25,517 nucleotides of DNA. Source: a virus. This document shows positions 1-25,517 of the stretch, in pieces. The stretch's first letter is position 1. Each line of letters begins with the position of its first letter. Both the position numbers and the translations under genes were made by a program. Where the stretch lies: IMG/VR virus record IMGVR_UViG_3300025128_005476, positions 1 through 25,517 of that record. The stretch is one strand, 5' to 3'. The notes beneath the pieces were generated by a model. It saw nothing but the letters and a program-made list of their open reading frames with translations, did not search any database and was not told where the DNA came from.

Positions 1-61
1 CTCTTATATTATTATTATCTTTATGATGTATATATTATATATATAAATATATATATGGGTA

Positions 62-70
62 ACTATACCA
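62..70 (-). promoter_or_regulatory. Candidate leftward extended -10 promoter
   Basis: Read on the minus strand this is TGG followed by TATAGT, an extended -10 element (TGnTATAAT with one mismatch). No convincing -35 hexamer lies 16-18 bases upstream, where TGTCAC repeats occur instead. It would fire leftward out of the window through a very AT-rich leader at 1-60. Assignment is by pattern only. Confidence 0.35.
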
Positions 71-85
71 GATTAGGCACAAAAC

Positions 86-124
86 GTGACACGAATACTA
101 CAACAATAGTGACACACTGTGACA
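86..124. repeat. GTGACA(C) direct repeats, candidate operator
   Basis: GTGACAC occurs at 86-92 and 109-115, and the shorter GTGACA at 119-124. They lie just upstream (in the leftward sense) of the candidate promoter at 62-70 and next to the gene for a ribbon-helix-helix regulator, so they are plausible binding sites. The link is inference. Confidence 0.4.
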
Positions 125-140
125 ACCCACCCTGTTGTTA

Positions 141-171
141 TGTGTAACAGCGTTACACAAATCGTTACACA
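141..171. promoter_or_regulatory. Inverted and direct GTTACACA repeat, candidate operator
   Basis: TGTGTAAC (141-148), three bases, then GTTACACA (152-159) make a perfect 8-bp inverted repeat. A further direct GTTACACA lies at 164-171, overlapping the 3' end of the regulator gene. No T-tract follows on the leftward strand, so an operator is more likely than a terminator. Copies 12 bp apart would place two sites on nearly the same face of the helix. Confidence 0.45.
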
Positions 172-329
172 TTTTTCTTATGAACCTCTAGTAATGTAGA
201 TCGTAAGCGAACTCTTAATGCGTCTCGAACTATACTAGCCTGAGACTTGTTGGATCTCAGAGACTCTAGCTTGAGAGCGTCATCAATGTCCTTACCTATT
301 TCGATTGTGACGAATCCAATCTTTGGCAT
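165..329 (-). CDS. Small ribbon-helix-helix (CopG/Arc-like) regulator
   Basis: This 54-residue protein has the layout of the ribbon-helix-helix family. A short N-terminal strand (IGFVTIEIG, residues 4-12) is followed by a first helix (DIDDALKLESLR) and a second helix after a turn (SQASIVRDALRVRL). Such proteins dimerise through the strand and insert it into the DNA major groove, usually as repressors. The start ATG overlaps the stop of the preceding gene (TAATG), so it is translationally coupled. It is the most distal gene of the leftward operon. Directly beyond its 3' end lie repeated GTGACAC and GTTACAC motifs, which are plausible targets. The fold assignment rests on pattern; no homologue was searched. 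The protein has almost no sequence beyond the domain. Confidence 0.75.
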   Translation of the reverse strand: MPKIGFVTIEIGKDIDDALKLESLRSNKSQASIVRDALRVRLRSTLLEVHKKNV

Positions 330-517
330 TATCCCACCTCACGGCCATGTTTATTTTCACAGTGCCAACACCTTGTCCACACTGCATCTAGTTCTCTTTC
401 ACATTCATCACAGTATTTAGTTGCGAGTTCTTCGAGTGGCACATACTCCGGGTGCTGTTTAGTCTTACCTTCAAGTCGTTTCAATTCTCTATTCCATCTA
501 CCTATAACACGAACCAT
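329..517 (-). CDS. Small zinc-ribbon protein
   Basis: This 62-residue protein carries two CxxC knuckles, C36-x2-C39 and C50-x2-C53, separated by ten residues. That is the spacing of a compact treble-clef or zinc-ribbon fold. The N-terminal 30 residues are basic (RWNRELKRLEGKTK), which would suit nucleic-acid contact. Both ends overlap neighbours as TAATG, so it is tightly coupled within the leftward operon. Its function is unknown. Zinc binding is a strong inference from the cysteine pattern; DNA, RNA or protein binding cannot be told apart. Confidence 0.75.
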   Translation of the reverse strand: MVRVIGRWNRELKRLEGKTKQHPEYVPLEELATKYCDECERELDAVWTRCWHCENKHGREVG

Positions 518-723
518 TATTCTCTAACCCCCTCTATTTTTGTGCGTTTTACTAATGTTCTGGTAACTGTTGTTGTCCATTCTTCTAGTGCTACATCATC
601 ATAGCCTTGTCGCTTCCATTTATCGTATGCGTTTACAGCAGACCTAAAAGAATCATGATGTTCTTCAACTCCACCAATCCACACTACATAAGTTTTCGTA
701 GTTTCCATAGGAAATTCATTCAT
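517..723 (-). CDS. Hypothetical early phage protein, 68 residues
   Basis: I do not recognise this protein. It has an N-terminal hydrophobic strand (TYVVWIGGVEE) followed by a helix rich in aromatic and basic residues (FRSAVNAYDKWKRQGYDDVALEEW), then a strand-like TTTVTRTLVKRTKIEG tail. This strand-helix-strand layout with 'GYDDVALEEW' resembles small phage proteins in which a periplasmic-like or DNA-mimic fold has been guessed, but nothing specific can be claimed. The start at 723 is supported by GGAGAA a few bases upstream. The stop overlaps the next start (TAATG), so the pair is translationally coupled. Confidence 0.75.
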   Translation of the reverse strand: MNEFPMETTKTYVVWIGGVEEHHDSFRSAVNAYDKWKRQGYDDVALEEWTTTVTRTLVKRTKIEGVRE

Positions 724-933
724 CTAATTCTCCTCTCCTTCTTCTTGTACTTTGTACTGTAAGTCTCGCAGAATTTCTATCAAGTCTAGTACGTATTTAT
801 TCATATCGGATTCATTATCTGATTCGATATAGTTTATTACTGTCTCAAAGGCCCTTGATATTGTCAGTTCCTTTAGCAATGAATCATAGTCTCGCTTGAG
901 GTTATCGTACATATCTAAGATATCTGTTTTCAT
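724..933 (-). CDS. Hypothetical acidic helical protein, 69 residues
   Basis: This unrecognised protein is predicted to be almost wholly helical, with a heptad-like pattern (ILDMYDNLKRDYDSLLKEL, then FETVINYIESD and YVLDLIEILRDLQYKVQ) and an acidic C-terminus (EEGEEN). It is likely a small coiled-coil or helical-bundle protein, perhaps a partner or modulator of a host protein. The start is supported by AGGAGAAGAACA directly before the ATG. The stop codon abuts the start of the next gene with no gap. The assignment as a real gene rests on the start site, the packing and the strand of its neighbours. Confidence 0.75.
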   Translation of the reverse strand: MKTDILDMYDNLKRDYDSLLKELTISRAFETVINYIESDNESDMNKYVLDLIEILRDLQYKVQEEGEEN

Positions 934-994
934 TGTTCTTCTCCTGTTTAAATATTGGTTCCGGTTTCCATCTCTGCTATTCAGTTGTGTTGCT

Positions 995-1192
995 TCATAG
1001 GCTCTCCCCCTTTGCCTTATCTAATATTTGTCTGGCTTCACGTATAAGCCCATGATGATACTCAATCTGCCATTCGCTATCCATCATTCCCATTACACGG
1101 CACTCCTCATTTGATGGTATGTCACAGTCATAGTGATCATCTTGTAGCACTGTATACAGTCGCTCTATGATTCCCATTAGATCAGCCATCAT
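995..1192 (-). CDS. Hypothetical helical protein, 65 residues
   Basis: This unrecognised small protein starts with a helix (LMGIIERLYTVLQDD), followed by a loop with two cysteines (YDCDIPSNEECRV) and a second amphipathic helix (YHHGLIREARQILDKA). Its ATG lies inside the end of the upstream gene (overlap of 11 bases), with AAAGGGGGAAACG as the ribosome-binding site within that gene, so translation is coupled. A double ATG makes the exact start uncertain by one codon. A gap of about 60 bases precedes the next gene downstream. Confidence 0.72.
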   Translation of the reverse strand: MMADLMGIIERLYTVLQDDHYDCDIPSNEECRVMGMMDSEWQIEYHHGLIREARQILDKAKGESL

Positions 1193-1421
1193 TCGTTTCC
1201 CCCTTTTCTTTTTCTATTGCCTGTAGTAGTTCTCTCTGGTTGTACATTGCTTCTCTCCTGTCATCAAAGCACTGATCTCTATACCTTCGTGTCTGATCCA
1301 ATAGGCTGTGGATTGAGCGTTCTTGTTCCACTAGACAATCTATTTGTGCGTCAGCCTTAGCCACTTTGATTAGAGCTGACTCGTACTGGTCTTGTAGGAT
1401 CTGTAGTTTCTCCGGCATCAT
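1182..1421 (-). CDS. Hypothetical coiled-coil protein, 79 residues
   Basis: The whole protein reads as one long charged helix with coiled-coil character (LQILQDQYESALIKVAKADAQ, then LVEQERSIHSLLDQTRR and YNQRELLQAIEKEKGE). No enzymatic motif is visible. Two adjacent ATG codons offer alternative starts. AGAAAGAGGTG upstream is a good ribosome-binding site and looks like a degenerate relative of the repeated start cassette found further up the operon. Its 3' end overlaps the next gene by 11 bases. Function is unknown; oligomerisation is the only property I would infer. Confidence 0.75.
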   Translation of the reverse strand: MMPEKLQILQDQYESALIKVAKADAQIDCLVEQERSIHSLLDQTRRYRDQCFDDRREAMYNQRELLQAIEKEKGETNDG

Positions 1422-1441
1422 GATTGCACCTCTTTCTAAAT

Positions 1442-1612
1442 TTATAATACCTGTTCAGATGTTGTATCCGGGTAGAACTGTTTAACTACATCTATTAAAT
1501 GTGTTGTTAATGTTTTCGTGCCGTTTAGATAGCATATAAACTTAGCATCTAAACTGACAGGATACATTAGGTCATTACCCCATACGTTTTTGACTCTGTA
1601 CGTTATGTTCAT
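1442..1612 (-). CDS. Hypothetical protein, 56 residues
   Basis: This short gene fills what would otherwise be a 195-base gap. It begins with ATG four bases after a perfect copy of the 17-base start cassette and ends with TAA 20 bases before the next gene. The product (MNITYRVKNVWGNDLMYPVS, residues 1-20) appears to be a small mixed alpha/beta protein with a C-terminal helix (HLIDVVKQFYPD). I do not recognise it. The reading frame is open throughout, and the cassette gives strong support that it is translated. Confidence 0.7.
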   Translation of the reverse strand: MNITYRVKNVWGNDLMYPVSLDAKFICYLNGTKTLTTHLIDVVKQFYPDTTSEQVL

Positions 1613-1615
1613 ATT

Positions 1616-1632
1616 CTTATCCTCTACTTTCT
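1616..1632 (-). repeat. Start cassette family 1, copy 1
   Basis: A perfect copy of AGAAAGTAGAGGATAAG (minus strand). It ends 3 bases before the start codon at 1612. It contains the Shine-Dalgarno core (AGAGGA) and also the last codons and TAA stop of the preceding gene (…ESRG-stop). Confidence 0.9.
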
Positions 1633-1805
1633 ATTTGATCCATGAGAGCCTGTAGTTGTTGCCTTAATTCATATGTGTCATTGGAGACAAGCAACACACC
1701 GCGATACTCGACTGCATATTTTTCTCCTGTTGGTGGCAATCCCTTTCTAAAGTATTCACAATGCTTACCAATATACTCACTCGCTGTTTCACTGTTTGTG
1801 CTCAT
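1617..1805 (-). CDS. Hypothetical protein ending in ESRG, 62 residues
   Basis: This unrecognised protein has a polar N-terminus, a central strand-like stretch (KYAVEYRGVLLVSND) and a C-terminal helix (YELRQQLQALMDQIESRG). Its start lies 3 bases after a perfect start cassette (copy 2). Its own last four codons and stop are supplied by cassette copy 1. The shared C-terminal ESRG is therefore a by-product of the cassette rather than evidence of homology with the other genes that end the same way. Confidence 0.75.
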   Translation of the reverse strand: MSTNSETASEYIGKHCEYFRKGLPPTGEKYAVEYRGVLLVSNDTYELRQQLQALMDQIESRG

Positions 1806-1808
1806 TCT

Positions 1809-1825
1809 CTTATCCTCTACTTTCT
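1809..1825 (-). repeat. Start cassette family 1, copy 2
   Basis: A perfect copy of AGAAAGTAGAGGATAAG on the minus strand, ending 3 bases before the start codon at 1805. Here the preceding gene ends in a different frame: the TAG inside AAAGTAG is its stop (…RRK-stop). Confidence 0.9.
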
Positions 1826-2092
1826 TCTAATTAGTTTGCCGTACCAACCACTCATTTCATCAGCAATCCATATGTGTTGATCGCCCACGTTAGCGTTATC
1901 AATGAAGTCTTGCAGTTGTGCGACTACCCACTGTTCATGTTCGTCATATTCAGCATATTGAGTGGTATCGATTCCAAGTTCTTCGATTGTGTCATGCCTT
2001 GTCTCAAGACCTGTTACTACTAGCACTCCTGTGCCATTTTCTCCATCTTCGTGTGCCAGATAATAAGACTGTACCTCGAATTCCTTACTCAT
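1817..2092 (-). CDS. Hypothetical acidic protein, 91 residues
   Basis: The frame is open further upstream, but the ATG at 2092 (MSKEFEVQ…) is chosen because AGAGGTAGGAAT precedes it directly and because a longer version would run into the preceding gene. The protein is acidic, with strand-like segments (YYLAHEDGENGTGVLVVTG), a helix (QWVVAQLQDFI) and the phrase NANVGDQHIWIADE near the C-terminus. A similar 'xANVGD' phrase occurs near the C-terminus of the adjacent upstream gene, so the two may be diverged duplicates. I do not recognise the family. The stop lies inside start cassette copy 2. Confidence 0.75.
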   Translation of the reverse strand: MSKEFEVQSYYLAHEDGENGTGVLVVTGLETRHDTIEELGIDTTQYAEYDEHEQWVVAQLQDFIDNANVGDQHIWIADEMSGWYGKLIRRK

Positions 2093-2114
2093 ATTCCTAC
2101 CTCTTTTCTTTCTA
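2093..2114 (-). promoter_or_regulatory. Degenerate start cassette / strong ribosome-binding site
   Basis: On the minus strand this reads TTAGAAAGAAAAGAGGTAGGAAT directly before the start at 2092. It shares the AGAAAG and AGAGG blocks with cassette family 1 but differs between and after them. Its TAG is the stop of the preceding gene. Confidence 0.5.
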
Positions 2115-2342
2115 AAATATTCTTTCCCAACAGTCATACGTTCCTTGTCCATACATATTCGACTTACTATCACCTACGTTTGCAGTCATTAGGAATGTGT
2201 AAAATTCTGGATACTCTACCTCTCCATACATTCTGAAATCCCCATCACCTATGCCAAAGTTCTCCAATATATCTTGTAGGTCAAAGACTTCTGCATCAAT
2301 CTCTCTTGAGTCATAGTGAATAAATCTTTTTTCTTCAGTCAT
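2112..2342 (-). CDS. Hypothetical protein, 76 residues
   Basis: This unrecognised acidic protein contains a helix (AEVFDLQDILENFGIGDGD) and a strand-rich half with many aromatic residues (FRMYGEVEYPEFYTFLM). The phrase FLMTANVGDSKS near the C-terminus matches FIDNANVGDQH in the neighbouring gene, suggesting a diverged tandem duplicate or a shared short module. The start at 2342 lies 3 bases after start cassette copy 3. The stop overlaps the first bases of a degenerate cassette. Confidence 0.75.
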   Translation of the reverse strand: MTEEKRFIHYDSREIDAEVFDLQDILENFGIGDGDFRMYGEVEYPEFYTFLMTANVGDSKSNMYGQGTYDCWERIF

Positions 2343-2345
2343 TCT

Positions 2346-2362
2346 CTTATCCTCTACTTTCT
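2346..2362 (-). repeat. Start cassette family 1, copy 3
   Basis: A perfect copy of AGAAAGTAGAGGATAAG on the minus strand, ending 3 bases before the start at 2342. It encodes the terminal ESRG-stop of the upstream gene. Confidence 0.9.
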
Positions 2363-2631
2363 AAGTCTTGCAATACTAATGCTTGGCAATTTATCGGTAG
2401 CGTTTCAAACTCTATTACCTTATCGTTAGTTCCCCATACTGAGTATCTTGTAGTCATCTCACCATGTTGACCGAACCCTTGAGGGTGAAACGGATTCTCT
2501 GACATTCCCACATATGGAAATACTCCATTTTCCGACTCATATAAGACCATGTATCTATCAAATACTTTCTTACCACTATCACAAATCAATAACACACCAT
2601 TTGGATATGATTTCCTAGACTTTCTACTCAT
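2347..2631 (-). CDS. Conserved-looking hypothetical phage protein, 94 residues
   Basis: This protein begins with a basic stretch (SRKSRKSYPNG), then strands (VLLICDSGKKVFDRYMVLYES) and a distinctive loop, MSENPFHPQGFGQHGEM (residues about 43-59). I have the impression that this loop is typical of a family of phage hypothetical proteins, which a profile search could confirm. No catalytic motif is evident, although the HPQGFGQHG segment has two histidines that could bind metal. Start: 4 bases after start cassette copy 4. The last residues (LESRG) and stop come from cassette copy 3. Confidence 0.78.
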   Translation of the reverse strand: MSRKSRKSYPNGVLLICDSGKKVFDRYMVLYESENGVFPYVGMSENPFHPQGFGQHGEMTTRYSVWGTNDKVIEFETLPINCQALVLQDLESRG

Positions 2632-2635
2632 GATT

Positions 2636-2652
2636 CTTATCCTCTACTTTCT
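2636..2652 (-). repeat. Start cassette family 1, copy 4
   Basis: A perfect copy of AGAAAGTAGAGGATAAG on the minus strand, ending 4 bases before the start at 2631. Here it is entirely intergenic, because the upstream gene stops at 2661. The sequence is therefore retained without any coding role. Confidence 0.9.
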
Positions 2653-2660
2653 TCTAAATT

Positions 2661-2996
2661 TTAGTCGTATACAATTTCCCCAAACAAAGCCTGTTGTAAT
2701 AACAGGTCGCCAGAACAGGCATCAGGCTCGTATAAAATGTGATAACCCCCACAATGTGTAGCATTTGACTCGTCTAGGCTGAGATACGCTCTAACGAGAG
2801 TTTTTAGAGTCAATGTGCGAGTCATCATGTTGTCTTTGTAAGGATTCAAAAAAACCACCTTCACTTTATTGTCGTACATAAATACTTCGCTATATATCGC
2901 AGGGTGATAAGTGCCTGCTTCGACTGCTTCCCAAACGCTTAATGCCAACCGATCATATGCGTCTTGTGTCATTGATATTTGTACTGTCTTACTCAT
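2661..2996 (-). CDS. Conserved-looking hypothetical phage protein, 111 residues
   Basis: The protein starts with strands and a helix (TVQISMTQDAYDRLALSVWEAVEAG), continues with strands (VKVVFLNP), a helical segment with a TRTLTL strand, and a C-terminus (HCGGYHILYEPDACSGDLLLQQALFGEIVYD, in part) that recalls hypothetical proteins of actinophages, from memory only. C83 lies in the HCGG turn and a second cysteine in PDACSGD. The start at 2996 is 3 bases after start cassette copy 5. The stop lies 8 bases before cassette copy 4. Function is unknown. Confidence 0.78.
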   Translation of the reverse strand: MSKTVQISMTQDAYDRLALSVWEAVEAGTYHPAIYSEVFMYDNKVKVVFLNPYKDNMMTRTLTLKTLVRAYLSLDESNATHCGGYHILYEPDACSGDLLLQQALFGEIVYD

Positions 2997-2999
2997 GTT

Positions 3000-3016
3000 C
3001 TTATCCTCTACTTTCT
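3000..3016 (-). repeat. Start cassette family 1, copy 5
   Basis: A perfect copy of AGAAAGTAGAGGATAAG on the minus strand, ending 3 bases before the start at 2996. It encodes ESRG-stop of the upstream gene. Confidence 0.9.
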
Positions 3017-3207
3017 AATTTCTCAACGGCATTGAGATATATTTCGTAACCATTCTCACTAAGACTGTCGATGCTTAATATTGGTGACGGCTTGAAGTAT
3101 TCCGTCAGTCGTGACAGTTTGCGATACCCTGAAGACCATTGCCCACCATGATATTCACTTAGAGCCAGATACCACGCTTCGCATATATCGAATCTATCAA
3201 AATACAT
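3001..3207 (-). CDS. Hypothetical protein ending in ESRG, 68 residues
   Basis: This unrecognised small protein has an N-terminal helix rich in aromatic residues (RFDICEAWYLALSEYHGG), a basic connector (YRKLSRLTEYFKPSP) and a C-terminal helix (YEIYLNAVEKLESRG). The 'Y-h-A-L-S-x-Y-H-G-G-Q-W-S' phrase is reminiscent of small phage helical proteins, but no family can be named. It starts 3 bases after start cassette copy 6 and its ESRG end is encoded by copy 5. Confidence 0.75.
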   Translation of the reverse strand: MYFDRFDICEAWYLALSEYHGGQWSSGYRKLSRLTEYFKPSPILSIDSLSENGYEIYLNAVEKLESRG

Positions 3208-3210
3208 ATT

Positions 3211-3227
3211 CTTATCCTCTACTTTCT
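3211..3227 (-). repeat. Start cassette family 1, copy 6
   Basis: A perfect copy of AGAAAGTAGAGGATAAG on the minus strand, ending 3 bases before the start at 3207. It encodes ESRG-stop of the upstream zinc-ribbon gene. Confidence 0.9.
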
Positions 3228-3367
3228 AGTTTGATTTGTTCACATTTATTGCAATACGGATTCTGTTTTATCATTGCTAATGTAGTTTGCTCATCAGTGA
3301 ATGATTCAACCAACAATGTCATTCCACATTTCTTGCATGAATATAACTTCTCAATTACTTTTGACAT
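3212..3367 (-). CDS. Small zinc-ribbon protein, 51 residues
   Basis: This short gene fills the gap between its neighbours. The product has two CxxC knuckles, C11-x2-C14 and C39-x2-C42, spaced by 24 residues as in a classical zinc ribbon (YSCKKCGM … YCNKCEQ). The N-terminus MSKVIEKLY is strand-like. It starts within the stop of the preceding gene (TAATG overlap), so it depends on coupled translation rather than on a cassette. Its end, KLESRG-stop, is encoded by cassette copy 6. Metal binding is a confident inference; the partner is unknown. It is distinct in spacing from the other zinc-ribbon gene in the operon. Confidence 0.75.
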   Translation of the reverse strand: MSKVIEKLYSCKKCGMTLLVESFTDEQTTLAMIKQNPYCNKCEQIKLESRG

Positions 3368-3609
3368 TACGCTATTTCCTCACTTCCTAGACTGTCTATA
3401 ATCTGATTGAATTGATCCCTAGCTATTTGTTCTGTCTCGAATATTGCATAGTCAAAAAACCCTTGACTATCTTCTGATATGATTGCTTTATGTTCTACTA
3501 TCAATCCGAACCAACCTAATTCATCTACGGATCCACCTTGATCATCTAAAAATCCATTCATAGCAATATCATTCAACATTTCGCCCGTTTCATCTATGTA
3601 CTTATTCAT
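3367..3609 (-). CDS. Hypothetical acidic protein, 80 residues
   Basis: The ATG at 3609 (MNKYIDETGEML…) is preferred over one five codons upstream. The upstream ATG lies inside the ribosome-binding segment AGTATGAGGATAAGAGAC, which is a variant of the repeated start cassette. The product is acidic, with a helix, a hydrophobic strand pair (WFGLIVEHKAIISED) and a C-terminal helix (FETEQIARDQFNQIIDSL). It is not recognised. An acidic small early protein could be a DNA mimic or an inhibitor of a host enzyme, but nothing in the sequence proves this. Its stop overlaps the next start. Confidence 0.72.
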   Translation of the reverse strand: MNKYIDETGEMLNDIAMNGFLDDQGGSVDELGWFGLIVEHKAIISEDSQGFFDYAIFETEQIARDQFNQIIDSLGSEEIA

Positions 3610-3613
3610 GTCT

Positions 3614-3630
3614 CTTATCCTCATACTTTC
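3614..3630 (-). repeat. Start cassette family 1, divergent copy 7
   Basis: Minus strand GAAAGTATGAGGATAAG differs from the 17-mer by one inserted base (AGTATGAGG for AGTAGAGG). It ends 4 bases before the start at 3609. It is intergenic. Confidence 0.75.
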
Positions 3631-3641
3631 CTATAATTTGG

Positions 3642-4208
3642 TTATCCATTCCTAGACTGGATAAATGTATCTTCTAGGCTCTGATTTTCTACGTGATTAT
3701 ATGTCATGTTTCGTGCTATCGTTTCAACGCTTTTATTACCAAACATATCAGCCCAATCTGTACCAGTATTTCCAGTAATGACGTTATTACTTCGTATCCA
3801 CCATACAGCCTTCGTATATTTTGTTTCGTAGTCTGTTATGTGTCGAGTACAGAATATGTATTTGGCTCCGAATTGCACAATTTTTGTTCCCTCTGGTAAG
3901 CTATCTGATCTGTTGTCTATTTCTGAAATATATCCAGTTGTTCCCTCTCTGTAATGTAATGTAATCGAGCCATCAGGGAATAAGTAATGCGATTGGCTAT
4001 AATCTAGGTCAATCATGCCATCAAAACCGCCTGCTTCATATTGTTCAGTGATTGCCTCAACGTCTTTTCTTAATGGTCCATCTTCCCAGTGAATTTTTAT
4101 ACAATTATGATCTGATCTGATCGAGAAAACTTGTTTCGGAAAACTAGCTTTTAACGCTTTTCTAATATGTTTCGCTGTATCTTTTGAACTAATATATATT
4201 TTTTCCAT
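3642..4208 (-). CDS. LPD29-like domain protein, 188 residues
   Basis: The N-terminal half (about residues 1-75) matches the pattern I know from the LPD29 domain of large phage and mobile-element polyvalent proteins: YISSKDTAKHIRKALKASFP, then FSIRSDHNCIKIHWEDGP, a helix (VEAITEQYE) and GGFDGMIDLDYSQSHY. LPD domains occur beside methylase, helicase and antirestriction modules; their biochemical role is not established. The C-terminal half is unrecognised, with strands and the phrase YIFCTRHITDYE. It is the largest gene of the early operon and stands alone here instead of being part of a polyprotein. The start at 4208 follows a second type of start cassette. The family call is from memory of the profile, not from a search. 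Confidence 0.65.
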   Translation of the reverse strand: MEKIYISSKDTAKHIRKALKASFPKQVFSIRSDHNCIKIHWEDGPLRKDVEAITEQYEAGGFDGMIDLDYSQSHYLFPDGSITLHYREGTTGYISEIDNRSDSLPEGTKIVQFGAKYIFCTRHITDYETKYTKAVWWIRSNNVITGNTGTDWADMFGNKSVETIARNMTYNHVENQSLEDTFIQSRNG

Positions 4209-4230
4209 TTTCTATACTTCCATTTCTTCT
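4209..4230 (-). repeat. Start cassette family 2, copy a
   Basis: The 22 bases directly before the start at 4208 differ from copy b (4311-4332) at one position only. The cassette also encodes the end of the preceding gene (EEMEV-stop). Confidence 0.85.
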
Positions 4231-4310
4231 AAAATTTCTAATTCTGCAATGTCCTGGTCAGTCTCTGTACTCTCAAAATCCAAGTCTATCAATATTTCTA
4301 TTATGCTCAT
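4212..4310 (-). CDS. Micro-protein, 32 residues, ending EEMEV
   Basis: This very short gene sits exactly between two copies of start cassette family 2. Its ATG directly follows copy b, which has a strong GGAGG site, and its stop lies in copy a. The product is extremely acidic (MSIIEILIDLDFESTETDQD, then IAELEILEEMEV), with only negatively charged or hydrophobic residues in its second half. Because 22-base flanks are nearly identical on both sides, the unit looks like a mobile or duplicated gene cassette. The last five residues are cassette-encoded. Translation is likely given the start site; a function cannot be assigned. Confidence 0.6.
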   Translation of the reverse strand: MSIIEILIDLDFESTETDQDIAELEILEEMEV

Positions 4311-4332
4311 TTTCTATACCTCCATTTCTTCT
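4311..4332 (-). repeat. Start cassette family 2, copy b
   Basis: The 22 bases directly upstream of the start at 4310 contain GGAGGTATAGAAA before the ATG. They encode EEMEV-stop of the upstream gene. One mismatch to copy a. Confidence 0.85.
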
Positions 4333-4502
4333 ACACGAATTCGAATGTCTTTATTTCTTAACCAATGCCTAGGCGTCCATTCTGCGTATGTGCCTACTAA
4401 ATGCTCTTTATCTTCTATAGCTTCTGATCTTGTCATGTATCCGTTTTCTATTTCCCAATCTCCATTGGCGTTTAAATACTCTAACCAGTAATATTTATAC
4501 AT
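4314..4502 (-). CDS. Hypothetical protein, 62 residues
   Basis: The product begins YKYYWLEYLNANGDWEIENGY, a likely strand-turn-strand, followed by a helix (TRSEAIEDKEHLVG) and a basic, tryptophan-containing segment (WTPRHWLRNKDIRIRV). No family is recognised. Its final EEMEV is encoded by cassette family 2 copy b. Its start lies directly after a third, shortened copy of the same cassette. Confidence 0.72.
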   Translation of the reverse strand: MYKYYWLEYLNANGDWEIENGYMTRSEAIEDKEHLVGTYAEWTPRHWLRNKDIRIRVEEMEV

Positions 4503-4520
4503 TTTCTATACCTCTTTTCT
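4503..4520 (-). repeat. Start cassette family 2, partial copy c
   Basis: The first 12 bases next to the start codon at 4502 (GAGGTATAGAAA, minus strand) are identical to copy b. The outer part has diverged and contains AGAAAAGAGG, still a good ribosome-binding site. Confidence 0.7.
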
Positions 4521-4530
4521 ATATTTGTGT

Positions 4531-4698
4531 TTATCTTCTACCAGTCAGAGAATAACTTTGACTATTCTTGTGATGTGTTCGGCTTGTGCCGTTTTTCTGT
4601 TTGTTATAATCCCCCCTTGTTTTTGTTGGTGGTTTGACTGTGCAATCATGCACGTTTCGAAGTGACCGGTTCAATGTGTCTATTGGTACTATTTTCAT
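4531..4698 (-). CDS. Small basic protein, 55 residues
   Basis: This open frame occupies most of a 270-base stretch that would otherwise be empty. ATTAGGAAGGATATT gives a strong ribosome-binding site before the ATG at 4698. The product is basic and polar (MKIVPIDTLNRSLRNVHDCT, then PPTKTRGDYNKQKNGTSRTH) with no hydrophobic core after residue 20. The C-terminal half may therefore be disordered or bind nucleic acid. Composition is unlike its neighbours, so the call is less certain than theirs. The 60-80 bases upstream hold ATACC repeats and may carry a regulatory site. Confidence 0.5.
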   Translation of the reverse strand: MKIVPIDTLNRSLRNVHDCTVKPPTKTRGDYNKQKNGTSRTHHKNSQSYSLTGRR

Positions 4699-4716
4699 GT
4701 TTGAATATCCTTCCTA

Positions 4717-4731
4717 ATACCATACCATACC
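4717..4731. repeat. Three tandem ATACC pentamers
   Basis: ATACC x3 on the + strand (GGTAT x3 on the minus strand), followed by ATATGATATGG. It sits between the second and the first gene of the leftward operon, just outside the ribosome-binding site of the 55-residue protein. It could be an operator or chance. Confidence 0.4.
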
Positions 4732-4776
4732 AGCATTGATATGATATGGCATTAAGTTTTATTGTCTGTGTATTGT

Positions 4777-4977
4777 CTATTTAAGTACTTCCTTCAAGTC
4801 TGCACGAATAGCTTTTTTCGCCTCTTCTATTGAGTATCCATACTGCAATACATAGTATTCTACTAGTCTTACTAGTTTAGTCTTGGGATATATAAATTTC
4901 TGTACTACTAACTCCTTATTATTTAGATACCATCTATCGTTCTGGATTCTCTCGTGATCACTCTGGATTGTATTCAT
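4777..4977 (-). CDS. First gene of the leftward operon, 66 residues, unknown
   Basis: The product is charged and mostly helical (YLNNKELVVQKFIYPKTKLVRLVEYYV, then YSIEEAKKAIRADLKEVLK). The segment KTKLVRLVEYYVLQYGYSIEEAKKAIRADL suggests two helices joined by a turn, compatible with a small DNA- or protein-binding unit. No helix-turn-helix can be scored by eye with confidence. It is the promoter-proximal gene, with GGAGTAGAGAC before its ATG and a consensus-like promoter about 55-80 bases upstream, so it is probably among the first phage proteins made. An 80-base gap follows it. Confidence 0.7.
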   Translation of the reverse strand: MNTIQSDHERIQNDRWYLNNKELVVQKFIYPKTKLVRLVEYYVLQYGYSIEEAKKAIRADLKEVLK

Positions 4978-5029
4978 GTCTCTACTCCTCTATCTATATT
5001 ATTGTTGGCTACTCTGAGCCACATGACAA

Positions 5030-5058
5030 AGTCTACAGGAAGTCCTAGAATCTGTCAA
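5030..5058 (-). promoter_or_regulatory. Leftward sigma70-type promoter for the early operon
   Basis: On the minus strand TTGACA (5053-5058) is separated by exactly 17 bases from TAGACT (5030-5035). The -35 is perfect and the -10 matches at four of six positions. Transcription would start near 5023, giving a leader of about 45 bases before the ATG at 4977. That leader includes a GGCT/AGCC hairpin (5007-5020). Confidence 0.6.
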
Positions 5059-5144
5059 ATCAGGCACGAATCTGGGGTGTCTTGGTGTTTTGCTTAGGTT
5101 AAATGATAGGGGGGTTTTGGGTGGCAGTACCCCCACGATTGACG

Positions 5145-5173
5145 TTGACTCTCTTTAGTATATGTAATAAAAT
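5145..5173 (+). promoter_or_regulatory. Rightward sigma70-type promoter
   Basis: TTGACT (5145-5150), 17 bases, then TAAAAT (5168-5173). Both hexamers match consensus at five of six positions. A start near 5179-5181 would place the transcript at the beginning of a structured, apparently non-coding stretch. Confidence 0.65.
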
Positions 5174-5351
5174 ACTCAGGGTGAGTTTCCGAATAGGGAG
5201 CTTTTTATGCGAATCCACGCTACCCTGTTGAGGGGTATGCTTACAAGATAAGCAAGCGGGACTAACTGAAACCGGACTTAAAAGAGGATCGGTAGTAGGG
5301 AAAAGACTGAGATTACACCAGGATGATGTAATTAAAGTATGAGCGCAGAAC

Positions 5352-5367
5352 ATGTACATATGTACAT
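5352..5367. repeat. Two tandem palindromic octamers ATGTACAT
   Basis: ATGTACAT occurs twice in direct succession; each copy is its own reverse complement, so the 16 bases are also one palindrome. An alternating AT tract (to 5389) follows. It may be a protein-binding or melting site, or simply part of the leader RNA. Confidence 0.5.
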
Positions 5368-5389
5368 ATATATAATATATATATATATA

Positions 5390-5422
5390 AAGGAGAACTT
5401 ATGCTTAAAATAAGTTCTCCTT
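5390..5422. terminator. 12-bp hairpin, candidate (attenuating) terminator
   Basis: AAGGAGAACTTA (5390-5401) pairs perfectly with TAAGTTCTCCTT (5411-5422) around a 9-base loop. AT-rich sequence flanks both sides but there is no clean T-tract. The left arm contains AAGGAG with an ATG at 5401, so the stem would also hide a ribosome-binding site for an eight-codon frame. Confidence 0.55.
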
Positions 5423-5439
5423 ATTAATTAATATAAATA

Positions 5440-5472
5440 AAAAAAGAGTTGTTTTAGTGACAACTCTTTTTT
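5440..5472. terminator. Bidirectional Rho-independent terminator
   Basis: A 13-bp stem, AAAAAAGAGTTGT against ACAACTCTTTTTT, with a 7-base loop. The flanking A and T runs give a U-tract on either strand. It separates the rightward promoter at 5145-5173 from the terminase genes, so those genes need read-through, antitermination or another promoter. Confidence 0.8.
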
Positions 5473-5477
5473 ATTAT

Positions 5478-5548
5478 TCCCTTCCCCTCCCCCTTACTGT
5501 TGTAAGAAAGAAAAGAAAAACTAAGCAAAAGAAAAGAAAGAGGCGGTT
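5478..5548 (+). other. Pyrimidine-to-purine switch ahead of terS
   Basis: A pyrimidine-rich run (5478-5496) gives way after a CTTAC/GTAAG mini-hairpin (5493-5506) to an almost pure purine run (5504-5538, A and G with a few C/T) that ends in the AGAGG ribosome-binding site for TerS. I see no sigma70 promoter here. It might be a phage-specific promoter, a packaging signal or a translation enhancer. Confidence 0.35.
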
Positions 5549-6064
5549 ATGTCGAGAAGTAAGACACTTAGTGAAGCGCAGGAGAAGTTTGCGATGCTGG
5601 TAGGATTAGAGGGTAGGACGTATGCTGAAGCTGCTGTAATAGCGTATCCGCAGATGCAACCGAAGGCGCAGCTAAAGAATTCGTGGAACCTTGCGAATGT
5701 TCCTAAGGTGGCAGCCCGGATTGAAGTTTTGCGTAAACAGAAAGAGGAAGCTGAAACAAACGCTCGTGTCGCAATTATGGAACGGGTTGAGACTAAGAGG
5801 ATAATGGCGAAGATAGCTGATGTTGAGGAGCGTGAGGCTTTCTGGACAGAACTTATGCGTGATGGTGGTGAGAGAACCCGTGACAGGCTTGCTGCAAGTG
5901 AGCTTCTCGGTAAGAGACAGAGAGACTTTGTTCAGCAGGTTGAGTCACAGACCTTAACTGCTACTGTGGATCTTTCACAGTTTTCATTGCAGGATCTGAA
6001 GGATATACTTGCTGTAGTCAAAGAGAGAAGGATGTTAGCTGATGGAACAAGTACTACTGAGTGA
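5549..6064 (+). CDS. terS: Terminase small subunit
   Basis: This 171-residue protein lies directly upstream of the large terminase. Its N-terminus (LSEAQEKFAMLVGLEGRTYAEAA, then AYPQMQPKAQ and NVPKVAARIEVLRKQ) follows the pattern of the Terminase_2 small-subunit family: a 'Q-x-x-F-A' helix, a 'eAa..Ayp' helix and a 'np.V..ri..l' helix. The rest is a charged coiled coil (residues about 62-130) and a short C-terminal segment, as expected for an oligomeric ring that recognises the packaging site and feeds DNA to TerL. GAGG precedes the ATG by 8 bases. Its last 23 bases overlap the TerL start. The position-based identification is strong; the family match is by eye. Confidence 0.8.
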   Translation: MSRSKTLSEAQEKFAMLVGLEGRTYAEAAVIAYPQMQPKAQLKNSWNLANVPKVAARIEVLRKQKEEAETNARVAIMERVETKRIMAKIADVEEREAFWTELMRDGGERTRDRLAASELLGKRQRDFVQQVESQTLTATVDLSQFSLQDLKDILAVVKERRMLADGTSTTE

Positions 6065-7517
6065 AAACGCTCTTGAACGTGAAATACTCGGAAGGGATCT
6101 TATTTCCTTTCTTGATTATGTCCGTATCCCTGACCCTCCCCCTTTCGGTAACGGCACAGCCGTATTTGAACCCTGGCAGCATATTATCAGACTCCATGAA
6201 GCAGTAGAGGATGTTGCGGCAGGCGGTACTCTGCCTCACCTTAAAGCAAGAAAACTTGGAGTTACTTCCTACTTCGAGGCACGATTCGTGTGGATGGGTA
6301 TATTCAGACATGGTGCTTTCCTGCCTGTTATATCTCAGGGTGAAGTGGAAGCTAAGAAGGTGATAGCAGATTGCAGATTTATATGGGATCACTTACCCGA
6401 ACACCTTAAACCGGAACTGACTGTCGATAACGCAACTACCCTTACTTTCGACGGGGGTGGTACTATTCAGGCTTTTCCCGCAACCAGTAAGGCTGGTCGT
6501 TCATACACAGGTACTGAAATCCTGGTTGACGAGGCTGACTTTCACTCGGAGTTTGAATCATCATATAACGCTCTACTACCGCTGATTCAGGACTCAGGCG
6601 GTAAGATGTTCGTTGTTTCTACCGCTAACCCTGATGTTCTTGATTCACCTTTCAGACAACTGTATCAGAACTCACATAACAAACTGTTCTTAGGCTACTT
6701 CGAAAGACCGAATAGAACAGAACGTACATACCTACAGGCACTTGAACTTGCGTCTGATGTCGCAAGGTTCGAGAAGGAAAACCCTAAGAATGAACACGAA
6801 GCCCTCGCTCCACCAAGAACAAGAGCCTTCTTTGATGTGGATTCACTGGAAGCTATGGGCGAGGATGTGATAGAACCTAAAGAAAATATCAGAGGACTCG
6901 TGTCAGTATGGCGTAATCCGGTTACAGCAGGAAGATATATCATCGGTGCAGATACAGCATGGGGCAGAACAGGAAGCTATAACTGCGCAACTGTTCTCGA
7001 CTGGCAGACAGGTAACCAGGTCGCTGAACTGCACGGAAGACTACACCCTGATGAGATGGCTCAGGAAATAATATACCTGCATCAGATGTATAATCACGCC
7101 TACCTCGGACTTGAACGGGCTGGAGAAGGTCTGGAACGTGACGGAGACTCCGTTGTTGTTGTCGATAAGGTGGCAGAGATGCTACAGGAATGTTCGTGCA
7201 GAAACAGACTGTACTACCACGATAGGAATACAGGTACTCCTACCACACCGGGATGGCAGACAGACGGCAAGACCAGACCAGTCATGCTTGCAGAGTTCGC
7301 AGAGGCTATACGAAACAGACTCATTGTGATACGATGTCGCGAAGGCATAGGGGAAATGCTCAGTTTCATTCGGAACGAGCAGGGTAGACCACAGGCAGCC
7401 AAGGGAGCGTATGATGACAGGGTTATGGCATACGCACTGGCATGGCAAATGCGTAAGTTCGCCAGCTTTACTTCATCATCAGCAACAAGAAAAGTATTCG
7501 TGCCTACATCGTTTTAG
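6042..7517 (+). CDS. terL: Terminase large subunit (packaging ATPase and nuclease)
   Basis: TerL pumps DNA into the empty head and cuts the concatemer. The ATPase half shows an adenine-binding motif (FEPWQ, residues 42-46), a Walker A-like KARKLGVTS (68-76, variant as usual in terminases), Walker B ILVDEADF (160-167, with D163-E164) and the coupling motif VVSTAN (191-196). The RNase H-like nuclease half shows GADTAWG (D304), LERAGEG (E358) and GAYDDRVMAYALA (D458/D459), the expected three acidic clusters. At 491 residues it has normal length. It overlaps terS by 23 bases; AGAAGG within terS is the likely ribosome-binding site. Confidence 0.93.
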   Translation: MEQVLLSENALEREILGRDLISFLDYVRIPDPPPFGNGTAVFEPWQHIIRLHEAVEDVAAGGTLPHLKARKLGVTSYFEARFVWMGIFRHGAFLPVISQGEVEAKKVIADCRFIWDHLPEHLKPELTVDNATTLTFDGGGTIQAFPATSKAGRSYTGTEILVDEADFHSEFESSYNALLPLIQDSGGKMFVVSTANPDVLDSPFRQLYQNSHNKLFLGYFERPNRTERTYLQALELASDVARFEKENPKNEHEALAPPRTRAFFDVDSLEAMGEDVIEPKENIRGLVSVWRNPVTAGRYIIGADTAWGRTGSYNCATVLDWQTGNQVAELHGRLHPDEMAQEIIYLHQMYNHAYLGLERAGEGLERDGDSVVVVDKVAEMLQECSCRNRLYYHDRNTGTPTTPGWQTDGKTRPVMLAEFAEAIRNRLIVIRCREGIGEMLSFIRNEQGRPQAAKGAYDDRVMAYALAWQMRKFASFTSSSATRKVFVPTSF

Positions 7518-7529
7518 GAGAAACATGAT

Positions 7530-9428
7530 ATGCCGATAGATCCAACACAGAAACCGGACGAACAGATATTTAACGACTACTCAGAACATATGGAAGATGT
7601 CTGGAAGGAAGCACTCGAAGACATGAAGGTGCTTTCATCTCACTATACTCAGACTGCTAACATATGGGCAGACTACTACGCAAGAAATCCCGATGTACCC
7701 CGCACAAGACCTAACTATCACTCAGGTATAGAGGTCGCTTTAATAGATCAGGCAGTTGATTCTCACCTTGCTTTCGAGCCAAGGTTCGTCAGAAACCCTG
7801 TTGGAGCAAGTCAGCAGTCAAAAGACAGGGCTAACAGACTCGAAAAAGGACTCAACGTAGTCTTTCAGGATGCTTTTACAGCCGCTCCTAACTTCGCAAC
7901 CAAAGAGAATGGCAAGCAACTCGTACTCCATAACTATACACAGCTTGGTGTACTGCTGGATCACGATGCTTTACAGAAACCTGTAAGAAAAAGAGGCGAA
8001 GATAAAGAGGATTTCGAGTGGAGAGAGTGGGAATACATGTCACGGAAGAATACATGGAACCCATTCAGACTTGTAGTCCCAGCTCCCGGTGAAGTTCTAA
8101 TGAATCCCTTGGAGAAAACCCCAGGGATTGCTATATGGCGAAGGAAAATGAAGGCTTTCGACCTCGAAGGTCACTGTACTACCAAGGATATGCAGATAAA
8201 AACCCGTAACCGGATTTATAAAAAGGATAATAAGACAGGTTACTCAACACAATTCAACATGAGTACCTACGATGCCTACGATGACGTGGAAATAGAGGAG
8301 TGGTGGACTGCAAGATGGCACGCAATGAAGCTGAAAGACGGCGAAATGCTATATGTGGAACCCAACGGATGGGGTATTCAGCCTTTCGCTCACGCTTTCG
8401 GCGGTTCTGCTATTACTCCCGCAGGTGAAGACTTTAATGTTAAATGGTGGGTACGACAGGCATTGCTGTACAGGGCATTACCTACACTTACTATGCACAA
8501 TCAGGCTACAGCAGGTCATCACGCTATGCTTATGAGAGCATCATGGGCAAGAATGGGATACAGACACGACTCTGCCGAAGGAGCAGAGCAACTAACCGGT
8601 CAGTTACTACAGGGGGAGGAAGCAGACTGGTGGATTGAAAAGGTTCCACAGCTTCCTGGTCAGTCATTCCAGCATAAAGCAGAACTGGAAAGTAACATAG
8701 AGCGTACTACTTATTCACGAATGGTAGCAGGATTCCAGGCTCCGAATGTGGATACCGCAACAAGCATGGTTATTCTTTCCGAAAACAGTCACAGGACATT
8801 CAGGTCTAATGTACAGGAACTTGAACAGTTATATTCTATCGCAGGTTCTAATATTCTTAAACTTCTCTATCGTATGAACGGGGAATACGGCGATGAGTAT
8901 GCCGAAATAGGGATAGGTGAAAACAAACTTAGTGTTCGTGATATAGAAAACAGCTTCTATGTTGAGGCTAAGTTCGAGCAGATTGACGCTGTGGTTGCAC
9001 AACAGGAAGCACAGATGGCTATGTCTGAACTCGATAAAGGTCTTATTGATAAACAAACATACTATAAGGTTCGCAGGTATGAAGATCCAACTACTATTCA
9101 GAAGGGTATTCTCAAAGATGCTATCTATCAGGACCCTGCTATTATCGAGCAGGGCGTAATTAACGCACTGAGAGAAGAAGGCTTTGGGGAAATGGCAGAT
9201 CGAAGACAGGCAGAGCTTAATGCTCAGAACCTTGAAAGGTCAACTGGTATGCCGGAACAAGCAGGCATGACAGATCAGGGTGGTAGACCACCAAACCCAA
9301 TGGAGCCAACAAGACCTAACGGCAATCCTGTACAGGGTCCTGGTATGCGACCTATGAGAAGGTCATTGCCGGGTGGAATGGGTCCAGCCATGACTCAGGC
9401 AGTACGTCAGGGAGGAGATCAGTTGTAA
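7530..9428 (+). CDS. Portal protein
   Basis: This 632-residue protein follows TerL and has the size and composition of phage portals, the dodecameric ring at the head vertex through which DNA passes. The N-terminal region (DYSEHMEDVWKEALEDMKVL) is helical, followed by mixed strands. A helical stem-like region lies around residues 390-450. The C-terminal about 70 residues are rich in Pro, Gly, Met and Gln (MPEQAGMTDQGGRPPNPMEP) and are probably disordered. AGGAGAAAC is the ribosome-binding site; an ATG five bases earlier is out of frame and stops at once. Its stop overlaps the next start. The call rests on gene order and architecture rather than a signature motif. Confidence 0.82.
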   Translation: MPIDPTQKPDEQIFNDYSEHMEDVWKEALEDMKVLSSHYTQTANIWADYYARNPDVPRTRPNYHSGIEVALIDQAVDSHLAFEPRFVRNPVGASQQSKDRANRLEKGLNVVFQDAFTAAPNFATKENGKQLVLHNYTQLGVLLDHDALQKPVRKRGEDKEDFEWREWEYMSRKNTWNPFRLVVPAPGEVLMNPLEKTPGIAIWRRKMKAFDLEGHCTTKDMQIKTRNRIYKKDNKTGYSTQFNMSTYDAYDDVEIEEWWTARWHAMKLKDGEMLYVEPNGWGIQPFAHAFGGSAITPAGEDFNVKWWVRQALLYRALPTLTMHNQATAGHHAMLMRASWARMGYRHDSAEGAEQLTGQLLQGEEADWWIEKVPQLPGQSFQHKAELESNIERTTYSRMVAGFQAPNVDTATSMVILSENSHRTFRSNVQELEQLYSIAGSNILKLLYRMNGEYGDEYAEIGIGENKLSVRDIENSFYVEAKFEQIDAVVAQQEAQMAMSELDKGLIDKQTYYKVRRYEDPTTIQKGILKDAIYQDPAIIEQGVINALREEGFGEMADRRQAELNAQNLERSTGMPEQAGMTDQGGRPPNPMEPTRPNGNPVQGPGMRPMRRSLPGGMGPAMTQAVRQGGDQL

Positions 9429-9658
9429 TGACAGATACAGGTAATTTACTATTTGATGTTTCTACTGAAGTAGGAGAAGAAATATTCAGGGCTAAGAAAG
9501 AAGCCATGAAAGCAAAGCCTATTGAGTTCGGTAAAAGGTCTGCATCCGCAGCAGAATGGAGATCAGCCATAAGAGAGAATCCTAGTTTCAAAGAAGCAGA
9601 ACTCGCACGGCTTGGCACAAAAGGATTTCTTGCTCAGTGGAGAGGTAATCAGAAATGA
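9428..9658 (+). CDS. Small head-region protein, 76 residues
   Basis: The gene overlaps the portal stop (TAATG) and the next gene start, so it is translationally coupled on both sides. The product is helical and basic in the middle (VGEEIFRAKKEAMKAKPIEFGKRS) and has a C-terminal unit (EWRSAIRENPSFKEAELARLGTKGFLAQW) that could be two helices. It is not recognised. Position just after the portal suggests a packaging, head-completion or chaperone role, but this is inference. Confidence 0.72.
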   Translation: MTDTGNLLFDVSTEVGEEIFRAKKEAMKAKPIEFGKRSASAAEWRSAIRENPSFKEAELARLGTKGFLAQWRGNQK

Positions 9659-11277
9659 AAATAAGGGATGCAATAAGACTCTATGAAAATGAAGGATTGA
9701 TTGTTCAGCCTGTTGTTTTGGATCCAGACAGTCAGGAATGGATTGAGTATGATGAAGATGATTTTAGTGAGGATTTTATGGGCATAGCCAATCCTGAAGA
9801 CATTCACTATAATATTTATATTGAGGGTATGGTTGATGAGGATGGCAATATAGTACCGGAGTTACAAAACGCTCGACCATTAACCGATATACAGATTGTA
9901 CAGAAGGCTGCTGTAGAGACTAATCCTTGGTGGTCACGCCATTCCTCACAGTTTCCTGTAAGCAGAAACGCACGAGGCGAGGTAGAGGCTGACACAAGAC
10001 TGGCACTAACTATGGCTAGTTCTGGGTTATTTCAAGAAAAGGTTTTTGATAATAAAAAAGAAGCAGATGATCTTCGAGATCAGCTTAACGAGGAACAGTT
10101 AGAACGAAGCCGCGGTGGATACGAGTTTGGTGAGGTAGAAGCAGCGGATGAGTTCGTAGGAGAGCCTGGTGTTACATGGGTAACAAAACCACAAGTTGGA
10201 GGAACATACATTGTTGCTCCATTAGAGGAAGAAGATACCACCAGAGTTCCTGAACTTGCCGCAACACAGGAAAACATTCCGGCAGCACAACAACAAGCAG
10301 CAATGTTAACCAACGCAACAGGAGTTCCCCATGAGTTTCATGAGGAAGATGGTCAGTGGGAGTTTAGACCTATAGAGGCAGAGGCAGAGGCAGAGGGATA
10401 TAGTTACGAAGAGGCTCTAAGAGATGCACCTCCTGGTTTTCAGCCCAAGCCAACTAACGATCCTAACCAATGGATATTTGAGAGGGTTCCTGTACGGGAT
10501 ATAGATGAACAGATAGCACAGCTATTATCAGAAGGAAGGTTTGACGAGGCTGCCAAGCTAGACCAGATACGGGATCAGCTTAATGAAGAAAGATTAACTC
10601 CTGAACGGGCGGCAGAGATGCTTGTTGGTATTTCGTATAGCCCTTCTGACTTTAAAGACATGATGGATGCCATACTGGGAAATGATACTCAAATGGATAC
10701 AAGAGTTGATATTGGAGAATTACAGGAACAGGCATCTGCTATGCTAAGAGGTGAGGTTCCGGCGGCTCAGACAGTATCTCAAATGCCTGCATTTGAACCA
10801 CCCCCAGTATTTCCTGTACCTACACCATTTGATGATAGGGCAGTTGACTTAGATAAAATGTATGTTGAACAGGCAGGTAATATTCCTTATATCGAAAATA
10901 TGTTATTTCAACAAGGGGAACAAGATGCGTTAATGGAAGAAGGACTGGCTCCAGAAGTAGTAAGCGCACCTCCAGAGCAAGCAGAACCAATATTTACTCC
11001 TCCTGAGCCTAATCAGGTGCTATCTCGTGATATAGCAGCGATTGGGGCTAATGCAGCAGCGTCAGCAGAGCAAGCTGCTATTCAAAGAGCAACGCAAGAT
11101 TCAGAAATAAGAAGAATACAGAATACACCTTTTACATCTACAGCAGAAAAACTCAAGGCAATGGAAGAAGTAATGGGTCCTAGGGCAGCATTATATATGC
11201 GCAACCAAAGGTTATTGCAACCACAGCAACAGCAGTTATTTGAAGCACGCAGACCAACTACAAGAAGGTATGTATAA
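9655..11277 (+). CDS. Acidic modular virion-type protein, 540 residues
   Basis: This protein is acidic and rich in Gln, Glu and Ala. It contains what look like three short beta modules of the type 'PxGxx…Wxxxxx': around residues 168-190 (GVTWVTKPQVGGTYIVAP), 220-240 (GVPHEFHEEDGQWEFRP) and 258-280 (PPGFQPKPTNDPNQWIFERV). A helical phrase is repeated too: LRDQLNEEQL near residue 139 and IRDQLNEERL near 304. The C-terminus is Ala/Gln/Pro-rich. Composition and position between portal and the giant internal-type protein suggest a virion interior or ejection protein. The ATG overlaps the preceding stop. I cannot assign a family; a scaffold role is less likely because a better scaffold candidate precedes the coat gene. 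Confidence 0.65.
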   Translation: MKIRDAIRLYENEGLIVQPVVLDPDSQEWIEYDEDDFSEDFMGIANPEDIHYNIYIEGMVDEDGNIVPELQNARPLTDIQIVQKAAVETNPWWSRHSSQFPVSRNARGEVEADTRLALTMASSGLFQEKVFDNKKEADDLRDQLNEEQLERSRGGYEFGEVEAADEFVGEPGVTWVTKPQVGGTYIVAPLEEEDTTRVPELAATQENIPAAQQQAAMLTNATGVPHEFHEEDGQWEFRPIEAEAEAEGYSYEEALRDAPPGFQPKPTNDPNQWIFERVPVRDIDEQIAQLLSEGRFDEAAKLDQIRDQLNEERLTPERAAEMLVGISYSPSDFKDMMDAILGNDTQMDTRVDIGELQEQASAMLRGEVPAAQTVSQMPAFEPPPVFPVPTPFDDRAVDLDKMYVEQAGNIPYIENMLFQQGEQDALMEEGLAPEVVSAPPEQAEPIFTPPEPNQVLSRDIAAIGANAAASAEQAAIQRATQDSEIRRIQNTPFTSTAEKLKAMEEVMGPRAALYMRNQRLLQPQQQQLFEARRPTTRRYV

Positions 11278-14200
11278 ATGGCTCAGGTTCCGTCACAATC
11301 TCCAGCACAGGTAAAACTGGCTAACTCAGCTAGTCTATTTAAAACCCGCAAGCAAAGAGCGGAAGAAATACTTGCTCGTCCTAATGCTACCAATAGCTTA
11401 GGAATGATAAACCCACGAGTTGTTAGTAGAGAAGAAGCTGGCATTATAGCAAATTATAGAGCATCTCAAGCTCCTGGTGCAGCAGAACAAAGAGGACCCG
11501 TTGCGCCGCCTACTCCATTTCAGCAAACAGGAGTTATTAGGGAGCCAACAAAGCCTTTTGGACCTCCTGTACGCGCTGCTGGCGGAGCTATTAAGACAGT
11601 GGGCAGCAAAGCTATAGGTGCTATGCAAGTATTCGGAGCCTTGTCTGGACCTATTGTTGGACCTATTGTTCGGGGTTCTTTGGGTGGACCTATGATTGTT
11701 CCTAAAGATGATCCAGAGAGTGTTATGTCTGGTAAAGAATGGTTGAAAGATGTTGCAATACGAAGAAACAAAGGCGATCAGGTATTAAAATATTCTCAAC
11801 AGTTGCTTTCTGGTGACATAGGTCCAAAAGAGTGGGCAGGCGAGATGATAAAGATACAGGAGTCGAAAGGCTTTTGGGATCAAATGATATCAGAATTACC
11901 TATAGACCTTATTCCGGGTGGGGTGTTAATGAAAGGACCGAGGGCTACTGTTTCTGGTCTTACGAAGATTGGACAGAACGCGATACGAGCAGCGGGTCCT
12001 GTAAAGGTTCCTGGGCTTCACAGGTTAACAGAGGAGGGTGCAAGAGCCGCTACAATAGAAGATGTTTTAACTCCAAGACTAGCTTTTGTTGGAGAGGGAC
12101 AGAAGGTAGCATCTCTTTCTAGTTTCAGGAAAAAAATAACTGCTGCATATACCCGTAACCCCACTGACGATTCGCTGTCTCGCTTACGGGTACTGGAAGA
12201 AGCAATGGGGATGGGCAAGGGTAAGACAACATTAAAGCCTGATATAATAAATAACCTTCGCAGATTAACTGATGATGATATAGATACATTATTAAAAGAT
12301 ATGTCTGATGCTGGAATACCTCTTAATAAAAAAGAAACTACCAGATACCTTAATCGTGAAATGCAATCAAGAATTTCTCCTTGGGATGCCAAGGTTGGAG
12401 ATCAGCTTAATCATCCAACCAGAGGAGATGTTATTGTTCAGGCAGTAGATGGTGATTCTTTACGGATAGCTAATCGAGACCCATTAACCGGAGAGGCACG
12501 AACAGGGTTTGCCTCTGTACAAACAGTTAATAGAAGTGACTTTAAGATTCCTGCGCCTACTGCAAAACAAACTAAAACTACTGGCAAAGTAGCCACTATC
12601 GTAGTGGATGGCGAGCCAGAATATTATTATATTGTTGAAAAGTCTATTAGGGAGATCAGTGGCGTTCTGCCGCGAAGAACAGAAGATGTATGGCAAATAA
12701 AAGTCCTTCCTGAATTTGACAGGCTATATGGCAGACCAGCGATGAATATAGGTGAACAAACTTATTCGTCTAAGTCTAAGGCTTTAGATGCGTTAGCAGA
12801 ACAGTTTGGAGATGCACTACGAAAAAACACAGACAACATGGACAAAGCGTTAGTCAAAAAATTAGATGCAGCAGATGCTCCAGTCACTCCAGTTATAAAA
12901 GCGACAGATGAGATTGTAGAAGAGGTAGCACCAGTAACAGGCAGAACTGCTGAAGATTTAAACCTTGTCAAGAAGGGTAGGTACTATTATCCAACACGCA
13001 GCGATGGAACCGCAGATGATATAGGCGGACCTCCAATACACAAGGTTGTAATAAATGGAGAGGACAGGTTTGTAACCTCCATCTATCACGAGGGGGGGGT
13101 AGGAACTCAGTGGTTTGAGTACAAGGGTCCCGATTCATGGAAGACTGTTGATACGAGTTACCCAAAACTACCAGAATATGACGCGACTGCTCCTTGGGGG
13201 TTCTCTAGAAAAGAACTAGTAGAGAAGCTGACAGCGGAAACAACAGAACAGGTTGCAGACCTTAGAAGAGTTCCAGTGGGAACAGCTACAACAACCAAAG
13301 CAGCTACTGGCAAGTTCGCCAATAAGGTTGACGATATTGTAGAGTTAGATGACGGAACTGTTAGGATAACGTCTATAGGGAAAGGTGCAAAGGGAAGGGT
13401 TGCAGTAGAGTATGTTGATACCGGCAACACTCGCACCATGCCAAAAGATGTATTTCAGCAAAGACTTGCCCGTGCAACAACAAGAAAAACAGCACAGCAA
13501 GGAACCAAGGTAATACCTAAGAGAGTAGTTGCTAAGGCTATAAAAAACGTAGACACTCCTGCGGATGGGCAGATTCTAAATACTGGCGATACATTTACCT
13601 TATCTGACCCTCCACCAGGAAGAACACAGTACGAGAAAGATGCACTTAGAGCCTCGCCAATGTATAGCGTAGAGACTATAGGACGGGGTAAAAAGAAAGG
13701 CACATCAATAGTAACCATAGATGCAGGATACCAAATTCAGCACGTTAATGTTCCAAAAGGAAAAGACCCTACGGACTTTATGATGGAGTTGAAGGGGAAT
13801 CCTTCTGCAACTGATAAAAAAATAGCAGGTGGTCGCAAGCCAAAGACAAAAGTTCCTAATAAAAAAATACGAGACAAAGTTAAAAAGACAACGACTGGTA
13901 AAGGTAAAGGTGGTAGGTCGAAAAAGAATACAGCAGAAGCTGGCGAGAAGCCGTTACCAGAAGTAGTAGGGGCGTTAGGGCAAGCTACCACTATTGTTGC
14001 AAGAGATAAGCCTGGTCTTATTCAGAATATTATGGATTCGATGGCTGGCATGAAATTCCTACTTAGAAAAGTGCTTCCTAAGTTGGAGATGGATGATCCT
14101 ACTTTAATTGCTTATGTGGCAGAAGGTAATGTTCGTGCCTCTGCTGGTGCAGCTCTTGACCAAGTTAGAATAAAAATTATGAACCAGTGGGTTGCAGAGT

Positions 14201-16866
14201 TTGGGATTGACGTTGTACGAGGTACAAGAAAAGCTGACATACAGTATATTGGCACTGACCAACTAGCCAGGAAAAACTACAAAGGCACAGGCACTTTGTA
14301 TGATATTCTTCAAAATCCACAATTATATGATTTAACTACGCCGCAAAGAAAGTTAATTAGAGATTCTCAATCTGAGTTAAATGCTGTATATAAAAAAGTG
14401 ACTAGTGACTATGGAGTTGACATAGGAATATTTCCTCCCAAGCCAGGTGGAGTATTTCTTTCCAATATAGACATAGCCCCAAAAGCTGATGGGTCTTTGG
14501 ATGATGGTCTTAACAGACTGTTTGGATCTCCTGTTTACGGAACAACAAAGAAGTCTGGTCGTGCCAAGCGCAGATATTACGAGACGGGTCTGGACAGATG
14601 GAAGTCTGCCTCTACTAAGGGCGAGCCTGACTTTGAACCGATGACTGATCTTTTTAAGCTACTTGGAGTGGAAATGCACGGAACATATGCAAAGATGGCA
14701 GGTCGCTCTGTGTTTAAGGCAGGGGTTCCTGGGCTTACTAGGGCTGAAGTAATAGCACGGATTGGCACTGCCGAAGCAAAAAAACTTTTAACCAATATCA
14801 ATACTACTAATAAAAGATTACAAACACTGCAAAGTGCTTTCAGAAAACTAAACAATGATGCAGCAGATTCGATTGATAATTTCTTGAAGTCCACACAAGG
14901 CAAAGCTGATTTAGATGAGATCGTTGGACTGATGGAAGACTTTAAGGTTTCACCGGGTAGGTATGTGGCTAAGGATGCTTCTATTGTTGGAATGACTGCG
15001 GCTGACCTTCAAAAAGAAATCAAGGCTGTGCGACAAATCTTAAAAGGCATGAAGGAGGATTACGCACAAGTTAAGATTCCTGGGTATAAGTTTGTTGAAG
15101 ATGGTATGTTTAAGTATTATCCAATAGAACAGGCTGACCATATCAAAAGGCTTAATCAGGTTAACGATAGTACGTTCTGGAACGTATTAAATGAGGTGCG
15201 AGCCACAGCCTTTGGAGGGGATTTATCTCCGATAAGTATACAAGGTATGCAGGCATGGCTTTATAGCCCATTACAAATGTCAAAATTCTTATGGAACTCC
15301 GGTACTGGGTGGGGTAACTTTTCTGGGAGATTTACTGTTAAAGCACTAATGGATGATATGGCAGCAAACCCAGAATCTTGGGATAGGTTTATTAAAGGTA
15401 CAGGTCTAAATCCATTAGAGGGTGTTCAGCAAGAGTTTGGTGTAGGGTATGTAGGTAAGATCAAATTCAAGGGTATTGGGAAAAAGTGGACAGAAGCTAA
15501 TGAAGCAGTATATAGACCCATTACCCGTATGGCTAAGGATCTGTTTGATAGTAATTATGATCTTGCTATTGCACAAGGGTACGATGAGATGACTGCAATA
15601 GCCATAGCAGCAGATGATGCAACAAAGCTAGTTCCCCGTATATCATACAGAAGGCTGGGTCAGTCTGCTAAACAAGCAGCTATGCAGCGTGGTATGCTAA
15701 CTTCTGTTTCTTTTCTTGTGCAGCCTACTGCTTTAACAATAGATGCAGCAAAAGGACTAATGAAGTGGGGGTTAAGGCGCAATGTAACTATGACAGAAAA
15801 TCTGGCAATAAGAAGAATATTAAATTTTGCAGCTACCACTTCCGCTCTTTCTGTTAGTAGCGCAATCATGTATGCCAAGATGAATGACAACCCAGAGGTT
15901 ACGGCAATGAGAGAGGCGCGCAATGCTCTTGATCCTAGACACCCTAACTTTATGGCAATTACTATGCCAAACGGAATGAGATTGAGCATAGGTGGTCCGA
16001 TTCGGTCTTTACTACGAGCTATTGCTCCAAGACCCGTAAAGGTCGTGGGGCTTGAAGACGAAATACCCCTTCCATTTGCAGGGATTATGAAGTGGGGTGG
16101 CTATAAATTAGGACCAGGGATTAATACTATAGTTGACCTATGGCAAGATAAAGATTTTTATGGAAGGGAAATCGCAACAGGAGACTTTCCTATTAGTATT
16201 CTACAGCAAATTTCATACTTTTTCAGTACAGGAGTACCTTTAGTCGGTCAGTCAGCAGTAAGGGCTGGAGTACGGGCTGCTACTAGTGGTGAGGGAATGG
16301 CGGAGTTTGAGGGTATGGGAACAGAGATATTGGGTCAAGCCGGAGGAGTGAACCTGGTTCCGTTTGATTCTGTATATCAGGCAAGACTGAGGTGGACCGA
16401 AGATATTGATGCGTATAGGGAAATCCGTGACCTCAATAGAGATAAGGTACAAAAAGCTAAGTTGAATCCTATAAGCACATCAGCATTTAGAAGTGCCAAT
16501 CCAGACCTTGATGCTAAGTTGTTTATTACTGGCGAAGGAGGAATTGGTAGCTTGGGCGAAAGGGCTATAAAGTATGCTGTAAGACTTATGTTAGTTAATA
16601 AGATAGCACTTGAAGATGTTGACAGCATTGTAGAGAGACAAGAGTTTATTGAAGAATATATTAAAGTGAATAACAAAAGACCATCCGGTAATAATATTGA
16701 TGAACTAATAAAACAGTATAACCGGCAAAAGGCATCGCTAGAACGAAACATAATATCTAAGCCGATGCAAAGACCGCAACCATCTACTCCAACACCAGCA
16801 GGTGATAGAGGACTAACTCCAGCAGGAGCATCTCCTGCTCGTAAACCTGAAGGATATTGGGATTAG
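11278..16866 (+). CDS. Giant internal-virion / polyvalent-type protein, 1862 residues
   Basis: The largest gene in the window, translated immediately after the previous stop with AGAAGG upstream. Visible segments are: an Ala/Pro/Gln-rich N-terminus (1-130); a helical part (130-370); two or more small SH3-like beta units (near 370-425, KVGDQLNHPTRGDVIVQAV; near 680-730, VDDIVELDDGTVRITSIG); a very basic linker (near 850-885, many Lys/Gly); and a long helical C-terminal half. That half contains a stretch (near 1310-1420, FGGDLSPISIQGMQAWLYSP and ALMDDMAANPESWDRFI) typical of large phage internal/polyvalent proteins, two hydrophobic segments (near 1470-1498 and 1504-1530), and a Pro-rich tail. 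Likely role: packaged in the capsid and ejected with DNA, as for podovirus inner-core proteins. No polymerase, lysozyme or protease motif was found by eye. Confidence 0.6.
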   Translation: MAQVPSQSPAQVKLANSASLFKTRKQRAEEILARPNATNSLGMINPRVVSREEAGIIANYRASQAPGAAEQRGPVAPPTPFQQTGVIREPTKPFGPPVRAAGGAIKTVGSKAIGAMQVFGALSGPIVGPIVRGSLGGPMIVPKDDPESVMSGKEWLKDVAIRRNKGDQVLKYSQQLLSGDIGPKEWAGEMIKIQESKGFWDQMISELPIDLIPGGVLMKGPRATVSGLTKIGQNAIRAAGPVKVPGLHRLTEEGARAATIEDVLTPRLAFVGEGQKVASLSSFRKKITAAYTRNPTDDSLSRLRVLEEAMGMGKGKTTLKPDIINNLRRLTDDDIDTLLKDMSDAGIPLNKKETTRYLNREMQSRISPWDAKVGDQLNHPTRGDVIVQAVDGDSLRIANRDPLTGEARTGFASVQTVNRSDFKIPAPTAKQTKTTGKVATIVVDGEPEYYYIVEKSIREISGVLPRRTEDVWQIKVLPEFDRLYGRPAMNIGEQTYSSKSKALDALAEQFGDALRKNTDNMDKALVKKLDAADAPVTPVIKATDEIVEEVAPVTGRTAEDLNLVKKGRYYYPTRSDGTADDIGGPPIHKVVINGEDRFVTSIYHEGGVGTQWFEYKGPDSWKTVDTSYPKLPEYDATAPWGFSRKELVEKLTAETTEQVADLRRVPVGTATTTKAATGKFANKVDDIVELDDGTVRITSIGKGAKGRVAVEYVDTGNTRTMPKDVFQQRLARATTRKTAQQGTKVIPKRVVAKAIKNVDTPADGQILNTGDTFTLSDPPPGRTQYEKDALRASPMYSVETIGRGKKKGTSIVTIDAGYQIQHVNVPKGKDPTDFMMELKGNPSATDKKIAGGRKPKTKVPNKKIRDKVKKTTTGKGKGGRSKKNTAEAGEKPLPEVVGALGQATTIVARDKPGLIQNIMDSMAGMKFLLRKVLPKLEMDDPTLIAYVAEGNVRASAGAALDQVRIKIMNQWVAEFGIDVVRGTRKADIQYIGTDQLARKNYKGTGTLYDILQNPQLYDLTTPQRKLIRDSQSELNAVYKKVTSDYGVDIGIFPPKPGGVFLSNIDIAPKADGSLDDGLNRLFGSPVYGTTKKSGRAKRRYYETGLDRWKSASTKGEPDFEPMTDLFKLLGVEMHGTYAKMAGRSVFKAGVPGLTRAEVIARIGTAEAKKLLTNINTTNKRLQTLQSAFRKLNNDAADSIDNFLKSTQGKADLDEIVGLMEDFKVSPGRYVAKDASIVGMTAADLQKEIKAVRQILKGMKEDYAQVKIPGYKFVEDGMFKYYPIEQADHIKRLNQVNDSTFWNVLNEVRATAFGGDLSPISIQGMQAWLYSPLQMSKFLWNSGTGWGNFSGRFTVKALMDDMAANPESWDRFIKGTGLNPLEGVQQEFGVGYVGKIKFKGIGKKWTEANEAVYRPITRMAKDLFDSNYDLAIAQGYDEMTAIAIAADDATKLVPRISYRRLGQSAKQAAMQRGMLTSVSFLVQPTALTIDAAKGLMKWGLRRNVTMTENLAIRRILNFAATTSALSVSSAIMYAKMNDNPEVTAMREARNALDPRHPNFMAITMPNGMRLSIGGPIRSLLRAIAPRPVKVVGLEDEIPLPFAGIMKWGGYKLGPGINTIVDLWQDKDFYGREIATGDFPISILQQISYFFSTGVPLVGQSAVRAGVRAATSGEGMAEFEGMGTEILGQAGGVNLVPFDSVYQARLRWTEDIDAYREIRDLNRDKVQKAKLNPISTSAFRSANPDLDAKLFITGEGGIGSLGERAIKYAVRLMLVNKIALEDVDSIVERQEFIEEYIKVNNKRPSGNNIDELIKQYNRQKASLERNIISKPMQRPQPSTPTPAGDRGLTPAGASPARKPEGYWD

Positions 16867-16871
16867 TAATG

Positions 16872-16900
16872 TTGACAATGACGCTAACAAATATTATATT
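16872..16900 (+). promoter_or_regulatory. Sigma70-type promoter for scaffold and capsid genes
   Basis: TTGACA (16872-16877, perfect), exactly 17 bases, then TATATT (16895-16900, five of six). It lies in the 94-base gap after the giant gene and would start transcription near 16907, before a GGAGG site and the scaffold gene. This is the best promoter in the window. Confidence 0.75.
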
Positions 16901-16960
16901 ACGCATGAAAGCAATATTCGGTTAGGGCAATTATGACCCTTGACCCAATAGGAGGCACTA

Positions 16961-17704
16961 ATGACAACGGACAATACTGAGCAGACTACGGCAGAAGCCA
17001 CGGAAACATTAGAAACGGAAGACGCTTCTACCCCTGAAAAGTCAGCTAGGGAAGTTGAGTTAGAGGCACAGCTTACAGAGCTTGAACAGCGGGCTAAGAG
17101 TGCAGAGGGCAGACTAAAGGCACGGGATACATCCCCTACCCTTCAGGCTGAAGTATCTGAGTTACGTGCTGAGATGAAAAGGGATAGACGGGAACGTCAG
17201 CGTAGAGAAGCAGATGAGGCAGACCTAACGCCTATGGAAAGGCAACAGACCCTTAATCGCATCAACGATGAAGAACGAACTGACGTAGAGCGAGATCGTG
17301 TTTACACTTATGCAGAACGACTCGCAGGTCGAATCAATCCCAGACTCGCATCAGTTGGACTTACTCAGGATGATCCTAAAGTACAGGCAGCATTGACGAA
17401 GTGGAACTCGGCTGTTTCTATAGATGATTTCGAGAATGTTTATGACGAACTCGATGATCTGATTGAAGCAGAGCGTGTATCACAGACCAGTGCAAAAGTA
17501 GAAGAAGCTCGTAAAGAGGCTCAGGAAATAAGACAGCAGTATAACCAAGAGAACAATACTCTGGATGTAGGTGCTACCAATGCAGGAGTCGGGCAATCCG
17601 GTGGAATGTCTGACCAAGGTACATGGGAAGCATACGGAAGGGGCGAAATTCCTTGGAGCAAACGTGTGGGTGACGCAGCTAAAAATCTTGGATATCTTAG
17701 TTGA
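16961..17704 (+). CDS. Capsid scaffolding-like protein
   Basis: A 247-residue acidic, highly charged protein with a Thr/Glu-rich disordered N-terminus (residues 1-28), a long coiled coil (about 30-95, REVELEAQLTELEQRAKSAEG) and a central helical region. A second helical stretch (VEEARKEAQEIRQQYNQE) leads to a Gly-rich tail with a short basic C-terminus (WSKRVGDAAKNLGYLS). This architecture, and the position upstream of the capsid gene behind its own promoter, fit scaffolding proteins that guide coat assembly and then leave. The basic C-terminal end would match the coat-binding helix-turn-helix seen in such proteins. AGGAGG precedes the ATG. Confidence 0.72.
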   Translation: MTTDNTEQTTAEATETLETEDASTPEKSAREVELEAQLTELEQRAKSAEGRLKARDTSPTLQAEVSELRAEMKRDRRERQRREADEADLTPMERQQTLNRINDEERTDVERDRVYTYAERLAGRINPRLASVGLTQDDPKVQAALTKWNSAVSIDDFENVYDELDDLIEAERVSQTSAKVEEARKEAQEIRQQYNQENNTLDVGATNAGVGQSGGMSDQGTWEAYGRGEIPWSKRVGDAAKNLGYLS

Positions 17705-17741
17705 CTGATCCTAGTAACAACTTTGTTTAAGGAGAAACAAA

Positions 17742-18503
17742 ATGGCACAATCATCCGTTGGTAAGATTAGAATTTTTGATGACTTTATTGGATTTGAGAT
17801 ACCGGTAGCTAGTACGGCAGCACCAGCAAGCGCACCATACTTTACACCAGGTGGTCTTAGAGTAGTTGGACAGGGCTTGGCTGAGACTGATTCCGGCGTT
17901 GTTGGACTTGACTCTGATGGAATCAGTGGTGTCGTGCAGTTAACAACGACTGACGAAGCACAACACTCTGCTGGATTTACGACAAATGCTTGTTTCGACA
18001 TGGCATTAAGTGGTGGTGTTTCGATTGAAGCTCGTGTTAGGTTTAATAACCTTGACACTAAAGAAGCATACTTCGGACTCACAGATGTAGTGACTGATGG
18101 GGTTGGTATCCTTGAAGGTGAACAACTAACAGGGGCAACTGCAACCCTAACGCTCACAGCATCAGACTTATGTGGATTCTATCTGTCAGCAGAGCTAACA
18201 GATGACGAGGACTGGCACGGAGTTTACAATGGTGGAACAACCACAGGTGAAACCACCTCAACTAACGTAGACCTCGATGATGATGCAGTAGCAGGTGAGT
18301 TTCAAGTGCTAAGACTAGAGGTTGAGAGCAATGGAACAGCCCGGTGGTATATAGATGGAGACTTGAAGCAGACTGTAACAGGTGCTGTGTCAACAAGCAC
18401 AGACCTTGCTGTACTGCTCATGGTTGAAGCTAAAGGTGCTGCGGTAGAAGCGATGGATGTGGACTACGTTCTCATAGAGACTAATAGAGACTGGACTGTA
18501 TAA
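17742..18503 (+). CDS. Lectin-fold (LamG/concanavalin-like) virion protein
   Basis: The 253-residue product is beta-rich and carries the pattern of concanavalin A-like jelly-roll domains. It has an N-terminal 'FDDFIGFEI' strand, SIEARVRFNNLDTKEAYFGL in the middle, FYLSAELTDDEDWHGVYN, and FQVLRLEVESNGTARWYIDG near residue 205. The last phrase is the hallmark of LamG-like modules ('rLev…g.vrwyvDG'). It lies between the scaffold and the probable coat gene, where capsid decoration proteins are often found. The likely role is to decorate the capsid and bind sugars on cells or particles. An AAGGAGAAAC site precedes the start. Confidence 0.7.
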   Translation: MAQSSVGKIRIFDDFIGFEIPVASTAAPASAPYFTPGGLRVVGQGLAETDSGVVGLDSDGISGVVQLTTTDEAQHSAGFTTNACFDMALSGGVSIEARVRFNNLDTKEAYFGLTDVVTDGVGILEGEQLTGATATLTLTASDLCGFYLSAELTDDEDWHGVYNGGTTTGETTSTNVDLDDDAVAGEFQVLRLEVESNGTARWYIDGDLKQTVTGAVSTSTDLAVLLMVEAKGAAVEAMDVDYVLIETNRDWTV

Positions 18504-18531
18504 GTAATACTTTTTCACAGGGAGGTAGCTA

Positions 18532-19398
18532 ATGGCTACAGGAAATATAACAACTGGATCATTAGCAGATAGTTTAGATACTATTCAAGCTGCTGCTAGA
18601 TCACGAAGACAATTTGACGGCGTAGTTCCTCAACTCGTAGACCGGGTTGAGTTAGACGCTAACACTGGTACAAGCTGGAGAGAAGTCTTGCTTGCTAATC
18701 TGTCTGCACAAGCAGTAACAGAGAACACAGTATTGGACAACCCACAGCAGTACGATGATTCTGCAATCACCATCACACCAGAAATGGTGCAGATACAGAC
18801 TTTCATCACAGACAAGAGCCGAAGGAATATTAACAGTAGAGTTCTTGCTAAGATGGGAGCCATGCCCGGTGAGGCAATGATGAGAAAGAAGGATCAGGAT
18901 GGCTTAACAGCTATGGATGCTTCTACTCAGTTAGGTGCAGCAGGAACCCCAGTACAGACAGGGGATGTGGCTTCAGCACGATATAGAATTACTTCTAACG
19001 CAACAGAGCCGGGTCCAATGCCAATATCTGGAGTGTTCCACGGATTTGCTATCAAAGACTTCTACGATGAACTCGTAGGGGGTACAGGAACATATCCAGT
19101 ACCAGATGGTGCTACGGCAACTGTGTTCCAGAGTGGCTTTAACTTGCCTATTGCAAACGTGAGTATCTTTGAGGATGGCAACATCAGCATTGACGGCTCA
19201 GATGACGCAAAGAACTTTGTGTTCTCCAAGTCTGCATGGGTATTGGTTGAGGGCATGACAATCAGGACAGAGACTAGGCGTGAGCCACACATAGGTGGTG
19301 GTGGAGACAGCTTATTCCTTACGGATGAGTATGCTTATGGTCTACGTTCTTCTAACTGGACATTTGAGATTATAGGAGACGCAAGCGCTCCTGCATAG
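18532..19398 (+). CDS. Probable major capsid protein
   Basis: This 288-residue protein follows the scaffold candidate by two genes, with a strong GGGAGGTAGC site before its ATG. Its N-terminus is a helical arm (SLADSLDTIQAAARSRRQFDGVVPQLVD); the phrase TSWREVLLANLSAQAVTENTVLDNPQQYDDS, in part, and strand TITPEMVQIQTFITDK fit coat proteins of the HK97-like fold. In the second half lie a 'GFAIKDFYDELVGG' helix and a 'WVLVEGMTIRTETRREPHIGG' segment close to the C-terminus, as expected for an axial domain strand set. The identification is by position, size and general pattern, and a structure comparison would settle it. Confidence 0.72.
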   Translation: MATGNITTGSLADSLDTIQAAARSRRQFDGVVPQLVDRVELDANTGTSWREVLLANLSAQAVTENTVLDNPQQYDDSAITITPEMVQIQTFITDKSRRNINSRVLAKMGAMPGEAMMRKKDQDGLTAMDASTQLGAAGTPVQTGDVASARYRITSNATEPGPMPISGVFHGFAIKDFYDELVGGTGTYPVPDGATATVFQSGFNLPIANVSIFEDGNISIDGSDDAKNFVFSKSAWVLVEGMTIRTETRREPHIGGGGDSLFLTDEYAYGLRSSNWTFEIIGDASAPA

Positions 19399-19404
19399 GA
19401 TGTT

Positions 19405-19881
19405 ATGGCTAACGCAGTAACAGACGAGTTAGACGCAGAGGTTGTCCGATTCGGGGCAGCCTCTGCCTCTGGCGTAGATGAAATAACAAGACTCGTTTCA
19501 GATGACGAGATGTGTTTTTCATTAAGAGAGATAAATAAACCCTCTGGCAAAAAGGGTATGCACAGGTTTCAGGAGTTACGGGTTGTCCGTTACGACAAAC
19601 TTGTTACAGCATATGTGGACTTAGGTCCTTCCTATATGTTTACGGCAGACCCTATATTCATACCTGGGGGTCAGGTTGTTAATGGTCGTGGGGAAGCGTG
19701 GCATACAGTTGCAGAATTACGAGAGATAGCCGAAGAATTTAGAGGCAGACCGGCACACAGATACTTTGAGTTGTCTGATTTGCAGTCTGCATTTTACAAC
19801 AAGGTTGAGGAGCGAAAAAGAAAACGCAAGAATCAATCAACTTTTGGTAGGTTAAGTCAATTAGTAAGGAGTGACGTATGA
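19405..19881 (+). CDS. Head/neck-region protein of unknown role, 158 residues
   Basis: The gene starts six bases after the coat stop. The product has strands with basic and aromatic residues (ELRVVRYDKLVTAYVDLGPSY), a central loop with Gly/Val-rich GGQVVNGRGEAWHTV, and a basic helical C-terminus with a run of Lys and Arg (NKVEERKRKRKNQ). It could be a head-completion or nucleic-acid-binding protein packaged in the head. It is not recognised. Its last bases overlap the next gene start (ATGA), so the two are coupled. Confidence 0.65.
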   Translation: MANAVTDELDAEVVRFGAASASGVDEITRLVSDDEMCFSLREINKPSGKKGMHRFQELRVVRYDKLVTAYVDLGPSYMFTADPIFIPGGQVVNGRGEAWHTVAELREIAEEFRGRPAHRYFELSDLQSAFYNKVEERKRKRKNQSTFGRLSQLVRSDV

Positions 19882-20573
19882 CAACGAGTAACGATACAGC
19901 TTGGGAACAGGCAATAGCAGACAAGAGTGAGGAAGAAGTTCCCACTAGTGGTATGCAGGAAGGTGAAATTCTTTCCAATAGTTCTGACGAGTTCACAACT
20001 CGTTTGCGATCTTTAAGACACAAAGGGTATGTTCCATACTGGAACGCTAAGACAGGGGATTATAACGAGTGTCCTAAATATCTACAGTGGCAGATAGGTG
20101 ATATTAAGAATCCTGATGGATCTACGATGTATACCTTTTCCAATCCCAACATTGCCCCTGATTACGGAATGGATTTATTCTGTCCACTAAACCCATCATC
20201 ACCGGAGTATTACATTGTTGCAGCAATGGGGTTTCCTCCATGCAAAAAGCAACATATTCCTCACGAAGATGGGGTTAACTCACATCTTCAGAAGTCACAC
20301 AAGAGGGCTTATGAGGCATTGAGTAGAGACAGGGAACAGACTGAAAGAGAAGAAGACAGAGAACTGCAACAACAAATGCTGCAAAGTAACCAGGAGTTAA
20401 TTCAGACTCTAGCCGGACAAGTAGCTACACAGAACACCTCTGTTGCAGTAGAAGAAAAACCAGAGACAGTGATAGATGCTGTATGTGATAAATGTGGTCG
20501 AGACTTTACAAAGTCCACAAGACAAGGTACATTAGCAGCATTACGTGGGCATAAAGCCCACTGTAAACAATAA
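19878..20573 (+). CDS. Zinc-finger protein in the capsid operon, 231 residues
   Basis: This protein carries two probable zinc-binding fingers. The first uses C102, C122, H136 and H141 (C-x19-C-x13-H-x4-H), with NSHLQKSHKRAYEAL after it. The second, at the C-terminus, is C203-x2-C206-x18-H225-x2-H228 with C229 beside it (CDKCGRDFTKSTRQGTLAA then LRGHKAHC). The latter is close to a classical C2H2 finger. Between them lies a charged coiled coil (about 148-180). Zinc fingers of this type are unusual among phage structural genes. It could be a regulator encoded in the late operon, a DNA-binding virion protein or an assembly factor. The function is unassigned. Confidence 0.7.
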   Translation: MTTSNDTAWEQAIADKSEEEVPTSGMQEGEILSNSSDEFTTRLRSLRHKGYVPYWNAKTGDYNECPKYLQWQIGDIKNPDGSTMYTFSNPNIAPDYGMDLFCPLNPSSPEYYIVAAMGFPPCKKQHIPHEDGVNSHLQKSHKRAYEALSRDREQTEREEDRELQQQMLQSNQELIQTLAGQVATQNTSVAVEEKPETVIDAVCDKCGRDFTKSTRQGTLAALRGHKAHCKQ

Positions 20574-20606
20574 ATCAAGTGCGTTCTACGCTAAGGAGGC
20601 TTAGAT

Positions 20607-20999
20607 ATGGCAGGAAGAAATCCATCCCCCAAACACGTTGTTAAACCGAGTGCTACTACTGCGGACACAGCAAGTCGCAGTATTCCTCGTGATGTAACTC
20701 AGGTATCTGTTTTAGCAGTAACCAATGATGCAAATGACTTTATTACGCTTCCAAATTTAGTAAGCGTACCAGAGGGTCACCGCATTACTGTTTTGTGTAA
20801 TGCAGGCGGTAACTTTGAGTTGCGAACCCCTGCCGGAAGTGCAGAGGAAATCAATAGTCAGAACTGTGACGGCACTAAAGAATATCTTTGTACCGATACG
20901 CAGGTACTTTATGTTACCAAGATCAGCAATACGATTGGATGGGAAGCTAATGCCTATACAGCCATTGGCGCAGTAGCAACAGCAGTAGTTCCTGACTAA
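20607..20999 (+). CDS. Small beta-rich virion-type protein, 130 residues
   Basis: The product has an N-terminal polar arm (PSPKHVVKPSATTADTASRSIP) and a compact beta domain (VTQVSVLAVTNDANDFITLPN, then GHRITVLCNAGGNFELRTPAGS and TQVLYVTKISNTIGWEANAY). I know this layout of strands with 'V.C.aGGnFelrtPagS..tiN' from small environmental-phage proteins that follow the capsid genes, probably decoration or fibre-associated. AAGGAGG precedes the ATG. It contains two cysteines (C69, C85) that could pair. Confidence 0.65.
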   Translation: MAGRNPSPKHVVKPSATTADTASRSIPRDVTQVSVLAVTNDANDFITLPNLVSVPEGHRITVLCNAGGNFELRTPAGSAEEINSQNCDGTKEYLCTDTQVLYVTKISNTIGWEANAYTAIGAVATAVVPD

Positions 21000-21026
21000 T
21001 AGACAATATTTCAATAGGAGGAAATC

Positions 21027-21473
21027 ATGGCAAGAACAGGACCAGCACATAAAGTTAAGGCTGTAAAGCCTAATAAAAGATATCAATCTATGATGGCTGC
21101 ATCTGTGCAGCAGCAGAAAAAAAAGACCGGAGGTTACGCCACTCCTGTTCCTGCAACAAGAAAACAGGAAACCGGTTCTTACTATGGAACTACAGGATCT
21201 AGGGGATATGTTAGTGGCAAGGTTATGCCTGCTCATACAACCCAAAAAGATAAAGCAGCTAGTGCGGCAAGTACATTATCAAAGCAAGCTGCGGCTTACA
21301 AAGCAGCACACAGAAGAAATGACATGGCAGGAATGATTTCAGCGGCTGGTGGTAACATGGCAAAGTTGAAGTCTATCCATGCAGCAGCGTATCCAAAAGC
21401 GAAAACTGGTAAGGCTGCTGGTGCGAGTAAGGGTTCTGCTTCTCGTAGTAGATTAAGATTCGGTGGTAGATAA
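21027..21473 (+). CDS. Very basic Ala/Lys/Ser-rich protein, 148 residues
   Basis: Low-complexity, strongly basic protein without acidic stretches. It has an N-terminal KAVKPNKR and QQQKKKTGG, a Gly/Tyr/Ser-rich middle, an Ala-rich helix (AASAASTLSKQAAAYKAAHRR) and a Lys/Ala/Gly/Ser tail (AKTGKAAGASKGSASRSRLRF). The composition resembles histone H1-like proteins and DNA-condensing virion proteins. A packaged DNA-binding protein is the simplest guess. There are no cysteines or tryptophans. The AGGAGG site upstream is strong, so expression should be high. Function is inferred from composition and position only. Confidence 0.6.
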   Translation: MARTGPAHKVKAVKPNKRYQSMMAASVQQQKKKTGGYATPVPATRKQETGSYYGTTGSRGYVSGKVMPAHTTQKDKAASAASTLSKQAAAYKAAHRRNDMAGMISAAGGNMAKLKSIHAAAYPKAKTGKAAGASKGSASRSRLRFGGR

Positions 21474-21537
21474 AATTTAATATATCCTTCTCCCAAACAA
21501 GAGGTCTGGAAGGGCTGGATAGACCAAGGAGGTAATA
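21474..21537 (+). other. Gap with candidate hairpin before the next gene
   Basis: The 64-base gap contains a GGTCT/AGACC pairing around 13 bases just before the AAGGAGG ribosome-binding site of the next gene. No T-tract follows, so it is not a terminator. It could affect translation or mRNA processing. Confidence 0.3.
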
Positions 21538-22377
21538 ATGCCAACAGAGATATTGGGTGCTAATTTAGGGCATCAAAGAAGAACAGGTGCTGCGAGTGGA
21601 GTAGCAGGAACTACAACTGCTGCGTTTACCCCATTCATTAAAGGCACAGAACACATCAATCTGGAGCCAAGGAACTTTGCAAGTTCAGCGGCAATCATCA
21701 AGTTTGCCCTGTGTCCTTATCTGGTGATCCTTAAAGCGGATTCAGCAGACGGACTTGGTGGTCATCTTGAGGACAACTCTGATGTTGCACAGGATGGTTC
21801 AACTGCCACAAGTGTAGACATGGGAGGATTTGCGTCTGGTCGTGCGCTTTATGTTGGTTCTGCAATCCCGTTTAGGGGGGCACACATAGACGTAGATGGC
21901 TCAAACAGTTCTGGTAGTGCTGCTTTGACTGCGTACTACTGGAATGGGGGGTCATGGGTCGATTTATCTGACTCAGATGGAACAAACGGAACTCGTTCAT
22001 TAAGGGTTGATGGAGCCATTACATGGACTGTTCCTAGTGCATGGCAATTATCTACTTTGGATAAACTGGCATCAGCCGCAGGCGAATCCTTAGACTCATC
22101 TGGGCAGAAGTACAAAGATACAAATATGTACTGGACAAAATGGGAGTGGAGCGCAAGCATTACTGCCGGAACAACGCTGGATCATGTTCTTGGTATTAAC
22201 GAAAGCACAGCTTACTCCGAACTCACTTCCAGTACAGCCTTTGAAGGCAGAATCCATAATGGCTTTGGGTCTAATGGAGTTGGTGGTATTGAATTACTTA
22301 CAGATACAGGTACAGCCAATGTTCTTATAACCTGTTCTGCAATGAACGGATATTTTAGTACAGGCGTAATATCTTAA
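21538..22377 (+). CDS. Beta-sandwich virion/decoration-like protein, 279 residues
   Basis: The protein is Ser/Thr/Gly/Asp-rich and beta-stranded (ALYVGSAIPFRGAHIDVDGSN, AALTAYYWNGGSWVDLSDSDG, RSLRVDGAITWTVPSAW). The middle part looks like a jelly-roll sugar-binding or adhesion module: exposed Trp/Tyr in YYWNGGSWVDLSD and W in MYWTKWEWSASI are typical. C-terminal strands follow (GIELLTDTGTANVLITCS). Its position after the capsid block and before the fibre-like genes suggests a decoration or tail-associated protein. AAGGAGG precedes the ATG. Assignment to a family is not possible by eye. Confidence 0.62.
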   Translation: MPTEILGANLGHQRRTGAASGVAGTTTAAFTPFIKGTEHINLEPRNFASSAAIIKFALCPYLVILKADSADGLGGHLEDNSDVAQDGSTATSVDMGGFASGRALYVGSAIPFRGAHIDVDGSNSSGSAALTAYYWNGGSWVDLSDSDGTNGTRSLRVDGAITWTVPSAWQLSTLDKLASAAGESLDSSGQKYKDTNMYWTKWEWSASITAGTTLDHVLGINESTAYSELTSSTAFEGRIHNGFGSNGVGGIELLTDTGTANVLITCSAMNGYFSTGVIS

Positions 22378-22389
22378 AGGGGGTATATT

Positions 22390-23223
22390 ATGGGTAGATA
22401 TTCACTAGGTGGTGCAGGTGGGGCTGTTAACGCCACTACTGTAACAGTAACTGATAATGAAAGTACAGATGAAAGCAATGCACTTGTTTTCGTAGCTGAT
22501 GCAGATGTAGATGGGGGTGATGTTGGATTAGAGTCAGATGGAACATTAACCTATAACCCCTCAGATGGTAAGGTTACAGCTACAGGATTTGTAGGAGCGT
22601 TAACAGGAAATGCTGACACAGCTACTGTAGCAACGACTGTAACTATTACAGACAACGAGAGTACAAGTGAAACTAATGCAATAGTATTCACGGCAGGTGG
22701 AGACATAGATGGTGGAAACCTTGGACTAGAGTCGGATGGTAACTTAACATATAATCCATCAACTGGAACTATAGCAGCAACTGAACTATCTCTTGCAGGT
22801 TCAGCACATTTGGATTCAAGTCCGGCAGATGAAACAGTCAGTGGCATTACTGCTACCTTTACGGCTGGTGAAACCTTGGTACGAGGAGAAGTGGTTTACT
22901 TTAAGGCTGGAGACAGTAAACTGTGGAAAGCAGTAGCAAGTGCGGCTGGAACAATGCCTGTCATGGCTATGGCCGCCGCTGATATTAGTGCAGATGCTAC
23001 AGGAGTTTTTCTTCTTCAGGGATTTTTGCAAGACAACGGAACGTTTCCTTCATACACAGTCGGGGGAACTATTTATGCACCAGAGGCAGAAACGTCTAGC
23101 CAGAACGTACCAGAACAAGCAGCACCAGATTCTGATGGTGACTTTGTACAGGTATTAGGCTTTGCTGTTACTGCTAACAGTCTTTATTTTAACCCATCCA
23201 ACGATGTGATTGAACACGCATAA
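22390..23223 (+). CDS. Fibre-like protein with tandem repeat modules, 277 residues
   Basis: Two tandem modules of about 52 residues lie at residues 16-67 and 82-133. Both read TTVTxTDNEST…NAhVF…DhDGGphGLESDGxLTYNPSxGxhxAT. The phrase 'DNEST … f…dGg.gL.sdG.LtYnpsdGkvtAtgF.GaltGnAdtAt' is a motif I associate with tail fibres and virion proteins of marine phages. A C-terminal beta domain (about 145-277; FTAGETLVRGEVVYFKAGDSK, MAMAAADISADATGVFLLQG) follows. It likely forms or decorates receptor-binding appendages, probably as a trimer. The module type is known but the exact role is inferred. Confidence 0.72.
   Translation: MGRYSLGGAGGAVNATTVTVTDNESTDESNALVFVADADVDGGDVGLESDGTLTYNPSDGKVTATGFVGALTGNADTATVATTVTITDNESTSETNAIVFTAGGDIDGGNLGLESDGNLTYNPSTGTIAATELSLAGSAHLDSSPADETVSGITATFTAGETLVRGEVVYFKAGDSKLWKAVASAAGTMPVMAMAAADISADATGVFLLQGFLQDNGTFPSYTVGGTIYAPEAETSSQNVPEQAAPDSDGDFVQVLGFAVTANSLYFNPSNDVIEHA
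22435..22590 (+). repeat. Fibre module, unit 1
   Basis: The first of two tandem protein modules (residues 16-67 of the fibre-like gene). At protein level the two share TTVT-TDNEST, GLESDG and LTYNPS blocks. Confidence 0.75.
22633..22788 (+). repeat. Fibre module, unit 2
   Basis: The second unit (residues 82-133), separated from unit 1 by a 14-residue linker. Confidence 0.75.
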
Positions 23224-23235
23224 TAGGACATAACA

Positions 23236-24024
23236 ATGGCGAAAGAAATTGAAAAAGTAAACAGTATCGCTCAAGACGATATTGAAAAGATAAACGGCAA
23301 GACCGATGCCAATATTGAAAACTTAAATGGTTTTGAATTTTCTGCACCATCATTCGGACCACCAGAGTTTGATGCTGTTAGTGTTAATAATGCCAGCACT
23401 GGTCCGAGTACACAAACATCAGCCCATGCGATTGGCGGTTCGGGTGTTGGGCGAGGATTAGTTGTTATCATTGCTCAACTTAACAGTGGTAGTGCGCCGG
23501 CAGACCCCACAGGTGTTACTTACGATGGTGTAGCAATGACTAAACAAGTCAGTAAGAAAGATTACGAAAGATTACGTTTGACATTATGGACACTTATTGC
23601 TCCTGACACTGGCACTAACAACATTGTTGCTTCCTTTGCGGCAACTACGGATGGGCCTTCAGCGGTTAGGGGTATTTCGTTTACTGGCTTAAATCAAACA
23701 AGTATGTGGAATTTACAGAATAGTGGAGAATATAACATGGGGTCTGAAACCAGTATCGGTCCTGTCAGTATAGATACAGTTGCTGGGCAGTTTGCAATTA
23801 GTGCTATTGCTATAGCGGCTGATGGTGCTGCTTCTGCACCTAGCAGTTTAGTTGTACATGCTAGTGCAACATCTGGTAGTACATTGATTGGAGCAACTGC
23901 GAACCTTTATGCAGGGGCATATATAGAGGCTGGTGGTACTAGTACTGATCTGGGGTGGTCATGGAGTGGTGGTGGTAACTATGCTGCTATATTCGGAAGG
24001 GTATTGTCGGATGTGTATTCATAA
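23236..24024 (+). CDS. Virion fibre-like protein with IEKxN-type N-terminus, 262 residues
   Basis: The first 35 residues contain short repeats of an I-x-K-[IV]-N-x-x-x-[DQ] type (IEKVNSIAQDDIEKINGKTD, then ANIENLNGFEF). This is an N-terminal signature I recognise from many environmental-phage tail proteins and presumably anchors them to the virion. The remainder (about 50-262) is one long beta domain, with strands such as GRGLVVIIAQLNSG, GVTYDGVAMTKQ and LRLTLWTLIAP, a Ser/Ala/Gly-rich C-terminus, and no catalytic motif. It is probably a receptor-recognition or appendage protein. Start site: TAATAGGACATAACA precedes the ATG, only a weak ribosome-binding site. Confidence 0.7.
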   Translation: MAKEIEKVNSIAQDDIEKINGKTDANIENLNGFEFSAPSFGPPEFDAVSVNNASTGPSTQTSAHAIGGSGVGRGLVVIIAQLNSGSAPADPTGVTYDGVAMTKQVSKKDYERLRLTLWTLIAPDTGTNNIVASFAATTDGPSAVRGISFTGLNQTSMWNLQNSGEYNMGSETSIGPVSIDTVAGQFAISAIAIAADGAASAPSSLVVHASATSGSTLIGATANLYAGAYIEAGGTSTDLGWSWSGGGNYAAIFGRVLSDVYS

Positions 24025-24041
24025 ACATATAGGGAGATATA

Positions 24042-24488
24042 ATGCCTGATTGGTTTAATTATGTAGTAGATGGTATGCGAATGACCAGCTATGGTGAAGC
24101 AGGAAATAACGCAAGCGAAGCTGTTATGGCGGGGCTAACAGTTGTAACTGGTGATCTTAATGCTGCATCAGGAGCATTAGATACATCTAGTAGTGCTACT
24201 GTTACTCAGTCTACGGATAAAACCACAGGAGTAACAGCTAATGCTAATAGTGGTCAGATCACCACAGATAACGCAGCATTGGCGAGTAATGCACAAGTTA
24301 CGTTTACTGTTAGCAATTCTAATGTTGAGTCTACAGATGTTATCGTGATTAACCATGCAACAACTGGTTATTGGATACAGGCTCATAATATAAGGAATGG
24401 TGCTTTCGATATCATCATTCGCAATAATAGTGGTGGTTCACTTAGTGATGCAGTAGTCTTTAGGTTTGTGGTTATTAGTAAAAATTAG
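24042..24488 (+). CDS. Short fibre/tip-domain protein, 148 residues
   Basis: After an N-terminal linker (MPDWFNYVVDGMRMTSYGEA), the body is a beta domain matching a phage fibre-tip pattern known to me. SATVTQSTDKTTGVTANANSGQITT is followed by AALASNAQVTFTVSNSNVESTDVIVINH, in part, and IQAHNIRNGAFDIIIRNNSGGSLSDAVVFRFVVI, in part. Such domains end the fibres of many cyanophages and other environmental phages. The gene has a GGGAGA site upstream and lies close to the previous gene. It probably works together with the neighbouring fibre-like proteins; the receptor is unknown. Confidence 0.75.
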   Translation: MPDWFNYVVDGMRMTSYGEAGNNASEAVMAGLTVVTGDLNAASGALDTSSSATVTQSTDKTTGVTANANSGQITTDNAALASNAQVTFTVSNSNVESTDVIVINHATTGYWIQAHNIRNGAFDIIIRNNSGGSLSDAVVFRFVVISKN

Positions 24489-24497
24489 GGGTAAGTA

Positions 24498-25517
24498 ATG
24501 GCAGTTACGCTAAACAGATGCTTAGAGATGCTTGGCAGGGCAACTGGTTTATTTGTATCAGACTCCAGTTCCGGTGGAGGAAGTACAACTACACTGGTTG
24601 ATACTTCTATCTATAGGTATGACATAAACACTTTAACCAACAAGTGGCTTTACATGGTTAGTGCTACGAATACTACTATCAACGGATCATCAAGAAGGAT
24701 AAGTGGTATCCATGCTTCCAATGGAACTATTACAGTTATTGGAGCAATGGCGGCATCTACATCATCAGGTGACACATACTACATAGTTAACTTTGATCCA
24801 CAGATAATGACTGATGCGATACAACAGGCAACAAGAACTCTGTATCCTCATCTATACCTACCAACCCGTGATGAAACTATCGTTGTTGATAATTTGTTAG
24901 CCAACTGGGACTTTGAGAACTGGGATTCTACTGGTAGTAACTCTGCTGTTGCTACGAGTTGGGCTAACATAGGAACCCCAAGCACTAATGATGAATCCTC
25001 CAGGGTGGCACATGGTTCATACAGCATGAGTGTAGCTGCTACGGGTGCAACAGAGGGCATAGAACAGAACATATTCACAAGTGTGAATATCAATGAGGTT
25101 GCAAGTAAGACTCTTCATGCAAGAGCGTGGGTATGGGCTAGTGTAGCTGATGCTGCAAGGATAAGGGTAACGTATGATGGATCTAACTATGACAGTAGTA
25201 ACTATCATACCGGTGATTCTGAATGGGAAGGACCATCACTGATATATGTCGACTCTGATATTGATGCTGATATGACAGAGTTAACAGTATCTTGTGAGGT
25301 TACATCAGGTAATACTGCATACTTTGATGGGGTTGTTGCATGGATTGATAACGTATCTGAGTATGATTTAGGCAGTACAGTTATCCGTGGTCCACATAAA
25401 GTATATATGCAGGATCAGGTACAGGAACCTAATGGTCATTATACTCCCCTCGCCAGACCTGTGTCCGGTAGGATACTACGCATAGAACACATGGGTAGAT
25501 TAACAGCTCCTACTTCA
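24498..25517 (+). CDS. Incomplete large neck/fibre protein with carbohydrate-binding-like domain
   Basis: Open to the right edge (340 codons visible, no stop). The start ATG follows AGGGGTAAGTA. The N-terminal 120 residues (MAVTLNRCLEMLGRATGLFV, then TTTLVDTSIYRYDIN, SSRRISGIHASNGTITVIG and TDAIQQATRTLYPHL) form a module I recognise from phage neck/tail-associated proteins. From about residue 128 comes a carbohydrate-binding-like beta sandwich (VDNLLANWDFENWDSTGSNS, HGSYSMSVAATG, TLHARAWVWASVADAARIRV, AYFDGVVAWIDNV) of the CBM4/9 kind that starts with 'N…dFE.W'. The combination suggests a connector or adhesin linking the tail to a sugar receptor. The remainder lies beyond the window. Confidence 0.72.
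   Translation, partial: MAVTLNRCLEMLGRATGLFVSDSSSGGGSTTTLVDTSIYRYDINTLTNKWLYMVSATNTTINGSSRRISGIHASNGTITVIGAMAASTSSGDTYYIVNFDPQIMTDAIQQATRTLYPHLYLPTRDETIVVDNLLANWDFENWDSTGSNSAVATSWANIGTPSTNDESSRVAHGSYSMSVAATGATEGIEQNIFTSVNINEVASKTLHARAWVWASVADAARIRVTYDGSNYDSSNYHTGDSEWEGPSLIYVDSDIDADMTELTVSCEVTSGNTAYFDGVVAWIDNVSEYDLGSTVIRGPHKVYMQDQVQEPNGHYTPLARPVSGRILRIEHMGRLTAPTS

Follow-up and report, generated by a model that had tools for sequence, protein, structure and literature searches.

The start-associated sequences (SAS) of cluster K mycobacteriophages follow a 13-bp consensus, GGGATAGGAGCCC, occur in 11–19 copies per genome and stand mostly before genes with an upstream gap of >50 bp; about half are accompanied by 17-bp imperfect inverted repeats (ESAS) (PMC3203893). 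Microbacterium cluster EF phages likewise carry SAS, ten unusually conserved 13-bp motifs at ribosome-binding sites (GGGAAAGGACCCC), each tied to an upstream extended motif (PMC7302621). The mobile promoter–stem-loop cassettes (PeSL) of T4-type phages, as described in PMC4503421 (citing Arbiol 2010 and Comeau 2014), are short regulatory repeats made up of a promoter and a stem-loop; they lie between genes and allow these to be shuffled. Finally, gene 14 of phage Corndog is a gene present or absent between two 17-bp direct repeats, a single case with no link to a repeated start signal, and cluster O has further 17-bp repeats, which are palindromic and unconnected with start codons (PMC4351075).

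Here we establish the position, copy number and coding overlap of a repeat in an uncultured tailed bacterial virus, the short tails that it appends to proteins, and the breaks in homology that fall at start-associated sequences. The DNA analyzed (the window) is the whole virus record, a linear fragment of 25,517 bases. Its rightward block encodes both terminase subunits (small and large) and a capsid-like protein along with other structural genes, and its leftward block, the early region, holds ~20 small genes. BLASTN comparison of the early region with isolated phages gave no match, and scans of bacterial genomes with the major capsid protein and large terminase, aimed at identifying the host, found no relative. 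The major capsid-like protein (18532–19398) shows ~28% identity to Pelagibacter phage capsid proteins.

The repeat works like the cluster K SAS and is close to them in kind. Both are asymmetric repeats at the ribosome-binding site, located typically 3–7 bases before a start codon, mostly ATG, in cluster K and 3–4 bases before ATG in all six copies here; both are confined to non-structural genes, lie in one orientation and precede unrelated genes; both join a Shine-Dalgarno core, with possible further pairing to 16S rRNA, to conserved bases without pairing (judged here for an assumed CUUUCU tail of the 16S rRNA); and in both the upstream stop codon sometimes falls within the repeat (PMC3203893). 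The first-pass annotation of this DNA had drawn the same parallel, rightly as to position, strand and place among non-structural genes, and had also seen that the sequences differ (AGAAAGTAGAGGATAAGA here, GGGATAGGAGCCC there); the tight spacing and the inverted-repeat differences found here were absent from its comparison. Gaps of >50 bp in cluster K contrast with 4–29 bases in the window, no inverted repeats are listed at the cassettes, most of which overlap the upstream gene (hairpins of that sort do occur in another virus, L169), and the cluster K copy number of 11–19 per genome compares with six in a 25.5-kb fragment. Because sequence, spacing and inverted repeats all differ, we do not class the cassette as a member of the cluster K SAS.

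Unlike the cluster EF motifs, the copies described here show no associated extended motif. From PeSL, as described in that source, the cassette differs in that it combines a translation start with a stop codon and lacks a stem-loop; neither a promoter-like site nor a terminator is listed at the cassettes. Exchange with joints at the cassettes, on the other hand, is found between the window and a close relative (L037), with an analogous case in a pair of unrelated viruses (L090 and L113). The evolutionary role of the cassette resembles that of PeSL cassettes, without the promoter or stem-loop.

The explanation that we favor, and regard as probable, is that the repeat is a gene-joint cassette, which acts as a ribosome-binding site in RNA and as a point of gene exchange in DNA. 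This explanation is testable, and it bears on similar repeats in other phages that have gone unexplained since 2011.

Six identical blocks before start codons

The first-pass annotation had reported six perfect 17-base copies on the minus strand, and all are there. This sequence, AGAAAGTAGAGGATAAG, occurs in six exact copies on that strand only, and the identical block extends to 18 bases, AGAAAGTAGAGGATAAGA, one more A being common to all six. Identity falls off sharply on both sides, the ATG excepted. No other site in the window matches the 17-mer at ≤2 mismatches, the next best (3 mismatches) being at 19334. Dinucleotide-preserving shuffles gave 0.18 matches at ≤3 mismatches, and seven matches were reached in 0/100 shuffles. 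All copies lie in the leftward early region and none in the rightward structural genes. The spacing to the ATG, for which 3–4 bases had been claimed, measures 4 bases for the copy at 2636 and 3 bases for the other five. An ATG followed by at least 40 open codons stands 3–4 bases downstream of only 1.5% of the leftward region's minus-strand positions, so that 6/6 placement would arise by chance at ~1e-11. The variant copy that had also been noted is present at 3614–3631 (minus strand, GGAAAGTATGAGGATAAG); it begins with G in place of A, contains an extra T, and stands 4 bases ahead of the ATG at 3609.

In a non-random and partly interrelated set of 149 viral loci, each spanning at least 4 kb, a start-linked 17-mer is found more than three times only in records of this virus, and three times in one other locus, L113. 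An IMG/VR scan recovered the exact 17-mer in 16 contigs: a near-identical record (L019) with 5 copies, two close relatives with 1 copy each, and 13 others with one copy apiece, of which 4 have it directly before an ATG and 7 at the same internal coding sequence. A looser pattern, AGAAAGTAGAGG-TAA-ATG, was also searched in IMG/VR; the matches listed were mostly isolated ones in unrelated contigs and were taken as background.

Gene duplication does not account for the copies, because the genes downstream of the cassettes are not paralogues (weak likeness is seen only for one pair, with starts at 2092 and 2342) and DNA similarity among the array genes is almost wholly confined to the 3′ ends that bear the cassette. 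No known RNA family was found in the window, L169 or L037.

Stop codons and protein tails supplied by the cassette

Each cassette contains GAGG at Shine-Dalgarno distance, AGAAAG two bases upstream of GAGG, and the triplets TAG and TAA, which close two of the three reading frames and leave the third open throughout. Since TAG and TAA lie inside the cassette, an upstream gene can end on the start signal of the next one, and the gaps between genes at the six joints are 4, 4, 4, 4, 11 and 29 bases. The cassette encodes a terminal ESRG-stop in 4/6 joints, while one upstream gene ends at TAG and one copy is intergenic. On the minus strand throughout, the copy at 1615–1632 (AGAAAGTAGAGGATAAGA) supplies ESRG-stop to gene 1617–1805 and precedes gene 1442–1612; that at 2345–2362 does so for gene 2347–2631 ahead of gene 2112–2342; that at 2999–3016 for gene 3001–3207 ahead of gene 2661–2996; and that at 3210–3227 for gene 3212–3367 ahead of gene 3001–3207. 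The TAG of the copy at 1808–1825 terminates the gene ending at 1817 (RRK-stop), before gene 1617–1805, and the copy at 2635–2652 is fully intergenic, the upstream stop coming earlier, 4 bases before gene 2347–2631. This supply of a stop and of the last residues of the upstream gene had no place in the first-pass annotation, whose interpretation is otherwise supported in part.

Comparison with tail-less homologues indicates where these residues come from. Window proteins ending EEYTHESRG, QDLESRG and LESRG have homologues that end EEYTHE (L190), EEYTHIA (L189), DEYTHQSA (L191) or DSYAV (L035) in the first case, QDLKSYKQYK (L169), QDLTD (L172) or RDLA (L173) in the second, and LKSAV (L033) in the third. 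Because the homologues in other viruses end differently, the ESRG tail derives from the cassette. One joint of L037 likewise has a cassette-encoded ESRG-stop on its upstream gene. Unrelated proteins thus acquire short tails from cassettes, a point of importance when small phage genes are annotated.

That ESRG ends four proteins in the window and one in L037 could mean that the peptide itself is the selected feature, a shared C-terminal tag functional in the proteins. We consider this scarcely credible, as the five copies show no synonymous change, reading GAA AGT AGA GGA TAA in every case, and the same DNA recurs unchanged at 1808 and 2635, where it is read in another frame or not read at all. 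The invariant codons and these two copies outside the frame both disfavor a functional tag.

Another start repeat built along these lines, GAAGAAATGGARGTATAGAAAATG, occurs in two minus-strand copies and encodes EEMEV-stop. The copy at 4206–4229 (GAAGAAATGGAAGTATAGAAAATG) holds the ATG of gene 3642–4208 and gives EEMEV-stop to the preceding gene, and the copy at 4308–4331 (GAAGAAATGGAGGTATAGAAAATG) provides EEMEV-stop to gene 4314–4502 and starts gene 4212–4310.

Predicted pairing with 16S rRNA

The 16S rRNA of many bacteria, Bacillus subtilis 168 among them, ends CUUUCU; in Escherichia coli K-12 the tail is CUUA. In cassette RNA acting as a ribosome-binding site, GAGG would pair with CCUC of the 16S 3′ end, and AGAAAG could extend the pairing through such a tail. 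With CUUUCU assumed for the host, GAGG and AGAAAG are predicted to pair and ATAAGA is not; single changes at TA (positions 7–8) or ATAAGA (positions 13–18) do not weaken the predicted duplex, so pairing leaves the conservation of these bases unexplained. Exchanging a CUUA tail for CUUUCU is predicted to strengthen the pairing of the cassette by 4.3 kcal/mol. Of the 14 other early starts, 57% gain at least 2 from the CUUUCU tail, a share that drops to 12% for the starts of structural genes and to 5% for control sites. Staphylococcus aureus is one bacterium with documented extended Shine-Dalgarno motifs (PMC13009471). Taken together, translation initiation with extended pairing would best account for the position and for GAGG and AGAAAG, provided that the host 16S rRNA ends CUUUCU. 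The remaining conserved bases find a partial explanation in the two stops and a further one in exchange among the cassettes. This gives a concrete pairing hypothesis, testable in laboratory strains.

The GAGG at Shine-Dalgarno distance, the fixed spacing of 3–4 bases to the ATG and the restriction to a single strand all speak against a second reading, in which a phage regulator would bind the repeat as DNA, in the manner of an operator or stoperator, or the repeat would be an embedded promoter. Many phage repeats are indeed operators, and the cluster K study weighed whether proteins bind its extended sequences (PMC3203893). Even so, promoter-like sites in the region do not exceed those in shuffles, none is listed at a minus-strand cassette, and embedded sigma-70 promoters showed no enrichment, so that we judge such a role very improbable.

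A strong ribosome-binding site under selection and nothing more is harder to set aside. In that case the identity of the copies would reflect a single optimum, and exchange would appear at start sites because crossovers elsewhere were lost. The position, the Shine-Dalgarno core and the predicted extended pairing are all in its favor, as is the retention of the core AGAAAGTAGAGG in relatives at roughly 70% terminase identity. We nonetheless find it unlikely, given that structural genes of the same genome have ordinary AAGGAGG-type sites and that several conserved bases have no pairing role; two features of the relatives, given below, also count against it.

Homology breaks at start-associated sequences

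If the repeat is a gene-joint cassette, its DNA would mark where small early genes enter, leave or replace one another as whole units, since after a crossover within a cassette the stop and the start still work on both sides. In this regard, alignment of the window with L037 finds no similarity upstream of the 1808 cassette, whereas identity begins at AGAGGATAAGAGA inside it, runs through the next two genes to ~1442 and then drops; differences within the shared stretch amount to one substitution and one inserted base. The block on the other side, seven small genes mostly joined by cassettes (1817–3609, minus strand), is replaced in L036 and L037 by two other, unrelated genes. At its right-hand edge lies a gene with an LPD29 domain (3642–4208, minus strand), and there the break falls in or near the end of that gene and not cleanly in an exact cassette. 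L037 lacks a gene of 62 residues (4314–4502, minus strand), and the similarity breaks off within the start-associated sequences that flank this gene.

The stretch around the variant at 3614, GGATAACCAAATTATAGGAAAGTA(T)GAGG, is common to the window and L033, with different genes on both sides. L090 (4731–7222, minus strand) and L113 (528–2524), two unrelated viruses, have several copies of a start-linked repeat unlike that of the window, AACAAAGGAGATAACTAATG; a gene flanked there by two copies of AACAAAGGAGATAACTA is carried by one virus and cleanly missing from the other. Each exchange event was observed in one or two relatives, and this comparison of sequences shows that genes have been swapped and lost at start-associated signals. 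This is direct comparative evidence that start-associated repeats mark joints of gene exchange. We infer that homology between cassettes drives these crossovers, as opposed to selection sparing only those that occur there.

A broader suggestion, possible but in our view doubtful, is that phages keep near-identical stop-plus-start joints because these make small accessory genes interchangeable, with a joint sequence that differs by phage group, and that SAS in general are exchange joints. Short-homology recombination could then add, remove or swap a gene bounded by cassettes and leave its neighbors intact.

Conservation among relatives

L019 is nearly the same virus as the window, and L036 and L037 are close relatives whose terminase is 98–99% alike over the part that their records contain. 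Within 2.2 kb of otherwise identical sequence (around 452–640 in L036 and 1578–1766 in L037), the sole difference between these two is a pair of adjacent bases directly after their one exact cassette, AATATG versus AGAATG. AGA is the spacer of other cassettes, as conversion would give, which is one of the two features that weigh against a ribosome-binding site alone. From the sequences, the difference may be either conversion between cassettes or an assembly chimera.

Among more distant relatives, L035 and L038 (terminase 70–74%) have AGAAAGTAGAGG ahead of two genes, though the bases that follow it differ, as well as a single GGAAAGTAGAGG; one GGAAAGTAGAGG is found in L033 (terminase 68%). Conservation therefore exceeds the GAGG core, in agreement with the earlier proposal that more than GAGG is constrained: what the relatives keep is the 12-base AGAAAGTAGAGG. 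That proposal had offered "added constraint or recent spread" as alternatives, and both apply in part, exchange at joints on the one hand and the 12-base core kept at roughly 70% terminase identity on the other.

The second feature comes from G008, a 40-kb relative (terminase 73%) with its own, different repeated early start sequence, close to ATTACGAACAGGAGGAATTGAG. Terminase small-subunit-like reading frames at both ends of this contig (L179–L181) suggest that it is a nearly complete genome; no exact end repeat was found. Its capsid is 94% identical to the capsid-like protein of the window (18532–19398), yet the early regions are almost unrelated. Among the G008 genes tested for a recombinase, a RusA-like resolvase and a primase-polymerase were found, and no annealing protein.

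A further arrangement is seen in L169 (4709–6448), and also in L168, L170 and L171, where small genes are spaced ~90 bases apart. Several of these spacers contain a long inverted repeat with paired changes, such as AATGTCTATATTAG ... CTAATATAGGCATT and GTGTCTATCTTAG ... CTAAGATAGGCACT. The inverted repeats directly precede a start signal such as AGAAAGTAGAGAAA, a layout that resembles the extended SAS of cluster K.

Follow-up and report, generated by a model that had tools for sequence, protein, structure and literature searches.

In a 25.5-kb IMG/VR virus record of an uncultivated phage (the window, 25,517 nucleotides long and probably a fragment), we found a promoter, a conserved folded RNA core of about 170 nt and a downstream intrinsic terminator that stay together in four phage lineages. 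The initial annotation of this DNA had raised the possibility of a new type of small phage RNA, and our comparisons bear this out: promoter, RNA and terminator position are conserved, and a small RNA matching no known RNA family is well supported. Our best guess, which we hold tentatively, is that this RNA acts by put-like antitermination in cis without belonging to the put elements, and it may control whether the late genes are read. To our knowledge, few RNA elements alter the response of RNA polymerase to terminators on their own, and those of HK022 serve early genes. If our reading is true, an unrelated phage group would have a larger RNA with a different fold at its late-gene switch, providing a second kind to compare; even if the RNA acts in trans, it would be an uncatalogued phage RNA under strong selection.

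Conservation of the RNA and its promoter

Small leftward ORFs occupy roughly 0.2–5.0 kb of the window and the rightward genes start with terS; GC and AT skew switch sign near 5.0 kb, as expected for a divergent junction. The region had been placed ahead of the terminase genes, and we identified both of these downstream, the small subunit terS (5549–6064, + strand; phrog_51, E = 2.9e-7) and the large subunit terL (6042–7517, + strand; phrog_2, E = 2.5e-24). All TerL relatives among deposited phages are less than 60% identical, and those listed are 23–26% identical. When a TerL profile was run against about 800 genomes of two phyla in search of a host, it returned one distant match only. Close relatives of the window were collected by TerL searches, and the region of interest is present on six contigs that represent four distinct versions: the window (= L003), L017/L018, L006 and L007.

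The rightward promoter claimed in the initial annotation is a sigma70-type sequence, TTGACT-17-TAAAAT, at 5145–5173 (+ strand). By itself it does not stand out from chance (3 kb contain 10 promoter-like sites where 7.4 are expected), so the case for it is comparative: at the equivalent position, L006 and L007 have TTGACG-17-TAAAAT, with hexamers and spacing retained and the 17-nt spacer diverged. Deduced from the position of the –10 hexamer, the +1 would lie near 5179–5181 (GGG). Near-consensus promoter-like sites (at least 10/12) on the + strand fall in gaps at 5145, 16872 and 5023, the last of these upstream of 5145 in the same gap, and the same scan gave none between the terminator and terS. 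The site at 16872–16900 (TTGACA-17-TATATT, 11/12) is a possible second rightward promoter; it lies in a 95-bp gap ahead of a 247-aa ORF at 16961.

The structured core that follows the promoter (5179–5348, + strand, about 170 nt) is strongly conserved and scores 189–221 bits in the covariance-model search. Over aligned bases, the core is 98% identical to the window in L017, 91% in L006 and 89% in L007. For the same three versions, identity to the window at fourfold-degenerate terL sites is 90%, 53% and 56%, and identity of terS is 95%, 64% and 52%. Because the core remains 89–91% identical where fourfold-degenerate terL sites have fallen to 53–56% and terS to 52–64%, this comparison shows purifying selection acting on the core as an RNA or DNA sequence in its own right. 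In L007, neither the DNA preceding the promoter nor that following the core is related to the window, yet the RNA still adjoins terS, which has itself diverged to 52% identity. The approximately 680 bases upstream of the L007 promoter (L007 1–680), unrelated to the window, contain no ORF longer than 50 aa.

Indels of 42, 12 and 6 nt in the core prompted a search for coding sequence. The earlier view that there is no convincing gene here was nearly right, except that a 14-codon ORF, MRIHATLLRGMLTR (5207–5251, + strand; 28 codons in L017 and L006), lies inside the core and is possibly untranslated. We consider it improbable that the core represents a short protein-coding gene or a leader peptide (MRIHATLL[R/K]GMLT...), with the RNA conservation being partly codon conservation. 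Start and stop are retained in all four versions, the 42-nt insertion is in frame, changes are mostly synonymous or between R and K, and a GGAG motif is present 6 nt ahead of the ATG in the window. However, the conserved stretch also covers the 5′ leader and continues past the stop, the Shine-Dalgarno-like sequence becomes GGGA in L006 and L007 and is predicted to be paired in helix P1, and the ORF has no PHROG or Pfam match. A frameshifted small protein in a second frame (QAGLTETGLKRGSVVGKRLRL...) looked open, but a TAA in L017 breaks the frame; it has no family match, and one further family search gave only E > 1.

Searches for known families gave no match at the gathering threshold in Rfam 15, and a permissive Rfam search returned only sub-gathering matches, mostly in the AT-rich flank. 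A group I intron or other catalogued ribozyme was rejected on the lack of an Rfam match. The phage and plasmid records that we searched contain no match to the core, and exact-pattern scans of IMG/VR and GTDB genomes found no further copies; because exact patterns would miss diverged copies, the RNA family may be wider than found. Pattern and protein scans of viral contigs and one pattern scan of genome contigs also returned the known clade and terminase relatives, and the other matches were chance by inspection or did not fit the RNA model.

Predicted fold and downstream hairpins

The region had been described as a structured segment, and 5180–5475 indeed folds with z = –7.3, but the two downstream hairpins contribute most of this, and for the core alone (5180–5350) the advantage over shuffled sequences is only moderate (z = –2.8). 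For 5179–5352 the z-score is –2.6 in the window, and the equivalents give –3.3 in L017, –2.1 in L006 and –1.2 in L007. When we tiled 4–9 kb with 59 tiles of 174 nt, the lowest z-score, –8.8, was found in the tile starting at 5361.

Within the core (+ strand throughout), helix P1 (GAGUUUCC / GGGAGCUU, loop GAAUA; 5183–5203) forms 8 pairs in each of the four sequences, three of them showing one-sided changes, and includes the possible Shine-Dalgarno of the short ORF. The predicted folds place a three-way junction at 5214–5261, with a stem UCC.CGC/GCGGGA and two hairpins, P2a (ACCCU-GUUGA-GGGGU), which has one compensatory pair, and P2b (UGCUUA/UAAGCA). In L017 and L006 a 42-nt insertion of two hairpins sits at the tip of the P2b arm and leaves the arm intact; the window and L007 are without it. 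The helix CUG..ACCGG / UCGGU..UAG (5266–5298) is the weakest, with a loop that varies in length (a 12-nt insertion in L006 and a 6-nt deletion in L007) and pairing that is partly broken in both. A helix ACU..GAUUACA / UGUAAUU..AGU (5306–5338) appears in the predicted folds, and a proposed closing helix, UGCG (5208–5211) / CGCA (5344–5347), would enclose 5208–5347 and is invariant, so it offers no covariation test. P1, the three-way junction and the 3′ helix are common to the folds, with the L006 junction present in the centroid and not in the MFE structure. Across the four sequences, 98% of cells are paired, a single pair is compensatory (C-G to U-A) and several changes are one-sided; these counts do not exceed the shuffle control. 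Because covariation in the core is this thin, its structure stays a well-motivated model and is not proven.

An AU-rich linker separates the core from the first hairpin, t1 (5390–5422, + strand), which has 11–13 bp and no U-tract on the + strand and shows two compensatory pairs between window/L017 and L006. The second hairpin, t2 (5440–5472, + strand), is an intrinsic terminator of up to 13 bp with a T-rich tail and one compensatory pair; because of an A-tract on its 5′ side, it also resembles a terminator on the – strand. Both hairpins are paired in all four sequences compared and together have three compensatory pairs, a covariation score reached by 5 of 500 shuffles. Their pairs covary between the window, L006 and L004, a contig that begins inside t1 and shows the remainder of t1 plus t2. 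Covariation in homologous leaders, which had been suggested as a check, is seen in t1 and t2, but in the core it amounts to one compensatory pair and does not go beyond shuffles. The "double terminator" of the initial annotation consists of two real hairpins, but only the second has a U-tract on the + strand, so we describe it as a hairpin plus a terminator. In L007, t2 is replaced by an unrelated terminator (L007:932–961) behind almost unchanged RNA; the terminator position is retained and the terminator sequence changes. Between the terminator and terS we also noted a C-rich motif, CCCTTCCCCTCCCCCTTACTGTTGT (5480–5507), which is absent in L007 and retained in L006 and L004 (CCCCACCCCTCCCCTTACTGGTG) with different flanks; it is a possible late promoter, pac or leader element.

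A candidate late-operon leader and its proposed mode of action

On two grounds we regard the RNA as the probable leader of the late (packaging/structural) operon: apart from 5145, the gaps of the late region contain a single near-consensus rightward promoter, at 16872, and sister phages without the RNA have TTGAC before terS and no terminator there. In these sister phages (L011, L014, L016, L019 and L080), none of which matches the RNA covariance model, TTGAC lies about 35–45 nt ahead of terS, and terminator scans of L011, L014 and L016 found none on the + strand ahead of terS. Promoter, RNA and terminator occupy the place of this TTGAC in the RNA-bearing clade. The sister-phage comparison is suggestive only because the –10 hexamers of these phages are poor. 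Against the leader reading, a late promoter may have escaped recognition: the C-rich stretch at 5480–5507 in the window and L006, and the AT-rich DNA ahead of terS in L007, are candidates for part of one.

We propose that the promoter at 5145–5173 doubles as the late promoter, that late transcription would start at about 5180 and that RNA polymerase would have to pass the terminator to make terS and terL. The nascent folded RNA would act on the elongation complex such that some or most polymerases read through, and the remaining polymerases would release a short stable RNA. This action would be put-like in that it is RNA-based and indifferent to the terminator sequence, without the RNA being a put element. 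A stronger form of the proposal, in which the RNA alone, as a processive antiterminator belonging to a new structural class, turns on the late genes in cis and needs no dedicated protein, seems to us rather doubtful.

The initial annotation had compared the layout to antitermination modules, and this agrees with the position of the RNA, with the lack of a near-consensus intergenic promoter from the terminator to 16872 and with the sister phages, which are without both RNA and terminators, but the likeness to put stops short of architecture. The put RNA of HK022 is about 70 nt long and has two stem-loops (PMC9378689). Like put, the window RNA is encoded by a phage, close to a promoter and ahead of terminators, and we propose a put-like mode of action for it; in contrast to put, which serves early operons, it is about 170 nt long, combines the predicted P1 with a multi-branched domain and precedes late genes. 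When the RNA model was searched against HK022 24000–34000, where put sites are unannotated, the best match was near chance (9.1 bits, E 0.056), and an Rfam search of the same interval reported nothing. Read-through by put itself is protein-independent and proceeds via the beta′ zinc-binding domain. The lambda pR′/6S RNA/tR′ module likewise has a promoter, a short RNA and a terminator directly before the late genes, and it depends on the protein Q. In contrast, we found no Q-like match in the ORFs scanned, and the window RNA is itself strongly conserved and structured. No antiterminator protein was matched in PHROG or Pfam among these ORFs, which represent a fragment and part of its small ORFs; the earlier statement that no Q-like protein is evident therefore holds for the ORFs scanned, but Q could lie elsewhere, as the contig is a fragment.

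Close behind cis antitermination in our estimate is an independent structured noncoding RNA acting in trans (protein-binding or otherwise), with its own promoter and terminator, while the late genes would be transcribed from a different promoter. Equal conservation of promoter, RNA and terminator, which here form a complete transcription unit conserved as a cassette, would be expected of a trans-acting RNA gene, and the core is more elaborate than put; both points count against the cis reading. There is also precedent in the highly transcribed ncRNAs of unknown function of cluster A mycobacteriophages and Rhodococcus phage WC1 (PMC10986025), which are phage noncoding transcripts, although the window RNA is known from sequence alone and has no homologue in the phage collection. 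However, the RNA always lies directly before terS in the clade, there is no recognisable promoter between terminator and terS, and there is no exact complementarity of at least 11 nt elsewhere on the contig. This last result argues against base-pairing with phage mRNAs of this fragment, and an antisense RNA to phage mRNAs was rejected on the same ground. A dual RNA similar to IsrK of Gifsy-1, in which the terminated form is itself active and the read-through form is an mRNA leader, is unlikely. IsrK is a prophage RNA with documented terminator read-through into downstream genes (PMC4825925), and the promoter-RNA-terminator-genes layout is shared, but IsrK works with an antirepressor and AntQ and not a terminase operon, the comparison is of descriptions and not of sequences, and we saw no evidence for trans activity of the window RNA.

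A riboswitch or attenuator, in which core and terminator would pair alternatively, is slightly less likely again. It would suit the aptamer-like multi-branch fold ahead of the hairpins and the pairing of the t1 5′ arm in L006 (918–934) with the core, apparently with the P1 5′ strand (–14.1 kcal/mol compared to –8.1 kcal/mol, sd 1.7, for shuffled cores); however, the window shows this pairing weakly and L007 not at all, and turnover affects the terminator sequence but not the core. Such a switch would require the core to covary with the terminator. We found no consistent core-terminator pairing, and together with terminator turnover without change in the core, this disfavours a base-pairing switch. 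Terminator turnover with a constant core is compatible with an effect on polymerase, as in HK022 put (PMC9378689), or with a stand-alone RNA. A packaging RNA similar to phi29 pRNA is the least credible of these readings and highly improbable: the RNA adjoins the terminase genes and has a predicted three-way junction, but the phage has TerS (PHROG 51) and TerL (PHROG 2), inspection of the predicted fold found no complementary pair among the loops GAAUA, GUUGA, UUAAAA and AGGAU, and Rfam gave no match.

Other features of the window

Rightward of the terminase genes, an ORF of 1862 aa (11278–16866) has no significant Pfam or PHROG match. In the leftward region, four small – strand ORFs (1617–1805, 2347–2631, 3001–3207 and 3212–3367) share the terminal residues ESRG, perhaps because a Shine-Dalgarno-like sequence serving the next gene is embedded in the codons for these residues. 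The ORF at 3642–4208 (– strand) has a Pfam LPD29 domain (E 2.9e-17) and matches phrog_15549.
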